Assembly: GCF_021233435.1 (NCBI RefSeq)
Contig: NZ_CP089468.1
Coordinates: 1,302,001 to 1,366,000 of the forward strand
Length of the DNA stretch: 64,000 nt
Reading direction: 5' to 3'
Origin: Halobacterium noricense
GTDB taxonomy: Archaea; Halobacteriota; Halobacteria; Halobacteriales; Halobacteriaceae
Every line of letters begins with the position of its first letter. Position 1 is the stretch's first letter. Made by a program: the position numbers and the translations under genes. Shown here one piece after another: positions 1-64,000 of this stretch. Under the pieces are notes generated by a model that did no database searches, was not told the origin of the DNA, and worked only from the letters and a program-made list of their open reading frames with translations.

Positions 1-630
1 GAAAACACCCGCCTCAACGGGAATATCAACCAGATCGACTTAGAGTTTGTTGAACGAGAAGCGACACCGCAGCTGCTGATGAAGCTCAGTATTCAGCTCC
101 ATCTTGCTGGGCTCTCGCTTTCGAATACTGTCTCAATTCTTGAGCTATTCGGTGTCAATCGAGCTCGATCCACCGTTCATAATTGGGTCCATAAAGCCGA
201 CCTACAGCCAGAGTCTGGACGGACTCCGGATCACGTCGCGGTTGACGAAACCGTGATCCGACTCAATAACGAGCAATACTGGCTGTACGCTGCTGTCGAT
301 CCCGACACAAACAAATTACTCCATACAAAGCTTGAACCGACGCGTACGAACGTGATTGCTCGCTCGTTTTTCGCCAAACTCCGGGAGAAACACGACGTCG
401 ATGATGCCGTGGTTCTCGTGGATGGCGCACCCACGCTGAAAGACGCCTGCAACCGACACGGCCTCCGATTCCAGTATGAAAAACATGGGAATCGGAATGC
501 TGTCGAACGTGTCTTTCGAGAGATGAAACGTCGAACCTTATTGTTCTCAAACTGTTTTAGCAACGCCGCAGCAGATACCGCCGACGATTGGCTCAGATCC
601 TTCAGCTTCGCATGGAATCAGCTTATCTGA
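1..630 (+). CDS. IS6-family transposase, 5' end outside window
   Basis: The frame is open from the first base, so the start codon lies upstream; about 209 residues are visible. It is a DDE transposase that would cut and join the ends of its own insertion sequence. A helix-turn-helix-like stretch (STVHNW) is followed by the first catalytic Asp in AVDETV, the second in LVDGAP, and the Glu in the segment ERVFREMKRR. The C-terminus (LRSFSFAWNQLI) is typical of haloarchaeal IS6 transposases, so the 3' end looks intact. I could not identify the terminal inverted repeat beyond the stop codon. Whether the copy is functional depends on the missing 5' end. Confidence 0.88.
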   Translation, partial: ENTRLNGNINQIDLEFVEREATPQLLMKLSIQLHLAGLSLSNTVSILELFGVNRARSTVHNWVHKADLQPESGRTPDHVAVDETVIRLNNEQYWLYAAVDPDTNKLLHTKLEPTRTNVIARSFFAKLREKHDVDDAVVLVDGAPTLKDACNRHGLRFQYEKHGNRNAVERVFREMKRRTLLFSNCFSNAAADTADDWLRSFSFAWNQLI

Positions 631-686
631 ACACTACCCTGATACGACCAACAGAGTTTACGTCGCAGAGATTCACGCCTCACTAT

Positions 687-857
687 ATGGACTCTGTTCG
701 GCGTGCGCTCCGGGAAGGAGAAATTAAGAAGGACATGTATGAGCGGCTGGAATGTGCGGAGTGTGGCGAGCAACTGGTAACCAAGAACGAGCCAGATGAG
801 GTTGGGTCGATTCGTGCCTGCCCGGAGTGTGGACAGGAGTGGCGTCAACTCCCGTGA
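687..857 (+). CDS. Small zinc-ribbon protein
   Basis: This 56-residue protein ends with two CxxC knuckles (CAEC and CPEC, about 17 residues apart), a pattern expected to bind one zinc ion. The open frame extends upstream into the transposase, but the ATG at 687 gives a sensible small protein; a second ATG at 735 would leave only the zinc ribbon. Such orphan zinc-ribbon proteins are very common in haloarchaea and mostly uncharacterised. The position directly behind an IS6 transposase means the gene could have lost its original upstream region. Confidence 0.6.
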   Translation: MDSVRRALREGEIKKDMYERLECAECGEQLVTKNEPDEVGSIRACPECGQEWRQLP

Positions 858-975
858 CAACCTGGGCGCGCTACCGCACCGGGAACCTTTTGCCGCCTCT
901 CCATCCCTGAGGGAGTGGTTCTGCGAGCGAACAACCCGTTCTGCTGGTTGACTTGAGTGGGAGCCCGAAAAGTTG

Positions 976-1272
976 ATGACTACATCGCGGCTTCCCAGCG
1001 ATATTGTGGCTGTACGAAGCTATGAGGATCTGACACAGCGGATTGTTGAGCATCTCGAATCGCGCCTCGAAAATGGGTCAGCCTTCACGAAAAGTCGCCA
1101 TATTGCGGATGCATTAGATGCGTCAGTAAAGCGCGTTGGCACAGTAATGGCCGCATTACAGACCGCGGAAACCCGGTTGGAAATCCGTCAGTGGGGCGGC
1201 CAGTCCGATGGCGCCACATGGTACATCACGGTGGACGCCGATAGCGAGCAGACCGACACGAACAGCCAATAA
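976..1272 (+). CDS. DUF7123-like winged-helix protein
   Basis: This 98-residue protein has the pattern of a small haloarchaeal winged-helix family that I recall as DUF7123: a helical N-terminus, the segment FTKSRHIADALDASVKRVGT resembling a recognition helix-turn-helix, then a wing with WGG and TWYI. A DNA-binding role is inferred from that pattern only. An in-frame TTG sits at 973, but ATG at 976 is the natural start. Its TAA stop (1270-1272) abuts the right end of the tnpB element, so it is convergent with the broken tnpB. Confidence 0.65.
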   Translation: MTTSRLPSDIVAVRSYEDLTQRIVEHLESRLENGSAFTKSRHIADALDASVKRVGTVMAALQTAETRLEIRQWGGQSDGATWYITVDADSEQTDTNSQ

Positions 1273-1278
1273 CATCCT

Positions 1279-1298
1279 CCCCGGCGTGAACGCCGGGG
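1279..1298. repeat. Right-end hairpin of the tnpB element
   Basis: This is a perfect inverted repeat with 8-bp arms (CCCCGGCG and CGCCGGGG) and the loop TGAA. In IS200/IS605 elements such subterminal hairpins are recognised by TnpA and form part of the TnpB guide RNA. The same layout, with different stem bases and the same TGAA loop, occurs at 34155-34174. Confidence 0.8.
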
Positions 1299-1321
1299 TT
1301 TCCTCACGCTGGGAGTCTCGG

Positions 1322-2730
1322 CTATGCCGAGTCCACGGAGGCAACTTGCGGGTTCGTGTGCTCCTCGTTGGGACGGGGAGAGCGTGATAACTCCAGCCAA
1401 TCGTGACTATCCCACTTGAGGCACACAGGCCGTGCCATCGGCCGTGCTACCGTTTCGTGCCGCCTCAGGAACGTCTCGCTCGCGGCGAGGTCCGCGGGCC
1501 TTCGAAGCCGCAGGTACACGTCAGCGTGTCCTGATGTCGCGTCGTGTCCTCGGTCGAACTGCAGTTCGGACACGTCTGCGAGGTCCACGCTTCCGTGCGG
1601 ACTTCGACGGTGATGCCGAACTCCTCGGCAGTATACACGAGACGGTCGATGAACCGCCGGAACGCCCAGAAGTTGTGCAGCTTGGCGTTCGTCCGAACCG
1701 ACCAGTGCGTCTCGGGTACGTCGGTTAAGTCGCCGACGTACACCGTCGAAACACCCTCGTCGTGCAGCCGTTCGACCAGATCCCGACAGAGTGCGTCCAT
1801 CGCGTGGTCGCGCCGCCGCGTTTGACGACGGTACAGTGAGTCGATTCGCTTCGAACTGTACCGGCCATCCTCGAGCTTCGACTGGAGTTCGGCAATTCGT
1901 TGCGTGGTCTCGCGGAACCGTTCGAACAGGTCGCGTCCTTCGTAGAGGTGCTGCTCGCCGGTCGTGGTCGTACAGGCGACGATATTGTTCGCGCCGATGT
2001 CCAGAGCGGCGGATTCGTCCGCCAGTGGTTGTGCCAGTCGAGAATTGTCGATAGTGACTGGCTGAAAGGCCCTGAATGTCTCGCTCACATCGTCGTAATA
2101 CAGTTCCAACCGGCCCTGCTTGTCGTACTCTTTCCAGTTGGGTTCGCCGCGAACCTCAAGACGGAGACGCTCGCGGTATCCAAGACCGTACTCCTCTTTC
2201 AGGTCTTGCCCGACAAGAATCTCGAGACGAGAGTGTTCGCCCCATTCAACCGAGTACGACGTGTTGCGGATATACGTCCGCAGTTCGCGGCCCTCGTCTT
2301 GGTTCCCCCAGAAGCCGGGCTTGCCATTTGCTTCGCCCTTCTCTCGGAGTGCGAAGAACGACTGCCACGCTTCGCGGTTCTTGCGCTCGATCTGTTGAAC
2401 GGTCGAAGTGCCCGACGACGAACAGTACGAGCGGTTGAAGCGCGTGAAAAACGAATACGGGCTGACGTGGCGCGGGATGTTGATCCACGCCGCCGACGAC
2501 TTGGAGACTCCGGCCGGGGAGTAACCGGTGGTTCGCGTCGTCGAGTGACGCGATTCACGCCCGTCCCCAGAACGCGGAGCGTTCTGGTGTGCGAACGAGA
2601 CGCAACGCGTCTCGTCACCGCCGTAAACGGCAGGACTCTCTCGCTGTTTTAGGTAGCCTGGCAACCAAGACGAGAACCCAAGCTGGGACAGCCAGTAGTC
2701 GTCTTCTTTCGTTGACCAAAAGAACGCCAC
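1322..2730 (-). pseudogene. tnpB: tnpB, frameshifted RNA-guided nuclease
   Basis: The protein is a haloarchaeal TnpB of the IS1341 type. Visible are the RuvC-I Asp (ALDIGANN), the RuvC-II Glu region (VYVGDLTDV) and the first zinc-finger knuckle (CPNC) followed by CTCGFEG. Immediately after FEG the frame changes. The frame from 2730 stops at 1465 with an unrelated tail, while the expected C-terminus, beginning [10 protein letters not shown] and ending QVASVDSA, continues in another frame to 1322. One base appears to be missing around 1493-1500. The lost segment holds the RuvC-III Asp, so the nuclease should be inactive. A palindromic 57-bp insertion sits in frame near residues 37-56. Confidence 0.82.
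2564..2620 (-). repeat. Double-hairpin element, copy in tnpB
   Basis: The core at 2565-2615 contains two perfect 9-bp hairpins. Read on the minus strand, the first arm is ACGAGACGC with loop GTT; after a 7-base spacer the second arm is CCAGAACGC with loop TCC. It encodes the residues [10 protein letters not shown] in frame. Comparison with the similar sequence at 35942-35981, which lacks it, gives an insertion of 57 bp (2564-2620), exactly 19 codons. A second copy lies in menD. Confidence 0.75.
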
Positions 2731-2803
2731 GTTCTGTTCATGAGGCTGGCATCGCCTACGAACTTCACAAGGCTTATTCGCGCGCTGTCAGTCCCTACCC
2801 CTA

Positions 2804-5800
2804 ATGAGCGAGAAGAACGAGGAGTCGAGAGCGTCCTCCATATCGACCGGTTCAGCTCTCGACACTCTCGAAAATTGGTACCACGTACCCGTGCTGGGCG
2901 CTGTCCTCGCGTTCATGTTCTGGGTGCGCGTGCAGGCGTGGGAGAATTTCACGCAAAGCGGCGAAGTGTACTTCTCCGGGAACGACGCGTACTACCACTT
3001 CCGGGAAGTGATGTACACGGTCCAGAATTGGCCGTCGACGATGCCGTACGACGTCTGGTCCGGCTTTCCGACGGGAGTAGGTGTCGGTCAGTTCGGCACG
3101 CTGTTCGACCAAATCGTGGCGACCGCAGCACTCGTCGTCGGTCTCGGCAGTCCCTCCCAGGAGACGATTTCGATGACGCTGCTGTTCGCACCGGCCGTCT
3201 TCGGTGCACTACTCACAATTCCGACGTACTTCATCGGGAAGCGGCTCGGCGGCCGGCTGGGTGGCGTGTTCGCCGCAGTCATTCTCGGTCTCCTCCCGGG
3301 CTACTTCCTCTCGCGGAGCCTCGTCGGTGCTGCGGACCACAACGGCGCGGAGCCGCTGTTCCAGTCGCTTGCAGTGCTCGCGACGATGATTGCGCTCACC
3401 GTCGCACAGCGGGAGAAACCCGTCTACGAGCAGTTCCTCGACCGCGACGTCGCAGGCCTCCGCCGCGTGGTCGGCTGGAGCGTCGTCGCCGGTGCCTCCA
3501 CGGCGGCCTACATGTGGATGTGGCCGCCCGGCATCCTGCTGGTCGGCATCTTCGGCGTGTTCTACCTCGTGAAGCTGACCAGCGACTACTACAGCGGCAC
3601 GAGTCCAGACCACGTCGCCGTCGTCGCTGCCGTCAGTTCGGTGACGACCGGCCTACTGATGCTGGTCCCGATGTCGACTCTCTCGTTCTCGCCATCGCAG
3701 TTCTCAATCCTTCAGCCACTGTTTTCCATCGCCGTCGGCGTCGGCGCGGTATTCCTCGCGTGGCTCGCCCGCGAGTTCGACGACCGTGAACTCGACGCCA
3801 CTTCGTACCCGCTCGCCGTGTTCGGCATTCTCGTCGTCGCGCTCGGTGCGACGACAGTCGTCCTCCCCGAATTCTGGGGGATGATGCAGTCGAATCTCCT
3901 CCGCTTCGTCGGCTTCAGCGCTGGCGCAGCCACCCGCACCATCGGCGAGGCGCAACCACTTCTCTCTCGGACGGGCCGCTACGGGCTGGGAATGTTCGGC
4001 GTCATCTTCCTCGAATACGGACTGGCGTTCTTCACCGCCCTCCTCGGCGCGGCGTGGATTCTGCTTCGGCCGCACTTCCGCAGCGGCAACCCGCGGCGCA
4101 TCGGCGGCGCGGCGGCCGCAGTCCTCGTGGTCGGGCTCGTGTTCGCGGCACCGGGTATTGGAGACGCGGTCGGCACAATCCTCGGCGTCGACGGCCAGCT
4201 CGGCTCGCTCGCCATCGTGGGCGTCACGCTCCTCGCAGTCACGGTGACCGGCGACTACGACGCGGAGAAACTACTCGTAGTGGTCTGGGGCGCGTTCATC
4301 ACCTCGGCGGCGTTCACGCAGGTGCGGTTCAACTACTACCTCGTCGTGCCGGTCGTCGTGCTGAACGCGTACGTGCTCAAGGTCGTGCTCGGGTTCGTGA
4401 GCCTCGACAAACCGGCCTCACAGGTCGAGGACGTCGACTGGTATCAGGTGGGCACGGTCGTCGCCGTCGTGATGCTCGTGCTCGTGCCAATCGCAGCGCC
4501 CGTGGCCGCATCCGCAACCGGCGACGGTACGAGCCCGATTCAGTTGACGAACAATCAGGGCCAGCAGGTGCCCCTGCAGTCGGCGACGACCGTCGGCGCG
4601 GCGAACGGCCCCGGTGCGGTGACGGTGTGGGACGACGCGATGGAGTGGATGCAGACGCACACGCCCGATCAGGGCAACTTCGGCGGCGCGGGCAACGCCG
4701 ACCAGTTGGACTACTACGGGACGTACAGCCAGACCGACGACTACGACTACCCCGCGGGCGCGTACGGCGTGATGTCGTGGTGGGACTACGGCCACTGGAT
4801 GACCGTCGAGGGCGAGACGATTCCGGTCGCGAACCCGTTCCAGCAAAACGCAGACAAAGCCGCGAACTTCCTGCTCGCGCAGAACGAGACCGAGGCCGCG
4901 AACGCGCTCGCGGCCGTCGAGGAGGACGACGCGAAGACGCGCTACGTCGCGGTGGACTCCCAGATGGTCTCGCCCCAGCAGAAGTTCGGTGCGCCGACGG
5001 TGTTCTACGACGGCCCGCGGAACTTCACCACGGGGACGTTCTACACGCAGAACATCCTCTCGCAGTACCAGGAGGGCCAGATTACGAACTACCGGTCGTT
5101 CAGCCAGCTCCCGACGCTGAACCACCAGGCGTACTACGAGTCGCTGATGGTGCGGCTCTACCAGTACCACGGCAGCGCCCAGCAGCCCCAGCCCATCGTC
5201 GCCGACTGGCAGGATACGCTGCAGACGACGACGGGTTCGGACCTGTACAGCTTCGACCAGTCGGCGTCCCCGGTGCAGTCGTTCGACAACATGACCGCGG
5301 CCGAGCAGTACGTCGCTAACGACACGACGGCCCAGATTGGGGGATTCAACGGGATTCCCCCGGAGTACGTCGAGGCAGTCGAACATTACCGCCTGATCGG
5401 GTCGAGTGACGACCGCGGCGTGAAGCTCTTCGAGCGCGTCGAAGGCGCGACCGTCGAGGGCACCGGGCCCGCGAACACGACGGTGACCGCGTCGGTCACG
5501 CTGAACATGACGCACCTCTCGCAGGGCAACCAGACGCCGCAGTTCACGTACACGCAGCGAGCCGAGACCGGGCCGGACGGCGAGTTCACGATGACGCTCC
5601 CGTACTCGACGACCGGCTACGACGCGTACGGGCCGGAGAACGGCCACACGAACACGTCCGTTCGCGGCGCGGGCCCCTACGAGTTCACGACGGGCAAGCT
5701 GACGTCGGCGAACCTGACGACCGTGGAGTGGAACGCGACCGCGCAGATTTCGGAAGGCCAAGTCGTCGGCGCGGAGGAGTCCGCGACCGAGGTCGACCTG

Positions 5801-6019
5801 GAGCGCCACGTCGTCGACCGCCCGGAGGGTGCCGAGCAGAACGACACGAGCAACGAGACGCAGTCGCTCGCGTCGCCGGACACGGTGACGACTGAGACCG
5901 CGACCGCGTCCACGGACTCGGCGAGTAGCGGCCCCGTCGACGTGCAGTCGCCGTTCGGCGCGGCCGCAGCGTTCGCCGTGCCCGCGGTCGCTGGCGCGCT
6001 CGGCCGTCGCTACGCATAA
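2804..6019 (+). CDS. aglB: Oligosaccharyltransferase AglB (STT3 family)
   Basis: AglB transfers the assembled glycan from dolichyl phosphate to Asn in N-X-S/T sites of proteins such as the S-layer glycoprotein, on the outer face of the membrane. The 1071-residue protein has about a dozen membrane segments up to roughly residue 565 and then a large external domain. Signature motifs are present: the acidic motif in GNDAYYHFR (Asp61), a second one in ADHNGAEP, the TIxE motif (RTIGEAQP), and WWDYG at residues 659-663, which binds the +2 Ser/Thr of the sequon. The C-terminus has a Thr/Ser-rich spacer and a final hydrophobic segment. A TATA-like CTTATT about 28 bases before the ATG suggests a leaderless transcript. 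Its stop overlaps the next start by one base. Confidence 0.95.
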   Translation: MSEKNEESRASSISTGSALDTLENWYHVPVLGAVLAFMFWVRVQAWENFTQSGEVYFSGNDAYYHFREVMYTVQNWPSTMPYDVWSGFPTGVGVGQFGTLFDQIVATAALVVGLGSPSQETISMTLLFAPAVFGALLTIPTYFIGKRLGGRLGGVFAAVILGLLPGYFLSRSLVGAADHNGAEPLFQSLAVLATMIALTVAQREKPVYEQFLDRDVAGLRRVVGWSVVAGASTAAYMWMWPPGILLVGIFGVFYLVKLTSDYYSGTSPDHVAVVAAVSSVTTGLLMLVPMSTLSFSPSQFSILQPLFSIAVGVGAVFLAWLAREFDDRELDATSYPLAVFGILVVALGATTVVLPEFWGMMQSNLLRFVGFSAGAATRTIGEAQPLLSRTGRYGLGMFGVIFLEYGLAFFTALLGAAWILLRPHFRSGNPRRIGGAAAAVLVVGLVFAAPGIGDAVGTILGVDGQLGSLAIVGVTLLAVTVTGDYDAEKLLVVVWGAFITSAAFTQVRFNYYLVVPVVVLNAYVLKVVLGFVSLDKPASQVEDVDWYQVGTVVAVVMLVLVPIAAPVAASATGDGTSPIQLTNNQGQQVPLQSATTVGAANGPGAVTVWDDAMEWMQTHTPDQGNFGGAGNADQLDYYGTYSQTDDYDYPAGAYGVMSWWDYGHWMTVEGETIPVANPFQQNADKAANFLLAQNETEAANALAAVEEDDAKTRYVAVDSQMVSPQQKFGAPTVFYDGPRNFTTGTFYTQNILSQYQEGQITNYRSFSQLPTLNHQAYYESLMVRLYQYHGSAQQPQPIVADWQDTLQTTTGSDLYSFDQSASPVQSFDNMTAAEQYVANDTTAQIGGFNGIPPEYVEAVEHYRLIGSSDDRGVKLFERVEGATVEGTGPANTTVTASVTLNMTHLSQGNQTPQFTYTQRAETGPDGEFTMTLPYSTTGYDAYGPENGHTNTSVRGAGPYEFTTGKLTSANLTTVEWNATAQISEGQVVGAEESATEVDLERHVVDRPEGAEQNDTSNETQSLASPDTVTTETATASTDSASSGPVDVQSPFGAAAAFAVPAVAGALGRRYA

Positions 6020-6954
6020 TGGACGGCCGCGCCTGGCTGGCGGTCTACCTGAAGGGAGCCGCGATGGGCGCTGCCGACGCCGTCCCGGGCGTCTCCGGCG
6101 GCACCATCGCGCTCATCACGGGCATCTACGAGCGCCTCGTCGGCGCTATCGCGGCGCTGGACCCCGTGGAAGCGCTGGGCTTGCTCGCGCTCGTGCCACG
6201 GCTCGGCAGCGCCGACGCCCGCGAGGAGTTCGTGGAGACGCTCGTCCGGATGGACGTCCCGTTCCTCGCGTTGCTGGGTGTCGGCGTCCTGACCGCCGTC
6301 GTCACGGTTGCGAACGTCGTCCACGTCGCCATCAACGACTTCCCGGGCGTGACGTTCGCGTTCTTCTTCGGACTCATCGCGGCCTCCGTCGTCGCACTGC
6401 TCGGCGAGGTCTCTGTCGACACCCCGGGTAGGGTCGCGGCGGCCGTCGTCGGCTTCGTGCTCGCGTTCGTCCTGAGCGCGCAAGCGCAGGCCGGCGCGCT
6501 CCCCGAAGTACTCCCGGTCGTCTTCCTCGCGGGCGCTATCGCCATCTGCGCGATGGTGCTGCCCGGCGTTTCGGGGTCGCTCCTGCTGTTGACGCTCGGG
6601 TTGTACGACACGATGACGTCGGCCGTCAGCGAGGCGACCGACGCCGCGTTCGGCGGCGACCTCGCTGCGAGTATCGAGCCGCTGACGACGCTCGTCGTGT
6701 TCATGCTGGGCGCGGTCGTCGGGTTGCTGTCGTTCGCGCGCGTCGTCGAGTGGGCGCTCGACCACTACCGCGCGGCGACGCTGACCTTCCTCGTCGCGCT
6801 GATGGCGGGCGCGCTCCGCGCCCCGGCCATCCAGATCAACGACGCGAACCCCGAGTGGACCGCGGCGAGCGCGGGTAGCGTCCTCGTCGCGGCAGTCCTC
6901 GGCGCGGCGGTCGTGCTCGTCCTCGACGCGACGACCGACGACCTCGATTACTGA
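6019..6954 (+). CDS. DUF368 membrane protein, candidate polyprenyl-phosphate translocase
   Basis: This 311-residue, very hydrophobic protein carries the DUF368 signature twice: GAADAVPGVSGGTIALITGIYE near the N-terminus and MVLPGVSGSLLLLTLG near residue 180, fitting an inverted-repeat transporter. Bacterial DUF368 proteins have been reported to return undecaprenyl phosphate across the membrane; an archaeal member would be expected to handle dolichyl phosphate. The ATG shares its A with the TAA stop of aglB (TAATG), so translation is probably coupled. That context supports a role in recycling the lipid carrier used by AglB. The substrate is inferred, not shown. Confidence 0.88.
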   Translation: MDGRAWLAVYLKGAAMGAADAVPGVSGGTIALITGIYERLVGAIAALDPVEALGLLALVPRLGSADAREEFVETLVRMDVPFLALLGVGVLTAVVTVANVVHVAINDFPGVTFAFFFGLIAASVVALLGEVSVDTPGRVAAAVVGFVLAFVLSAQAQAGALPEVLPVVFLAGAIAICAMVLPGVSGSLLLLTLGLYDTMTSAVSEATDAAFGGDLAASIEPLTTLVVFMLGAVVGLLSFARVVEWALDHYRAATLTFLVALMAGALRAPAIQINDANPEWTAASAGSVLVAAVLGAAVVLVLDATTDDLDY

Positions 6955-7017
6955 CCACTGCCGACGGTTCTCGCCGGATGGGGTGGCATTTTCCTCGCAG
7001 CCATCGAACGCACAGCC

Positions 7018-7374
7018 ATGCTCCCGTTCGACGACGAGACGGTCGCGCGCGTCGCCGCCGACAGCGGCGTCACCGAGGCCAAACTCCGCGAAGCCGCGAC
7101 TTCCGTGCAGGCGACCCTCGCCGACTACCCCGGTCGGTCTATCGACGGCCTCGTCTACGAGTGGCGACAGGCGTTCCGCGACGACCCGCTGGTCGAACGC
7201 CGACCCGACGCGTGGATACTCCGCGTTCCCGAGCGCGTGTGGGTGGACGTCCGCGAGCGGGCGGACGTCCCGGACGACGTCGAAGATACACTCACGACGC
7301 TGTACGCGACGGAAACGGACGGAAAAGCAGATGGCGTCGTGATGGTGATTGCGCGTGACTCGGCTAGCGAATAG
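7018..7374 (+). CDS. DUF5820-like conserved haloarchaeal protein
   Basis: This is a 118-residue acidic soluble protein of unknown function. The central stretch PGRSIDGLVYEWRQAFRDDP and the segment LRVPERVWVDV are what I recall as conserved in the haloarchaeal family DUF5820. There is no signal peptide, membrane segment or recognisable catalytic motif. It follows the DUF368 gene by about 60 bases but probably has its own promoter. Confidence 0.7.
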   Translation: MLPFDDETVARVAADSGVTEAKLREAATSVQATLADYPGRSIDGLVYEWRQAFRDDPLVERRPDAWILRVPERVWVDVRERADVPDDVEDTLTTLYATETDGKADGVVMVIARDSASE

Positions 7375-7395
7375 CGGAGAACGGAGACGGCCGGC

Positions 7396-7800
7396 TTAGA
7401 GTTCGCCTTCCGGTTCGCGCTCGGGCTCGGGTTCGGTCTCGATTGGCTCCTCGTACGCGAGGTTCATGATCCACTGCGAGAAGGCGTCGCTCTGGGCGTC
7501 GACCTCCTCCTCGCCGACGAACGGCGACAGCATCTCCCCGGCCATCAGCAGCGAGAAGTCGAGTGCGCGCTCGTCGATGACGGGCGTGATGAGGTAGGTG
7601 GTGTTGCCCTCGTGGACCGTCTCCTCGCGTTCGACGAACCCTTTCTCTTCGAGTTTCGACGCGATGCGGCTGCCCTTCCGCGAGGAGACGTCGAGTTCCT
7701 TCCAGAACTCGCTCTGGTGGACGCCCCGCGTCTCTCGAACGAGTTCCAGCCCGTGTCGCTCGTCCTCCGAGAGGTCCGACTCGGTGACTTCGGCGCTCAT
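7396..7800 (-). CDS. Winged-helix transcriptional regulator
   Basis: The 134-residue protein has a typical winged helix: helices around residues 13-50 with the recognition helix near VSSRKGSRIASKLEEKGFV, then the wing REETVHEGNTTYLITP. This resembles a MarR-like arrangement common in haloarchaea. The C-terminal third is acidic and may mediate dimerisation. No ligand domain is seen and its targets cannot be told from the context. Confidence 0.78.
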   Translation of the reverse strand: MSAEVTESDLSEDERHGLELVRETRGVHQSEFWKELDVSSRKGSRIASKLEEKGFVEREETVHEGNTTYLITPVIDERALDFSLLMAGEMLSPFVGEEEVDAQSDAFSQWIMNLAYEEPIETEPEPEREPEGEL

Positions 7801-7825
7801 GTACGAAACAGGGTGTGCGCGCGGT

Positions 7826-8515
7826 TTAAACTTGGTTGTCTACGCGCCGGTAGTCGGTCTCGCAGGGCGGGCCGTCGGCGAACTCGTAGGCCACCTCGCC
7901 GTCCGCGCGAACCGTCACGAGCGACGACGACCGCGTCCCGAAGCCGTCGCGGTGGACGCACGCCCCAGTCTCGTGGTCGCGGAGCGCGTCGCGGGCAGCC
8001 TCGCGCCACGCGTCGGGACTGTCGTGACCACGGAGTGCGTCGCGGACCGCGCGGGACTTCTCGGTGCCGTCGTCGAAGCCGGCGTTCACGACGACGTGCG
8101 TCCCGGGGTCGAAGGCGTGCGTCCGCAACACGCCGTCCCACTCCAGGAGCACGCACTCGTATTCGTCCGCGATAACGAGGTTGAATCCCGCGTACTCGCG
8201 GTTGGCGACCTCGCGCTCCACAGTTCCAATAGCGTCGTCGGCGGACCCCGCAGCGAGCGCGTCAGTGACGAGGAGGCCACGGGAACGCTCGCCCTCGATG
8301 TCCGCATCTCGGTTCGTCACGCCGACGAACACGCGGTGCTCGTTCACGCCGAGCCACGTCCCGCCGGCTTCCTCGTCTCTGGGCATCAAAATCGCGGGGT
8401 TCGCGCCGCGGACGGCGGGCGGGGAGGACGGCCGGCCGACTGCTTCGTCGCGATTCGCCCCGACCACGAGCGGCGCGTCGTCGTAACCCTGCCACGCGAA
8501 TGCCAGCGTACACAC
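7826..8515 (-). CDS. NRDE/TANGO2 family protein
   Basis: The N-terminus MCTLAF and the motif GANRDE near residue 20 define the NRDE family, whose eukaryotic member is TANGO2. Members share an Ntn-hydrolase-like fold with Cys2 at the amino terminus; eukaryotic TANGO2 has been linked to heme and lipid handling, but the archaeal function is unknown. At 229 residues it has the usual length. It lies just downstream (25 bases) of nothing shared with the HTH gene at 7396-7800 except orientation. Confidence 0.85.
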   Translation of the reverse strand: MCTLAFAWQGYDDAPLVVGANRDEAVGRPSSPPAVRGANPAILMPRDEEAGGTWLGVNEHRVFVGVTNRDADIEGERSRGLLVTDALAAGSADDAIGTVEREVANREYAGFNLVIADEYECVLLEWDGVLRTHAFDPGTHVVVNAGFDDGTEKSRAVRDALRGHDSPDAWREAARDALRDHETGACVHRDGFGTRSSSLVTVRADGEVAYEFADGPPCETDYRRVDNQV

Positions 8516-8572
8516 GCCCCGGGCTACGACCCGCGCGCACTTAGTTCTCGTCGGCGTTCGTCGGGGCAGTGT

Positions 8573-9028
8573 TCATCGGTTCCACGTAATCTCCGAGAGT
8601 TGGTCCGGAATGCTGGTCAGGCGACGTTCAAAGGTGGGATACGGATGCTCGTCTTCGATGTGGTCGGCAGCTCGTCGCTCGGTCGTTCCATCTGCGTACT
8701 CGATCTGGAGATGAACAGGACCATATTCCGGTTCTGTCTCGTCTGCGTGCCACCCAAACCCACGACCGGACTCCGGGTTCCACCACTGAATCCAGTAGTG
8801 TGGGCGCTCCCCCTCGAGGTCGAATTCAACCCGGAGACGAACGTTCGAAGCCGAGTATTCTCGTTCGAGGAACGCGACGGGGTCGATCTCTGCGACGACT
8901 TCGTTGGCGTCCCGTTGGGACGGTTCGTACCAGACAGTTACACAGCCACCTGTCCGTGAGAGCCGGTCGTGAACACGGCGAAGGAGCTTCGGCTCGACGG
9001 GTCGCCACACGCCGAAAATTGGGGCCAC
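8573..9028 (-). CDS. Small partner protein of the HTH gene, possibly toxin-like
   Basis: This 151-residue protein starts with GTG only 6 bases after the stop of the HTH gene at 9035-9556, so the two form an operon. Aromatic- and His/Asp-rich patches (HYWIQWWNP, GFGWHADE, GPVHLQIEYADG) recall small haloarchaeal proteins that travel with HTH partners and have been compared with TumE-type toxins; I recall the family number DUF7718. There is no membrane segment. A toxin or nuclease role is a guess from gene arrangement and size. Confidence 0.6.
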   Translation of the reverse strand: MAPIFGVWRPVEPKLLRRVHDRLSRTGGCVTVWYEPSQRDANEVVAEIDPVAFLEREYSASNVRLRVEFDLEGERPHYWIQWWNPESGRGFGWHADETEPEYGPVHLQIEYADGTTERRAADHIEDEHPYPTFERRLTSIPDQLSEITWNR

Positions 9029-9034
9029 AACGAG

Positions 9035-9556
9035 TCACCCCGCGCCTTCGAGACGGATATTCGCAGGGACGTCGTCAGTGAGTGACTGGACATCGTCGTA
9101 GAGCTGGAGCGCAGTTTGAATGGTATCGCGCGAACGAAGGCTGTTCTCCCAGCGACGGAGCGCCTGTCGCCGTTCTCGAATCTCGTCAGCAGACAGGTCG
9201 TCTGCGAGCGTCGCTTCGAGGTCCTCGGGGGAGTCCACTTCGTATGTCGTTTTCCAGTCTTCGATTCGGTCTGCGATGGCTTCGAGTTCCCCCCGGAGTT
9301 CCGCTCGGTCGTTGGTCAGGATGAGTTCTCGAAGGTGGTCGAAGTAGGCCTGGGTCGGATCCGGGACGTACGTGTCGTCCTCAGTCACGAGGATGACGCC
9401 CGTCTCGGCGAGGTTGTCAAGGTGCTTCTTCGCGGTGTCCCACTTGACGTCTGCCTGCTCCGCGATCCAGTTCGCAGTCCGTGGCTCCGAGAGCGTCGTC
9501 GCAATCGTCTCGACGCGCTCTCGGGCCGTCATCGACTCGGTCCACGATTCGACCAT
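9035..9556 (-). CDS. DUF7342-like HTH regulator
   Basis: A winged helix occupies residues 1-70 (ARERVETIATTLSEPRTANWIAEQADVKWDTAKKHL split over two helices), followed by a wing with EDDTYVPDPTQAYFDHL and a helical C-terminal region rich in Glu and Arg. The pattern matches what I recall as DUF7342, HTH proteins paired with a small downstream gene. The frame is open further upstream, but the ATG at 9556 lies about 28 bases behind a TATA-like box (AGTATATGG on the minus strand), so this start is preferred. A palindrome just upstream may be its own operator. Confidence 0.7.
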   Translation of the reverse strand: MVESWTESMTARERVETIATTLSEPRTANWIAEQADVKWDTAKKHLDNLAETGVILVTEDDTYVPDPTQAYFDHLRELILTNDRAELRGELEAIADRIEDWKTTYEVDSPEDLEATLADDLSADEIRERRQALRRWENSLRSRDTIQTALQLYDDVQSLTDDVPANIRLEGAG

Positions 9557-9580
9557 GATAGCGAATATGCAGTAGAAGCC

Positions 9581-9613
9581 CATATACTCTGGGGACGACC
9601 CCAATATATTGGG
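9581..9613 (-). promoter_or_regulatory. Promoter with palindromic operator
   Basis: A perfect 14-bp palindrome, CCCAATATATTGGG, lies at 9600-9613. Downstream on the minus strand comes a TATA-like TATATG near 9582-9587, then the ATG at 9556. The palindrome sits about 45 bases before the start codon, just upstream of the presumed TATA box. It is a plausible binding site for the HTH protein encoded by the first gene. Confidence 0.55.
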
Positions 9614-9700
9614 TGGATACTGTTGTGAGCGAGCGGGAACTCGGCTCGACGTGGCTACCACTCCGGTGCGAGTCGTTTGCGCACTGCTATCCAGTCTCGC

Positions 9701-11164
9701 CTACTCGGTCTCGAGTTCGCGCCGCACCGCCTCGCGATCCACGGTTCCCGACGCGGTCCGTGGCACTTCCTCGGCGAACGCAATCGTGCGCGGGCGCTTG
9801 TAGCCCGCGAGGCGGTCCTCGCAGAACACCCGGAGGTCGTCGGCTGTCATACCCTCTTCACCGGGGACGACGAGTGCACCGACGCACTCGCCCCACTCCT
9901 CGTCAGACACGCCGACGACGGCGACATCCGCGACGTCCGGGTGGTCGCGGAGGACGGCCGCGACTTCCTCGGGGTGGACGTTCTCGCCGCCCGTGACGAT
10001 TTGGTCGGTCTGCCGGCCGCCGACGTGGAGGAACCCGGACGAATCCACGAACCCGAAGTCGCCCGTGCGGAGGCCGTGCTCGCAGAACCGCTCGCGGTTC
10101 GCGTCCGCGGAGAGGTAGCCGGGTGTGACTGTCGGCCCGGAGACGACGAGTTCGCCCGTCTCGCCCGCTGGCAGCACCTCGCCGTCCTCGCCGACGACGG
10201 TTACCTCGGTGCCGAGAAGCGGCCGCCCCGCGCTGTCCGGGCGGTCGCGGGCCTCCGTCGCGTGCAGGGTCGCGACCTGCGAGGTGGTCTCGGTCATCCC
10301 GAACGTCGGGCAGACGGGAACACTGGCGTCGAGCGCGCGCTCCACGAGTTCGGGCGGCGTGGGCGCGCCGCCGACGAGCGCGAACCGCAGGCTGTCGGCG
10401 ACCTCGCCCGCGTCGAGCAGCCGAGAGAGCATCGTCGGGACGAGCGAGACGCCCGTGCAGTCGTACGTCGCGAGCGCATCGCGCACGTCGTCGGCGTCGA
10501 ACCCGCGCGTGAGCACTGCCGTCGTCCCGTACAGTGCCGAGCGCAGCACGACTGAAAGCCCGCCCATGTGGTACAGCGAGAGCGGGCACAGCCAGCTATC
10601 CTCGGGGAGCACGCCGAGCCGGAACGACGACGCGACGGCGCTCGCGGCGAAGTTCGCGTACGTCAGCCGGACGGCCTTCGGGTCGCCCGTCGTCCCCGAG
10701 GTGAACATGACGGCGCGCGTGTCCGTCCACGACAGATTCGCGGGCTCGAAGCCGTCCGGCGAGCGCGCGCCGAAGTGCTCGACGTCCTCCGCCGCGTCCA
10801 CGCTCACGGCCGGCACAGGGAGCGCACGTGCCGCGTCCACGGTGTCCGCCTCACAGACGACGAGCGCGGGACCGACGCGCTCAGCCTGCGCGCGAAGTTC
10901 GGGCGACGCGAGCCGCGCGTTCAGTGGTACGAGCACTGCACCGAATCGAGCGCAGGCGAACACCAGCCGGACGAACGCGGGGCGGTTCTCCATCAATACC
11001 GCGACGCGGTCGCCGCGCTGGACGCCGCACGCGGCGAGCCGTCCCGCCGTCGCCTCGATGTCGGCGTCGAGGTCGCGGAACGTCCACGACGAATCGGTCG
11101 CGGCGTCGACCAGCGCGGTCGCGGCGGGATTACTGCGCGTCTGGAGCGCGACGGCATCACGCAT
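9701..11164 (-). CDS. menE: o-Succinylbenzoate-CoA ligase MenE
   Basis: MenE activates o-succinylbenzoate with ATP and CoA in menaquinone synthesis. The 487-residue protein has adenylate-forming motifs in order: FTSGTTGDPK (A3), GMTETTSQ (A5), GELVVSGPTVTPGYL, LRTGDFGF (A7) and GYKRPRTI with the catalytic Lys near the end (A10). It overlaps menC by 8 bases, so menA-menC-menE form one transcription unit. The family is hard to separate from other acyl-CoA ligases by sequence alone, but the neighbours settle the assignment. Confidence 0.93.
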   Translation of the reverse strand: MRDAVALQTRSNPAATALVDAATDSSWTFRDLDADIEATAGRLAACGVQRGDRVAVLMENRPAFVRLVFACARFGAVLVPLNARLASPELRAQAERVGPALVVCEADTVDAARALPVPAVSVDAAEDVEHFGARSPDGFEPANLSWTDTRAVMFTSGTTGDPKAVRLTYANFAASAVASSFRLGVLPEDSWLCPLSLYHMGGLSVVLRSALYGTTAVLTRGFDADDVRDALATYDCTGVSLVPTMLSRLLDAGEVADSLRFALVGGAPTPPELVERALDASVPVCPTFGMTETTSQVATLHATEARDRPDSAGRPLLGTEVTVVGEDGEVLPAGETGELVVSGPTVTPGYLSADANRERFCEHGLRTGDFGFVDSSGFLHVGGRQTDQIVTGGENVHPEEVAAVLRDHPDVADVAVVGVSDEEWGECVGALVVPGEEGMTADDLRVFCEDRLAGYKRPRTIAFAEEVPRTASGTVDREAVRRELETE

Positions 11165-12164
11165 CCGCGTTCACCTCCGCGAGGTCGACGCTGACGCCGT
11201 GGCCGGGCGTCTCGGGCACGCGAATCCGTCCGTCCTCGACCGGCGCTGGGTCGTCCGCGAGGTCGTCGGCGAGTCGGTCGGACGTCGCGAGCCCGCACGC
11301 CGGCACGTCCGGAATCGCAGCAGCGAGGTGGACGGCGGCAGTTCGCGCGACGACGGCGTCGACCGTCGTCGTCACGACGGGTTGGACTCCTGCTCTACGA
11401 GCGTCCCGAACGGCGTCGAGTGCGCGGTCCACGCCCCCGAGCGCCATCGGCTTCAGGACGACGTAATCCGCGGCGTCGAGGACGTCGCCGAGCGCGTGCT
11501 CGGTCAGCGACTCGTCGAGCGCGACGCCGACCTCGCCGCCACGGAGGTCGGCGTGCCCCGCGAGGTCGTCCGCGGGAAGCGGCTGTTCGACGTACTCGAC
11601 GCCGAGGTCGGCGAACGCGTCAAACGCCTCGCGGGCTTGCTCGCGCGTCCACGTGCCGTTCGCGTCCGCGCGAAGTGTTACGTCAGTCGCGTCTCGGACT
11701 GCACGGAGGCGTTCGACATCGGCTTCGACGGAGCGCGCGCCGACCTTGACTTTTACCGTGTCGAAGCCGCGTTCGACGGCGGCTCGCACTTCGTCTACTG
11801 TGTCTTCGACGGACGCGTCACCGACGGTGGCATTCACCGGGACGGACTCTGCAGGGTTTTCTGCGAGATGGTGGGCGAACGAGACGTTCGCGTCGCGCGC
11901 CTCGGCGTCGAGTTTCGCCAGCGAGACGGCGTGGCGTGCGGCGGGCGCGTCCTCGCAGGCAGCGAGCGCGTCGTTCCAACCGTCGGCGCTCTCCGCTGCT
12001 TCCAGCGCTTGCTCGCAGGCGCCTAGCGATTCAGTCCAGCCCGGAAGCGGCGTGGCTTCGCCGATGCCGCCGTTTCGAGCGAACAGGAAGCCGCGGCGCT
12101 CGTCGATAGTGCCGCGAGCGGTCTCCAGCGGGTGGGCCAACGGGAGTGCGAACGCGCGAATCAT
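11157..12164 (-). CDS. menC: o-Succinylbenzoate synthase MenC
   Basis: MenC, an enolase-superfamily dehydratase, makes o-succinylbenzoate from SHCHC. Expected residues are visible: the Lys pair in VKVKVG, metal ligands in RADANG, VEQPL and ALDESL, and the second Lys in VLKPMALGG. At 335 residues it is normal length. The frame is open far upstream, but the ATG at 12164 overlaps the menA stop by four bases (ATGA) and gives the correct N-terminus (a short capping domain with GEATPLPG). Confidence 0.93.
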   Translation of the reverse strand: MIRAFALPLAHPLETARGTIDERRGFLFARNGGIGEATPLPGWTESLGACEQALEAAESADGWNDALAACEDAPAARHAVSLAKLDAEARDANVSFAHHLAENPAESVPVNATVGDASVEDTVDEVRAAVERGFDTVKVKVGARSVEADVERLRAVRDATDVTLRADANGTWTREQAREAFDAFADLGVEYVEQPLPADDLAGHADLRGGEVGVALDESLTEHALGDVLDAADYVVLKPMALGGVDRALDAVRDARRAGVQPVVTTTVDAVVARTAAVHLAAAIPDVPACGLATSDRLADDLADDPAPVEDGRIRVPETPGHGVSVDLAEVNADA

Positions 12165-13093
12165 ACTGCAAGCCCGACGCCGAACAGGAGCGCGTACAGC
12201 GCGAGCAGTTGCCCGGTGCGCGTGAGCGCGGGGTTGAGCGCGTCGCCGTCGGTCCGGGTGAAGATGGTCTTCGTGACGCGCGCGGCGAGCGGGAGCGAGA
12301 GGTACGGCAGGAACACCGCGAGTTCGCCGGTGCGCGCGAAGAACCACACCGGCACGGCGTACGCGAGCACGAGCATCGCCGCGAACTGGACGCGGGAGAA
12401 CGTGTAGCCGAAGCGGACGGCGAGCGTGCGCTTGCCCGTTTTCCTGTCCTCCTCGCGGTCGCGGACGTTGTTCACGACGAGGACGTTCGTCGCGATGGCG
12501 GCGATGGGGAGGCTCGCGACGACCGACGCCAGCGTCACCGAGCCCTCGGGGATGCCGACCGGGATTTCGGCCACGAAACTGGCGGCCTGCACGTAGTATG
12601 CGCCCGTGACTGCGACGACGCCGAAGAAAATGAACACGAAGAGGTCGCCGAGGCCGTGGTAGCCCAGCGGGTACGGGCCGCCCGTGTACGCGATGCCGGA
12701 GGCGACGCTCACGAGGCCGACGACGAGGATGGGGACGCCGCCTACCCAGACGAGGTAGGTGCCGACGAGGATAGCCGCGGCGAACGTGAGGTACATCGCG
12801 CGCTTCACTTCGCCGGGCTCGATGAGGCCGCCGGCGGTCACGCGCGTGAATCCCTCGCGTTCCTCGGTGTCGGCACCCTGCACGGCGTCGTAGTAGTCGT
12901 TCGCGAAGTTCGTGCCGATCTGGATGAGTGCGGCGCCGACGAACGCGGCGAACGCGGGCAGCGGCGCGAACACGCCGTCGCGGACCGCGAGTCCGACCGC
13001 GACCAGGATTGGGGCGGCGGCGACGGGCAGCGTGTGCGGGCGCGCGGCGATGAGCCACGCTTCCCGCCGGGAGACGTCAGCCGTATCGGTCAT
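12161..13093 (-). CDS. menA: 1,4-Dihydroxy-2-naphthoate polyprenyltransferase MenA
   Basis: MenA is a membrane UbiA-family enzyme that attaches the polyprenyl chain to dihydroxynaphthoate, giving demethylmenaquinone. The two Asp-rich prenyl-diphosphate motifs are NDYYDAVQGAD near residue 65 and NNVRDREED near residue 205. Eight or nine membrane segments are predicted by eye. ATG at 13093 is chosen because the family N-terminus begins shortly before the first membrane helix; an upstream ATG at 13120 would add nine residues. It is first in the menA-menC-menE operon. Confidence 0.94.
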   Translation of the reverse strand: MTDTADVSRREAWLIAARPHTLPVAAAPILVAVGLAVRDGVFAPLPAFAAFVGAALIQIGTNFANDYYDAVQGADTEEREGFTRVTAGGLIEPGEVKRAMYLTFAAAILVGTYLVWVGGVPILVVGLVSVASGIAYTGGPYPLGYHGLGDLFVFIFFGVVAVTGAYYVQAASFVAEIPVGIPEGSVTLASVVASLPIAAIATNVLVVNNVRDREEDRKTGKRTLAVRFGYTFSRVQFAAMLVLAYAVPVWFFARTGELAVFLPYLSLPLAARVTKTIFTRTDGDALNPALTRTGQLLALYALLFGVGLAV

Positions 13094-13156
13094 GTCCCGG
13101 GATTGGGCGAGCGCGCCCATAGCGGTGGCGGTCGCGGGTCGTTGTGGCGTCCGTCG

Positions 13157-14761
13157 TCAGTCGTCGTCGGCGGGCTGGACGTCACTCGCGCGGTCCTGCT
13201 CGGAGAGCAGCGACCCGGGGTCGACGTCCACGCGGTCGTGGCCCTCGGCGTAGTCGCGGGCGGCGACGTAGCTCGCGTAGACGACCGCCACGAGGAAGAC
13301 CGTGAACGGGAGCGCGAGTATCGGCGACAGCGCCTCGATGGCCTGGAAGCTCTCCAGTTCCAGCGCCATCATCCCGAAGCCGGCGAGCAGCGCGCCCCAC
13401 CACGCGCGGTTCCGGGCGTTGGGGTCCTCGTCGCCGAGCGTGATGGCGGAAATCATGAACACCGCCGAGTCCAGCGACGTGATGATGTAGCCCGCGATGA
13501 CGAACACGAACAGCACCGCCAGCACCGTGCCGTATGGCGTGCTGTTCAGCGCGGTGACGATGGCGGCGGGGATGCCGTTGGCGGCCCACGCCTCGCTGAC
13601 GGGGCCGACGTACTCCGGGGAGAGCACCCAGCCGCCGATGATGAGGTGTTGCAGCCACGAGAGGAACGCGGGCGCGACGACGAGCACGGCGAACATTTCG
13701 CGGATGGTGCGGCCCTTCGAGACGCGCGCGACGAAGCTCCCGACGAAGATGCTCCACGCCGCCCACCACGCCCACCAGAAGCCGGTCCAGTTGGCGGCCC
13801 AGTTGCCGGCGGACATCGGGTCGGTGTACAGCATCAGCCGCGTCATGTTGCCGAGCCAGACGCCGGTGGCGTCGAGCCCGAGTTCGAAGATGAACAGCGT
13901 CGGCCCGACGACCACCAACAGCGCCATCGCGGCGACGATGAACAGCATGGTCGCGCGGGCGGCGTTCCGGATGCCCTTGCGGAGGCCGAGCCAGACGTCC
14001 GTGAGGAACACCGCGCCGATGAGCGCGAAGATGCCGTACGTGAGGACGTTCGCCTCCAGCCCGAAGACGCCGCCGAGGATGGCGGCCATCGTCTGCGAGC
14101 TGAACCCGAGCGTGGTGGCGATGCCGCCGATGCTGGCGACGATGGCAGCGAGGTCGACCGCCCAGTGGAAGCCCGGATACGAGTCGGGGTCGATAATGCC
14201 CGACAGCATCGAGGAGACCTTGTACTCGCCGACGCCCTGCGTGTAGACGATGACGCCGAACGCGAGCGCGACGGGGAGGTACCACATCGCCAGGCCGGGG
14301 AACGCCTCGTGGACGAACATGAACGCCAGCGCCAGCGACTCGATGGACGCGCCCTCCACCGGGTAGGGCTGTGGCGGGGGGTTCTGGACGATGGAGATGG
14401 GTTCGCCGACGCCCCAGATGAGGATGGACGCGCCGAACCCGACGGTGAACACCATCGAGAGCCACGAGAGCGTGTCGAACTCCGGTTCGGCGTCCGGGCC
14501 ACCGATGCGCAGGCGGCCGTACCGGGAGAACGTGACCCCGAGCACGAGCAACAACAGCACGAACCCGAGCAGGATGAACCACCAGCCGAAGTACGTGAGA
14601 ACCCACTCGAAGGCCCCGTTGAGCGCCGTGCTGAGCGCGCTCGGGCGGGCGAACCCGAAGGCCGCGAGCGCGACCATCGCGGCCATCGTGACGCCGAAGA
14701 GCGCGCGCTCGGGCCACGTCGCCTCGTCGAGGCCGAGCAGGTACCAGAAGCCAGCAGTCAT
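13157..14761 (-). CDS. BCCT family betaine/choline transporter
   Basis: This 534-residue protein has about 12 membrane segments and the Trp-rich core of the betaine-carnitine-choline family (NWTGFWWAWWAAWSIFVGSFVARVSKGR). Such carriers import compatible solutes, usually with sodium, and help the cell balance osmotic stress. The start at 14761 (MTAGFWYLLG) is preferred over an upstream ATG because the family N-terminus begins close to the first helix. It follows menA in the same orientation by about 60 bases, yet has no obvious link to menaquinone. The substrate cannot be named from sequence. Confidence 0.92.
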   Translation of the reverse strand: MTAGFWYLLGLDEATWPERALFGVTMAAMVALAAFGFARPSALSTALNGAFEWVLTYFGWWFILLGFVLLLLVLGVTFSRYGRLRIGGPDAEPEFDTLSWLSMVFTVGFGASILIWGVGEPISIVQNPPPQPYPVEGASIESLALAFMFVHEAFPGLAMWYLPVALAFGVIVYTQGVGEYKVSSMLSGIIDPDSYPGFHWAVDLAAIVASIGGIATTLGFSSQTMAAILGGVFGLEANVLTYGIFALIGAVFLTDVWLGLRKGIRNAARATMLFIVAAMALLVVVGPTLFIFELGLDATGVWLGNMTRLMLYTDPMSAGNWAANWTGFWWAWWAAWSIFVGSFVARVSKGRTIREMFAVLVVAPAFLSWLQHLIIGGWVLSPEYVGPVSEAWAANGIPAAIVTALNSTPYGTVLAVLFVFVIAGYIITSLDSAVFMISAITLGDEDPNARNRAWWGALLAGFGMMALELESFQAIEALSPILALPFTVFLVAVVYASYVAARDYAEGHDRVDVDPGSLLSEQDRASDVQPADDD

Positions 14762-15016
14762 GTGAGCGATGCAGCAGTCGCGGCGTCGGCTTCGCGGCAA
14801 TCGTGTGCGCGACGGCGAGCGCTGTCGCTCGGTCGTCGTAGCACGGCTCCGTACATCTTGGCCAAGCCGAGCGGGGTTTCACTGAAAAACTCGTCGTCTC
14901 GGCACCCGGCCGAAACCCGGGTTGGGTGTGGTCGTTTGTCAACGAATGCCGCGCTCACCGCGGTAGTTTTGTCGGGACCGTGAATTTATGGCCACGCAGG
15001 TCCCTGGCTACAGAGA

Positions 15017-16231
15017 ATGAGCGTGCTGCCGCTCCGTTCGGCGGACTCGGTCCCGGAGCGGTTAGTCGTCACTGCAGTCGCGTTGAGCCTGCTCGTCGTC
15101 GCAGAGGGCGTCGTCCGCCTGCTGGACGGCGGGCTCGCGGACGGGGCGCAACTCCTGTTCGCGGGCGAGTTCCTCGTGGGTGTACTCACGATGGTGCCGT
15201 TCGTCGTGGGCATCGCGTACGCGGGGTACTGGCTCGATCGGAGTACCATCGAGCCCAGCGCCTACACTCGCGTCTGGTGGTGGACGGTCGTCGGCACCGC
15301 TGCCTCCCTCGTGCTGAACGTCGCGCTGATGGCCGTCCTCCCGGTCGAATCGACGCTGCTGGCGGTCGCGTGGCTGCGCTGGGCCGTCGCGGTCGGTGCC
15401 GGCCTCGGGGTCGCCATCGGCGTGACCGAGGCGCGGGCCATCCAGCAGGCGACGGAAGCCGAGCGCAACGCCGTCCGCGCCGAACACCTCGAAGTCCAGC
15501 GGGATCTCCTCGACTACCTCAACAGCCTGCTGCGCCACGAGGTGTTGAATGCCTCGAACGTCATCTCGGGGTACGCCGACCTCCTGCGCGCCGAACACGA
15601 GGAGGGGACGCCCGGGTACGAGCACAGCGAGACGATACGCCGCAAGAGCGAGGAGGTGACGCGAGTGGTGCAGGACGTCCGCGTGCTGTTGCACGCCACC
15701 GAGGAGCGCACGGACTTCGAGCGCGTCGACGTCGTCCCGATTCTCCGCGACGAGGTCGAGAAGCTCGCGGACCTCGACGAGGCCGTGGTCGTCGAGACGG
15801 ACCTCCCGGAGTCGGCGGTCGTCTACGCGGACGCGCTGCTCCCGCGCGTGTTCGGGAACGTGCTCGCGAACGCCGTCGAGCACAACGACAGCGACCCGCC
15901 CAAGGTGTGGGTTCGCGGGCGCGTGAACGAGGACACCGTCAGCATCGACGTCGAGGACAACGGTCCGGGCGTCCCCGAGGAGGACGTGCCGACGCTGTTC
16001 GAGCGGCCGTCGCGCCGGGCCGCCGACCACGGCCTCGGGCTGTATCTGGTCGCGCGACTCGTCAAGCACTACTGCGGGACCGTCGAACTGGTCGAAACTG
16101 GGCCAGAAGGGTCGACGTTCCGCATCACGCTCCCCCGCGAGCCGCCGGAAGAAGCCACTGCGTCACCGTTCGTCGACCCGTTCAGCGACGAGCGAGCCGA
16201 ACAGCCCGAGCGTGACGGGGACGGTCAGTAG
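15017..16231 (+). CDS. Membrane sensor histidine kinase
   Basis: The protein has four membrane segments in the first 130 residues, then a dimerisation helix with the phospho-acceptor His in LLRHEVLN (near residue 180), and a HATPase domain with the N box (NAVEHND), G1 (VEDNGPGVP) and G2 (DHGLGLYLV). No PAS domain or response regulator is adjacent, so partner and signal are unknown. Its stop overlaps that of the convergent menB by 7 bases. About 255 bases of non-coding DNA separate it from the divergent BCCT gene. Confidence 0.92.
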   Translation: MSVLPLRSADSVPERLVVTAVALSLLVVAEGVVRLLDGGLADGAQLLFAGEFLVGVLTMVPFVVGIAYAGYWLDRSTIEPSAYTRVWWWTVVGTAASLVLNVALMAVLPVESTLLAVAWLRWAVAVGAGLGVAIGVTEARAIQQATEAERNAVRAEHLEVQRDLLDYLNSLLRHEVLNASNVISGYADLLRAEHEEGTPGYEHSETIRRKSEEVTRVVQDVRVLLHATEERTDFERVDVVPILRDEVEKLADLDEAVVVETDLPESAVVYADALLPRVFGNVLANAVEHNDSDPPKVWVRGRVNEDTVSIDVEDNGPGVPEEDVPTLFERPSRRAADHGLGLYLVARLVKHYCGTVELVETGPEGSTFRITLPREPPEEATASPFVDPFSDERAEQPERDGDGQ

Positions 16232-17139
16232 TACCAGGGGTAGTCCGAGAAGTCGGGGTCGCGGCTCTCCATGAACGCCTCGCGGCCTTCCTCCGCTTCC
16301 TCAGTCATGTAGCCGAGGCGGGTGGCTTCGCCGGCGAACACCTGTTGGTCGACGAGACCGTCGTCGGCCATGTTGAACGCGTACTTCAGCATCCGCATCG
16401 CCGTGGGGGACTTCGACGCCATCTCGTCGGCCCACTCCAGTGCGACGTCCTCCAGGTCCTCGTGGGGGACGACTTCGTTGACCATTCCCATGTCCTCGGC
16501 TTCCGCGGCGGAGTACGTCTTCCCCCGGAAGAAGATCTCGCGGGCCTTCTTCTGGCCGACCTGCTTGGCGAGGTACGCCGACCCGAACCCGGCGTCGAAG
16601 GAGGCGACGTCGGGGTCCGTCTGGAGGAACTTCGCGTGCTCGTCGCTCGCCAGCGTCATGTCGCAGACGACGTGCAGCGAGTGCCCGCCGCCGACCGCCC
16701 ACCCGGGGACGACCGCGACGACTGGCTTGGGCATGAATCGAATCGCACGCTGGACCTCTAGGATGTGGAGGCGGCCGGCCTTCGCCTTCTGGACCGTCTC
16801 GTCCTCCTCGGTGGCGGCTTCGTCTTCGCCGCGATACTCGTAGCCGGACTCGCCGCGCACCGACTGGTCGCCGCCAGAGCAGAACGCCCAGCCGCCGTCC
16901 TTCGGGCTCGGGCCGTTCCCCGTGAGGAGCACACACCCGACGTCGGTCTGGCGTTTCGCGTGGTCGAGCGCCTCGTGGAGTTCGTCGACGGTGCCCGGGC
17001 GGAACGCGTTTCGGACCGCGGGGCGGTCGAACGCGATGCGGACCGCGTCGACGTCCACGCCGCGGTGGTAGGTGATGTCCTCGAAGTCGCAGTCCGCGAC
17101 CGGCTCCCACTGGTCGGCGTCGAAGATGTCCGAGACCAT
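16225..17139 (-). CDS. menB: 1,4-Dihydroxy-2-naphthoyl-CoA synthase MenB
   Basis: MenB, a crotonase-family enzyme, closes the second naphthoquinone ring. Diagnostic stretches include GNGPSPKDGGWAFCSGGDQ, the oxyanion-hole region VVPGWAVGGGHSLHVVCD, SFDAGFGSAYLA and the family C-terminus SDYPWYY. The start at ATG 17139 (MVSDIFDADQW) gives 304 residues. It stands alone, with a small membrane protein gene upstream in the same orientation. Confidence 0.95.
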   Translation of the reverse strand: MVSDIFDADQWEPVADCDFEDITYHRGVDVDAVRIAFDRPAVRNAFRPGTVDELHEALDHAKRQTDVGCVLLTGNGPSPKDGGWAFCSGGDQSVRGESGYEYRGEDEAATEEDETVQKAKAGRLHILEVQRAIRFMPKPVVAVVPGWAVGGGHSLHVVCDMTLASDEHAKFLQTDPDVASFDAGFGSAYLAKQVGQKKAREIFFRGKTYSAAEAEDMGMVNEVVPHEDLEDVALEWADEMASKSPTAMRMLKYAFNMADDGLVDQQVFAGEATRLGYMTEEAEEGREAFMESRDPDFSDYPWYY

Positions 17140-17175
17140 GCCCGAAATCGGGCGCGGACGGCGCAAAAAGGTTCC

Positions 17176-17547
17176 TTACTTGGCGGCCTCGTCGGGTTCG
17201 GCGGGCTCGTCGTCGAGCACGCGCTCGGGGATGACCGACGGCGGCGTCGCATCGAAGGGGCCGTCGGGGTCGGTCACCCACAGCGTCAGGTAGACGACGC
17301 AGGCCGCGACGACGGCGGTCGGGAACTGGAGCGTGAACACGCCGTAGACGACGGTCGCGCCCATCGTCACGGCGGCGACGGTCTCGCGGTTCGTGCCGCC
17401 GGCGTACAGGAGAACGGCGACGACCGCGCAGCCGAGCGCGACGGCGAGGCCGACGACGATTTCGTTGGCGATTGCGCCGACGTACAGCAGTCCGAGCACG
17501 CCAGCGAGCGCGGCGATGACGGCGAGGTGCGTCGTGGTGGAGGGCAT
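17176..17547 (-). CDS. Small four-helix membrane protein
   Basis: This 123-residue protein has about four closely spaced membrane helices and an acidic C-terminal tail (EPAEPDEAAK). I do not recognise a family with a known function. It lies between menD (27 bases upstream) and menB (37 bases downstream) on the same strand, so it may be co-transcribed with them. A role near menaquinone synthesis would be pure inference. Confidence 0.7.
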   Translation of the reverse strand: MPSTTTHLAVIAALAGVLGLLYVGAIANEIVVGLAVALGCAVVAVLLYAGGTNRETVAAVTMGATVVYGVFTLQFPTAVVAACVVYLTLWVTDPDGPFDATPPSVIPERVLDDEPAEPDEAAK

Positions 17548-17573
17548 CGAACCGAACTGCCGTGGGGAGTCCC

Positions 17574-19388
17574 TTAGTCCTTGAGGTCCTGTGTGACGGC
17601 GGCAGCGAGGCGTTCGCGCTCGCGGTGGCTGGCCTCGGCGTCCGTCCGCACTTCGACGACCTGCGTGCCCGGCGAGCCGACGGACTCCCGGTAGGCGTCC
17701 CGGAAGCCGTCGAGGGTCTCCACGCGCGCGAACTCGAAGCCGTAGACGTCGCCGGTCGGCTCGAAGTCGAGGCCGTGGGGCGTCTTGAACTGGCTCGTGA
17801 ACGGCGGGTCGTACGCCTCGATGGGGAGCATGTGGAAGATGCCGCCGCCGTCGTTGTTCACGAGCACGATAGTCGCGTCCACGCCCCCAGAAATCGAAGA
17901 TTTCTGGCGTGCGAACGAGACGCCTCGCGTCTCGTTAACCTCGCAGCGGTCGAGCGCGAGCAAGCCGTTCGCGTCGTGGTAGTACGCGAGGTCGCCCGTA
18001 ATCACCACCAGCGGGTCGTCGGTGGCGCTGCCGGCGCCGAGTCCCGTCGACGTGATGCCGTCGATGCCGGAAGCACCCCGATTCCCGAGCACGGTCAGCT
18101 CGGCACTCCGCGGTCGTGCGAACCGGTCGAGGTCGCGGACGGGCATGCTGTTCGAGACCATCACAGTAGCGGGGTCTGGCGCGTCGTCGGCCGCCGCTGC
18201 GACCACGTCGCCCTCCAGCAGCGCCTCGCGCTCGACGGCGTCGACGGCGTTCCAGTAGTCGGCTTCGAGTTCCGCGATGCGGTCGGCCCAGTCGCCCGGG
18301 GAGCGGTCCACGCGCTCGGCGAGCGCGCGTGCCGTCTCGGTCGGGTCCGCGACGACGAGGTCAGACGCGGTGAACGTGGCTTCGCGCCACCTGCCTGCGC
18401 GGTCGACGAGGAACTGGCGGGCGTCGCTGTCACGGAGGTAGTTGCGGAGCGGCTTCGACGTCGGCGACGCACCGAAGCGGAGGACGACGTCCGGCTCGGG
18501 GAGGGGTGCGTCGTCCGCGGCGAGGAAGCCGTCGTAGCCGCCGACGACGCGAGAGTCGGAGACGTGGTCGCCGAATCGAATCCCCGAGAGTGGGTCCGCG
18601 AACACCGGGAAGCCGGTCGCGTCCGCCAGCGCTGCAGCGGCCTCTGCAGTCAAGCCGTGCGCGTCGTCCGGCCCCGCGACGACGAGCCCGCGGTCCGCGG
18701 ATTCGACGGCCCTCGCGAGCGCGTCGAGCGTCGCGTCGTCGGGTGTCGTGGGATTCTGATGGACGTCGGCGAACGGCCCGTCGCGGCCCTCGACGGCCAG
18801 CGGGTGCTCGTCGGCGAAGCCCTCGGGTACGTCGCCCGGCACTTCCACGGGTTCGAGGGGTTTCTCGAACGGGACGTTGAGGTGGACGGGTCCGGGGTTC
18901 GCGCCGGTCGTCTCGCCGACGGCCCGACATATCGAGGTCCGCAGCGAGCGGAGTTTGCGGTCGTCGGCCTCGGGTTCCGGGAGTTCGCGGAAGTGGCGGA
19001 CGGCGTCCCCGTAGAGCTTGGTCTGGTCGACGGTCTGGTTCGCGCCCGAGTCCCGGAGCTCCGGCGGGCGGTCGGCCGTGAGGACGAGTAGCGGCACGCG
19101 CGCCTGATTGGCCTCCATCACGGCGGGGTGGAAGTTCGCAGTCGCGGTGCCGGACGTCGAGACGACGGGCGTGGGCTTGCCGGTTCGCTTCCCGCGGCCG
19201 AGTGCGAAGAACGCCGCCGACCGCTCGTCGAGGTGCGAGAACACCTGGACGTCGTCGTGTTCGGCGAGCGCGACGGTCAGCGGCGTCGACCGGCTGCCCG
19301 GACAGACGCAGGCGGCGTCCACGCCCGCGCGGACGAGTTCCTCGACGACGGCCCGAGCCCACAGCGTGTTGCGGTTCGGCGCGCTCAT
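17574..19388 (-). CDS. menD: SEPHCHC synthase MenD, with palindromic insertion
   Basis: MenD is a thiamine-diphosphate enzyme that joins isochorismate and 2-oxoglutarate. At 604 residues it shows CPGSRSTPLTVAL and DERSAAFFALG at the N-terminus, VSTSGTATANFHPAV, and the ThDP-Mg motif from GDLAYYHD to VNNDGGG near the C-terminus. Within that motif about 20 residues around ETRGVSFARQ are extra. Without them the GD-to-NN spacing is about 26 residues, as in other ThDP enzymes; with them it is about 46. The extra stretch is encoded by a double-hairpin element. The reading frame is otherwise intact. It overlaps menF by four bases (ATGA). Confidence 0.94.
   Translation of the reverse strand: MSAPNRNTLWARAVVEELVRAGVDAACVCPGSRSTPLTVALAEHDDVQVFSHLDERSAAFFALGRGKRTGKPTPVVSTSGTATANFHPAVMEANQARVPLLVLTADRPPELRDSGANQTVDQTKLYGDAVRHFRELPEPEADDRKLRSLRTSICRAVGETTGANPGPVHLNVPFEKPLEPVEVPGDVPEGFADEHPLAVEGRDGPFADVHQNPTTPDDATLDALARAVESADRGLVVAGPDDAHGLTAEAAAALADATGFPVFADPLSGIRFGDHVSDSRVVGGYDGFLAADDAPLPEPDVVLRFGASPTSKPLRNYLRDSDARQFLVDRAGRWREATFTASDLVVADPTETARALAERVDRSPGDWADRIAELEADYWNAVDAVEREALLEGDVVAAAADDAPDPATVMVSNSMPVRDLDRFARPRSAELTVLGNRGASGIDGITSTGLGAGSATDDPLVVITGDLAYYHDANGLLALDRCEVNETRGVSFARQKSSISGGVDATIVLVNNDGGGIFHMLPIEAYDPPFTSQFKTPHGLDFEPTGDVYGFEFARVETLDGFRDAYRESVGSPGTQVVEVRTDAEASHRERERLAAAVTQDLKD
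17885..17935 (-). repeat. Double-hairpin element, copy in menD
   Basis: Read on the minus strand, hairpin one is ACGAGACGC-GAG-GCGTCTCGT, then a 7-base spacer, then hairpin two CCAGAAATC-TTC-GATTTCTGG. It aligns without gaps over 51 bases with 2565-2615 (43 identities by my count). The stem-two differences are paired: C to A and G to T on one arm are matched on the other. It adds about 20 codons in frame to menD. Confidence 0.78.
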
Positions 19389-20713
19389 CGGCGGAGCTCG
19401 TCCAGAATCGGCTGGTACTTGAGTTGGACTTCCTCGTACTCCTCGCTGGGGTCGCTGTCCGCGACGATGCCGTTGCCTGCGAACATCGTCACCGTCTGGT
19501 CGCGGGCGACCGCCGACCGCAGGCCGACCGCGAACGTGCCGTCGCCGTCGCCGTCGAACCAGCCGACGGGCGCGGCGTACCAGCCGCGGTCGAACGTCTC
19601 GGTCTCCCGAATCACGTCCAAGGCCGCGTCCGGCGGCAGCCCGCCGACGGCAGGTGTCGGGTGCAGGGCTTCGGCGACGTCGAGCACGTGCGTGTCCTCG
19701 CTCACGTCCGCGGTAATCGGCGTGCTCAGGTGCTGGATGTTCGAGAGCTTGCGGACGCTGCGCTCGCCCACGGAGACGTCGCCGAACGCGCCGAGTTGGG
19801 CGGCGATGGTGTCGGTGACGAGGCGCTGTTCGTGGCTGATTTTCTCGCTATCCCGGAGCCGTGCGGCGAGTTCGGCGTCCTCCTCGGGCGTGTCGCCGCG
19901 GCCGACCGAGCCCGCGAGCCCGACCGTCTCCACGCTGGTGTCCTGGAGTGTCACGAGGCGTTCGGGGGTCGCGCCGAGGAACGCGGCGTCGCCGGTCGGC
20001 TCCACGAGGAAGCGGAAACACGACGGGTACGACTGGCGCAGGCGCTCCAGCAGGTCGCGGGGGTCGAGGTCGCCCGCGAGGTCCGCGCGCAGTGCGGTCG
20101 CGAGTACGACCTTCTGGAGGTCGCCGGCTTCGATGCGGGCGACGGCGTGCTCGACCTGCTCGCGCCACGACGCCTCGTCGCTCGTGGGAGTAGTCGATTC
20201 GACGCCGGGCCGGGGGCCGCTCGGCTGCATCGCGGGCAGCGACTCGATTTCCTCGCGGGCATCCTCGAGCGCCGCCTCGACGTCGGCGGGGTCGACATCC
20301 TCGCCCGCTCGCGTGACAGTCAGCCACGTCTCCTCGCCCGCGCTCGCCAACTGGACCTCGGGGAGCACGAACTGCGCAGCGGGGAACCCGGTCCACGTGC
20401 CGCCGGGGGCGTGGTCGTTGTGGAACGCGAACCCACCCAGTAATCGGGGGCGGGCGACCGCAGGGCCGTCGTGGTCCGTGTCGTCGAACAGCGCGGTCGC
20501 CCACTCGCGGACGGCGTCGAAGCGGTCGTCGCCGGACGTCGTCACCGTGGCGGCGGTGCCGACGCCGGACAGTTCGAGGCCGTCCGGGTCCGCCCAGTGG
20601 ATGCGGGGCGCGTCCCGGGCCGCCAGGAACGCCCGATAGGAGACGTCGGCCACCCGGCAGCTCCTGCTCACGACCGCCCCGCGGGCGGCCGCTTCGCCGG
20701 ACAGAGAACTCAT
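19385..20713 (-). CDS. menF: Isochorismate synthase MenF
   Basis: This 442-residue chorismate-binding enzyme converts chorismate to isochorismate, the first committed step to menaquinone. The conserved C-terminal domain shows QKVVLATALRADL, the GSVGRG and DSEKISHEQRLV motifs, LHPTPAVGG and the final WYAAPVGWFDGDGDGTFAVGLRSA region that binds substrate and magnesium. The N-terminal half is less conserved, as usual. It is first in a menF-menD unit with a four-base overlap. Confidence 0.93.
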   Translation of the reverse strand: MSSLSGEAAARGAVVSRSCRVADVSYRAFLAARDAPRIHWADPDGLELSGVGTAATVTTSGDDRFDAVREWATALFDDTDHDGPAVARPRLLGGFAFHNDHAPGGTWTGFPAAQFVLPEVQLASAGEETWLTVTRAGEDVDPADVEAALEDAREEIESLPAMQPSGPRPGVESTTPTSDEASWREQVEHAVARIEAGDLQKVVLATALRADLAGDLDPRDLLERLRQSYPSCFRFLVEPTGDAAFLGATPERLVTLQDTSVETVGLAGSVGRGDTPEEDAELAARLRDSEKISHEQRLVTDTIAAQLGAFGDVSVGERSVRKLSNIQHLSTPITADVSEDTHVLDVAEALHPTPAVGGLPPDAALDVIRETETFDRGWYAAPVGWFDGDGDGTFAVGLRSAVARDQTVTMFAGNGIVADSDPSEEYEEVQLKYQPILDELRR

Positions 20714-20769
20714 TATTCGAGGTTCGGGACGCTGCGACTAAATAGCCTCTCCTTCGGCAGCGACGGCCG

Positions 20770-21366
20770 CTAGCTGTAGCGGTCTTCGGCCCACGGGTCG
20801 GCGGTGTTCGAGTAGCCGCGCTTCTCCCAGTAGCCGCGCTCGGGCTCCGTGAGGAACTCCACGCCGTCGACCCACTTCGCGCCCTTGTAGGCGTACTTGT
20901 GTGGGGTGACGACGCGCAGCGGGCCGCCGTGCTCGCGGGGGAGGTCGTCGCCGTCGAACGCCCACGTGAACAGGACTTCCTCGCGCATGCAGTCCTCCAG
21001 GGGGAGGTTCGTCGTGTAGCCGTCGAGGGCGTGGAACATCACCGTCGTCACGTCCTCGTGGACGCCCGCGAGGTTCGCCAGACGGGGGAACGTGACGCCC
21101 GTGAACTCGCAGTCGAGTTTCGACCAGCCGGTGACGCAGTGGAAGTCCTGGCGCTGCGTGACGCTGTCGAGGTCCCGAAATTCGTCGTAGGACAAGGATA
21201 GTTCGTTCTCGACGGCCCCTGTTACCGTGAACGTCCACTCTTCGTGGTCCCAGTTCGGCGTGCCGCCTTTCGACAGCACGGGGAACTTCGACGTCTCGCG
21301 CTGGCCGGGTGGCAGCCGGTCGTCGCCGAACTCCTCGTAGAGGTCCGTGACGTCCACGACAGTCAT
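20770..21366 (-). CDS. Molybdopterin-dependent oxidoreductase (sulfite oxidase fold)
   Basis: The 198-residue protein matches the single-domain sulfite-oxidase-like family. The Cys in FHCVTGWSK near residue 77 should ligate molybdenum, and GGPLRVVTPHKYAYKGAKWV is the typical cofactor-binding C-terminal motif. There is no signal peptide, so it is probably cytoplasmic, unlike periplasmic MsrP. Its substrate is unknown. It stands alone between menF and a divergent RHH gene. Confidence 0.9.
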   Translation of the reverse strand: MTVVDVTDLYEEFGDDRLPPGQRETSKFPVLSKGGTPNWDHEEWTFTVTGAVENELSLSYDEFRDLDSVTQRQDFHCVTGWSKLDCEFTGVTFPRLANLAGVHEDVTTVMFHALDGYTTNLPLEDCMREEVLFTWAFDGDDLPREHGGPLRVVTPHKYAYKGAKWVDGVEFLTEPERGYWEKRGYSNTADPWAEDRYS

Positions 21367-21524
21367 AGCCTCCAGTAGGGGCCGCGGCCACGTATTCCTA
21401 CCGACTTGGGGCCGCCCCGCTGCCTTCGAGAATCGTAGGTATCGCGGGCTCAGCCCGGAAAACGCCCCCGAATCCGCCCCCCGTCAGGCTTAAGAACGGT
21501 GGCGGCGAAGCCCCGCCCAGAACG

Positions 21525-21743
21525 ATGCCCCAGATCGAAGTCAACATCCCGGACCAGATCGAGATGCAGATTGCACAGCTCGTCGAACAGGGGGAGTTCG
21601 TCAGCCGCGAGGAGGCCGTCGAACAGCTGCTGTCGTCGGGAATTCGCGCGTACAAGACCAGCGGACCCTCGGAGGAAGAGGAGGGCGCCGGCCTCGAAAG
21701 CGAGGGCGGCATGATGGGCCACGAGGACGAGTACGTCTTCTAA
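21525..21743 (+). CDS. Ribbon-helix-helix protein
   Basis: A short beta strand (QIEVNIPDQ) followed by two helices (EMQIAQLVEQGEF and SREEAVEQLLSSGIRAY) fits the ribbon-helix-helix (CopG-like) DNA-binding fold. The last 25 residues are acidic and flexible. At 72 residues it is typical. No toxin gene is adjacent, so it is more likely a stand-alone regulator than an antitoxin. Confidence 0.8.
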   Translation: MPQIEVNIPDQIEMQIAQLVEQGEFVSREEAVEQLLSSGIRAYKTSGPSEEEEGAGLESEGGMMGHEDEYVF

Positions 21744-21862
21744 ACCGACCGAGCGGGCGGCCGGCGCGCCCGCACTCCACCCCGTCGTGTCGTCGACGTG
21801 ACGGGCGTGGTACGCTGTCGCAGACAACGCTTAAACGCCCGAATTTCCTACTGTAACCAAGC

Positions 21863-22141
21863 ATGCACAAGGACGAGCTCCTCGACCTCCACGAACAGAT
21901 GGTGCAGATCAAAGACCAGTTCCTCCAGTTCGACAACGTCGACGACGACGCCTTCCGGGCGTACGAGGAACTCGAAGTCGAGCCGTCTCACGTCCACAAG
22001 TCCAAGAGCGAGCACAAGCACGCCGTGTTCCTGCTCGGGAACGCGCTGGCCGCGGCGATGAGCGAGGACGAGTTCTCGAACGCCGGCCGGCTCAGCAAGC
22101 GGATGAAGGAGCTCGCCGACGACGCCTCCAGCAAACTGTAA
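21863..22141 (+). CDS. UPF0058 family protein
   Basis: The N-terminus MHKDELLDLHEQMVQIK and the central HVHKSKSEHKHAVF are the signature of UPF0058, small helical proteins conserved in haloarchaea and some methanogens. The His-rich centre could bind metal, but the function is unknown. A TATA-like CTTAAAC about 30 bases before the ATG suggests a leaderless transcript. Length (92 residues) is normal. Confidence 0.88.
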   Translation: MHKDELLDLHEQMVQIKDQFLQFDNVDDDAFRAYEELEVEPSHVHKSKSEHKHAVFLLGNALAAAMSEDEFSNAGRLSKRMKELADDASSKL

Positions 22142-22233
22142 CGGCTCTTCTCGCGGGCTCGTCGCCGTCAGACGCGCGTATGGCGTTCGTCCGCCCGGAA
22201 AGTCTTATACGCGCCCCTTGCCTTCCAGTGGGT

Positions 22234-24282
22234 ATGCAGGCACACACGGTCGAGCGGGTGGAGTCCTGGGGCTCCCGACCGTTCTCGGGTGGATTCCGCG
22301 AGCTCCACGAGCTCGCGGACCGGGAGTTCTCGGGAGCGGTCGTCGCCGACGGCACGTGGTTGTTCATGTTGAACGGCCGCGTCATCGGCGTCTACGAGGG
22401 TGACGTCGAGGACTTCGGGGACGCTTCGGGGACGGTGTACGAGGCCCCCCACCCCAGCGTCGCGCTGTTGTTCTCGATGCAGGAGCGCGGCGGCGAGACG
22501 CAGGCGAAGTACTACACCAACGACACGCCGCTGTCGGAGGCCTCCGACACCCTGAAGAACGCGAGCTTCACGGGCTACATCGAGCTCTCCGAGAACGTCC
22601 TCTCCGGGGATTACTACGTCGTCTACTACGGCGGGCGCTCGATGAGCGCGGCGTTCGTCGGGGCCAGCGAGGAGCTCGTCACGGGCGACGAGGCCTTCGA
22701 GCTCGCCGACGACGAGGTCGGCGTCTACGAGGTCGAGAAATCCCCCGTGAACGTGACGGAGCTCCCGGAAGCCGAAGACGAGTCGGCTTCCGCGGCCGCT
22801 GCAGGGAGCGCCGACGACGCAGAGTCCGACGAAGCGGCGGCCGACGAGCGCGAGGAATCCCGAACGCAGCCGAGCGAGTCCGACAGTGAGTCCGCGGAAT
22901 CCGAGCCGACGGCCGCCCGAAGCCCCCAGTCGGCACCGGCAGCTGAGGCGGCCAACGATACTGCGACGCCGTCAGACTCGCCGAACGAGACGGCTGACGC
23001 GACCAAGTCGTCGGCGGGCGCTGACGACGCGGCCGACCCGCGCGCTGAAGCAGCAGCGAAGCAGTCGGACGCGAGCGGCGACGAGCCGACCGACGCGGAG
23101 GTTGCCGCGGCGCGCGCGGGCAACGAGGAGGGTGTCTTCGACCAGGAAGAGGAGTGGCGCAACGCTCGGTCGGTGCCCACCATCGACCCCGAGAAGAGCG
23201 AGTCCACCGACGGCGGCGCGACGCGCTCGAAAGCGGCGTCGAAGAGCGCGAGCACGGAGCGTACCGAGCAGTCGAAGTCCACGAGCGCGAAGTCGAAGTC
23301 TACGTCGAGTAACGCCTCGAAGAGCAAGGGCGGGAAGCCGCGTTCGACCGTCGAGAAACTCAAGCGCGCGGTCAAGCAGCGCGACGCGAAACTCGAAGAG
23401 GCCGCCGAGCGCATCGACAACCTCGAATCCGAGCGGTCGTCGCTCCGCGAGCGCGTGGAGACGCTGGAGGCCGAGCGCGACGAACTACAGGCGCGTGCGG
23501 ACGACCTCGAAGCCCAACTGGAGGAGGCTGCCGCAGCCGGCGGCGAGGAAGCAACACCGTCCGAGACCGACCTCACGCCCGCGGCGGCGCTGTCGGGCAC
23601 GAACCTCTTCGTGCGGTACGGCTCGAAGGGGAAGCCGACGCTCGGCGACCTCGGGCCGGACACGGACCTCGAGGCGGTGAACGAGAACCTCCGCATCGAC
23701 CACCACACGCAGTTCGAGGCCGCGGACGCGACCGTCGACGGCGAAGAGTACGAGTCGTTTCTCGAAGCCTCGGCGGCCTACCGGTTCGTTTCGTGGGCGG
23801 TCCGGGAGCTCCCCTTCGAGATTCGGGACGCCGGCCACACGGACGGACTCGCGGACCTCTACGAGGCGCTGCCGAACGTCGACCGCGCGGAACTCGACGG
23901 CACGGTCTCGGTCGACACCGAGGAGGGCACGACGTCGCGGACGTTCGACGTGGTGTTGCGCGACCGGATGGGCGAGCCGCTGGTGGTCGCGGAGTTGAAC
24001 GCCGAGCGCGAGCCCGTGACTGGCGAGGAGATGGGCGCGCTCGTCGACGACGCGACCGCGGTCCGCGAGGGCGTCGACGAACTCAGCGCGGCGATGTACG
24101 TCACGTCGTCGTTCTTCGAGCCCGCAGCATTAGAGACCGCGAGCGAGGAGACGGGCGGCGGCGGCTTCCTCAGCCGCAACGACAAGGAGAGTTTCGTGAA
24201 AGTGGGCCGGAAATCCGGCTACCACCTCTGTCTAATCGAGGACCGAAACGACGCGTTCCACCTGACCGTCCCAGAGCTGTAG
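22234..24282 (+). CDS. Multidomain haloarchaeal protein with long acidic linker and coiled coil
   Basis: This 682-residue protein has three parts. Residues 1-170 form a conserved globular domain (FSGAVVADGTWLFMLNGRVIGVYEGD, VYYGGRSMSAAFVG); I recall this as DUF7527. Residues 170-390 are a low-complexity Ala/Ser/Asp/Glu linker ending in Lys-Ser-rich repeats. Residues 390-450 are a heptad coiled coil (IDNLESERSSLRERVETLE). The rest is a second globular domain with YEALPNVDRAELDGTV. There is no signal peptide or membrane segment. ATG 22234 is chosen because a TATA-like CTTATAC lies about 27 bases upstream; an earlier in-frame ATG at 22180 precedes that box. The function is unknown. Confidence 0.85.
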   Translation: MQAHTVERVESWGSRPFSGGFRELHELADREFSGAVVADGTWLFMLNGRVIGVYEGDVEDFGDASGTVYEAPHPSVALLFSMQERGGETQAKYYTNDTPLSEASDTLKNASFTGYIELSENVLSGDYYVVYYGGRSMSAAFVGASEELVTGDEAFELADDEVGVYEVEKSPVNVTELPEAEDESASAAAAGSADDAESDEAAADEREESRTQPSESDSESAESEPTAARSPQSAPAAEAANDTATPSDSPNETADATKSSAGADDAADPRAEAAAKQSDASGDEPTDAEVAAARAGNEEGVFDQEEEWRNARSVPTIDPEKSESTDGGATRSKAASKSASTERTEQSKSTSAKSKSTSSNASKSKGGKPRSTVEKLKRAVKQRDAKLEEAAERIDNLESERSSLRERVETLEAERDELQARADDLEAQLEEAAAAGGEEATPSETDLTPAAALSGTNLFVRYGSKGKPTLGDLGPDTDLEAVNENLRIDHHTQFEAADATVDGEEYESFLEASAAYRFVSWAVRELPFEIRDAGHTDGLADLYEALPNVDRAELDGTVSVDTEEGTTSRTFDVVLRDRMGEPLVVAELNAEREPVTGEEMGALVDDATAVREGVDELSAAMYVTSSFFEPAALETASEETGGGGFLSRNDKESFVKVGRKSGYHLCLIEDRNDAFHLTVPEL

Positions 24283-24298
24283 ACGGGACGTGACGGCG

Positions 24299-24601
24299 TT
24301 ATTCGGCTTCGGCGGCGGCGTCGATTTTCATCGCTTCCATCTTGTCGACGAGGCCGTCGACTTTGCCGTCGAGTTCGTCGACGAACTCGCTGGTGCGCTC
24401 GGTCGTGATGGCTCCCTGCGAGGACGGCTCGATGAGGTTCTCCTCTTCGAGCACGCGGAGGGAGTACCGGACCTTGTGGTGTGGGTAGCCGGTCTCGTTG
24501 GACATCTTCACGATACCGATGGGTTCGTTCTCGATGACCATGCGGAGGACCTGCAGATGGCGCTCCAGCATATCGACTTCCTTCTCAAGCCGGTCTATCA
24601 T
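24299..24601 (-). CDS. Small winged-helix protein
   Basis: A 100-residue protein with an N-terminal helix (IDRLEKEVDMLERHLQVLRMVI) and a winged helix with recognition segment MSNETGYPHHKVRYSLRVLEEENLIEP, split here into two helices and a wing. It is a conserved haloarchaeal putative transcription factor without known targets. ATG 24601 is preferred over upstream starts because TTTAAA lies about 30 bases before it on this strand. It is divergent from purA. Confidence 0.8.
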   Translation of the reverse strand: MIDRLEKEVDMLERHLQVLRMVIENEPIGIVKMSNETGYPHHKVRYSLRVLEEENLIEPSSQGAITTERTSEFVDELDGKVDGLVDKMEAMKIDAAAEAE

Positions 24602-24839
24602 GGCATTTGTTAACTTGTCTTGGCGGGGGTTTAAAGGTTGTCGTAGGGCTCGGGCGAGAAAGTGACAGTATTCGCTTGCAATTGACAACAGTTAACGCTT
24701 GCGCCCAGCGCCGGCAGCGCCCCTATCCTGCCCGTTCGTCCAACATCTTGACTGATAATCCGCTCCAATACACACGCTCGTGCTCACTTCCGGCGACGAG
24801 ACCGTAACCGGTTTGACGACGCTGGTGGAACGCAGAGGT

Positions 24840-26165
24840 ATGACCGTCACCATCGTCGGATCGCAACTCGGCGACGAAGGCAAAGGCGGCGTCGTCGACC
24901 TGTTCGGCGACGCGGCCGACGTCGTCGTCCGGTACCAGGGCGGAGACAACGCCGGCCACACCGTCGTCGTCGGCGGCGACGAGTACAAGCTCTCGCTGGT
25001 CCCCTCCGGGGCCGTCCGCGGGAAGACCGGCGTCCTCGGGAACGGCTGCGTCGTCAACCCCGAGACGCTGTTCGACGAAATCGACGCGCTCCGCGAGCGC
25101 GGCCTCGACCCCGACGTCCGGGTCGCCCGCCGTGCCCACGTCATCCTGCCGTACCACCGCGTGCTCGACGGCATCGAGGAGGACGTCAAATCCGACTCGG
25201 ACCTCGACGCCGGGACCACGGGCCGCGGTATCGGCCCCACGTACGAGGACAAGGCCGGCCGCCGCGGCGTCCGCATCGGCGACCTGCTCGACCCCGAGGT
25301 CCTCCGCGACCGACTCGAGTACGCCGTCCCGCAGAAGCGCGCGCTCTACGAGGACGTCTACGGCGGCGACGCCGGCGAGGAGTTCGACGTCGACGCGCTG
25401 TTCGAGCAGTACCGCGCGTTCGGCGAACGCATCCAGAACGAAGGAATGGACGTCAACGCCGGCGACTACCTCGCCGACCGCATCGACGACGGCGATAGCG
25501 TGATGCTGGAGGGCGCGCAGGGCACCAGCCTCGACATCGACCACGGCGTCTACCCCTACGTCACGTCCTCGAACCCGACTGCGGGCTACGCCGCCACCGG
25601 CACCGGCCTCGGCCCGACCACCGTCGGCCAGGGCGAAGTCGTCGGCGTCGTGAAGGCGTACCTCTCCCGCGTCGGCACCGGCCCGCTCCCGACCGAGCTC
25701 ACGGGCGACGACGAGGACCTCGCGGAGTACATCCGTGAGGAGGGCGGCGAGTACGGGACTGTCACGGGGCGCCCGCGCCGCGTCGGCTGGCTCGACCTCC
25801 CGATGCTGCGCCACGCCGCGCGCGCCAACGGCTTCACCGGCCTCGCCATCAACCACCTCGACGTGCTCGCCGGCCTCGACGAAGTGAAAGTCGGGCACGC
25901 CTACGAACTGGACGGCGAGACCATCTACTCGATGCCCGCGACGACCGAACGCTGGGGCGACTGCGAGCCCGTCTTCCGGAGCTTCGACGGCTGGCCGGAG
26001 TTCGACCCCGAAGCGGTCGCCGCCGAGGGCTACGACGCGCTCCCCGAGCAGGCACAGAAGTACGTCGAGTACGTCGAGGACGAACTCGACACGGCCGCCT
26101 ACGCGCTCGGCGTCGGCCCCGGCCGCGAGGAGACCGTCGTCCAGCAGAACCCCTTCGAGCAGTAG
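24840..26165 (+). CDS. purA: Adenylosuccinate synthase PurA
   Basis: PurA joins IMP and aspartate using GTP, the first step from IMP to AMP. The 441-residue protein begins with the P-loop GSQLGDEGKGGVVD containing the catalytic Asp, followed by GGDNAGHTVV with the catalytic His, GTTGRGIGPTYEDKAGR, and EGAQGTSLDIDHGVYPYVTSSN (each a standard signature). The open frame extends upstream, but MTVTIVGSQ at 24840 is the family start. It is divergent from a winged-helix gene; whether that protein regulates purA is unknown. Confidence 0.97.
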   Translation: MTVTIVGSQLGDEGKGGVVDLFGDAADVVVRYQGGDNAGHTVVVGGDEYKLSLVPSGAVRGKTGVLGNGCVVNPETLFDEIDALRERGLDPDVRVARRAHVILPYHRVLDGIEEDVKSDSDLDAGTTGRGIGPTYEDKAGRRGVRIGDLLDPEVLRDRLEYAVPQKRALYEDVYGGDAGEEFDVDALFEQYRAFGERIQNEGMDVNAGDYLADRIDDGDSVMLEGAQGTSLDIDHGVYPYVTSSNPTAGYAATGTGLGPTTVGQGEVVGVVKAYLSRVGTGPLPTELTGDDEDLAEYIREEGGEYGTVTGRPRRVGWLDLPMLRHAARANGFTGLAINHLDVLAGLDEVKVGHAYELDGETIYSMPATTERWGDCEPVFRSFDGWPEFDPEAVAAEGYDALPEQAQKYVEYVEDELDTAAYALGVGPGREETVVQQNPFEQ

Positions 26166-26213
26166 CGCTCGCCAACCCGCACGCTTTTTGTCCGCGCCCT
26201 CGTCGGTTCGCGC

Positions 26214-26408
26214 ATGAAAGAAGACCTCGTGGACATCGTCTGCTGCCCGCTGGACAAACACGACCTCGACCTCGACGTCGAAGAGCGCGCGGACGACGAA
26301 ATCCGCTCCGGGACGCTCACCTGCACGGAGTGTGGCGAAACCTACCCCATCGAGGACGGCATCCCGAACCTGCTGCCGCCGGACATGCGCGAGGAAGCCC
26401 CTGCCTGA
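26214..26408 (+). CDS. Trm112 family methyltransferase activator
   Basis: This 64-residue zinc-knuckle protein has CCPLDK near residue 10 and CTECGETYPIEDGIPNLLP at the C-terminal end, the hallmark of Trm112. Trm112 stabilises and activates several tRNA, rRNA and protein methyltransferases in archaea and eukaryotes. It lies about 50 bases behind purA and may be transcribed with it. Confidence 0.9.
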   Translation: MKEDLVDIVCCPLDKHDLDLDVEERADDEIRSGTLTCTECGETYPIEDGIPNLLPPDMREEAPA

Positions 26409-26450
26409 CCCTCGGGAAGCTTTTTCTTACCCCGCGACAATCCATCGGGC

Positions 26451-27011
26451 GTGCCCGAACGGCTGTCCGTCCACCTCAACCGCGACCACCCGCGCGACCT
26501 CCAGCCGGAAGCGGCGTCGCTGGAGACGGACCGGTCGTTCGTCCTCGTCTTCGAGAACCACGGCGGCCCCGTCCACGTCCACCTGCACTTGGACGACGCG
26601 CTCGCCGCAGTCGCGGACATCGCGGCCACGCAGGTCTACGTCGACGAAGGCGAAACCCGCGGCGTCGAAATCTCGATTCCGTCCGACCACCCGCCGACGA
26701 AGGGCTACGTCGAACTGTCCACCGGCTACGGCGCGGAGCAGGCGCGCGTGAACGTCACGGTCACCGACAAACGAAAAGACGGCGGCCCGGACGTCGCCGT
26801 CGACGAGTCGCTCTCCGAGAAGTCCGAGCCCGTGGGCGACGAGGAGTCAGTCGCGCTGGCGGACGTCGCGCTCCCGACGGCCGCCGCGGCCGCCGTCGTC
26901 GTTGTCGCCGCGGCGCTCACCCTCTCGATTTCGGATTCGGTCGCGATGCTCATCGGCGTGCTCGCGCTCCTCGGCGGCGTCGGGGTCGCCGCCTACGTGC
27001 TGGCGACGTGA
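26451..27011 (+). CDS. Membrane-anchored beta-domain protein (DUF7524-like)
   Basis: Starting at GTG 26451, the 186-residue protein has an N-terminal beta-rich domain (residues 1-105; SVHLNRDHPRDLQ, RSFVLVFENHG, GPVHVHLHLDD) and two membrane helices at the C-terminus (around 140-185). The layout resembles a small haloarchaeal family I recall as DUF7524. The soluble domain may face either side of the membrane. The function is unknown. It is convergent with the DR2241 gene, 3 bases away. Confidence 0.72.
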   Translation: MPERLSVHLNRDHPRDLQPEAASLETDRSFVLVFENHGGPVHVHLHLDDALAAVADIAATQVYVDEGETRGVEISIPSDHPPTKGYVELSTGYGAEQARVNVTVTDKRKDGGPDVAVDESLSEKSEPVGDEESVALADVALPTAAAAAVVVVAAALTLSISDSVAMLIGVLALLGGVGVAAYVLAT

Positions 27012-27014
27012 GAA

Positions 27015-28154
27015 CTACTCGTGGTCTTCGGGGTACGTCGGCGTCCCCGAGAGCCCGTGTTCGTCCATGCGCTTGGCGCGCAGGAACCGGGCGCGGTAGC
27101 GGTTCGCGCCCTCGTTGACGTCGGCTTCCCGAACCTCGTCGACGCGCCCGTCCGCGACCGCGTCCACGATGTCCTCGACTTGTTCTTTCTCCGCGGGCGT
27201 CAACTCGAAGGTGTACTCCCGCGTCTCCTCGCGTTCGAGCGTCGTGAACTTCCGCGCTGCGGCGACGAACAGCGAACACGGCTCCCGGCACGGGAACTCG
27301 CCGTCGCCACGCGGCACGTCGAGTTCTTCGTCCTCGTTTTTGTCCCACTCGCGGCGCTTCACGCACTGCGAGTCCACGCAGCAGGCTTCAGCCGCCCACT
27401 CGAGCGCGTCGTCGTCGAGCTGTTCGACGATGCTGTAGATGCCGGACTGGCGGCCCGCGACCTCGCTCCAGTGGTCGACGTCGAGGTCGCCTTCGCGGCT
27501 CGTGGCTCCGTCGTCGCCGCTCGCTCCATTCGTTGGTTCGCTTCGCTCGCCAACGCGCTCCCGGTGCCAGTTCGACACCGTCGCGGGGTAGACGTAGTCG
27601 ACCGTCTGCACCAGGTCAGAACCATCTAAGTCGACGAACGCCCAGCCGTGCGGAAGCGACGGGGCCGTCGAGAGCGGGCGGTAGCGTCCCTCGTCGTCGT
27701 GTTTCACGAGGTGGCGGGCTTCCAGCGGGTCCGTGTAGGCGTCGACGTCCTCGCCGACGTCGTCCTCGTGGCGGACCTCGTAGCGGCGCCGCCCGCCCTC
27801 GTTGAGGACGGCGGTGACCGCGAGTTCGCCCCACGAAGTCGTGTGGCCGCCGCGGAGTTCGTCGTAGCGCTCGGGAACGTCGAGGGCGTCTGCACCTTCG
27901 AGCCACCGCAGGAACGCGCGTCGGGGCGTGTCGTGGCCATCGACGACGCACTCCCAGTAGTACCAGTTGGTCGCGTACGGGTCGCCGGCGCGCTCCCGGA
28001 GCAGGTCTTCGCTGACCGTGAGCTGTTCGCCGGGCGTCTCCCAGCGGTAGCCGCCGTTCGCGGGTTCGACGACGAGGCCGTCGAAGTCGATGCCGTCGTC
28101 GGCGTGCTCGACGAGCGCCGCTTCGACGTCGTCGAGGGTGTCGGCTGCGGACAT
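27015..28154 (-). CDS. DR2241 family iron-sulfur protein
   Basis: The 379-residue protein carries a Cys cluster near residues 258-294 (CCVDSQCVKRREWDK and FPCREPCSLF) expected to hold an Fe-S cluster, in the family named after Deinococcus DR2241. It is fused or linked to sirohydrochlorin chelatases in other organisms; here it overlaps cbiX by one base (TGATG). This points to a role in cobalamin or siroheme synthesis. A Ser/Glu-rich stretch near residues 195-220 (GERSEPTNGASGDDG) looks like an in-frame insertion of a repetitive sequence. Confidence 0.85.
   Translation of the reverse strand: MSAADTLDDVEAALVEHADDGIDFDGLVVEPANGGYRWETPGEQLTVSEDLLRERAGDPYATNWYYWECVVDGHDTPRRAFLRWLEGADALDVPERYDELRGGHTTSWGELAVTAVLNEGGRRRYEVRHEDDVGEDVDAYTDPLEARHLVKHDDEGRYRPLSTAPSLPHGWAFVDLDGSDLVQTVDYVYPATVSNWHRERVGERSEPTNGASGDDGATSREGDLDVDHWSEVAGRQSGIYSIVEQLDDDALEWAAEACCVDSQCVKRREWDKNEDEELDVPRGDGEFPCREPCSLFVAAARKFTTLEREETREYTFELTPAEKEQVEDIVDAVADGRVDEVREADVNEGANRYRARFLRAKRMDEHGLSGTPTYPEDHE
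27517..27561. repeat. Low-complexity repeat inside DR2241 gene
   Basis: On the plus strand this stretch reads as CTCGCTC, ATTCGTTG, TTCGCTTCG and CTCGCCAACGCG in series. It aligns over about 44 bases with the intergenic sequence at 57400-57443. It encodes the residues GERSEPTNGAS in the DR2241 protein. It may be a member of a dispersed haloarchaeal repeat that can be read through. Confidence 0.4.
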
Positions 28155-29035
28155 CAGTCTCCCGCGCTCGTGGCGCTGTCACTCTCGGTCTGCTGGCGCA
28201 CGCGCTCGATGGCGTCCGCGAGGTCGGCGCCCGCGTCGTCGGCGCGCTCGAGGATCACGTCTGCGACCAGCGGCTCAGTTCCCACGGCGCCAGAGTACCA
28301 GATGCGGTGGCCGTCGACTTCCGCCGGGACGTCGTAGCCCGTGCGGTAGTCGTCGGTGAGGCCCATGTCTTCGGGGATGTCCTCCTGGGTGTGGAAGCCG
28401 TCGGCGACGAACAGCGGGACGACGACGATGTCCTCCGCGTCGAAGAACTCCGTGACGTCGTCCACCTCCGGGTCCTCGTCCATGAACACCGCCTTCACTT
28501 CCTCGAAGCGGCCGGTGTCGCGGATGCGGTCGGCGTGGTAATGGATAGCTTTCGCGGAGTTCTCGTTGCGCTCGGTGCCGTGGCCGACGACCGCGAGCCC
28601 AAAGCCCTCGCCGACGCCGGGATCGTCGGTGATGGACTTCGCGCGTTCGACGATGACGTCGCTCATCGAGTCGTGGGTGCCGACCGGCCCGCAGTAGTGG
28701 ACGGTCTTGTCGACGTCCTCGGCCCGCACGGTGACGTGATCGGCGTCCGTGCCGTCCGAGTCCCAGTCCTCGGGATCCCACTCGTTGAGGCGGAGTTCCC
28801 GGGGGATGACTTGCTCCGTGAAGTAGCCCTCGGAGATGAACAGCGGGACGACGAACACCTCCTCGGATTCGAGCGTGCGCAGCACTTCGCGGAACGACGG
28901 CTCTTCCTTCCAGAACGCCTCCCGGACCTCGTCGAATGCACCCGACGCGCGGATTGTGTCCGCGTGTGTGAACGCCGGGTCCGAGGAACCCGGGTTGAGG
29001 TGTGAACCGTGGCCGACGATGACCAGCGCTTGCAT
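28154..29035 (-). CDS. cbiX: Sirohydrochlorin cobaltochelatase CbiX
   Basis: CbiX inserts cobalt into sirohydrochlorin in the anaerobic cobalamin pathway. The 293-residue protein has two homologous halves, each beginning with a strand and catalytic His: VIVGHGSHLNPG near residue 5 and VVGHGTERNENS near residue 150. Each half also has a metal-site His later (VVPLFISEGYFT and VVPLFVADGFHT). The start at ATG 29035 gives the exact family N-terminus. It is the first gene of a cbiX-DR2241 pair with translational overlap. Confidence 0.93.
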   Translation of the reverse strand: MQALVIVGHGSHLNPGSSDPAFTHADTIRASGAFDEVREAFWKEEPSFREVLRTLESEEVFVVPLFISEGYFTEQVIPRELRLNEWDPEDWDSDGTDADHVTVRAEDVDKTVHYCGPVGTHDSMSDVIVERAKSITDDPGVGEGFGLAVVGHGTERNENSAKAIHYHADRIRDTGRFEEVKAVFMDEDPEVDDVTEFFDAEDIVVVPLFVADGFHTQEDIPEDMGLTDDYRTGYDVPAEVDGHRIWYSGAVGTEPLVADVILERADDAGADLADAIERVRQQTESDSATSAGD

Positions 29036-29148
29036 GCTCTCTCGTTGGGGAGATGCGTCCTTAGTGGCTTCGCAACCGGCGGCCAACGACCCGAGTAGCG
29101 GACAAATTCGCCCCTTTTATCCTGTTGTGCGAGAATCACGTCCTATCG

Positions 29149-30318
29149 ATGGGGCGACAGACGCTGCTGGCGGTCGCGGTCGCTGCCCTCCTCGTCACGA
29201 GCGGCTGCACCGGCCTCGACGTCCTCGCGGACGACGCGGCGACGCCGTCGGACGTCGACGTCGCCCAGCGCTACGACTCCCTCGACACCCTCGAAGCCAC
29301 CCGGGTGACCACCGTCGACGACGGGAACACCACCAACGAAACTCGCGCGCTCGTCCGCGTCGACTTCACGACCGACCCGCCCCGCCGGTACCAGCGAACG
29401 CTCGCGCCCGAATCCCGTGCGGGAGACGTGACGGTGCTCAACGAGTCCGGGGCACTGCTGTACGACGCTGACGAGAATACAGTGAGGCGCGTCCCACGGA
29501 TCGATGGATGGACGACCAGAAACCAGTCCGCGTACCTCGCACGAATCGTCGCGGCCGCGCACGGCGATGGCGTGGCCGAGGTGTCGGACGGCGTCTCGCC
29601 GCTTCCCATCATCCCAACGACCCGGAGCGGACCGTCGATTCCCGAGGACGCTATTGAGGGCTTCGAGGTCGAGTATCTCGGGACGCAGCGCGTCGCCGGG
29701 CGGACCGCCCACGGCTTCGAGTTGACCGCGGTCTCGGAGGCGGCGTTGACCGCGAACCAGACGCTGTGGCTGGACAGCGAGTACTACTACCCACTAAAGA
29801 CCAGCCGCCGCATCGACTACCGGAACCGCACTATCGAGGCGACGTCGCGTCTAAAAACAGTCACGTTCGACGCCGACCTCCCGGCGGACGCGTTCCACTT
29901 TGACGTCCCCGAGGACGCGACAGGGGAGACGCTGAACGTCTCCACGCAGACGTTCGACTCGGCGAGCGCGCTCCGGGAGCACGTCGACTTCTCCGTTCCC
30001 GACCCAGAGGTGCCCGCGGCGTACGAGTTCGACGAAGCACAGTACGTCAGCGGAAATGTGACGCAGGCCAGCCTCCAGTACGTCACGGCGGACGGCGAGC
30101 AACTCACGGTCACCAAGACGACGTCCGGGCCGAACGCGAACGGGTGGTTTACCTCCGGTGAGAACGTCACCGTCGCGGGCCACGACAGCCAGTACCTCAC
30201 GACGCCGCGAAGCAACTTCGTGTCGTGGTCGTGCGGCGATACCCGGTACGCCGTGGTCGCCACCGACCTCGAAAAGGAGTCGCTGTTGGCGGTCGCCGAC
30301 TCCGTCGGCTGCGAATAG
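29149..30318 (+). CDS. Secreted lipoprotein, LolA/DUF2092-like
   Basis: The N-terminus is a lipoprotein signal (LLAVAVAALLVTSGC) whose Cys near residue 17 should be lipidated. The remaining 370 residues are beta-rich with repeated strand patterns (RYQRTLAP, TVLNESGALLYDADENTVRR, GFELTAVSE) like the LolA / outer-membrane lipoprotein-sorting fold found in many haloarchaeal lipoproteins. It is probably on the outer face of the membrane; ligand unknown. ATG 29149 lies 30 bases behind a TATA-like TTTTAT. Confidence 0.82.
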   Translation: MGRQTLLAVAVAALLVTSGCTGLDVLADDAATPSDVDVAQRYDSLDTLEATRVTTVDDGNTTNETRALVRVDFTTDPPRRYQRTLAPESRAGDVTVLNESGALLYDADENTVRRVPRIDGWTTRNQSAYLARIVAAAHGDGVAEVSDGVSPLPIIPTTRSGPSIPEDAIEGFEVEYLGTQRVAGRTAHGFELTAVSEAALTANQTLWLDSEYYYPLKTSRRIDYRNRTIEATSRLKTVTFDADLPADAFHFDVPEDATGETLNVSTQTFDSASALREHVDFSVPDPEVPAAYEFDEAQYVSGNVTQASLQYVTADGEQLTVTKTTSGPNANGWFTSGENVTVAGHDSQYLTTPRSNFVSWSCGDTRYAVVATDLEKESLLAVADSVGCE

Positions 30319-30621
30319 CTACGACGGTCGGCGGTACAGCGAGTACGCGATGCAGAGCAAGCCCGCGAGCTGGAGCATCCGGACAACGAGCCGGAACGGC
30401 GCTTCGAGAGTCGTGTCGAGGACGCCGTACCGGAGCATCGCGGAGCCGACGAACGTCGCGGTGTACGTCACCGCCGTCAGGAGCACCAGCCCCGCCGAGA
30501 GGTACTGCATCGGCACGCTCTGGTGGCGACGGAACCCCCGGTAGGCGTGGTAGCCGATGAACAGTCCGACGGCGGTCGCGGCGAACGACGCGGCGACGTT
30601 GACGACGTAGAGTGCGTTCAT
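30319..30621 (-). CDS. DUF7521-like small membrane protein
   Basis: A 100-residue protein with three membrane helices and the motif GYHAYRGFRRHQ after the first. I recall the family as DUF7521, commonly found behind an ArsR-type HTH gene, as here. Its ATG overlaps the stop of the HTH gene by one base (TAATG), so both are co-translated. A sensor or effector role together with the regulator is likely but unproven. Confidence 0.78.
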   Translation of the reverse strand: MNALYVVNVAASFAATAVGLFIGYHAYRGFRRHQSVPMQYLSAGLVLLTAVTYTATFVGSAMLRYGVLDTTLEAPFRLVVRMLQLAGLLCIAYSLYRRPS

Positions 30622-30965
30622 TACAGTCCCTCCCACATTCTCGTGAAGCGGTCGGCGACGTCCTCGGATTCGCACTCGACCTCGGTAGTGTACTCGCCGT
30701 CGTTGAGTTCGAGAGTGAACCGGCGGAACGTCGCGCGGTAGACGCGGTGGTGGTTGCCGTCCGACCGGACGTTGATGGACTCCTCCAGCAACTCGTGGTC
30801 GGTCAGGTCGTCGATTCGCCGATACACCGTCGCGGTCGACGCGTCACAGGCCTCGCTCAGTTGGCTCGCGGACATGGGTTCCGTGCTCGCCGCTGCGAGG
30901 ATGGCGCGGGCGTGCTCGTCGTCGAGCAACGAGAGCACCGATGTCGGGTCGCTGTCCTCGCTCAC
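30621..30965 (-). CDS. ArsR-like winged-helix regulator
   Basis: The frame is open far upstream, but a GTG at 30965 gives a 114-residue protein and lies about 27 bases behind TTTTAAA, so it is the likely start. The winged helix runs from LLDDEHARAIL through SASQLSEACDASTATVYRRIDDL to the wing ESINVRSDGNHHRVYRATF. It pairs with a small membrane protein downstream. No metal-binding Cys are seen, so it is not a classical metal sensor. Confidence 0.8.
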   Translation of the reverse strand: MSEDSDPTSVLSLLDDEHARAILAAASTEPMSASQLSEACDASTATVYRRIDDLTDHELLEESINVRSDGNHHRVYRATFRRFTLELNDGEYTTEVECESEDVADRFTRMWEGL

Positions 30966-31052
30966 GGCGCGTCGTACTCGCCACGGGGGTTTAAAATGGT
31001 GGAGTGCTCGCAGTCGCTGAGACTTATGCCCCCGCGGCGACGAAATCGAGGT

Positions 31053-31529
31053 ATGACTCAGGCGGCGGTGACGCGCGCAGCGGTCGACGAACACCCGTTC
31101 CTGCGGCGAGCGCTCCGCGCAGGCGTCGTGAACCACGCGGCGGCCGCGCGCTTCCTCGACGTCGACGGCGACGAGGACGCGGTCGCGGCGGCAATTCGGC
31201 GGTACAGCGAGGACCTTCCCGAGTTCGACGCCGACGCGCGGGACGCGCACGTCTCGATGCAGTCCGGGCTCGGCCCCAGCGACGACGGCCTGCTGGTCGT
31301 CGCAGGCTGCGGGTTCGAACCCGGGGAGGGGGATTTGACGGCGCTGCTCGCGAGCGGCGACGTGGACACCCAGACGCTCGCGTCGGCGCTAGAACGTCTC
31401 CACGCCGCAGACGTCGATCCGGTGGCTGCGGGCGTCGCCGAGGACACGCTCGCGGTGGTCGTCGAACGGCGGGACGGCGCGGACGCGCTGCGCGTCGTCG
31501 AGAACGCGCTCGGCGCGGTACCGGTCTGA
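31053..31529 (+). CDS. DUF7523-like conserved haloarchaeal protein
   Basis: This 158-residue protein begins with a helical segment (DEHPFLRRALRAGVVNHAAAARFLDV) reminiscent of proteins with an ACT-like C-terminal domain (LAVVVERRDGADALRVVENAL). I recall the family as DUF7523. Function unknown. ATG 31053 fits the family start. It lies 60 bases before cysS on the same strand. Confidence 0.72.
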   Translation: MTQAAVTRAAVDEHPFLRRALRAGVVNHAAAARFLDVDGDEDAVAAAIRRYSEDLPEFDADARDAHVSMQSGLGPSDDGLLVVAGCGFEPGEGDLTALLASGDVDTQTLASALERLHAADVDPVAAGVAEDTLAVVVERRDGADALRVVENALGAVPV

Positions 31530-31589
31530 CCGCGACAGACGCCGTCAGTTCCGACGCTTTGAAACGCCGGCGCGCGTACGTACCGCTGT

Positions 31590-33071
31590 ATGACTCTCTA
31601 CGTGTCGAACACCCGCTCCGGCGAGCGGGAAGCGTTCGAGCCCCACGACCCCGAGCAAGCGCTCGTGTACACCTGTGGGCTCACGGTCTCCGACGACGCC
31701 CACCTCGGCCACGCTCGCCTCTGGGTGCAGTCGGACGTGATGGCGCGGTGGCTCTCCCACGTCGGCTACGACGTCCGCCACGTCCAGAACTTCACGGACG
31801 TCAACGAGAAAATCGTCGCGCGCACCGGCGAGGCCGACCTCGGCGACACCGAACAGGCGGTCGCGCGCCACTACATCGACTCCGTCATCGAGGACATGCG
31901 CGACCTCAACCTCCAGCGCGCGGACGTGTACCCGCGGGTCTCCGAGCACGTCCCCGAAATCATCGAGCTCGTGGAGACGCTCGTCGAGGAGGGGTACGCC
32001 TACGAAGCCGACGGCTCGGTCTACTTCGACGTCACCGCCTTCGAGGACTACGGGAAACTCTCCGGCCAGCAGGTCGAAGAGATGGAAGCTCAAGGCCCAG
32101 AGTCCGAGCGCGGCGAGAAGCGCCACCCCGCGGACTTCGCGCTCTGGAAGGCGGGCGCGGTCGCTCCCGAGGACGCCAACGAACACCGTAGCGAGGACCT
32201 ACCGCCCTTGGAGGAGCCCGCGGGACAGACGTGGGAGTCGCCGTGGAGCGAGGGCCGTCCGGGCTGGCACATCGAGTGCTCGGCGATGAGCATGACCCAC
32301 CTCGACGACCACATCGACATCCACGTCGGCGGGCAGGACCTCGTCTTCCCCCACCACGAGAACGAGGTCGCGCAGAGCGAGGCCGCCGCGGGCGAGCCGT
32401 TCGCGAAGTACTGGCTGCACGTCCGCCTCCTCGAAACCGAGGGCGAGAAGATGAGCTCCAGTCTCGGGAACTTCTTCACGACGAAGAACGCCATCGAGGA
32501 GTTCGGCCCGAACGTCGTCCGGATGTTCCTCGTGTCGACGTCGTACACGCAGCGCCAGACGTACTCCGAGGAGACGATTCAGGAGGCCCAGCAGCGCTGG
32601 GAGCGCCTCGAACGGGCGTACGAGCGCGCGACCGACGCCGCCGACAGCCCGGATGCGTACGCGAAAGTCGAAGCCGAGGACCTCCGCGACGCAGTCACGG
32701 AAGCCCGCGAGGACTTCGAGGCGGCGATGAACGACGACTTCAACACGCGCGCGGCGGTGAGCGCGCTGCTGGAACTCGCGTCGGCCGTCCACCGGTACGT
32801 CGACGCGACCGAGCAGTACGACTACCGCGGGCTCGTGGACGCCATCGAGACGTTCGAAGAACTGGGCAGCGACGTACTCGGCTTCCAATTCGTGACCGTC
32901 GACGGTGGCGAGGTCGAAATCGCCGGCGACCTCGTCGACCTCGTCTTGGATATCCGAGAGGAAGCCCGCGAGGAAGGCAACTACGAGCGCGCCGACGAAC
33001 TTCGCGACCGCCTCGAATCCCTCGGCGTCACCGTCGAGGACACCGACGAGGGTTCGACCTACCGGCTCTAA
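31590..33071 (+). CDS. cysS: Cysteinyl-tRNA synthetase
   Basis: CysS charges tRNA-Cys. The 493-residue class I synthetase shows the first zinc Cys in YTCGLTVSDDAHLGHAR (the HIGH-like motif is HLGH), the other zinc ligands in HIECSAM and HHENEVAQSE, and KMSSSLGN as the KMSKS motif. The C-terminal helical domain is complete. Acidic surface composition is typical of halophiles. Confidence 0.97.
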   Translation: MTLYVSNTRSGEREAFEPHDPEQALVYTCGLTVSDDAHLGHARLWVQSDVMARWLSHVGYDVRHVQNFTDVNEKIVARTGEADLGDTEQAVARHYIDSVIEDMRDLNLQRADVYPRVSEHVPEIIELVETLVEEGYAYEADGSVYFDVTAFEDYGKLSGQQVEEMEAQGPESERGEKRHPADFALWKAGAVAPEDANEHRSEDLPPLEEPAGQTWESPWSEGRPGWHIECSAMSMTHLDDHIDIHVGGQDLVFPHHENEVAQSEAAAGEPFAKYWLHVRLLETEGEKMSSSLGNFFTTKNAIEEFGPNVVRMFLVSTSYTQRQTYSEETIQEAQQRWERLERAYERATDAADSPDAYAKVEAEDLRDAVTEAREDFEAAMNDDFNTRAAVSALLELASAVHRYVDATEQYDYRGLVDAIETFEELGSDVLGFQFVTVDGGEVEIAGDLVDLVLDIREEAREEGNYERADELRDRLESLGVTVEDTDEGSTYRL

Positions 33072-33147
33072 CCCTCCATCGAACCGAAGTTGTCCGATTG
33101 ACACGAAAGCCACCAAGCTTATTCCTGCCGGCCAGGTTCTGTTCTCC

Positions 33148-33780
33148 ATGCACCGACGAACGGCGGTCGCCGTAGCGTTTGCCGCACTAATCGCGACCAG
33201 CGGCTGTCTCGGCATCCTTGGCGGGGGCGGCGTGGAAGTCTCGGCGTCGAAGGCTACCGTTTCCGAGAACGCCCTCCAAGAGACCGGGTACGAGGAGGTT
33301 CGCGTGAACGAATCGGAAGTCACCCGAGAGTACTCCGTGGCGGGTCAGTCGCGGAATGTCACCGTTACGAACTGGATAGCAATGTACGAACGCACCGTTG
33401 ACGTACCCGTCCTCGGCGAGCAGCGCGCCGCAGTCTTCGGCGCGTTCTCCAGCCCTGAGGTGAGCGTGCTTGGCCAGTCGTTCAACCCCATCAAAGACTA
33501 CTCGGATCGCGAACTCGCCGAACTCGCCCAACAGCAGTACGATGGTCTCTCCGTCGGGCAGGCCATCAACACCAGTGAAATGACCGTGCTCAACGAGTCC
33601 ACGGAGGTTACGAAGTTCGAGGGCACAGCCGAGATTAGCGGGCAGTCCGTGGACGTCTACGTTCACGTTACGAGGGTCAAACACGACGGCGACTACGTCG
33701 TCGCGGTCGCCATCTACCCCCAGGACCTTGACGGCGAGCAAGAGCGCGTCGAGACGCTCCTGACCGGCCTCGAGCACTGA
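33148..33780 (+). CDS. DUF6517-like lipoprotein
   Basis: A 210-residue secreted lipoprotein: signal AVAVAFAALIATSGC with the lipobox Cys near residue 20, followed by a Gly-rich spacer and a beta-rich domain with REYSVAGQSRNVTVTNW and VLGQSFNPI. I recall this as DUF6517, a haloarchaeal family of unknown role. A T-rich stretch follows about 90 bases after the stop and may terminate transcription. Confidence 0.78.
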   Translation: MHRRTAVAVAFAALIATSGCLGILGGGGVEVSASKATVSENALQETGYEEVRVNESEVTREYSVAGQSRNVTVTNWIAMYERTVDVPVLGEQRAAVFGAFSSPEVSVLGQSFNPIKDYSDRELAELAQQQYDGLSVGQAINTSEMTVLNESTEVTKFEGTAEISGQSVDVYVHVTRVKHDGDYVVAVAIYPQDLDGEQERVETLLTGLEH

Positions 33781-34001
33781 TACGGTAACCCCCTCGTTTT
33801 CGGGCTCACGCGGTCGAAGTGTGACGTGCGTTCGAGGACGCTGCTCACGAACGACTTCATTCGTCCTTATGTATTTTTCTAGCCGCATAAATCGACCAAG
33901 CGTCCGATAGAACTGGGTAAAGCACGAAGTACTAGCAATATAGTTCCCCTAAACCAGTATTATGGTCACCCTTACAAGTGGATGGGGTGGTACCTATGCA
34001 C

Positions 34002-34148
34002 ATGGTTCGAATGGATTCGTACACGCCGCCGTCGACTAGCCGCTACGAGTGCACCGGCTGTCTCAGCCGTTTCGAACGCGAGTCGCACCTCGTAAATTGC
34101 CCGGAGTGCGGCGAACGAGTGCGGAACGTGGCAGTACCACGGGAGTGA
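34002..34148 (+). CDS. Small rubrerythrin-like zinc ribbon protein
   Basis: This 48-codon gene encodes CTGC and CPEC knuckles 17 residues apart in a protein beginning MVRMDSYTPPS and ending VAVPRE. It matches the many tiny haloarchaeal proteins annotated as rubrerythrin-like domain proteins, which keep the zinc ribbon but not the di-iron domain. A second ATG at 34011 would shorten it by three residues. Its TGA stop (34146-34148) abuts the right end of the IS605-type element. Confidence 0.68.
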   Translation: MVRMDSYTPPSTSRYECTGCLSRFERESHLVNCPECGERVRNVAVPRE

Positions 34149-34154
34149 CATCCT

Positions 34155-34174
34155 CCGCGCCGTGAACGGCGCGG
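34155..34174. repeat. Right-end hairpin of IS605-type element
   Basis: A perfect inverted repeat with arms CCGCGCCG and CGGCGCGG around the loop TGAA, preceded by CATCCTCC. It is the counterpart of 1279-1298: same loop, same flank, same stem length, with compensating changes in the stem. Confidence 0.8.
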
Positions 34175-34196
34175 CTTCCTTGCATGGGAATACCGG

Positions 34197-35453
34197 TTAA
34201 CTACCGGCAGTGGGTTCCGACCCGACCTCTCCGAGCGTCATCTGCCGTGGTTGGCTCTGCTCGGTGGGGGTCGCGGCGCTGTCACAGGCGCTCCCATCCC
34301 GTGAGATGTCATCGCCCGCCGGTTTCAGCGGCAGGCTCTCACCCCACGGGTCGTGGCGATCAGCGATGTTGACCGCCGCGTTGATGTCTGCATGGTACTC
34401 CGACACCCAACACTCGTCGTTCTGACACCGGAACTCATCGCCGTTCCGGTGCCCGACGTGGCCGCACTCGTGACACGTCTGGCTCGTGTACTCCGGACGG
34501 ATGTATTCGACCGGAAGCCCGGCCTCTCGTGCTTTGTCCTCGATACGTTGTTGGAGGCGGGCGAACGCCCATGCGTGAAGGCGTCGGTTCATCCACTGGC
34601 CGTAATCGAGGTCTTCGCGGATGTCCGAGAGGTCTTCCAGCACGACCACAGGCTTCCCGAAGCGGCTTGCGTACTCAACGGCACGCCGAGACGCCTTCTC
34701 GATGATGTCTGTGAGTGCGTTCTGGTAGTGATCGAATCGTTCGTCAATCCGCCATGCGGCGGCCTCGCGCTCTTGGAGTCGCTTCAGCGTCGTGTACATC
34801 TCTTTGCGGAGGTGACGAGCGCGGCCACCGTTGATGAGTAGTGGGTCGGTCGGAGTGCCCTGCTTGCAGGCACAGCCCGCGAGCAGGTGCGCTTCGCCAA
34901 TATCAAAGCCGACTGGCGTCACATCCTCGTCGGTCGGTTCGTAGTCCGGTTGTTCGACCGGGAACTCGACAGTGACGTGGAGCGTCCACGACGTGCGGTG
35001 GCGTTGCAGGCGGAGTTGGCCTGCCGACGCCTCGCCGTCCACGAGATCGTGCCACAACCCCTCTTGGGCTGGGTTAATCCGAAGCGGTATCCAGAAGTTC
35101 GTCCCGCGACCGGGCTGTGGCACCCACCACGTAAACGCGTAGTCCCGTTCCGGCGAGTGGTCGAACTCGGCGGCTTGGTTGGTGAGTCGAACCGGGTGGT
35201 CGTCGTCCAACTCCTGTGCATCGTAGGTGCCGTGCAGTTGCGGGACGTAGTTGCACAGGGCCGCCTTCGCCTGATACGGCAGGTCGTAGGGCGTCACCAC
35301 GTCGCTGGTAGCAGTCATCGTCTCACACCCAGCCTCGAACGCCTCGTGAAGTCCTGCCCGGTAGGTGTCGAGCAGGTCGCACAGTTTGCGCTCTTTGTGG
35401 GTTGTCGGCGGCGCGAGTGTTGCCTCCAGCGTTTTCGTGGTTGTCGCGGTCAT
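34197..35453 (-). CDS. tnpB: TnpB RNA-guided endonuclease
   Basis: The 418-residue TnpB keeps all three RuvC acidic residues: Asp in GFDIGEAHLL (near 190), Glu in VVLEDLSDI (near 275) and Asp in YHADINAAVNIADR (near 370). The zinc finger CHECGHVGHRNGDEFRCQNDEC lies between the last two. TnpB nucleases use a guide RNA from the element's right end to cut an empty site and so keep the element in place. The C-terminal 35 residues are variable. The guide RNA should overlap the 3' end of the gene and run through the 34155-34174 hairpin. Confidence 0.93.
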   Translation of the reverse strand: MTATTTKTLEATLAPPTTHKERKLCDLLDTYRAGLHEAFEAGCETMTATSDVVTPYDLPYQAKAALCNYVPQLHGTYDAQELDDDHPVRLTNQAAEFDHSPERDYAFTWWVPQPGRGTNFWIPLRINPAQEGLWHDLVDGEASAGQLRLQRHRTSWTLHVTVEFPVEQPDYEPTDEDVTPVGFDIGEAHLLAGCACKQGTPTDPLLINGGRARHLRKEMYTTLKRLQEREAAAWRIDERFDHYQNALTDIIEKASRRAVEYASRFGKPVVVLEDLSDIREDLDYGQWMNRRLHAWAFARLQQRIEDKAREAGLPVEYIRPEYTSQTCHECGHVGHRNGDEFRCQNDECWVSEYHADINAAVNIADRHDPWGESLPLKPAGDDISRDGSACDSAATPTEQSQPRQMTLGEVGSEPTAGS

Positions 35454-35454
35454 A

Positions 35455-35847
35455 CTACTGGTCGTCCACGTAGTCCATCAGCACGTCGATGCTCACTTGA
35501 CCGGTCGTGGCGAGAAAATATCCCGATTGCCAGAACGCATCTTCGAGGCGGTCTTTTACCTCGGGATACTCCTTACGAATCCGACGCGAGGTAACTCCCT
35601 TGAGCGAGTTGATGAACTTGGTGAGGTCGGTAGTGGGTTTGGTCGTGAACAGGATGTGAACGTGGTCGGTGCCGCCGTCCACGTTTTTGATTTCGGCCTC
35701 GAAGTCGTCTGCAATCTCGTGAGTGACTTCGGCGACGCGCTCCAGGCGCTCATCGGTAAGGATATCGGCGCGGGACTTCGTGACGGTCACGAAGTGATAT
35801 TGGAGCGCGTAGACCGTATGCGACCCGGATTGCAGATGATACTCCAT
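35455..35847 (-). CDS. tnpA: IS200/IS605 transposase TnpA
   Basis: This 130-residue Y1 transposase has the HUH motif in DHVHILF near residue 64 and the nucleophilic Tyr in QSGYFLATTG near residue 111. It excises and inserts the element as single-stranded DNA by recognising end hairpins. Length and motifs are complete. It is one base upstream of tnpB in the same orientation. It could also mobilise the tnpB-only element at 1273-2730. Confidence 0.93.
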   Translation of the reverse strand: MEYHLQSGSHTVYALQYHFVTVTKSRADILTDERLERVAEVTHEIADDFEAEIKNVDGGTDHVHILFTTKPTTDLTKFINSLKGVTSRRIRKEYPEVKDRLEDAFWQSGYFLATTGQVSIDVLMDYVDDQ

Positions 35848-35861
35848 TTGGCCTCACCAAA

Positions 35862-36234
35862 TACGAGACACCCAATTTCAATAACTCTTGTGCGTTGGTA
35901 TTCAGTCCGGCAGACCTGTGTGGACTGTGGCACCGGGCTTACGCGATTCACGCCCGCCGTAAACGGCGAGATTCTCTCGCTGAGTCAAGATAGCGCCAAC
36001 GGCGCGCGAACACGACTATCAGAACGAGCATCGCACCCGGACAAGCCGCGACCAGCGCCACCGCTGATGCACTCGGAGCGATGAGTGGTCGCCCGGCGAC
36101 GATGTCTATTGCAGCGAGTCGGTCCCGCGCTCACAGCTCAAGCGACGCGTCGCTGCCAAGGACTTCCGTGTGCGTGGCAAGCCACTGGCTGTCCGTACTG
36201 TGCGCGAAAGAAAACGGATGATCGTGGAACCGGA
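35862..36234. other. Non-coding stretch with decayed element remains
   Basis: This stretch lies between tnpA and rpl12. It contains a fragment related to the 5' part of the other tnpB element (35942-35981) and a short open frame without a start codon that runs into the rpl12 stop (36068-36238). I see no intact gene. The sequence looks like the scar of several insertions. Confidence 0.6.
35942..35981. repeat. Fragment matching the tnpB element, without the double hairpin
   Basis: The stretch beginning ACGCGATTCACGCCCG and continuing CCGTAAACGGC to CTCTCGCTG matches 2549-2563 plus 2621-2649 of the decayed tnpB gene. The 57 bases at 2564-2620 are absent here. It contains its own small hairpin CGCCG-TAAA-CGGCG. 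It serves as an empty-site reference for the double-hairpin insertion. Confidence 0.6.
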
Positions 36235-36238
36235 TTAA
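36068..36238 (+). pseudogene. Possible 3' remnant of a gene convergent to rpl12
   Basis: A 56-codon open frame without a start codon reads DEWSPGDDVYCSESVPR and later AKDFRVRGKPLAVRTVRERK, ending in a TAA that overlaps the rpl12 stop codon. The convergent stop arrangement is what a truncated real gene would leave. I do not recognise the family. It could equally be chance in GC-rich DNA. Confidence 0.25.
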
Positions 36239-36573
36239 CCGAAGAGGTCGCCGAGACCTTCGCCGCTGGCCTCTTCTTCCTCTTCTTCGGCGGCTTCCTC
36301 TTCTTCCTCAGCCTCGGCCTCTTCCTCGGCTTCGGCTTCTTCCGCTTCCTCAGCTTCCTCACCGCCAGCGGCGCCCGCGGCGGGCGCAGCAGGAGCGGCA
36401 GCCGCCTCGGCGACGGCTTCCTCGATGTCGACGTCTTCGAGGGCCGCGACGAGCGCCTTGACGCGGGATTCCTCGACGTCGACGCCGGCGGCCTCGAGGA
36501 CGCCGGTGATGTTGTCTTCGTTGATCTCTTCGCCAGATTCGTTCAGGATGAGTGCTGCGTAAACGTACTCCAT
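36235..36573 (-). CDS. rpl12: Ribosomal protein P1 (L12)
   Basis: The stalk protein of the large ribosomal subunit, which recruits translation factors. The 112-residue protein starts [17 protein letters not shown], has an Ala/Glu-rich hinge, and ends in the acidic factor-binding tail GLGDLFG. It is the last gene of the L1-L10-L12 unit, two bases after rplP0. Confidence 0.97.
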
Positions 36574-36575
36574 TG

Positions 36576-37625
36576 TTAACCGAACATCTCCCCGAGGCCT
36601 TCGGCACCGTCGCCTCCGTCTTCGTCGTCGTCGGAGTCGTCGGTGTCTGCCTCGGATTCAGGTTCTTGTTCGTCGCTCTGTTCGTCTTCGCTGTCCGCTT
36701 CGGCTTCCGGCTCCGCCGCGGCGGCGGGGGCCTCGACGTCCTGGAGCTCCTCGGGGAGCGCCTCCTCGTCGTCGATCTGCGAGGCGAGCGCGCGAACCTG
36801 CGCGTCCGCCTTGCTGACGAGGTCGTCCGCGAGGTCCGGGCTCTCGATGGACGCCTGCAGACCGAGGCTCTTTGCCTCGCCCTGGGCCTTCCGGATGAGC
36901 GTCGGAGCGGTCTGCGTCGTCGGGTACTCCGCGTTCACGGAGAGGTTCCGTGCGGACGCGGCTGCGGACTGGATGTCCGCGCGGTACTCCTCGACGTCGA
37001 TTTCGAGTTCGTCCGGCGTGAACAGGACGCCCTCGGAGTAGACGCCGCGGAGGTCCAGGCCGACTTCCTTCGGCTCGATGCCGAGCTCGGTCAGGACGTT
37101 CGCGACGTCCGTGGAGACGGTCTCGCCTTCCTCGACGACGACGGAGTCCTCCATGACCTGGATGGAGCCTTCCTGGATGCGCGCGTTCGCGCCAATCTGC
37201 TGGAGTTCGCCGACGAACGGACCCGGGTCGATACCGGTGTCGCCCTCGGGAATCACGATGTCGTTGGGCGCGACCTCGCCAGCGTTGATGGGCGCGGGCG
37301 TCTTCGACTCTTCGAGCTGCTGGAAGAGTCCGAACGGGTTGTCGTTCGTGGCGACGAGGCCGACCTCACCCGAGATGTACTGGGTGAGGTCTTCGAGGCC
37401 GTCGTCGACCTCTTCGAGCGCACGAACGAGGAGCGTGTTCCGGCTCATGCGGAGCGCGGCGCTGCCGTGCAGGCCGCGGCGCATGTCCTGGAGCTGCTTG
37501 CTCGGGATGCCGGTGACGCTCACGACACCGACGCTGTCGTACTTCTCGAGCAGGTCGACGAGCTCGTCGACTTCTTCGCGCTTCCACTCGGGGACAGTTT
37601 CGGTGGTGCGTTCTTCAGCGGACAT
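36576..37625 (-). CDS. rplP0: Ribosomal protein P0 (L10)
   Basis: P0 anchors the P1 dimers to 23S rRNA. The 349-residue archaeal form has the L10-like N-terminus (residues 10-110, with [19 protein letters not shown]), the archaeal/eukaryotic insertion, and an acidic tail ending GLGEMFG like P1. It starts directly after the rpl1 stop, so translation is probably coupled. Confidence 0.97.
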
Positions 37626-38264
37626 CTAAGCCACCTCCACGGCGGGCCCCATCGTGGTCTTCACGTAGACTGCGTCGATGTTGAGCGGGCCCTTTTCGAG
37701 GTCCGCGTGCAGGCGGCGCAGAATGACGTCGATGTTGTCCGCGATGTTTTCGGCGGACATGTCTTCCGCGCCGACGCGCGTGTGGAACGTGCGACGGTCG
37801 CGGCTGCGAAGCTGCACGGTGTTTTTCATTCGGTTGACTGTCTCGACGACGTCGTCGTCGGGCTGGAGCGGCGTCGGCATCTTGCCGCGCGGACCGAGCA
37901 CTTGACCGAGCGCACCCGCGATGTCCTGCATCATGGATGCTTCGGCCACGAAGAAGTCCGTCGCGTCAGCGAGGTCCTTCGCGGCGTCGGTGTCGTCGGC
38001 GAGATCGGCGACTTCGTCGCCACCGTAGACCTCGTCCGCGACTTCCTCGGCTCGAACTGCGGTTTCGCCCTCTGCGAAAACCACAATCTGTGTCTCCTGT
38101 CCGGTGCCCGACGGCAGCACGACGCCCTCGTCGACACGATTCGACGGGTCGTTGAGGTCGAGGTCGCGCAGGTTGATCGCGAGGTCCACCGTCTCACGGA
38201 AATTCCGCTCTGGGGCCTCCTCGAGTGCGCGAGCTACGGCCTCTTCAATATCGTTGTCTGCCAT
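37626..38264 (-). CDS. rpl1: Ribosomal protein L1
   Basis: L1 binds 23S rRNA near the E site and, in archaea, also represses its own mRNA. The 212-residue protein starts [22 protein letters not shown], with [12 protein letters not shown] near residue 145 as a conserved RNA-binding loop. A strong ribosome binding site (GGAGGTGA) lies just before the ATG, fitting a leadered message. It is first in the L1-L10-L12 unit. Confidence 0.97.
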
Positions 38265-38372
38265 CTTTCACCTCCGTAGTGCGTTGACCCTGTGAAGGTC
38301 GGATCTCCTACGGGTCAGTGAAACAGGCGAAGCCTGTCTCGCTTCGAGAGAAGGGCATCGCGCCCTTAAAAC
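38265..38372 (-). promoter_or_regulatory. Promoter and structured leader of the L1-L10-L12 message
   Basis: A TATA-like TTTTAAGGG (minus strand, about 38363-38371) implies a transcript start near 38340 and a leader of roughly 75 bases. Unlike the many leaderless genes here, this leader has a strong ribosome binding site. It includes the hairpin ACAGGC-TTC-GCCTGT (plus-strand positions near 38327-38341) and GTAGGAGATCC-type sequence. Halobacterial L1 operons are known to carry an L1 binding site resembling 23S rRNA in this leader, so autoregulation is expected. I did not fold the RNA. Confidence 0.6.
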
Positions 38373-38468
38373 CGTCGAACCACGCTTCCCGCGACGAGCG
38401 CCAAGAGACGGTCTTACGGCTACAGAGCCGGAAAATACGGACGCACGAAAGGAACTGAAACTGCTGCG

Positions 38469-38960
38469 TTACGCCGCTGCTTCTTCCGCGCCGAGGACCT
38501 CGTCGTACTCGCCGGACGCGACGCGCTCGTTGAACGTCCGCGCGTCCTCGCCCTCGATGGTGACGCCCATGGAAGCACAGGTGCCCGCGACTTCCTTGGC
38601 GGCGTTACGCGTGTCGTACGCCAGCAGGTCGGGCTTCTTCTGCTCCGCGATAGTCTTCAGCTGCTCGATGGAGAGATCCGCGACGAACTCCTCGTTGGGT
38701 TCGCCGGAACCGGTCTCGAAGCCAGCCTCGTCCTTGATGAGGGCGGCCGTCGGCGGGACACCGACCTCGATGCTGAACGAACCATCTTCCTCGTACTCGA
38801 TGGTGACCGGAACCTCCGTACCGTCGAAGGCGGCGGTCTGTTCGTTGATTTCCTGTACAACAGCCTGCACGTCGACGGGTGTCGGTCCGAGCTCGGGACC
38901 GAGCGGCGGGCCGGGGTCGGCCTGGCCGCCTGCCACGAGCACTTCTATCGTCTCAGCCAT
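38469..38960 (-). CDS. rpl11: Ribosomal protein L11
   Basis: L11 forms the base of the GTPase-associated centre on 23S rRNA. The 163-residue protein has the family N-terminus with GGQADPGPPLGPELGP near residue 10 and the C-terminal RNA-binding domain (KPDLLAYDTRNAAKEVAGTCASMGV). A TATA-like GGTTAAAG lies about 27 bases before the ATG. It is transcribed separately from the L1 unit, as in other halobacteria. Confidence 0.97.
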   Translation of the reverse strand: MAETIEVLVAGGQADPGPPLGPELGPTPVDVQAVVQEINEQTAAFDGTEVPVTIEYEEDGSFSIEVGVPPTAALIKDEAGFETGSGEPNEEFVADLSIEQLKTIAEQKKPDLLAYDTRNAAKEVAGTCASMGVTIEGEDARTFNERVASGEYDEVLGAEEAAA

Positions 38961-39032
38961 ACCCGAACGAACCGTCGCCGCGGCTTTAACCCTTTCTTTC
39001 TCCGGAGGCGCTGGCGGCGTCGCCGAGTCGGG

Positions 39033-39233
39033 CTACGGGACGTTCACGCCCTGCCGAGCGAGATACTCGCTGACGTTCTTAATGACGACAGGGCTACCGA
39101 TGATGCGCACCATCTCCTCGTGTTCGAGAAAACTCACCGTAAACTTCTCGTCGATGTCCTCGCGGTACCCCTCCACCGTGGAGACAGGAAGAACAATCTG
39201 CGTGCTGTCGCGCAGGCTGGAGGGGTCAGGCAT
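39033..39233 (-). CDS. VNG_1110C-like small conserved protein
   Basis: A 66-residue protein (MPDPSSLRDSTQIVLPVS to YLARQGVNVP) conserved between rpl11 and the DRG gene in halobacteria, as I recall under the name VNG_1110C family. The segment EEMVRIIGSPVVIKNVSEYLARQG may be a small alpha/beta fold. Function unknown. The ATG at 39233 is preferred over one 15 codons upstream because family members start here. Confidence 0.75.
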   Translation of the reverse strand: MPDPSSLRDSTQIVLPVSTVEGYREDIDEKFTVSFLEHEEMVRIIGSPVVIKNVSEYLARQGVNVP

Positions 39234-39334
39234 CACCCGGCACTCTCTTGAGATGAAGTATGAACGTGTCGAAAACAATCCCTGTCGGGCGGGAGGGAAA
39301 GCGCTTTTCGGCGGCAGTAGCCTACTGCAGAGTA

Positions 39335-40447
39335 ATGGGTCTGGAGGAGGAAATCGAACAGCTCGAAGAAGAAATCTCGGAGACGCCGTACAACAAGTCC
39401 ACAGAGGCGCACATCGGCCGCCTGAAGGCGAAGCTCGCCGAGAAGAAGGAGAAACTGGAGAAACAGCAGTCCGGCGGCAGCGGCGGTGGCGGCTACGCCG
39501 TCGAACAGCACGGTGATGCGACAGTCGCGCTCGTCGGGTTCCCCTCGGTCGGCAAGTCCTCGCTTATCAACGCGATGACGAACGCCGACAGCGAGGTCGG
39601 CTCCTACGAGTTCACGACGCTCGACGTCAACCCCGGGATGCTGGAGTACCGCGGCGCAAACATCCAACTCCTGGACGTGCCAGGGCTCATCGAGGGTGCG
39701 GCCGGCGGCCGCGGCGGCGGGAAAGAGATCCTGTCGGTCATTCGGGCCGCAGACCTCGTCATCTTCATGCTGTCTGCGTTCGAAATCGAGCAGTACGAGC
39801 GACTCTACCAGGAACTCTACAACGTCAACATCCGCGTCGACGAAGAGCCCCCATCGGTGACGGTGCGCCGGAAGGGCAAGGACGGCATCGACGTCAACAC
39901 GTCTGGCGACCTCGAACTCGACCACGATACGGTCAAGGAGATTCTCCGCGAGCGCGGATTTATCAACGCCGACGTCACCATCCGCGGGAACCCCTCCGTG
40001 GACAAACTCATCGACGGCGTGATGAACAACCGCGTCTACATGCCGTCGCTGGTCGCCGTCAACAAGGTCGACCTCATCGAGCCCTCGTACGCGGAGACGA
40101 TGAAGGCCAATCTCCGCGAACACGACATCGACCCCGAGGAAGCCATCTTCATCTCCGCGGTGGAGGAGAAGGGCCTGGACGCTCTCAAAGAGAAGATGTG
40201 GGAGGAACTCGGGCTCATCCGCATCTACATGGACAAGCCCGGCCGCGGCGTCGACTACGAGGAACCGCTGGTCATCCGACGAGGCGACACCGTCGACGAC
40301 GCCCTCCAGAAGCTCGGCGGCACGCTCGACGAGCGCTTCCGGTTCGCGCGCGTCTCGGGGCCGTCCGCGCAACACGACGACCAGCAGGTCGGCCGCGACC
40401 ACGTGCTCGAAGACGAAGACGTTCTGCGCGTCATCGCGCGGCGGTAG
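39335..40447 (+). CDS. DRG family GTPase (Obg/TGS type)
   Basis: The 370-residue protein has an N-terminal helical coiled-coil (residues 1-45), then the G domain: G1 GFPSVGKSS near residue 68, G3 DVPGLIEGA near 113, G4 NKVD near 245, and a C-terminal TGS domain from about residue 290. DRG proteins act in translation and growth control in eukaryotes and are universal in archaea. It is divergent from the ribosomal genes. Confidence 0.95.
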   Translation: MGLEEEIEQLEEEISETPYNKSTEAHIGRLKAKLAEKKEKLEKQQSGGSGGGGYAVEQHGDATVALVGFPSVGKSSLINAMTNADSEVGSYEFTTLDVNPGMLEYRGANIQLLDVPGLIEGAAGGRGGGKEILSVIRAADLVIFMLSAFEIEQYERLYQELYNVNIRVDEEPPSVTVRRKGKDGIDVNTSGDLELDHDTVKEILRERGFINADVTIRGNPSVDKLIDGVMNNRVYMPSLVAVNKVDLIEPSYAETMKANLREHDIDPEEAIFISAVEEKGLDALKEKMWEELGLIRIYMDKPGRGVDYEEPLVIRRGDTVDDALQKLGGTLDERFRFARVSGPSAQHDDQQVGRDHVLEDEDVLRVIARR

Positions 40448-40448
40448 C

Positions 40449-40871
40449 GTGGCCAGTCCCCAGCGACGCCTCGCAGTGGTCGTGCTCGCGGGCGCGCTCC
40501 CGTGGACGGTCGTCACGTTCAACGGCGGCTGGTATCCCGTCTTCTCCTTCGGCTTCCTCCACCTCGACCCCTTCTCGTTCACCTCGCTCCCGGCGTACGT
40601 CTCCCGCGTCGGGACCGTCCCACCGCGCCTGACCGCGTGGCCGATGGCGACACTGCTGTACGTGGCAGCGCTCGCCACGGCACTCTTCGACTACGTCTCC
40701 TCGCTCGACGCGCGCATCCCCGCTGGCTTGCTCTTCCTCGCGGGCGTCGACGTCGGCTTGCTCGCGCTCTCGTTGTCCCGCCAGCCGACGATTCTTGCGT
40801 TCCCTGTCGGCGCGCTCTGGCTGTGGGCGGCCGTCTGGGTGGGGTACGGCGACGCCTTGCTCGGCGACTGA
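40449..40871 (+). CDS. TIGR04206-like membrane protein
   Basis: Starting at GTG right behind the DRG stop, this 140-residue protein has about four membrane helices. The N-terminal motif LPWTVVTFNGGWYPVFSFGFLHLDPF fits the haloarchaeal family TIGR04206 as I recall it. Function unknown. The 1-base gap suggests co-transcription with the DRG gene. Confidence 0.68.
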   Translation: MASPQRRLAVVVLAGALPWTVVTFNGGWYPVFSFGFLHLDPFSFTSLPAYVSRVGTVPPRLTAWPMATLLYVAALATALFDYVSSLDARIPAGLLFLAGVDVGLLALSLSRQPTILAFPVGALWLWAAVWVGYGDALLGD

Positions 40872-40931
40872 ACGGGAGCGGGTGCTTCCGCGTTCGGTAC
40901 GCTTTTCGACGCGCCCGACAATCCCCCGGAC

Positions 40932-41717
40932 ATGAGCGAGTTCGTACTCGACCACGTGATGATGCGCGTCGGCGACCTCGACGCGAGCCTCGACTGGTAC
41001 AAGACCCACCTCGACTACGTCGAATACGGCCGCTGGGAGGCCGACACGTTCGACATCGTCTACCTCGGCCCCGAGAACGTCCACGAGGAGGGCGCGCTCC
41101 TGGAACTCACGTACAACCACGACACCGACGAGTACGACGTCGGCGATGCGTGGGGCCACATCGCCGTGCGCGTCGAGGACGTCGACGACGCCTACGAGCA
41201 ACTCATGGACGAGGGCGTCGAGGACTACCGCGACCCCGACTCCTGCGGCGGGTCGTACGCCTTCGTCAAGGACCCGGACGGCCACGAGGTCGAAATCGTC
41301 GAGCGCGACCACGGCGCGAAGTGGAGCCTTGACCACACGATGATTCGCGTCGAGGACGCCGACGAACAGCTCGGGTTCTGGACGCGGAAGTTCGAGTACG
41401 AGCACACGGGCCGCTGGGAGGCGGATACGTTCGCGAACTACTTCATGAAGCCCGAGGGGAGCGCCGAGGAGGCGATGGCGGTCGAACTCACGTACAACTA
41501 CGACGGCCGCACCTACGACTTCGGGGACGCCTGGGGCCACCTCGCGGTTCGCACGGACAACCTCGTCGAGGACTGGGAGACCCTGATGGAGCGCGAGGCC
41601 GAGGACTATCGCGACCCCGAGTCCTGTGACTACAACTATGCGTTCACGAAGGACCCCGACGGCCACGAAATCGAGGTGCTGAACCCCGCGGAGTCCCCGG
41701 TCGACCGCGAGGACTGA
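40932..41717 (+). CDS. VOC family protein, tandem glyoxalase-like domains
   Basis: The 261-residue protein is two VOC modules in tandem (about residues 5-125 and 133-255), each ending KDPDGHEVEIV or KDPDGHEIEVL and each with the metal-ligand His near the start (LDHVMMRV, LDHTMIRV). This resembles lactoylglutathione lyase, but haloarchaea use gamma-glutamylcysteine instead of glutathione, so the true substrate thiol is uncertain. The duplicated form would make one protein with both half sites. Confidence 0.88.
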   Translation: MSEFVLDHVMMRVGDLDASLDWYKTHLDYVEYGRWEADTFDIVYLGPENVHEEGALLELTYNHDTDEYDVGDAWGHIAVRVEDVDDAYEQLMDEGVEDYRDPDSCGGSYAFVKDPDGHEVEIVERDHGAKWSLDHTMIRVEDADEQLGFWTRKFEYEHTGRWEADTFANYFMKPEGSAEEAMAVELTYNYDGRTYDFGDAWGHLAVRTDNLVEDWETLMEREAEDYRDPESCDYNYAFTKDPDGHEIEVLNPAESPVDRED

Positions 41718-41778
41718 CGTTCTCACGCCGCGGGTTCGTGCCCGCCCGTTTTTCTTGCCGCGCGCGGAAGCCGCCAGC

Positions 41779-42168
41779 ATGGAATGTGCGCCCATCGGTC
41801 GCGTCGAGACGCCGTTCGCGGAAGCCGCCGACGCGCCCCGTCAGGGATTCCTCGACGACGCGACCGGCACCGTCCACGTCGCCGAGCCGTACCACGCAGG
41901 GCTGGCCGGTCTCGACGCCGGGCACACGATAGACGTCGTGTGGTGGGCCGACGACGCCGACCGCTCGGTCCTCCGCGTCCGCGACGGCGACCGGGGCGTG
42001 TTCACGACGCGGTCGCAGGCACGCCCCAACCCGGTCTGCGTGACGACCTGCGACGTGCTTGACGTAAACCGGGCGACGGGAACGGTCGACGTTTCTGGCG
42101 TGGATATGGTCGACGGGACCTCCGTTCTGGATTTGAAGTACGCCCTCGAGAGCGACGAGCGGGCATGA
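41779..42168 (+). CDS. trmO: tRNA m6t6A37 methyltransferase TrmO
   Basis: TrmO adds a methyl group to t6A at position 37 of tRNAs reading ACY codons. The 129-residue protein has the TsaA fold signature: PIGRVETPF at the start, QGFLDDATGTVHV, and TRSQARPNPVCVTTCDVLDV. ATG 41779 matches the family start. Its stop overlaps the next start by ATGA. A tRNA-Thr gene lies 3.5 kb away, which is probably coincidence. Confidence 0.88.
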   Translation: MECAPIGRVETPFAEAADAPRQGFLDDATGTVHVAEPYHAGLAGLDAGHTIDVVWWADDADRSVLRVRDGDRGVFTTRSQARPNPVCVTTCDVLDVNRATGTVDVSGVDMVDGTSVLDLKYALESDERA

Positions 42169-42977
42169 CTTCGGCCGTCGGATTCAACCTGTCTCCGCTC
42201 GGGGGGCCACACATGGTCACGGAAGGCTTCTACTCGCTGGCCCGCACGAACGACGCGTTCGACACCGACGCGGAGGTCGACGCGACCGTCGACGCGGTCG
42301 CCGAGACGCTCGGAGAGAGCCTCTCTCGTGGGGAGACAGTCGACCTCGCCGAACACCTCCCCGAGGACGTCTCGGAGACGCTACTGGACGCGTCGGCGGA
42401 CGCCGAAGAGCCCGAATCCCCGCCGCTGGACGAGTTCTACGACCGCGTCGCCGAACGCGCGAACCTCGACCGAGCGGCCACACCACAGAAGGCCCAGGCC
42501 GTCGGCGTCGCCATCGCCGAATCCGTCGGCGACGAACTGGCGAACGCTCGCGCACAACTCCCGCCAGCGTACGAGGAACTATTCGAGCCGCCCGCGGTGC
42601 GCCGCGAGCCGTTCGCCGAGACCGTGCGGCGCCGCCTCGACCTCGACTCAGACCCGGAAGCTCAGGAGGCCAGCGAAGCGGTGCTGGGCGCGCTCGGGGA
42701 ACGCCTCCCGAAGGGCGAAACCGAAGACCTCGCGGTCTACCTCCCCGCGGACGTCGAGGACGCCATTGTCGTCGACGATCCGGCGGAAGCGACCGACTAC
42801 TCGCGTAGCGAGTTCGTGCTGCGGGTCGGCGAGCGCGCGGACGTCGACGACCCGACCGCCCACGAGTACGCCAACGTCGTGCTTGGTCGGCTCGCAGAGG
42901 TCGCCGACGACGAGGAACTCGACCGCGCGCTCGAACAACTCCCCGTTGCCTACGAGTCGTTCTTCGAGCGGGCGTAG
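42165..42977 (+). CDS. DUF2267 protein, copy A
   Basis: This 270-residue acidic protein contains two DUF2267-like units (roughly residues 20-140 and 140-268), recognised by repeats of LSRGETVDLAEHLPED and LPKGETEDLAVYLPAD. The family is helical and of unknown function, sometimes linked to stress. The ATG at 42165 overlaps trmO; an alternative ATG at 42213 behind a G-rich stretch would drop an odd 16-residue leader and is also plausible. A paralogue follows. Confidence 0.82.
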   Translation: MTSAVGFNLSPLGGPHMVTEGFYSLARTNDAFDTDAEVDATVDAVAETLGESLSRGETVDLAEHLPEDVSETLLDASADAEEPESPPLDEFYDRVAERANLDRAATPQKAQAVGVAIAESVGDELANARAQLPPAYEELFEPPAVRREPFAETVRRRLDLDSDPEAQEASEAVLGALGERLPKGETEDLAVYLPADVEDAIVVDDPAEATDYSRSEFVLRVGERADVDDPTAHEYANVVLGRLAEVADDEELDRALEQLPVAYESFFERA

Positions 42978-43053
42978 CGCGCGAATCGGCCAATTCCTTC
43001 AAGCGGCTGCTGGTCGACGCGTCGGCCGTGGTGTACGAGCGCCACGAGTCCTC

Positions 43054-43800
43054 ATGACTGGGTTCCTCGATATCGTCGCCGAGCGAGCGGATGTATCGAC
43101 ACCGGAAGCCGAAGACACCGCGGAAGCCGTCCTGAAGACGCTCTCAGAGGGTATCTCGCACGGCGAGGCGGCGGACCTCGCGGCGCCGCTGCCCGAGCCG
43201 TACGCGCGCGTGCTCCGGGAGACCGAACGCGGCCGCGCGGAACCACCGGCGTTCGAGGAGTTCGTCTCGCGTGTGGGCGACCGCCTCGACGTCTCCGAGC
43301 ACGAGGCCAAAGCGCGCTCGCAGGCGGCTGTCGCGGCGCTCTCCGAGACGGTCGGGGTTGAGGAAGTGGAGGACGCGCGCGCCCAGCTCCCACCTGAGTA
43401 CGAGGTGGTGTTCGAGCCTGGGGAGGCGCTGGGCAGCGAGTCGTTCGTGGAGGCCGTCGCCGACCACGGCGACCTCTCACGAGCGCACGCCCGGCGCGCG
43501 AGCGAGGTCGTCCTCGCCACGCTCGGGGAACGCCTCTCGAAGGGCGAAGCCGAGGACGTTGCCGAGTACCTCCCGGAGGACGCCGCGGAGTGGCTGGTGC
43601 CCGACGAGCCGGCACGCGCGCTCGACTACGATTTCGACGAACTCGTCGCCGAGGTCGCCAACCAGGAGAACGTCACGCGCGAACTCGCCATCGAGCACGC
43701 GGAAGCGGTCACTGACGTGCTCGCGGACGCCGTCGGCGAGGAAGAACTCGACCGGATGCAGGCCCAGCTTCCCGAGACCTACGACCCGATGTTCGCGTAA
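43054..43800 (+). CDS. DUF2267 protein, copy B
   Basis: The 248-residue protein is a paralogue of the preceding gene with the same two-unit structure: EGISHGEAADLAAPLPEP in the first unit and RLSKGEAEDVAEYLPED in the second, each ending in a motif like QLPPEYEVVFEP or QLPETYDPMF. The pair arose by tandem duplication after internal duplication, so four units lie in a row. Function unknown. Confidence 0.84.
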   Translation: MTGFLDIVAERADVSTPEAEDTAEAVLKTLSEGISHGEAADLAAPLPEPYARVLRETERGRAEPPAFEEFVSRVGDRLDVSEHEAKARSQAAVAALSETVGVEEVEDARAQLPPEYEVVFEPGEALGSESFVEAVADHGDLSRAHARRASEVVLATLGERLSKGEAEDVAEYLPEDAAEWLVPDEPARALDYDFDELVAEVANQENVTRELAIEHAEAVTDVLADAVGEEELDRMQAQLPETYDPMFA

Positions 43801-43816
43801 CTAGCCCGCCGGCCAG

Positions 43817-44614
43817 TCACTCTCGGTACTCGTCGAGGACGGCGTCGGGCGCGTCCGCGAGCCCAGCGAGCGCGTCCGTCTCGACGTGGTGGAGGTCGCC
43901 CGGAATCACGAGCAGGTGCAGGGGCTCGCCGAAGTCCATCTCAGCGAGCGCGCCGAGGCGGTCAGCGCGCACGGTTGCGTCGGGGGCGCCGGCGCGGGCG
44001 ACGACGACGCCGAGCGCGTCCGGATTCCAGTTGTCTGCGAGCAGGCCTGCGGCGTGGCTCGCTGTCATGTACTCGTCGCCCTCGACGCGCGGGTGGTCGA
44101 CCTTGATGTCCAGATAACAGAGCGTGTGGAGGCCGCGCTCGCGGTTCGCCTCGATGGTGTCGACGACCGAACTCGGTACGCCGTCGGCGCCGTGCGCCCA
44201 CTCGAAGGGAAGCGTGGTCGCCTTCCCGAAGCGGTAGTTCTGGAGGCCCGTGAGACTCGACGCTGCGGACTCCGCGGTGGGGGCGTGAATCACGCGCGTG
44301 TCGATGCCGCGCTTCTCGGCGCGCAGCCGGAGGTCGACGTGCGTTGTGGAAATCATCGTGTCCCCGGCCGTGAGGAAGACACAATCGCCGGATTCGGCGG
44401 CCGAAAGAATCGGCTCGGGGTCCTGTTCGACGCCCGCGCGGTCCCGCACCTCGATGTCGGTGTTGTGGTAGGCTTCGAGGTCAGCGACGTCCGCGCCGAC
44501 GAGTTTGCTGGTGTAGAACTCCGCGAACGCGCGGTCGGAAGCCGCGATGGCGTCGGCGCCAGCGACCGTGACCGAGCGCTCGTCGTAGAGGCCGAGCCCG
44601 ACGAACGTGAGCAT
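43817..44614 (-). CDS. dphB: Diphthine synthase Dph5
   Basis: Dph5 methylates the modified His of elongation factor aEF-2 on the way to diphthamide. The protein begins MLTFVGLGLYDERSVTV and shows FLTAGDTMISTTHVDLRL, the SAM-binding GDTM loop of the tetrapyrrole-methylase fold, and RFGKATTLPFEW. ATG 44614 is preferred to a GTG-like start two codons upstream. At 265 residues it is normal. Confidence 0.93.
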   Translation of the reverse strand: MLTFVGLGLYDERSVTVAGADAIAASDRAFAEFYTSKLVGADVADLEAYHNTDIEVRDRAGVEQDPEPILSAAESGDCVFLTAGDTMISTTHVDLRLRAEKRGIDTRVIHAPTAESAASSLTGLQNYRFGKATTLPFEWAHGADGVPSSVVDTIEANRERGLHTLCYLDIKVDHPRVEGDEYMTASHAAGLLADNWNPDALGVVVARAGAPDATVRADRLGALAEMDFGEPLHLLVIPGDLHHVETDALAGLADAPDAVLDEYRE

Positions 44615-44696
44615 ACCCACGGTAGCGCGCGCGCCGCCCTATGGGTTTCGGGACGCAAGCGACACGAGTAAGGCCGCGCCCGCCTGACTCCCGGGC

Positions 44697-45680
44697 ATGT
44701 CAGTGCCGTGCGTCCGCGTCTCCACGGACGAGGGCGAAGCCACGCGCCGCCGGCTCGCCGAGGAAGACCTCCTCGTCGACGAGTACGCCATCACGGCCAG
44801 CGACGGCGACCTCTACATCCCCGTCAGCGACCCAGACGCAGTTCCAGAGGATCTCACGGTCGTGGAGTTCGACGCGCCCGAGCGCGAGACGCCGACGACG
44901 CCCGCCGAACTGCTCGGCTTCGAACCGACGTACGAGCGACTGGGCGACGTCGTCATCCTTGACGAGGATTCACCCGAACGCGCCCGCGAAATCGCCGAGG
45001 CGGTGATGGAGTCGGACGTCCGCGCGAAAACAGTCGTCAACCGCGCGTCCAAGGTGAAGGGCACCGAGCGCGTCCGCGACTGGGACGTCGTCGCCGGGGA
45101 CGACACCGAGACGGTGCACACGGAGTACGGCTGCGAGTTCGAACTCGACCTCGCGACGGTGTACTTCTCGCCACGGCTCGCGACCGAGCGCCACCGCGTC
45201 GTCGAACAAGTCGAGGCGGGCGAGCATGCCTTCGACATGTTCGCGGGTGTCGGCCCGTACGCCGTTCCGATGGCGAAGGAAGGCGCGGAGGTCGTCGCGA
45301 CGGACATCAACGAGGACGCCATCGAGTATCTCCGACGGAACGCCGAGCGCAACGACGTGAGCGAGCGCGTGACGGCCATCGCGGGGGACGTGCGCGAGAC
45401 CGCCGACGAGTACGAGAACTGGGCGGATCGCATCGTGATGAATCTCCCCCACACCGCCGACGAGTTCCTCGACACCGCCGTCGCGCTCGCTGGCGACGAC
45501 TGCGTAATTCACTTCTACGACTTCCAGCACGAGGACGACCGCTTCGGGCCCTGTGAAGCCGCCATCCGCGAGGCCGCCGAGCCCGAGTACGACGTCACAA
45601 TCGAGACTGAGCGCACCGTGCGGTCGTACGCGCCCCACGAGTTCAACGTCGTCGTGGACGCCCGACTGACGCGCCGGTGA
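44697..45680 (+). CDS. tRNA (guanine37-N1)-methyltransferase Trm5
   Basis: Trm5 methylates G37 in many tRNAs, protecting against frameshifting. The 327-residue protein has an N-terminal D1-like domain, the linker FSPRLATERHRV, and a Rossmann domain with FAGVGPYAVPMAK (SAM loop), VVATDINEDAIEYL and NLPHTADEFL, the variant of the NPPY-type catalytic motif used by this family. It is divergent from dph5. Confidence 0.92.
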   Translation: MSVPCVRVSTDEGEATRRRLAEEDLLVDEYAITASDGDLYIPVSDPDAVPEDLTVVEFDAPERETPTTPAELLGFEPTYERLGDVVILDEDSPERAREIAEAVMESDVRAKTVVNRASKVKGTERVRDWDVVAGDDTETVHTEYGCEFELDLATVYFSPRLATERHRVVEQVEAGEHAFDMFAGVGPYAVPMAKEGAEVVATDINEDAIEYLRRNAERNDVSERVTAIAGDVRETADEYENWADRIVMNLPHTADEFLDTAVALAGDDCVIHFYDFQHEDDRFGPCEAAIREAAEPEYDVTIETERTVRSYAPHEFNVVVDARLTRR

Positions 45681-45730
45681 TTCGCAAGGCTTATTTCTTG
45701 AATCCGGTTACGGAGAAGTGCACAGGTCGT

Positions 45731-45804
45731 GCCGGTATAGCTCAGACTGGTAGAGCGATTCCTTCGTAAGGAATAGGCCAAGGGTTCAAATCCCTTTACC
45801 GGCT
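45731..45804 (+). tRNA. tRNA-Thr (anticodon CGU)
   Basis: The cloverleaf is clear. The acceptor stem is GCCGGTA paired with TACCGGC, the D arm contains GCTCAGACTGGTAGAGC, and the anticodon stem ATTCC/GGAAT holds the loop TTCGTAA with anticodon CGT at 45765-45767. The T arm contains GGGTTCAAATCCC. No intron is present and CCA is not encoded. It reads ACG threonine codons. Confidence 0.96.
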
Positions 45805-45811
45805 CTACGTC

Positions 45812-45933
45812 GCAGGCTCGAAGCCTGCACCCACATTTTCCAAGTGCTAACGTCCGAGCGTTAGCGTCGTCCAACCGTGGCGGTCGTCGGACCGGAACCG
45901 GGATAGCGGCTGCACAACTATCGGAGAGTTGTG
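45812..45933. repeat. Three perfect hairpins downstream of tRNA-Thr
   Basis: Three 7-bp inverted repeats follow one another: GCAGGCT-CGA-AGCCTGC (45812-45828), GCTAACG-TCCGAG-CGTTAGC (45846-45865) and CACAACT-ATCGGAG-AGTTGTG (45913-45933). A T-rich CATTTTCC lies between the first two and may end tRNA transcription. The role of the other hairpins is unknown. Confidence 0.65.
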
Positions 45934-46016
45934 TACACGACCGTTTCCTGGGAAATCTCCGACTTGGCGACCGACTCACGTGGCCCACAGTTCGGCGACG
46001 TCTGGGGAGGCCACCA

Positions 46017-46421
46017 GTGAACAACAAGCGCCACCACGACGAGTATGGCGGCCGTAAGGCCCTCCAGGACGCCGGCTGGCAGGTCGAGAAGCGAGACGCC
46101 GTGGCGTTCAACTCCGGGAGTGAGACGGACAGACACCTCGTCGCGAAGACGCTGGTCGCGAAAGTGCTGCGGGACCGGGGCTACCGCATCGACACCGAGG
46201 TCGTCAAGGACGGCGTCGGGGAAATCGACGTCGTCGCGTACGGACTCGACGAGCCACCGTTCGCGGTCGAGGTCGAGACCAATCCCACGAAGGACGTCGT
46301 CTCGGATAAGATCAGTCGGTACTATCGCGGGGAGCCGTTCTGCGAGTGCTACGTGCTCGACGTCGACGAGCTGCCGGATTCGATTGCGGACGCTCGCGAG
46401 TGGGTGGAAGCCCAAATCTGA
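46017..46421 (+). CDS. Orphan PD-(D/E)XK nuclease-like protein
   Basis: This 134-residue protein has the pattern of a restriction-endonuclease-like core: HLVAKTLVAKVLRDRGYRIDTEV as a first helix and strand, then GEIDVVAYG with the Asp, then FAVEVETN as the E-x-E/K strand. The usual Lys is replaced by Thr or Asn, so catalysis is uncertain. It lies just behind tRNA-Thr, a position often used by integrating elements, but I see no integrase or attachment repeat. It could be an orphan viral or defence gene. Confidence 0.55.
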   Translation: MNNKRHHDEYGGRKALQDAGWQVEKRDAVAFNSGSETDRHLVAKTLVAKVLRDRGYRIDTEVVKDGVGEIDVVAYGLDEPPFAVEVETNPTKDVVSDKISRYYRGEPFCECYVLDVDELPDSIADAREWVEAQI

Positions 46422-46570
46422 GGGCCGATCCGCGGGATTTCACTGACCCGAGACTCACCTCGAACGCATCACTTCGGAAACTCCGCTCACCGTCGATGGC
46501 GTCAGAGAGGGCGAGCCGTGAACGGGACGCCGCCACCAGTCCCTAAGGCGTCGAGGCACGAGGTGCGTGC

Positions 46571-47290
46571 ATGTCCGTCGCTAGTCTCCTGCACTCGATA
46601 GAGGAAGCGCTCGCGCCGGCTCGTGAGGTCGTTCGGCCGGTCGTCTCGGACCACCGCGTCCTCGCCGCGTGGGCGGTGCTAGTCGCGGCGTCGGTTGGCG
46701 TGCTGTGGTGGGACCTGCGGCGGAACAACGAGGCGATACCGTCGCTGATGCGGGCAGTTTGGTCGCTCGTCGTGGTGTACTCGGGTCCGGCAGGACTGGC
46801 GCTGTACTGGTACGCGGGTCGAACGCAGATATCCCAGGATTCGCTGTGGCGCCGAGGCGTGCGCTCGACTGCACACTGTTACTCGGGATGTGGTGCCGGC
46901 GAAGTGACGGGGGTCGTCCTGCTGGTCGGCGTGCTCGCCATCGGGAACTCACTCGTAACCACGCTCGGGACGTTCGCGTTCGCGTACACGTTCGGGTACG
47001 CGTTGACCGTCGGGCCACTGCTCCAGGATGGCGAGACGCTCACCACCGCGCTCGCCGACGCGTTATACACGGAGACACCCTCGATTACCGTGATGGAAGT
47101 CACCGCCATCGGCACGGACCTCCTGTTGGCGGGTGGCGCGACCATCGGCGAACCGCTGTTCTGGGGTGCGCTCGCGTTCTCGCTATCCGTCGGCTTCGTG
47201 GCGGCATTCCCGGTGAACGTGGCGCTCCTCCGCGTCGGTGTCAAGGAAGGCATGGCGAACCCCGCGGAGCTAGCCGGATCGGGCGCGTGA
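46571..47290 (+). CDS. DUF4396 membrane protein
   Basis: The 239-residue protein has about six membrane helices. The central motif TAHCYSGCGAGEVTG is the signature of DUF4396, whose Cys-containing motif has been compared with copper-transporting ATPases. The later VMEVTAIGTDLL and the final conserved helix fit the family. Metal transport is a reasonable guess but unproven. It is convergent with the MOSC gene, with stops 3 bases apart. Confidence 0.85.
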   Translation: MSVASLLHSIEEALAPAREVVRPVVSDHRVLAAWAVLVAASVGVLWWDLRRNNEAIPSLMRAVWSLVVVYSGPAGLALYWYAGRTQISQDSLWRRGVRSTAHCYSGCGAGEVTGVVLLVGVLAIGNSLVTTLGTFAFAYTFGYALTVGPLLQDGETLTTALADALYTETPSITVMEVTAIGTDLLLAGGATIGEPLFWGALAFSLSVGFVAAFPVNVALLRVGVKEGMANPAELAGSGA

Positions 47291-47293
47291 GCG

Positions 47294-48061
47294 TCAGTCT
47301 TCCCGTACGTCGTCGCCGACGCGCAGCGTTTGCCCGCGACTCGGTTCGGGAATGTCCGCGATGAGCATGAGTGTGTAGAAGTGGTCGAAGGCGGCCTCGT
47401 CGGCGAAGTCGGGGAACGTCTCTTGTCGCCGCTGGACGAAGGTCTCCCGGAAGTCAGGCGTGCCCTCCCCCGTGTCCGGGTCGCGGGTCGGAACGACACA
47501 GCGGCCGCAGGGGGTGACCCCTTCGAAGCGCACGCCGCCGGCGTCGAAGCCGGGGGCGTCCTCGCCGACGAAGCGATCCTCCCAGAACGCGGGGACGTCG
47601 GCAATTTCGACGTTCGCGCGGAGCCGCCGACGCACGCTGTCGACGGTGAGGTCGTCGAACCACGACGCGACTTCCCGCAGTGTGGCGGTGCTAACGACCG
47701 ACGGCCCCATCTCGCGGCGGTCCACGTAGCCGAGACGGTCGTCGCGTTCGAGCGTGAGGTCCTCGTCGAAGAAGTCCGAGAACCACACCTCGGCCCGCTT
47801 GGGGGCGTCGTCGAGGTCGAATCGCTCGACTGCTCCGCTAGGGGTCTCGACGACGAACTCGTGGGTGTCGCGGTCGAAGTCCGTGTCGAGGTCATGTACC
47901 CGCGCGGTACGCTTCCCGTTGACGACGTCGCCGTCGCTGTCGAACAGTGCGTACGTGCGGTCGTCGGCGAGTGTGCCGCCCTCCGTGACATCGGCTGCTT
48001 CGACGTCGATGCCGTCCAGTCCCTTCACGGGGTAGACGCGCAATCGGTCGACTCGTGGCAT
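47294..48061 (-). CDS. MOSC domain protein
   Basis: The 255-residue protein has an N-terminal MOSC_N beta barrel (RVDRLRVYPVKGLDGIDVEAADV) and a C-terminal MOSC domain with the conserved Cys in GVTPCGRCVVPTRDP near residue 190. Eukaryotic relatives (mARC) use molybdopterin to reduce N-hydroxylated compounds; whether the archaeal protein does so is unknown. Length is slightly shorter than mARC. Confidence 0.9.
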   Translation of the reverse strand: MPRVDRLRVYPVKGLDGIDVEAADVTEGGTLADDRTYALFDSDGDVVNGKRTARVHDLDTDFDRDTHEFVVETPSGAVERFDLDDAPKRAEVWFSDFFDEDLTLERDDRLGYVDRREMGPSVVSTATLREVASWFDDLTVDSVRRRLRANVEIADVPAFWEDRFVGEDAPGFDAGGVRFEGVTPCGRCVVPTRDPDTGEGTPDFRETFVQRRQETFPDFADEAAFDHFYTLMLIADIPEPSRGQTLRVGDDVRED

Positions 48062-48281
48062 CGTCGGAACGGAGGGCAGGCCGACTCATAGGTGTTGGTC
48101 CGAACGGCTCCAGCCTGGCATGCCACCGAACGTACTGCTTCGCGTATGATTCCTGGACTAGTATGCGTAGAGAGGGGGACAGGAGCCTGGTAAGTCGCGT
48201 CTCGGTGGTGTGGGTTCAGGTGAGTATCCTGCCATTATATCCCTTAATTTATTATACTCCTCCGTCGTGGTTGCTCCCGGT

Positions 48282-49709
48282 ATGTCATCACGAGACACAG
48301 CATCGCAGTCGGGCGGCAACGCCTTCGAACGAATGGGCCACCGGCTCGCCGGCGTCGTCGAGCGCTGGATGCCGAGCCCGTTCCTGTTCGCAATCCTGCT
48401 GAGCTACGTCGTCTTCGTCGTCGGCATCGCCGTCGAGGGAACCGGCCCCGGTCAGATGGTCGGCTTCTGGTTCGACGGCTTCTGGGCGTTCCTGAGCTTC
48501 GCGATGCAGATGACGCTCATCCTCATGACCGGGTTCGTCATCGCGTACCACCCGCGCGTGAACGGTGTGCTCCAGAAGCTCACGGAGTTCCCGTCTTCGC
48601 CCGGGCAGGCCGTCGTGCTCGTCGGCGTGTTCTCGATGGCCATCGCGTGGGTACACTGGGGCTTCAGCCTCATCCTCGGCGCCATCTTCGCCCGCGAGAT
48701 GGGCAAGACTGCCCTCGAGAACGACATCGACGTCCACTACCCTCTGCTGGCGGTCGCGGGCTACATGGGCCTCGGGCTGACGTGGCACTGGGGGCTGTCC
48801 GGGTCGGCACCGCTCGCGCTCGCGACGCCCGGCAACGACTTCATCGAGGCCGGCGTCATCGACGGCGTCGTCCCGACCACGCAGACCATCTTCAGCTCGT
48901 ACGCACTCTCGCTGACCGTCCTCTCCATTCTGTTCGCGGCGGCGATGCTCTACCTGCTGTCGCCGTCGCCGAAGCGCGCCCGCCCCATCACGGACTACGT
49001 TGACGAGAGCGAATTGACCGACTCGGCGACTGAAGAACACGGCGAGTCCCCGGAACCTACTCCCGACGGCGGGACGGTGAGCCCCGCCGAGCGTATCGAC
49101 AACAGCCGACTTCTCGGCGCCATCATCGCACTGACCGGCGTCGCGTACGTCGCGTACCTGTTCGCGACCGACGGCCTCGACGCGCTCACGCTGAACGTCG
49201 TAAACTTCGGCTTCCTGTTCGCCGGTCTCGCCATCTACCAGCGCCCGTCGCTGTACCGCGAGCGGTTTGGGGAGGCCGCCGAGTCCGCGGCCGGCATCAT
49301 CCTGCTGTTCCCGTTCTTCGCGGGCATCCAAGGCATGATGAACGCCTCCGGGCTCTCTGAGACGTTCGCGCAGACGCTGCTGGACGTCTCCACGCAGGCG
49401 ACGTTCCCGGTCGTCGCGTGGCTCGTCGGCTCCGTCGTCAACCTCTTCGTTCCGTCCGGTGGCGGCGAGTGGATCGTCCTCGGCCCCTCGATTATCGCTG
49501 CGGCCCAGGACCTCGGCGTGCCTGTCGGGAAGGCCACTATCGCGTACGCCGTCGGTGACGCGCACACGAACCTCCTGAACCCGTTCTGGGCGCTCCCGCT
49601 GCTCGCCATCACGGGCGTCAAGGCCCGCGAGATGTTCGGGTACGCGGTCGCGATGCTGCTGTTGTTGGTTCCGTTCCTCGCCGTCGCGCTGTACGTGCTT
49701 CCCTACTGA
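48282..49709 (+). CDS. atoE: Short-chain fatty acid transporter AtoE
   Basis: The 475-residue protein belongs to the AtoE short-chain fatty acid transporter family (TIGR00366): PSPFLFAILLSYVVFVVG near the start, WVHWGFSLILGAIFAREMGK, and SVVNLFVPSGGGEWIVLGPSI near residue 390. About ten membrane helices. A Ser/Glu-rich cytoplasmic loop lies around residues 235-270. The ATG at 48282 follows an AT-rich promoter region (TTTATTATAC near 48248-48257). Its stop overlaps that of the convergent HTTM gene by 7 bases. Confidence 0.9.
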   Translation: MSSRDTASQSGGNAFERMGHRLAGVVERWMPSPFLFAILLSYVVFVVGIAVEGTGPGQMVGFWFDGFWAFLSFAMQMTLILMTGFVIAYHPRVNGVLQKLTEFPSSPGQAVVLVGVFSMAIAWVHWGFSLILGAIFAREMGKTALENDIDVHYPLLAVAGYMGLGLTWHWGLSGSAPLALATPGNDFIEAGVIDGVVPTTQTIFSSYALSLTVLSILFAAAMLYLLSPSPKRARPITDYVDESELTDSATEEHGESPEPTPDGGTVSPAERIDNSRLLGAIIALTGVAYVAYLFATDGLDALTLNVVNFGFLFAGLAIYQRPSLYRERFGEAAESAAGIILLFPFFAGIQGMMNASGLSETFAQTLLDVSTQATFPVVAWLVGSVVNLFVPSGGGEWIVLGPSIIAAAQDLGVPVGKATIAYAVGDAHTNLLNPFWALPLLAITGVKAREMFGYAVAMLLLLVPFLAVALYVLPY

Positions 49710-51166
49710 CTCGAACAATTTTTCGCCGCCAGTTCGACGCGCTCGGTCGGGTTCGGGCCGTCGAGACGCACCTGCTGTTCGACGACGAACACCGCCACGG
49801 ACGTGACTTCGACGTCGTGGCCGCCGTTCCACCGTGTACAGAGATAGTCGGCGAACCCGCCGGCGACCGCCGGGTCCGCGCCGCGCAGATTGGCGACGTA
49901 CTTGCGCCAGCGCGCACTCGGGTAGCTCCCGGCGACGTCGGGCGGTTCGTCCCACGACACCGCCTCGCCGTGGAACGCGTCCACGCTCCCCCCGGAGGCG
50001 AGTTGCCCGGGCGCGACGACCCAGTAGTCTGTGCTCGCGGGGACTGGGGCGAACATCGACCAGCGCGGCTCGGGCGACTCGGTCACGGGGCCGGCCGCGG
50101 TGGCGTCGACCACGCCGACAGACGCGGCGTTCCACACGAGCATGCCGGCGAGCAACACGACGAGCACGACCGGCACGACGCGGCGCGTCCAGCGCACTAC
50201 GGTGCTCGGCATCGCTGGCAGCGCGACGAGTGGGAGCGCTCCCTCGACGCGCCTCGCGTACCGTGAGGCGGGAAGCGAACGGAGGCCGGGCACGTGCTGC
50301 CAGCCGGGAATGCGGTCCCAGACGGCACCCGGGAGGAACGGGAGGAGTGCGGCAATCGAGACCAGCGGGAACAGCCCAAGTTGCATCGACGCGAGCATGC
50401 CGGCGTGCATCGCGACGAACAGCCCCGCGAACGCCGCGCGCAGACACCCGGTGAGCACGAGCAAGAGGACGGACGCGACCAGCATCGCGAGCCAGAGCCG
50501 GTCGAACGCGACGAGTAGCGCCGGGAAGTCGGCGAGCACGTCCCCGAGCAGAACGGTGAACATGTCGAGTTCAAGGACGTAGCGGATGGCGTCGCCGGCG
50601 AGCCAGCGCTCCCCGCGGAGCTTCAGCAGCGCGTTCGTGGAGTACACGACGACGACCTGCACGAGCACGCCAGCGGTCGCCACGCTCGCCACGCGGCGCG
50701 AGTCAGTCTCGCCGTCGCGAAGCGCGTCCACGGACCAGCGCTCGCCCAGCGGGAGGAAGACGCCCCAGAGGAACAGCATGCGGAGGAGGGTGTCCCCGCT
50801 GTTCAACACGAGCGGGTTGCGGTAGTGCAGCGACGCCAGCAGGACGCCGGTGACGACTGTCGCCAGCGTCGTCCGGTAGCCCGCGAGCATCGCCAGCGCG
50901 GCGAGCGCGGTCACGAGGAACAGCACTGCTTGCACCCACGCCGCTCCGGAGACGGCGTGTATCGACAGCCGGGAGATGGTGCCGTACTGCTCGAACAACA
51001 GCGACCGCGGAAGCAAGCCCGCGTCGGTGTAGAACGCGGTGAGGAAGCGTGCACGGAGGCAGAGGTCGACGAGCACGAGCGCTGCCAGCGACACGCGGAG
51101 CGCGGCGAGTGCGCGCGTGTCGACGCCGAACCGACGCGCGACGGCAGCGCGGAGACGTGCTGTCAC
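49703..51166 (-). CDS. HTTM domain membrane protein
   Basis: HTTM proteins are related to the vitamin K-dependent gamma-glutamyl carboxylase fold. This 487-residue member starts with GTG 51166 (VTARLRAAVARRFGVDTRALAALRV), followed by RARFLTAFYTDAGLLPR, LHYRNPLVLNSGDTLLRMLFLWGVFLPLG and about nine helices, then a soluble C-terminal domain of about 130 residues (EPRWSMFAPVPASTDYW). The enzyme activity in archaea is unknown. The open frame extends upstream but lacks family similarity there. Confidence 0.85.
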   Translation of the reverse strand: MTARLRAAVARRFGVDTRALAALRVSLAALVLVDLCLRARFLTAFYTDAGLLPRSLLFEQYGTISRLSIHAVSGAAWVQAVLFLVTALAALAMLAGYRTTLATVVTGVLLASLHYRNPLVLNSGDTLLRMLFLWGVFLPLGERWSVDALRDGETDSRRVASVATAGVLVQVVVVYSTNALLKLRGERWLAGDAIRYVLELDMFTVLLGDVLADFPALLVAFDRLWLAMLVASVLLLVLTGCLRAAFAGLFVAMHAGMLASMQLGLFPLVSIAALLPFLPGAVWDRIPGWQHVPGLRSLPASRYARRVEGALPLVALPAMPSTVVRWTRRVVPVVLVVLLAGMLVWNAASVGVVDATAAGPVTESPEPRWSMFAPVPASTDYWVVAPGQLASGGSVDAFHGEAVSWDEPPDVAGSYPSARWRKYVANLRGADPAVAGGFADYLCTRWNGGHDVEVTSVAVFVVEQQVRLDGPNPTERVELAAKNCSSQ

Positions 51167-51215
51167 GTTCGGGACTGCCGGCGCGCAGCGAATAAGCCTT
51201 CCGTGGCCGCGGGGG

Positions 51216-51761
51216 CTAGCTCGCGCACGACCAGAGGCCAGTTCCGTTTTCGCGCGCCTGCTGTTCGACGGCGGCGTAGTCGTCGCGTTGCGTGAAGTCG
51301 CTGTCGTAGAGCCGGGCGTAGCCGTTCGCGAGCAGCGCGCGGTTGAACGACTCATTCTCTACGATGACGTACGCGAGTAGTCTGTCGTAGCCGCCGCGGC
51401 GGTCGCTCTCCGCGTCGAATTCGACGGTCACGGATTCGCCGGCGAGCCGCTCGATGGCGTACTCGCTGGCGCGCTCGCCCCACGACCGCAGACACGACCG
51501 GCCGGCTTCCGTGTCCGGGACGCCCTCGAACTCGCCGGCGGAGATGTCCGCGTGGACTTCGGGCGTGTCAACGCCGAGCAGGCGGACGCGCTCCTCCGTG
51601 CCGTCCGCGAACAAAACATCCACCGTGTCGCCGTCCACGACGCCGATGACCGTGGCGTTCCGGCTCTCCGCGGACTGCTGGTCACCGGCGAGCGGGCCGA
51701 CGCAGCCAGCGCTGGCGAAGAGTGCGACCACAGCGAGCGCAGCGAGTGCGCGTCGATTCAC
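51216..51761 (-). CDS. Secreted thermonuclease-family lipoprotein
   Basis: The 181-residue protein starts with a lipoprotein signal (LAALAVVALFASAGC) and carries a staphylococcal-nuclease-like domain: VVDGDTVDV, RVRLLGVDTPEVH with catalytic Arg, RGGYDRLLAYV with the second catalytic region, and ANGYARLYDSDF. It probably degrades extracellular nucleic acids at the cell surface. The start codon is GTG. Confidence 0.9.
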   Translation of the reverse strand: MNRRALAALAVVALFASAGCVGPLAGDQQSAESRNATVIGVVDGDTVDVLFADGTEERVRLLGVDTPEVHADISAGEFEGVPDTEAGRSCLRSWGERASEYAIERLAGESVTVEFDAESDRRGGYDRLLAYVIVENESFNRALLANGYARLYDSDFTQRDDYAAVEQQARENGTGLWSCAS

Positions 51762-51829
51762 AGGTAGGGTTCTCGCCGACGTGTGTTAACGGCTACGTGC
51801 TCGCTCGAGAAGAGTGGACCAGCGTGGGG

Positions 51830-52954
51830 TTAGGAGGAACGCCGCGCGAGCAGCGCCGCGCCGAGGGCGGCGACGACTGCGGCAGGGATGCCGAAGCCGG
51901 GGATGGTCGTGCCCGTGGTCTCGGTCGTCGTCTGGGTGGCGGTCGCGGTCTCAGTTGCGGTGGGTTCCTGCGTGGTCGTGTTCGCTTCCGCGTACGCTTC
52001 GGGGTGGAACGCCTGCGCCATCTGCGTCATCGGTTCGACGACGCGGGGCGCAGGCTGGCTGATGTGGTTGGTGTTCACCACGACGATGTTGCCCTCCTCG
52101 AAGGCGGTCGTGTTCCGGAGGATGGAGTCCTCGGCGATGTACGACCGGCTGTCGTTGCCGAGTTGGCTGGGCTGCGCGCTCACGACGAGGAAGTCGGGGT
52201 CCTGTTCGACAACGAACTCCGCGGAGAGTTGCGGGTACGCGGTGGTGGCGTTCGCGTCAGCAGCGATGTTGTGGCCGCCCGCCCGCGAGATAATCTGGCC
52301 GATGAACGTGTTCGGGCCCGCGGTGTAGCGGTCGCCCATATCGTAGAAGACGCTCGGCTTCTCCTCGCCCTCGACGGCCGCTTCGACGGTCTCGACGCGA
52401 TCGCGCATCTCCGTGACAGTGGACTCGGCGCTGTCGCACTCGCCGGCGAGCTGGCCGATGGTCTCGGTCTTCCGGTAGATGTCCTCGATGGAGGACGCCG
52501 CGGCGAAGCGATAGACGGTGACGTTGGCGTCCCGGAGCTGGGCGACCGTCTCGTTGTTAATGGTGTTGGGCGCGAGCACGAGGTCGGGGTCAAGGCTGAT
52601 GACCTGCTCGACGTCCACGGAGGAAGGGGCGCCGGAGGTCACGACTTCCCGGTCTTCGGCGCCATCGAGGAAGCCGGCGAACTGCGAGACGCCGACGACT
52701 TTGTCGCTGGCACCGAGCTCCCACATGGTCTGGGCGGCGCTCGGGTTGAGCGTGACGACGCGCTCGGGCTCTTCCACGACAGTGACGTTGTGCCCGCTCG
52801 CGTCCTCCTTAGTGACCGGGAACGAGCAGTCAAGGTCCTGTGCGCTGGCGTTCGTGACGGCGTCACCAGCGGGCGCATCCGCAACGCCAGCGGCTGGCGC
52901 AACGGCGGACAACAGCAGTAGTACCACTCCAAATACGGTTGCAGCCTGATGCAT
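51830..52954 (-). CDS. btuF: Cobalamin ABC transporter substrate-binding protein BtuF, PGF-CTERM anchored
   Basis: This is the surface receptor for corrinoid uptake. Residues 1-25 are a signal peptide, followed by the class III binding-protein domain with ERVVTLNPSAAQTMWELGA and SLDPDLVLAPN. A long Thr-rich spacer precedes the C-terminal PGF-CTERM sorting signal (IPGFGIPAAVVAALGAALLARR), which archaeosortase A should cut to attach the protein to a membrane lipid. It is divergent from btuC. Confidence 0.9.
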   Translation of the reverse strand: MHQAATVFGVVLLLLSAVAPAAGVADAPAGDAVTNASAQDLDCSFPVTKEDASGHNVTVVEEPERVVTLNPSAAQTMWELGASDKVVGVSQFAGFLDGAEDREVVTSGAPSSVDVEQVISLDPDLVLAPNTINNETVAQLRDANVTVYRFAAASSIEDIYRKTETIGQLAGECDSAESTVTEMRDRVETVEAAVEGEEKPSVFYDMGDRYTAGPNTFIGQIISRAGGHNIAADANATTAYPQLSAEFVVEQDPDFLVVSAQPSQLGNDSRSYIAEDSILRNTTAFEEGNIVVVNTNHISQPAPRVVEPMTQMAQAFHPEAYAEANTTTQEPTATETATATQTTTETTGTTIPGFGIPAAVVAALGAALLARRSS

Positions 52955-52967
52955 GCGGGGAGGACAG

Positions 52968-52993
52968 GCCTAACGCAATAAATATTTGCCTAA
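52968..52993. promoter_or_regulatory. Divergent btuF/btuC promoter with direct repeats
   Basis: Two copies of GCCTAA (52968-52973 and 52988-52993) lie exactly 20 bases apart, about two helical turns, flanking the shared AT-rich box AATAAATATTT (52978-52987 or so). That box is about 27 bases from each flanking start codon. The arrangement suggests one regulator controlling both directions. Confidence 0.55.
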
Positions 52994-53012
52994 AGAAACT
53001 ATGATTGTCCAG

Positions 53013-54116
53013 ATGCGCGCCTACACCCGGGCGAGCGCGTGGACCGTCGGCACGTTTCTCGCGCTCGTCGCCGTCATGCTCACCAGCGCCACCATCGGCC
53101 CGGTCGATATCCCCCTCGACCGAGTCGCGCTCGCGGCGCTGGACGCCTTCGCGGTCCCCTCCGCCGCCACGTTCTACGTCACCTCCGTCGCCTTTCCCGC
53201 CGTCGGCGACGTGCCGTGGCTCACCGTTGACCTCGCCTACACCTCGCCGCTGGACTTCGCCGTTCCCGACCAGCAGCAACTCATCGTCGGCGAAATTCGG
53301 CTACCCCGCATCGTCCTCGGAGCCGTCGTCGGGGCCGCACTCGCCGTCGCCGGCACAGTCATGCAGGGGTTCTTCCGAAACCCGATGGCCGACCCCTCCA
53401 TCATCGGCGTCTCCTCGGGCGCGGCAGTCGGCGCCGTTACTGCCATCGCTTTCCCCCTCCTGCTCCCATTCGGCATCCAAGTGTCGGCGTTTGCGGGCGC
53501 GCTCGTCGCCGCATTCGGCGTCTACCTACTCGCCACCGACGGCGGCCGCACGCCCGTCGCAACCCTCCTGCTCGCTGGTGTGGCCGTACAGACGTTCCTG
53601 GGTGCCATCACCTCCTACGTCATCGTCCACTCCGGGGACAGCATCCGCGAGGCGATGTACTGGCTGATGGGTCACCTCCACCTCGCCAACTGGGCAGACG
53701 TCGAACTCACGCTCCCCATCGTCGCCGTCGGCAGTGTCGTCCTGCTGGCGTACGCCCGCGACCTGAACGTCCTGCTCGCCGGCGAGGAGGACGCGCACAC
53801 GCTCGGTGTCGAAGTCGAGCGCACCAAGCGCGTGCTGCTCGCGGTGTCCAGCGTCGTCACCGCGGCCGCCGTCTCCGTCGCTGGCGTCATCGGGTTCGTC
53901 GGGCTCATCGTCCCCCACGTGATGCGCCTGCTCGTCGGCCCCGACCACCGCATCCTGCTGCCCACGTCGGCATTCGCCGGGGGCGCGTTCCTCGTCGCCG
54001 CGGACACGTTCGCGCGTGCTGGCCCCGCCGAACTCCCGGTGGGCATCGTGACGGCGTTCGTCGGCGCGCCGTTCTTCCTCTACTTGCTCCGGAATCGGGA
54101 GGTGCACGCGCTGTGA
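53013..54116 (+). CDS. btuC: Cobalamin ABC transporter permease BtuC
   Basis: BtuC forms the membrane channel of the corrinoid importer. About ten helices are seen, with [36 protein letters not shown] near residue 95 and the coupling-helix region [18 protein letters not shown] near the C-terminus. Starts at 53001 and 53013 are both possible; 53013 fits better with a leaderless transcript from the shared TATA-like box. It overlaps btuD by four bases (GTGA). Confidence 0.92.
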
Positions 54117-55330
54117 CCCTTGACGTCCGCGACGTCGACGTGGAACTCGGCGGCACGCAGATTCTGAACGAAGTGAGCGCAGACGTCGGCGACGGTCGGC
54201 TCGTCGGCGTCGTCGGCCCAAACGGGGCAGGGAAGTCGACGCTGTTGCGCGCGATGAACGGCGTCGTCGAACCCGTTGCCGGCACTGTCCTCGTCGACGA
54301 CGAAGCCGTCCACGAACTCCCCTCGAAGGCCGCGAGCCGCCGCATCGCCAGCGTCCCCCAGGATACGAGCCTCGGCTTCGAATTCACCGTCCGCGAGACC
54401 GTCGAGATGGGGCGCCACGCCCACGTCCCACGGTTCGGCTCCGACCCCGACCCAGATGCCGTCGAGCGGGCGATGGAGCGTGCGGAGGTCGCACAGTTCG
54501 CGGACCGCGAGGTTACCTCGCTGTCGGGCGGCGAGAAACAGCGCGTGCTGTTGGCGCGCGCGCTCGCCCAGCAAGCGCCCGTCCTGCTGTTGGACGAGCC
54601 GACCGCGAGCCTCGACGTCAACCACCAAGTGCGTACGCTCGAACTCGTCCGCGGGCTCGCCGACGACGCTGAGCGCGCCGTCGTCGCGGCCATCCACGAC
54701 CTCGACCTGGCGGCCCGGTACTGCGACGAACTCGTGCTCGTCGCGGACGGCCGCGTGCTCGACTCCGGCCGCCCCGAAGACGTACTCACGCCAGAGCAGG
54801 TCCGCGAAGCGTTCGACGCCCGCGTCGCGGTCGGCACCGACCCTGCGACCGGCGACCCGACAGTTACGCCGCTCCCGGACGCCGAGGGTGACCTTGCCGA
54901 GCGCGTCCACGTGCTCGGCGGCGGGGACGCCGCGACGCCCGTCCTCCGCGAACTCGCTGGCGTCGGCGCGACCGTAACTGTCGGCCCTGTCAGTGAGGGG
55001 TCGCTGGACCACGAGACCGCGACTCGATTCGGGTTCGAGGCTGTCACCGTCCCACCGTTCTCGACGCCCGACGATGCTGCGGTTTCTCGCGCCCGTGACC
55101 TCGTCGGCGCGGCTGACGCGGTCGTCGTGGCTGGCGACGCCGTTTCGTGGGGGGCTAACGAGACGCTTTGCGACGCCGCCGACGCAGCCGTCGTCATCGG
55201 CGACGCTGGCCCGCGAACTGTCGCTGGTGCGTGCGTCGAACTCGGCTCGCTCGTGGACGCACTCGCGGCGCTCGACGTCGAACCCGATTCGTTCGCGGTC
55301 GCCGACGGCGGCAACGTGGCGGACGATTGA
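54113..55330 (+). CDS. btuD: Cobalamin ABC transporter ATPase BtuD with C-terminal extension
   Basis: The ATPase of the corrinoid importer. The ABC domain (residues 1-250) has Walker [10 protein letters not shown] near 36, the signature LSGGEKQR near 140, Walker B VLLLDEP near 160 and the H loop IHDLD near 195. An extra domain of about 150 residues follows ([20 protein letters not shown]), with repeated Gly- and Asp-rich strands resembling a Rossmann-like fold. The extension's role is unknown. The start is GTG overlapping btuC. Confidence 0.9.
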
Positions 55331-55375
55331 GGGGTAGCCGGGTCGCCTTTGTGTGTCGCCGACACAGCTGCAATT

Positions 55376-57376
55376 ATGAGACGCGTGGCCGTCGCACTCG
55401 TCGTCATCCTCGCAACACAGGCTGTCGGCGCTGCCGCCGTACAGGGACCAGTTGACGTGGACGCGCAGTCCTCGAACGTGCAAGTGGCGACCGAGCCCGC
55501 CCGCGGGACGGTCGACGCCGCGACCGCACAATCGTCGACGATTCAGAAGGACATCGAACTCCACCTCACGCCGTCCGAACCAGGTTCCGTCGACGTCGTG
55601 GCCACGTACGACGTTCCGGATGCTGTGACAGCGCTGAGCGTGACGCTTCCCTCGGGCGCTGAGAACGTCGACTCGGAGTCGTTCACGCAGACGCCCGACG
55701 GCTACGAGTGGGACGAGACTACCGACCCCGCGAATCTGCGATTCACGCTGCCCGCGAACCAGACCGCCAGCGGCTCACGCGGACCGACTGTGCAAGCCGG
55801 CGGCGACTACTCATTTGTCGACACCGGCGAGTGGGCGCTCATTACGGTCCCCCAACTTCGGACGGGGTGGAGCTACCGCGGGCCGGAGGGGTCAGTAACT
55901 ATCACGGAGGACGTCACCGTCGCTGATGAGGGCTCGACGGGCGGCGAAATCGCGTACCTCGGGCCCGTCGAGGAGTACACGCAGACGGCGAACGGCCAGC
56001 AGTTCACGCTTGCCGTCCCCGAGCACGCGTCGATGGTCGAGTCGTCCGGCGAGGTCCTGGACGCGCTCGGCGCGGCGTCGAGCCAGCTCCATGTCGGCGC
56101 GCGGGACGACGACGTTTGGTTCGTCGCTGCGCCAACGAGCGCCGACTGGGGCGTTCGTGGCGTCGAGTACGGCGGCAACGACGCGTGGGTGGTCGCCGAT
56201 GCCCGGATCGACAGAGCCAGTAACGTCTGGTTCCACGAGTACGTCCACACCAGGCAGTCGTTCAGCACGGCGGAGAGCGGCCGGTGGACAATGGAAGCCG
56301 GCGCCGAGTACTACGCCGCTCTTCTGGCGTTACAGACTGACTACGTCAGCTTCTCGGCGTTCGAGACGCACATCTCGTACGGCGAGCGCGACCCATGGCG
56401 GGACGCTATCCTCTCGCAGCCGTCGACGTGGCCCGTCGGCGCAAACTACGTGAAAGGCAGCCTCGTCTGGGGGGCGATCGACCGGCGCATACGCCTCGCG
56501 ACGAACAGCACCGCGACGATGGCTGACGTCCTCTACCGGTTGAATCAGCGCTCCGATCCTGTGACGAACGCGAACGTGCTGGCTGCGGTGCTGGACGTCT
56601 CCTCGCCGTCGGTTGAGGAGCGCGCGAACCAGTACACGAACACCCGCGAAACGCCCGAGATGTGGACGCGCAGCCAGCACGCCGACGCGTTCAGCACGCA
56701 GCCCGCGCGCATGGAGTTCGCGGTGCGCGAGTACCGCGTCAGCGGGCCGTTCCGCAACGAGACGTTCGCGCAGCTGCCGACGCTGTACGTCGGCGAGACC
56801 GTCACCGTCGTCGGCTCTGTGACCAACGCCGGTGGTCAGACTGGCGAGTACGTCGCTACTGTCGAGTTCGAGGGCGACGTGCTCGTGGAGACGCGCGGCG
56901 AACTCGCGTCGGGCGAAACCACCGAAGTCGCGCTCCGCGAGGAGGTGGGTGCTGCCGGCACGTACAACGTAACTGCCGGCCGGACCACGGTCGCCCTCGA
57001 CGTACGAACGCCGGGGAACCTCTCCGTGAGCGACCTCTCCGTCGCCGAGTCGCGGGTCCAACCGGGCAGCGACGTGACCGCGACCGTCACGCTCTCGAAT
57101 CCCAACGACGTGCCCGCGACGGGACCGGTCGCGGTGACGCTCGACGGCGAGGAAGTCGCGACCGTCGACGCGTCGCTCGCTCCGGGCGCGACCGCCACAC
57201 GAACGCTGAACGTGACGCTTCCGGAAGCGGGCCAGTACACGCTCGCAGCCGGCGACAAGTCGGTTACCGTGTCTGCCGGTGACCTCGGAACTGGCACGGG
57301 TATTCCCGGCTTCGGCATCCCGGTAGCGGTCCTCGCGCTGCTCGTCGCCAGCCTACTCGCGCGGCGCTTCGAGTAG
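55376..57376 (+). CDS. PGF-CTERM anchored HExxH metalloprotease-like protein
   Basis: The 666-residue secreted protein starts with a signal peptide and ends with the PGF-CTERM signal GIPGFGIPVAVLALLVASLLARR. The motif WFHEYVH at residues 286-292 is a zinc HExxH site, with WTMEAGAEYYA about 20 residues later providing the third ligand region, as in gluzincins. Residues from about 470 on are two CARDB-like Ig domains. It lies 45 bases behind btuD and may belong to the uptake operon or be independent. Its substrate is unknown. Confidence 0.85.
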   Translation: MRRVAVALVVILATQAVGAAAVQGPVDVDAQSSNVQVATEPARGTVDAATAQSSTIQKDIELHLTPSEPGSVDVVATYDVPDAVTALSVTLPSGAENVDSESFTQTPDGYEWDETTDPANLRFTLPANQTASGSRGPTVQAGGDYSFVDTGEWALITVPQLRTGWSYRGPEGSVTITEDVTVADEGSTGGEIAYLGPVEEYTQTANGQQFTLAVPEHASMVESSGEVLDALGAASSQLHVGARDDDVWFVAAPTSADWGVRGVEYGGNDAWVVADARIDRASNVWFHEYVHTRQSFSTAESGRWTMEAGAEYYAALLALQTDYVSFSAFETHISYGERDPWRDAILSQPSTWPVGANYVKGSLVWGAIDRRIRLATNSTATMADVLYRLNQRSDPVTNANVLAAVLDVSSPSVEERANQYTNTRETPEMWTRSQHADAFSTQPARMEFAVREYRVSGPFRNETFAQLPTLYVGETVTVVGSVTNAGGQTGEYVATVEFEGDVLVETRGELASGETTEVALREEVGAAGTYNVTAGRTTVALDVRTPGNLSVSDLSVAESRVQPGSDVTATVTLSNPNDVPATGPVAVTLDGEEVATVDASLAPGATATRTLNVTLPEAGQYTLAAGDKSVTVSAGDLGTGTGIPGFGIPVAVLALLVASLLARRFE

Positions 57377-57399
57377 CATTACTGGCTGCTGAGGACGCT

Positions 57400-57443
57400 C
57401 CACTCGCTCGTTTCGTTGCCTCACTTTGTTCGGCCACGCGTCC
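57400..57443. repeat. Intergenic copy of the CTCGCTC-TTCGTTG repeat
   Basis: The stretch CCACTCGCTCGTTTCGTTGC followed by CTCACTTTGTTCGGCCACGC resembles 27517-27561 inside the DR2241 gene, roughly three of four bases matching over 44 positions by eye. It lies between the HExxH gene and srp19 without coding role. Confidence 0.4.
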
Positions 57444-57478
57444 GATACCGTTTAAGGGCGCGACCTGCTAGCCGACGT

Positions 57479-57760
57479 ATGGTCGAGAACGTCATCTGGC
57501 CCGCGTACTTCGACGCGACGCTGTCGCGTCGCGAGGGCCGCCGCGTCCCCGAATCCCTCTCCGTCGAAGACCCGACGGTCGACGAGGTCGCGACCGCCGT
57601 CCAACAGGTCGGCTACGACGCGGTCGTCGAACGCGACGTCGCGTACCCGCGCCAGCACTGGGAGGACTCCGGGCGCGTCCTCGTGAAGGGTGCCGACGAC
57701 GCCGGGAAGTCCGATCTCCTGCAGGCCGTCGCGGCGTACGTGACGGCGCTGCGCGAATAA
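57479..57760 (+). CDS. srp19: Signal recognition particle subunit SRP19
   Basis: SRP19 binds 7S RNA and helps load SRP54 during protein targeting. The 93-residue protein has [25 protein letters not shown] at the N-terminus and the final Lys-containing strand of the family (GRVLVKG). A TATA-like TTTAAGGG lies about 28 bases before the ATG. It overlaps gar1 by one base (TAATG). Confidence 0.94.
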
Positions 57761-57987
57761 TGGAGCGCGCCGGCGACGTCGTCCGTACTGCGCAGAACGT
57801 CGCAGTCGTACGCTGCGAGAGCGACGACCACCCCGACATCGGGGCTGTAGTCGTCGACCAAAACCTCGACGAAGTCGGGCGCGTCGTCGACGTCTTCGGG
57901 CCGGTCGAGCGACCGTACCTCTCGGTCACGCCCAACGAGGGCGTCCACCTCCCGGTGCTGGTCGGCCAGACACTGTACGTTCGGTAG
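57760..57987 (+). CDS. gar1: H/ACA ribonucleoprotein Gar1
   Basis: Gar1 binds Cbf5 in the H/ACA pseudouridine-synthase particle. The 75-residue protein is a small beta barrel with NLDEVGRVVDVFGPVERPYLSV as the conserved core. The srp19-gar1 order is conserved among haloarchaea. Confidence 0.92.
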   Translation: MERAGDVVRTAQNVAVVRCESDDHPDIGAVVVDQNLDEVGRVVDVFGPVERPYLSVTPNEGVHLPVLVGQTLYVR

Positions 57988-58034
57988 GTCGGCGAGTCGC
58001 AAAGCCAAAGCACGGGCGGGCCGACTGCCCGGGC

Positions 58035-59027
58035 ATGAAGGATTCGCTGCGCGGCGTCCCGGTGCTCGTGGGCGTCGTCGCGCTGTTTCTCGTCGTGCAG
58101 TTCGGCGCGCTCGCGCTCCTCGAACCGTTCGAGAGCGCCGGCCTCCAGTCCACCGAGAACCCCCAGAACCCGCTGAACAGCATCTTCTACGTCGCGTTTC
58201 TGCTGGTCGCGACAGCTGGTATTCTGCTGGTCATCAAGTACGACCAGCAGTGGATTTTGCGCGGGTTCATCCTGTTCACGAGCGGGTTCATCGCGACGTA
58301 CGTGTTCGGCGTCGTGCTCCCGACGGTCGAACTCGCAGGGGTGGACCTCGCGACCTACGGGCCGGCAGTCGCGCTCGTCGTCGCGCTGTACGTCTACCCG
58401 GAGTGGTGGGTCATCGACAGCGCGGGCGCCATCCTCGGGATGGGCGCGGCGGCGCTGTTCGGCATCAGTTTCGGGATTCTGCCGGCGCTCGTGCTGCTGA
58501 CGGCGCTGGCCGTCTACGACGCCATTAGCGTCTACGGCACCGAGCACATGCTCACGCTCGCGGAGGGCGTGATGGAACTCCGGCTCCCCATCGTGTTGGT
58601 TGTGCCGGCGACGCGCGGCTACTCGTTCCTCGAAGAAGCCGACGGCGACGCCGAAGTCGTCAAGGAGGAAGACATCGAGGGTGACGAGGAGAGCGAATCC
58701 GAGGAGCGCCAACTCGAAGGCGTTGACGAGGAGGAACGCGAGGCGTACTTCATCGGGCTCGGGGACGCCGTGATGCCGACGATTCTCGTCGCGAGCGCGG
58801 CGCACTTCCTCGACACGCCCGTCGTGTTCGGCGTGGAGTTGGCGGCGCTGACCGCGATTGTCGGGACGCTGATCGGGCTCCTCGTCTTGATGCGAATGGT
58901 GTTCGCGGGGCGCGCACACGCCGGTCTCCCGCTGCTGAACGGTGGCGCTATCGCAGGCTACCTAGTGGGTGCGGTCGCGGCGGGCATCCCGCTCGTGGAA
59001 GCCCTGGGGCTCGCGCCGTACGTCTAA
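58035..59027 (+). CDS. Presenilin-type A22 family intramembrane protease
   Basis: This 330-residue protein has nine membrane helices with the two catalytic Asp motifs VYDAIS (near residue 165) and GLGDAVMP (near residue 247) plus the PAL-like PLLNGG near residue 300. It is the archaeal presenilin homologue that cuts membrane proteins within the bilayer. An acidic cytoplasmic loop of about 40 residues separates the two active-site helices. Confidence 0.93.
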   Translation: MKDSLRGVPVLVGVVALFLVVQFGALALLEPFESAGLQSTENPQNPLNSIFYVAFLLVATAGILLVIKYDQQWILRGFILFTSGFIATYVFGVVLPTVELAGVDLATYGPAVALVVALYVYPEWWVIDSAGAILGMGAAALFGISFGILPALVLLTALAVYDAISVYGTEHMLTLAEGVMELRLPIVLVVPATRGYSFLEEADGDAEVVKEEDIEGDEESESEERQLEGVDEEEREAYFIGLGDAVMPTILVASAAHFLDTPVVFGVELAALTAIVGTLIGLLVLMRMVFAGRAHAGLPLLNGGAIAGYLVGAVAAGIPLVEALGLAPYV

Positions 59028-59171
59028 GCGCGCTGGAGTTGGGACTAGTCGGGGCGAACAGGTGGCGAAATGGAGTTGCGGAGCGGGCCGCCACACTCCC
59101 GCCGAACCGCTCCGCGCGACTCGTCAGGTCACGGGACCCGGTGGTCCCGCTCTCGTACCTCAACCTTCGTC

Positions 59172-60170
59172 CTACTCGCCGGTGAGCGCCTCGCTCGCGG
59201 GCGCGAACTCGATTTCGGTGCCGAGGTCGAGCTCGCTCGCGCGCTCGTAGAGCATGTATGCGGCCGCGGCGGTCTCGATGCCCGTGCCGCCACTGTCGAA
59301 GACGGTCACGTCGTCGTCGGAGACGCGCCCGGGCGCGTTCCCGGCGACCACGTCGCCGAGTTCAGCGTGGACGTGGTCCTCCGTGACGTCGCCCTCCTCA
59401 AGCGCGTGGATGAACGAGCCGGCGTCCTGCGTGACGCGGTCGCGGAGGTCGGGGACGTAGACCGCGCGCTCGATGGTTTCGGCGTCGAGTTCGTGCTTCT
59501 CGGGGTTGTACTGGCCCATCGCAGTGACGTGTGCGCCGTCCGCGAGGTCCGCGCTGTCGAAGACGGGTTCACTCGCGTTCGTCGCGGTGACGACGACGTC
59601 TGCGCCCTCGACGGCCGCGGTACTGGACGAAACGGCCTCGACGGAGACGGCGAGGTCGTCGTCCATCTCTGCGGCGAACGCTTCGCGGTTGGCTTCAGTC
59701 GGCGAGAACACGCGCACTTCGTCGAAGTCTCGGACTGTGGCGGTCGCGCGGAGTTGGCCGCGGGCTTGTGCGCCACTCCCGACGACGGCGAGCGTGCTGG
59801 CGTCCTCGCGGGCGAGCGCATCGACGCCGACCGCGCCCGCTGCGCCCGTCTTGAACGGGTTCATGCGCGCGCCGTCGACGATGGCGAGCGGCTCGCCGGT
59901 GTCGGCGTCGAACAGCGGCGTGACGAACCACGCGTCGGCGTCTGCGAAGCCCGCGCTGTACATGTAGCCGCCCATCGCGCCGGTCTCGGGGAGGACGGCG
60001 GCGTACGCGGTGAACATGCCGGGTGGGGACTCGTTGAGGAGTTTCGTGCGCGGCTCGGCGGGCGCGCCCTCGCCGCGTTGTCGGTACGCGTCGCGAACGG
60101 CCTCAACGTAGTCGGCGGGGTCGGCGAGCCCTGCGACGTCGTCGTCGGAGAGGAACAGCGTCTCGGTCAT
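59172..60170 (-). CDS. Ornithine cyclodeaminase / alanine dehydrogenase family protein
   Basis: The 332-residue NAD-linked enzyme of the mu-crystallin family shows KLLNESPPGMFTAYAAVLPETGAMGGYMYS near the start, DGARMNPFKTGAAGAVG, and the Rossmann motif VVGSGAQARGQL near residue 125. In Archaeoglobus a member is an alanine dehydrogenase; other members are ornithine cyclodeaminases or imine reductases. The substrate cannot be chosen from sequence. Confidence 0.88.
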   Translation of the reverse strand: MTETLFLSDDDVAGLADPADYVEAVRDAYRQRGEGAPAEPRTKLLNESPPGMFTAYAAVLPETGAMGGYMYSAGFADADAWFVTPLFDADTGEPLAIVDGARMNPFKTGAAGAVGVDALAREDASTLAVVGSGAQARGQLRATATVRDFDEVRVFSPTEANREAFAAEMDDDLAVSVEAVSSSTAAVEGADVVVTATNASEPVFDSADLADGAHVTAMGQYNPEKHELDAETIERAVYVPDLRDRVTQDAGSFIHALEEGDVTEDHVHAELGDVVAGNAPGRVSDDDVTVFDSGGTGIETAAAAYMLYERASELDLGTEIEFAPASEALTGE

Positions 60171-60211
60171 ACGCGCCGTTTCGGCGGTCGCGTAGAAAAG
60201 ACTCGTGGGAG

Positions 60212-60424
60212 TCAGTCCGCGGACTCGTAGCCGGAGTCGGCGTGCCGCTCGGTCACCGACGCGGGGTCGTTGACGAACAGCCCGTGCGCGGTCAGCGCGG
60301 TCGCCACGACCGCGCCGAGCGTGAGCGCCACGGTGAGGTCGACGCCCACCGCGTAGAGGCCGCCCGCGAGCCCGACCAGCGAGAGCGGAAGCGCCGCGAG
60401 CAGGGCGTCGTAGTAACGGTTCAT
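60212..60424 (-). CDS. Small two-helix membrane protein
   Basis: A 70-residue protein with two membrane helices and a charged C-terminal tail. No family recognised with confidence. ATG 60424 is the likely start; the frame is open upstream but Cys-rich and unlike membrane protein there. Its promoter region is shared with the divergent MFS gene. Confidence 0.6.
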   Translation of the reverse strand: MNRYYDALLAALPLSLVGLAGGLYAVGVDLTVALTLGAVVATALTAHGLFVNDPASVTERHADSGYESAD

Positions 60425-60535
60425 GGTCACCTGGTACGTCTGCGTGCAGCCACATAATAGTTTGGTGCAGGTTTTACATATTATCTGCATAAGTTATAGC
60501 GCTCGGCTGCCGGAGGGCACACGCCTATAACGCTG

Positions 60536-60555
60536 ACAGGCGATTCTGCGCCTGT
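60536..60555. promoter_or_regulatory. Inverted repeat before the MFS gene
   Basis: ACAGGCG-ATTCTG-CGCCTGT is a perfect 7-bp inverted repeat ending 5 bases before the GTG start. A TATA-like CCTATAAC lies at about 60523-60530, so the repeat spans the expected transcription start. That is a good position for a repressor operator. Confidence 0.5.
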
Positions 60556-60560
60556 ACACA

Positions 60561-61778
60561 GTGAACCGGAACGACCGCTCTATCGTCGGACTCGTGGCGC
60601 TCGCACACGCTATGGTCCACACGTACGAACTCTCCATCCCGATTCTCATCCCGCTGTGGCTGGACACGTTCCCGGTCGGCCAGGGCACGATCGGCCTCGT
60701 CGTCGCTGCCGGCTACGCGCTGTTCGGCCTCGGCGCGCTCCCCGGCGGCATCCTCTCGGACACTGTCGGCTCGCGCCGGCTCATCGCGGGCTGCCTGTTC
60801 GGCATGGCCGCGTCGTTCGCCCTGCTGTCGGTCGCACCCTCCATCCTCGTCGTCGCGCTCGCACTCGTCTGCTGGGGGGTCGCCGCCAGCGTCTACCACC
60901 CTTCGGGGCTGTCGCTCATCTCCACGGGCGTCGAGGACCGCGGCGACGCCTTCGCGTACCACGGCATCGCCGGCAACGTCGGCACCGCCGCCGGCCCGCT
61001 CGCGGTCACGCTCCTGTTGCTCGTAGCGGACTGGCGGGTCGTCACCGCACTGCTCGCCGTGCCCGCCGTTATTGCGGGACTCGTTGCTCTCCGCGTTCGC
61101 TTCGACGAACACGCCGCCGTCGCTGCTACAGACGGTGGCGACTCGAAAGCCAGCGTCGGCGTCTCCTCGGTGAGCGAGTTCCTCTCGGAGTCGAAACTCC
61201 TACTCGCCGGGCCGTTCGTCGCCGTCTTCGCCATCGTCATGCTGAGCGGGCTCTACTACCGTGGCATCCTCACGTTCCTCCCCGACCTGCTCTCCGAGCT
61301 GCCAGCGTTCGCGCCCGTTCAGTTCGCCGGCCGCGAACTCGAGCCGTACCGCTACGCGTACGCCGGCCTGCTGATGGTCGGCGTCGCCGGGCAGTACGCC
61401 GGCGGGAAGCTCACTGACCTCATCCCGACCGAGCGCGGCATCGGCATCACGTTCGCCGCGCTCGCGGTGCTCGCCGTCGTCTTCCTCCCGGCCGCGAACG
61501 CCGGACTCCTGCCGCTGCTGGTGGTCGGCGCACTCCTCGGGTTCACGCTGTTCGTCATCCAGCCGATGTACCAGGCGACCGTCGCCCAGTACACGCCCTC
61601 GGGGACGCGCGGGCTCTCCTACGGGTACACCTACCTCGGCGTGTTCGGCGTCGGCTCTGCCGGCTCCGCGATGGCGGGGAGCATCCTCGAATACTCGAAC
61701 GCGACCGTGCTGTTCGGCGTGCTCGCGGTGCTCGCGCTCGGCGGTGCGAGCATCGCGGCCGTGCTCGCCGCCCGGTAG
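60561..61778 (+). CDS. MFS transporter
   Basis: This 405-residue carrier has 12 membrane helices and the MFS motif GGILSDTVGSRRLI in the loop after helix 2. The middle loop is acidic. The first helix contains AHAMVHTYELSIP, a pattern I recall from the fosmidomycin-resistance-like branch. The transported compound is unknown. GTG is the start codon. Confidence 0.88.
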   Translation: MNRNDRSIVGLVALAHAMVHTYELSIPILIPLWLDTFPVGQGTIGLVVAAGYALFGLGALPGGILSDTVGSRRLIAGCLFGMAASFALLSVAPSILVVALALVCWGVAASVYHPSGLSLISTGVEDRGDAFAYHGIAGNVGTAAGPLAVTLLLLVADWRVVTALLAVPAVIAGLVALRVRFDEHAAVAATDGGDSKASVGVSSVSEFLSESKLLLAGPFVAVFAIVMLSGLYYRGILTFLPDLLSELPAFAPVQFAGRELEPYRYAYAGLLMVGVAGQYAGGKLTDLIPTERGIGITFAALAVLAVVFLPAANAGLLPLLVVGALLGFTLFVIQPMYQATVAQYTPSGTRGLSYGYTYLGVFGVGSAGSAMAGSILEYSNATVLFGVLAVLALGGASIAAVLAAR

Positions 61779-61786
61779 CGGCTCTT

Positions 61787-62185
61787 CTAGCTACGGTAGT
61801 CGACGATGACGAGCGTGAGGAATCGCGCGACGGTGAGCGCTATCGTGCCGAACACGAGCGCGACGATGAAGAACTGGGGGTCGGCGTTCCCCGGGAAGAA
61901 CGGTGTGCCGCGCAGCAGTTGCGCGAGGAAGTCTGCGCCCAGCCACGACGCCGCGCCGTACAGCAGCGCGGCGCGCGTGGACTCGCGGACGCTGGCGTCG
62001 TAGCCGCCCGCGAACGGCGCGACGACCACCCAGCCGACGACGAACGGAACGAGCACGCCGGCGTACCGCTGCGGCGTCAGTGAGCCGTGTGAGAGCGTCC
62101 CCACGAGCACGAACGCGAAGATGGCCAGCAGGTCGCCCGGCAGGAATCGAACGACTGCGCGCGGGTCGGCGTCGTAGAGGTCCAT
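61787..62185 (-). CDS. DUF3054 membrane protein
   Basis: The 132-residue protein has four membrane helices. The family pattern DLLAIFAFVLVGTLSHGSL and LRGTPFFPG with a final helix matches DUF3054, which is found in haloarchaea and actinobacteria without known function. ATG 62185 (MDLYDADP) is the likely start. It lies 24 bases behind the methyltransferase gene. Confidence 0.85.
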   Translation of the reverse strand: MDLYDADPRAVVRFLPGDLLAIFAFVLVGTLSHGSLTPQRYAGVLVPFVVGWVVVAPFAGGYDASVRESTRAALLYGAASWLGADFLAQLLRGTPFFPGNADPQFFIVALVFGTIALTVARFLTLVIVDYRS

Positions 62186-62208
62186 ATCGGAGCCTTCGGA
62201 ACGAGGGA

Positions 62209-62802
62209 CTATGTTGGTCCCGGTTCGACGCCGACGACGGTGTACGCGAACCCGCGGTTGAGCACGCGAGCGTCCAGTCCTGTCTTCTCCATCCGCGCGG
62301 CGAGGTCGTCGGGCGCGTCGAACGACGAGTGGAACGCGACGGCGTGCTCGGCAGCGACAAGCAGGCGGCCTCGCAGCGTCTCTGGATTGAAGTCGCGGAC
62401 GACGAGCACGCCACCGGGTCGAAGAACGCGCTTTGCTTCCGCGAGCGCACCGTCTCGGTCGGGGAAGTGGTGGAGCGCGTCCACGATAGTAATCGCGTCC
62501 ACGCTGTCGTCGCGGTACGGGAGTGCGGCGGCGTCGCCGCGAACTGCTGGCAGTCCGCTCTCGCGGGCTTCCGCCAGCATCCGCGCGCTGGCGTCGACGA
62601 CCGTGACGTCCCGTCCTGCGACCTCGGTGGTGTCCCGAGCGAGCGCACGGGCCGCGCGCCCAGTGCCACCGCCGACGTCGAGCACGCGGTCGACCGAGCG
62701 TTCGGCCGCTGCCAGCCCTGCTACGAGGTCGCCGCGGTCCGCGGCCGGCATCACGAGGTCGTACACCGGCGCGAACCACTCGAAGTACTGGACGTCGTGC
62801 AT
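62209..62802 (-). CDS. UbiE-like SAM methyltransferase
   Basis: The 197-residue class I methyltransferase has the SAM loop LDVGGGTGRAARAL near residue 41, VVDASARMLAEAR, and DALHHFPD followed by RPGGVLVVRDF. This pattern is close to UbiE/MenG. Because the window encodes most of menaquinone synthesis and lacks another candidate, it could methylate demethylmenaquinone, but many small methyltransferases look alike. Confidence 0.82.
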   Translation of the reverse strand: MHDVQYFEWFAPVYDLVMPAADRGDLVAGLAAAERSVDRVLDVGGGTGRAARALARDTTEVAGRDVTVVDASARMLAEARESGLPAVRGDAAALPYRDDSVDAITIVDALHHFPDRDGALAEAKRVLRPGGVLVVRDFNPETLRGRLLVAAEHAVAFHSSFDAPDDLAARMEKTGLDARVLNRGFAYTVVGVEPGPT

Positions 62803-62861
62803 ACACCTGCCTTCGGCCCGCAGGCACGCAATTCTTTGCCCTCGCCACCCAATCGTCGGGC

Positions 62862-63440
62862 GTGCAGTACGCGGTACTCGGTGGTCCCGACGACGGCCCG
62901 ACGCTCCGCCTCGACTGGCGGGCGTTCAGCTACGCCGGGAAGTTCGTAATGTCGAACACCGGGAAAGCGATAGCGTTCGAGGGCGCGCCGCTGGCCGAGC
63001 GCGCGGACTGGCCGCCGGCGGCCCGCGACGCCGACGATCCGGTTGCGGATATTGTGGGTGCTGTCTCGTTCAACGACGACCGCACCGACTCGGGGACGGC
63101 GTGGCTGCGGTACGTCACGGTGCGCGAGGACCGCCGCAGCGACGGCATCGGCGCGCGCCTCTGCGCGTTCGCCGCGGACCACCTGCTCGCCGACCACGAG
63201 CGCGTCAAGATTGCGGTGAACAACCCCTTCGCGTACGAAGCGCTCCACAAGGCCGACTTCGGGTTCACGGGCGAGGAAACCGGCATCGCGGAGTTAGTGC
63301 TGGAGCGTCCCTGCGCGGACCGCGCGGCGCGCTATCAGGACGGCCTCGACGTCTACCGCGAACGCGACCTTTCCGAGGAAGAAGCGGCGTTCCTCGACCG
63401 GAAGGCTGGCAGCGGGCCGCCCGCGCGAATCGACTCGTAG
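62862..63440 (+). CDS. GNAT family N-acetyltransferase
   Basis: The 192-residue protein contains the acetyl-CoA binding pattern WLRYVTVREDRRSDGIGARLCAFAADHL near residues 85-110 (the R-x-x-G-I-G form). The C-terminal 40 residues (ARYQDGLDVYRERDLSEEEAAFL) are specific to a haloarchaeal subgroup. Target unknown. The start codon is GTG. Confidence 0.82.
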   Translation: MQYAVLGGPDDGPTLRLDWRAFSYAGKFVMSNTGKAIAFEGAPLAERADWPPAARDADDPVADIVGAVSFNDDRTDSGTAWLRYVTVREDRRSDGIGARLCAFAADHLLADHERVKIAVNNPFAYEALHKADFGFTGEETGIAELVLERPCADRAARYQDGLDVYRERDLSEEEAAFLDRKAGSGPPARIDS

Positions 63441-63471
63441 CTTTTTCCGGGTCCGGCTCGGACCCCATCTC

Positions 63472-63684
63472 GTGACGCTGCTCTCGACGGCCCTGCTCGC
63501 GCTCGGTGCAGTCCACCTCGCTGCTGGGATTCCACTCCTGGTCGCTCCCGGATTCGTGCGTACCAGCCTCCCGGAGCGGTACGCCGAGGCGGTTGGCGAC
63601 CGCGGCGAGTGGCGTGGCTTCGGTGCGGGTGTGACCAGTATCGGCATCTCCTTGCTCCTCGTTGGGAACGGCATCGCGTCGTAG
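63472..63684 (+). CDS. Small two-helix membrane protein
   Basis: A 70-residue protein with two membrane helices separated by a charged loop ([16 protein letters not shown]). Starting at GTG, it follows the acetyltransferase by 31 bases. No function can be assigned. Confidence 0.62.
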
Positions 63685-63722
63685 CTCAACCGTTAAATCC
63701 GGGGGCCGCCTACGGGCGCGTA

Positions 63723-64000
63723 ATGGGTAACGCGGACCTCCGGCAGCTCGCGGTCATCGAGGAGGTTCCCTTCGACGAATTGGAGGGGGACGTGGTGGCC
63801 GTGGACGCGCACAACTGGCTGTACAAGTACCTCACGACGACGGTCCAGTGGACCAGCGAGAGCATCTACACGACCAGCGAGGGCATCGAGGTCGCGAACC
63901 TGGTGGGCATCGTGCAGGGCCTGCCGAAGTTCTTCGAGAACGACCTCACGCCGATTTTCGTCTGGGACGGCGGCGTCACGGAACTCAAAGACGAGGAGGT
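63723..64000 (+). CDS. fen: Flap endonuclease FEN1, 3' end outside window
   Basis: The first 92 residues of FEN1 are present. MGNADLRQL is followed by [13 protein letters not shown] with the first metal-binding Asp and by IFVWDGG with the second. FEN1 removes flaps during Okazaki-fragment maturation. A TATA-like GTTAAAT lies about 30 bases before the ATG. The gene continues past base 64000. Confidence 0.93.

Follow-up and report, generated by a model that had tools for sequence, protein, structure and literature searches.

The 51-bp double-hairpin feature of menD, the vitamin K2 gene, is probably the central part of a miniature haloarchaeal palindromic unit that is 57 bp long and mobile, a grade that we give to the explanation as a whole, including the steps of movement proposed below. 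The window (the whole stretch of 64,000 nucleotides analysed here) carries two copies, and both are, as their sequences indicate, units of one dispersed family of the form GTCC-hairpin-7 nt-hairpin-YAAC, called type I in the following (Table 1).

The two 51-base stretches, 2565-2615 and 17885-17935, align without gaps, and a 21-mer common to both occurs twice in the window and in 0 of 100 shuffles of it. The folding z-scores of the copies are -5.4 and -4.3 as RNA, and -6.3 and -5.1 as DNA. As reported in the preliminary description, each copy has two perfect 9-bp stems with a 7-base spacer, closed by 3-nt loops, and both loops differ between the copies. The compensatory stem changes reported there are found in the hairpin nearest the CGTC end, where two positions differ and both are compensated (ACGC/GCGT vs AATC/GATT). 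The menD copy is read in frame, as had been stated, and gives VNETRGVSFARQKSSISGG. The other copy had been placed within tnpB, and this assignment had to be given up: a 421-aa frame is open there by chance, and the similarity to TnpB begins at about residue 100. An in-frame location in two unrelated genes, as first claimed, is therefore true for one gene in the window (menD), though for many genes elsewhere. The part of the 421-aa frame that holds the second unit matches other loci mainly via the unit itself, and the flanks of this unit match the palindromic end of IS200/IS605-type elements. Judged by these flanks, the 2563-2619 unit lies in the palindromic end of a decayed element of this type; ungapped empty sites for it are present in loci L076 and L035. 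Between the tnpB remnant and the unit, an open frame on the + strand (window 2400-2524) looks coding.

Table 1. Features of the two type I units and their surroundings in the window (^, junction of flank and unit; stems are given as the two arms)
Feature	Position	Strand	Details
Type I unit in menD	17883..17939	+	element strand +, menD read on -; covariance model match 17882-17940, 76.6 bits
Hairpin 1 of menD unit	17887..17907	+	9-bp stem CCAGAAATC/GATTTCTGG, loop GAA
Linker of menD unit	17908..17914	+	7 bases, CGTGCGA
Hairpin 2 of menD unit	17915..17935	+	9-bp stem ACGAGACGC/GCGTCTCGT, loop CTC
menD, 604 aa	17574..19388	-	19 extra residues VNETRGVSFARQKSSISGG; Pfam TPP_enzyme_N + TPP_enzyme_M_2
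Type I unit 2	2563..2619	+	intergenic, decayed IS200/IS605-type palindromic end, CACGCCC^GCCGTAAACGGC; model match 2562-2620, 82.1 bits
Hairpin 1 of second unit	2567..2587	+	CCAGAACGC/GCGTTCTGG, loop GGA
Hairpin 2 of second unit	2595..2615	+	ACGAGACGC/GCGTCTCGT, loop AAC
TnpB (IS1341-type) remnant without N-terminal part	1465..2430	-	Pfam OrfB_IS605 + Cas12f1-like_TNB; ends before the unit at 2563

Comparison with related genes indicates that the menD copy is an exact insertion of 57 bp, or 19 codons. The unit is absent from 12 of 12 congeneric menD genes; their proteins are 579-591 aa long, compared with 604 aa here, and the three closest genes are exactly 57 bp shorter. Ungapped empty sites are found in loci L143, L145, L147, and L150, with the joins CGTCCAC^CTCGCAG in L145 and CGTCCAC^GTCGCAG in L143, between which the window genome carries GCCCCCAG...CGTTAAC. 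In an alignment to the MenD structure 2x7j the insert appears as a single clean gap of 19 residues, just before the strand leading into VNNDGGG. From the congener lengths, the empty-site alignments, and the 2x7j gap, the inserted unit measures 57 bp, so that the 51 first given fell short by a few bases. The extra residues sit in the ThDP-binding region, between the helix ..LLALDRC and the strand ATIVLVNND (a peptide that would mark the translated unit is VNETRGVSFARQK). In the AlphaFold model of MenD (mean pLDDT of 57) residues ~484-502 lie in a region without predicted helix or strand.

The family is widespread. In a pattern scan of 84,980 species genomes nearly all the matches listed are in Halobacteria. 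The type I covariance model, built from 110 distinct copies (with a short calibration, so that its E-values are rough), detects the unit in 136 of 145 haloarchaeal genomes, which represent 55 of 58 genera, with up to 35 matches per genome. The window genome itself has eight type I copies. A sister type of 54-60 bp differs by the linker (TGGGCTG vs TGTGCGA of type I), the sequence of hairpin 2, and stems of 9-11 bp. It is found in 130 of the 145 genomes; its model has matches in 12 of 13 genomes of this genus, type I copies being among those that it detects. In loci L104, L205/L212, and L156 copies are arranged in tandem. A phylum-wide draw yielded, outside the order, weak matches in one genus alone (g80, family f17, same phylum; genomes G173, G182, and G189, best E 2e-7), which could represent a distant relative. 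No phage record matched the unit, the sole match in a viral contig was without the right end, and no model in Rfam matched it. No archaeal or haloarchaeal description of such a unit was found in the open-licence literature; the family is apparently undescribed in Archaea, while the behaviour itself is already described in bacteria such as Rickettsia. The peptide ETRxVSFAxQ, which the first reading had associated with other haloarchaeal proteins, is also found in TnpB proteins (L044, L075).

Further arrangements were also observed. In the window genome, L206-L210 and L217 (e.g. G000:C1:1377288-1377409) hold a third dispersed multi-hairpin repeat, GTCCTCAG..CTGATGGGTGGTTCGAGAGGACGAAGTCCTCTCGTCATCCCGAGAGACGCCGTCGGCGTCTCTCGG, in six similar copies, apparently intergenic. 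The window genome also has four copies of a larger conserved repeat (L004-L007; L192, L193, L195, L196); here an outer stem, GGCGGACGGCGA...TCGCCGTCCGC, and another hairpin surround the unit, resembling a four-way junction. At L053:3289-3423, and in similar inverted neighbours in G104, two opposite units ~20-75 bp apart form a large palindrome of roughly SMR-A-like size, and at L001:1-1400 a copy of the unit and the end of a decayed IS adjoin an apparent CRISPR array.

The boundaries of the unit are well defined. The left edge is sharp, the information content falling from 1.9 bits at the last C to 0.25 one base outside, and 117 of 166 copies match joined flanks in other retrieved loci, nearly always ungapped and with no target duplication. 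With one copy taken per flank class, the base before the unit is C in 31 of 31 classes and the base after it G in 30 of 31, followed mostly by C or T and then by C; GCC or GTC comes after most copies. The target read from these flanks is Y^GYC, i.e. the position after GRC on the other strand. In loci L214 and L216 the unit is preceded by T, and since T is present also in their empty sites, the first base of the "CGTC tag" is derived from the target. Most copies are located in the ends of IS200/IS605-TnpB elements, and the same places exist without the unit. The large flank classes are GATACAGC^GCC upstream of tnpB, CACGCCC^GCCGTGAACGGCGGG in a palindrome upstream of tnpA, GAATCAAC^GCCTGTGG near the tnpB 3' end, and CCCGCGCCTGAAGAC^GCGGG in another palindrome. 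This distribution shows a preference of the unit for the palindromic ends of these elements.

The hairpins show strong covariation. For type I, pairing is retained in 98.3% of cells, with 147 double changes compared with 38.7 in shuffles, and slid controls lower the pairing to 30-41%; for the sister type, 92.5% are paired and 59 double changes compare with 20 in shuffles. In the pattern scan that gathered the copies, the beginning of hairpin 2 and the outer part of hairpin 1 were prescribed, and the covarying inner pairs were free. The preliminary description took covariation as a sign that the fold, not the peptide, is under selection. The covariation is indeed strong, but the statement goes too far, as intragenic units keep the one orientation that gives a hydrophilic peptide. 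Covariation might moreover be the product of a mutational process, i.e. palindrome correction or hairpin inversion by template switching, rather than of selection on the fold, and this reading stands not far below an even chance. In the orthologous unit of L202 and L229, the loop of hairpin 1 is ACA in one and TGT, its reverse complement, in the other, with the rest almost unchanged, so hairpin inversion or palindrome correction may account for some of the covariation with no selection involved; in the loops, moreover, triplets are common together with their reverse complements (GAA 23, TTC 19). Such a process is a rival for the meaning of the covariation alone, and leaves the exact insertion, the dispersal, and the target preference unexplained.

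The unit would move as folded single-stranded DNA, and a Y1 (HUH) transposase of the IS200/IS605 kind, supplied in trans, would cut and join it after GRC. Of the movers that we can name, we favour a Y1 enzyme that works in trans on single-stranded DNA, yet we hold to it tentatively, with slightly more doubt than trust. On the strand opposite the CGTC strand the order is GRC^GTTR-hairpin-linker-hairpin-GGAC^, so that hairpin 1 and the flanking linker could play the part of the right end of an IS200/IS605 element, with its guide, hairpin, and cleavage site. A short guide that precedes the foot of the hairpin and a cleavage site that follows it also characterise the ends of IS200/IS605 and REP elements (PMC6006769); this match in geometry, and the pairing of the tag with the linker in the predicted folds, are the reasons for naming a Y1 transposase. 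Y1_Tnp is present in 100 of 145 genomes. Several observations speak against this mode of movement: the number of Y1_Tnp genes correlates only weakly with the copy number (rho 0.34, with RAYT subclasses pooled), five genomes with at least 10 copies have no Y1_Tnp, and the retrieved DNA contained no element with the ends of the unit and a transposase gene. The flanks of the host IS elements, from which their targets were read, also show no GRC, and conservation at the target of the unit is limited to the adjoining base and GYC, whereas typical IS200/IS605 elements have a left target of 4-5 nt. A broader proposal, which we would sooner doubt than accept, is that of an old, class-wide haloarchaeal family of self-contained 54-60 bp double-hairpin units with their own non-RAYT mobiliser, inserting repeatedly after Asp/Gly codons and adding loops of 18-20 residues to core enzymes (fibrillarin, DNA ligase, MenD); its protein-coding palindromes would be unrelated by descent to the bacterial ones.

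The unit could also be a deletion derivative of an IS200/IS605 transposon (a PATE of the "terminal only" kind), in which the left and right ends of one IS are fused and moved by its TnpA. The hairpins at both ends, the lack of target duplication, and the strong tie to IS200/IS605-TnpB loci agree with such an origin, and the PATEs of Haloquadratum include a 52-bp terminal-only deletion form (PMC3119063). We nevertheless regard it as unlikely: no parent IS or other transposase-carrying element with the ends of the unit was found in the retrieved loci, where 184 of 184 matches to the left hairpin continue into a short linker and a second hairpin, and the IS ends that contain the units belong to several different families and are not formed by the units themselves. 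PATEs were compared by their description.

Returning to the mobile unit, its copies in host genes were recognised by codon-position G+C composition and open frames, with Pfam/NCBIfam names for 20 proteins. In the window genome, in-frame units are found in menD and in the genes of an M20 amidohydrolase (L194), a DUF7561 protein (L200), a Hel308-like helicase (L213), glucosyl-3-phosphoglycerate synthase GpgS (L214; a peptide that would mark the translated unit, LRKTTASSSAAHQNAK), fibrillarin (L216), and the NAD-dependent DNA ligase LigA (L320). A flavin oxidoreductase (L205, L212) has two in-frame units, as does the L211 protein, with one after each occurrence of ELG. In congeners the units are present in NAD kinase, MinD/ParA, lipoate ligase (LplA), DUF2797, DUF255, DUF5807, and a methyltransferase. 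With a composite protein query, congeners match continuously across the sites that are interrupted in the window genome, and ungapped empty sites were found at the DNA level for DUF7561, the thioesterase, the two-unit gene, GpgS, FlpA, NAD kinase, and TnpB. The insertion is mostly exactly between codons, after Asp or Gly, and the units are mostly read in a hydrophilic frame, giving peptides such as VRKTTESSSAARQNAARSED. A unit in a gene would survive if its length is a multiple of three and its frame hydrophilic, and the host protein would thereby gain a loop of 18-20 residues. The MenD, GpgS, FlpA, LigA, and NAD kinase copies, for which the protein-level comparison is best, carry the argument for tolerated in-frame insertion.

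The orientation in genes is nearly uniform. All 24 intragenic copies in this genus are alike, as are all 20 sister-type sites after similar flanks are merged (p = 2e-6); in a further set from other genera, mostly tnpB but including another fibrillarin (L399), 11 of 12 have that orientation. This suggests either some importance of the peptide as well or a strand bias of the insertion process, and the frameshifting copies, which have the same orientation, hint at the bias rather than at selection for a hydrophilic frame. Among sister-type units, those in genes more often have a length divisible by three (14/20 vs 18/44, one-sided p = 0.03). When all copies are pooled there is no such enrichment (p = 0.66), as 57 bp, the length of type I, is divisible by three in any case.

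The frame is preserved where a unit sits in a clearly conserved gene, and units of 55-58 bp that shift it lie in genes that look broken: a thioesterase-like gene that the window genome shares with G008 (58 bp), a pseudogene resembling enoyl-CoA hydratase, and a gene for TnpB. These observations, the single orientation, and the mostly hydrophilic frame make it very improbable that the unit is spliced or processed out of the RNA and the peptide never made. The stable hairpins predicted in the transcript would agree with such processing, but no bulge-helix-bulge motif was seen by eye. As separate observations, the histidine kinase genes of L309 and L215 have a single hairpin-1-like unit at the NAVEHG box, with the AVEHG motif repeated on either side of the insert. 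With a congener that is more distant (G008 or G002) the window genome shares two insertions (L202/L229 vs L329; L200/L231 vs L330) that are absent without a scar from the closest congener, G011, which may be due to exact loss, recombination, or repeated insertion.

Even less probable is that the unit is a functional RNA module, part of the TnpB omega-RNA or of the IS ends, with stray copies such as that of menD as debris. One large class does lie in the 3' part of tnpB and overlaps the omega RNA region (L008, L027, L032, and others), but the same 3' ends exist without the unit in L064, L079, L111, and L171, which makes it dispensable there, and many copies are far from any tnpB, in housekeeping genes; the idea was dropped, as tnpB ends exist with and without the unit. 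That the similarity stems from conserved, homologous segments in the two proteins, MenD and TnpB, is practically out of the question, as all the other MenD proteins examined are without the segment and the second copy is outside the tnpB coding region.

In general, in-frame palindromic inserts are known from Rickettsia and other bacteria and have been treated as a bacterial oddity, and here they extend across a whole archaeal class. In the haloarchaeal case the empty sites of close relatives are exact, the target is defined, and the units are read in one orientation; with genetically tractable haloarchaea and congeners that differ by single insertions, it can be tested by what means units this small are moved and whether their insertion is a source of new protein loops. 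For annotators, the peptides ETRxVSFAxQ and RKTTxSSSAAHQN in haloarchaeal proteins denote inserts, and hairpins in IS200/IS605 ends need not belong to the IS.

Among the known systems, the palindromic elements of Rickettsia, with which the first description compared the feature, are similar in that palindromic units are read in frame in unrelated genes, many of which have congeneric counterparts with an empty site in the case described here; this likeness is borne out by the dispersed copies, the clean empty sites, and the in-frame copies reported here. By their description (Ogata et al., as cited in PMC10969869), RPE-1 and others are ~150 bp, so that the haloarchaeal unit is shorter. With IS200/IS605 derivatives of the PATE type the unit shares the lack of target duplication, a short one-sided target (GRC^ on the non-element strand), and hairpins near both ends. 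SMR-A of Haloquadratum walsbyi is a transposase-free repeat of ~110 bp with inverted terminal repeats, located within near-terminal palindromes of IS605-type/PATE elements (PMC3119063). The unit, too, is a transposase-free haloarchaeal repeat that inserts in IS605-type near-terminal palindromes without target duplication, but it is 54-60 bp long, is present in nearly all haloarchaea, and occurs also in frame in host genes; it was compared with SMR-A (HqIRS42/43/55) and PATEs by their descriptions. The mobile unit of REPINs (Bertels and Rainey 2011, PMC3116915) likewise consists of two tagged hairpins in inverted arrangement, with compensatory stem changes and tandem copies. REPINs, as far as PMC3733652 describes them, have the tag GTAG and are extragenic with a linked RAYT gene, whereas many copies of the present unit are intragenic and no linked transposase was found with it in the retrieved loci.

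The closest known kind are the CGTC-tagged REPs of bacteria, including Rickettsia RPE-4 and RPE-6, from a survey that names bacteria only (Di Nocera et al. 2013, PMC3733652); their in-frame intragenic copies encode 20-30 residues, and in some species they insert inside palindromes (PMC3733652). The unit has the same unpaired CGTC end (TGTC in L214 and L216; CGTC, TGTC, or CCTC in the REPs) and 9-bp stems (8-9 bp in the REPs; 9-11 bp in the sister type). Its right end read backwards is CGTTR, so that it is an inverted pair, where the REPs are mostly tag-outside dimers; intragenic copies and no linked transposase found in the retrieved loci are further points of likeness. The stems of the REPs start with A-T at positions 1 and 2, whereas hairpin 1 of the unit starts with C-G C-G or T-A C-G and hairpin 2 with A-T C-G or C-G G-C. 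The loops are of 3 nt in most copies instead of 4-5 nt, a linker TGTGCGA or TGGGCTG is present in place of an unpaired CCA-like tail, the pair is fixed at a spacing of 7 nt, and the host is archaeal. The unit works like a CGTC-tagged REP, but it is not filed as a member of that class since the A-T stem start, the loop length, and the CCA tail do not fit.
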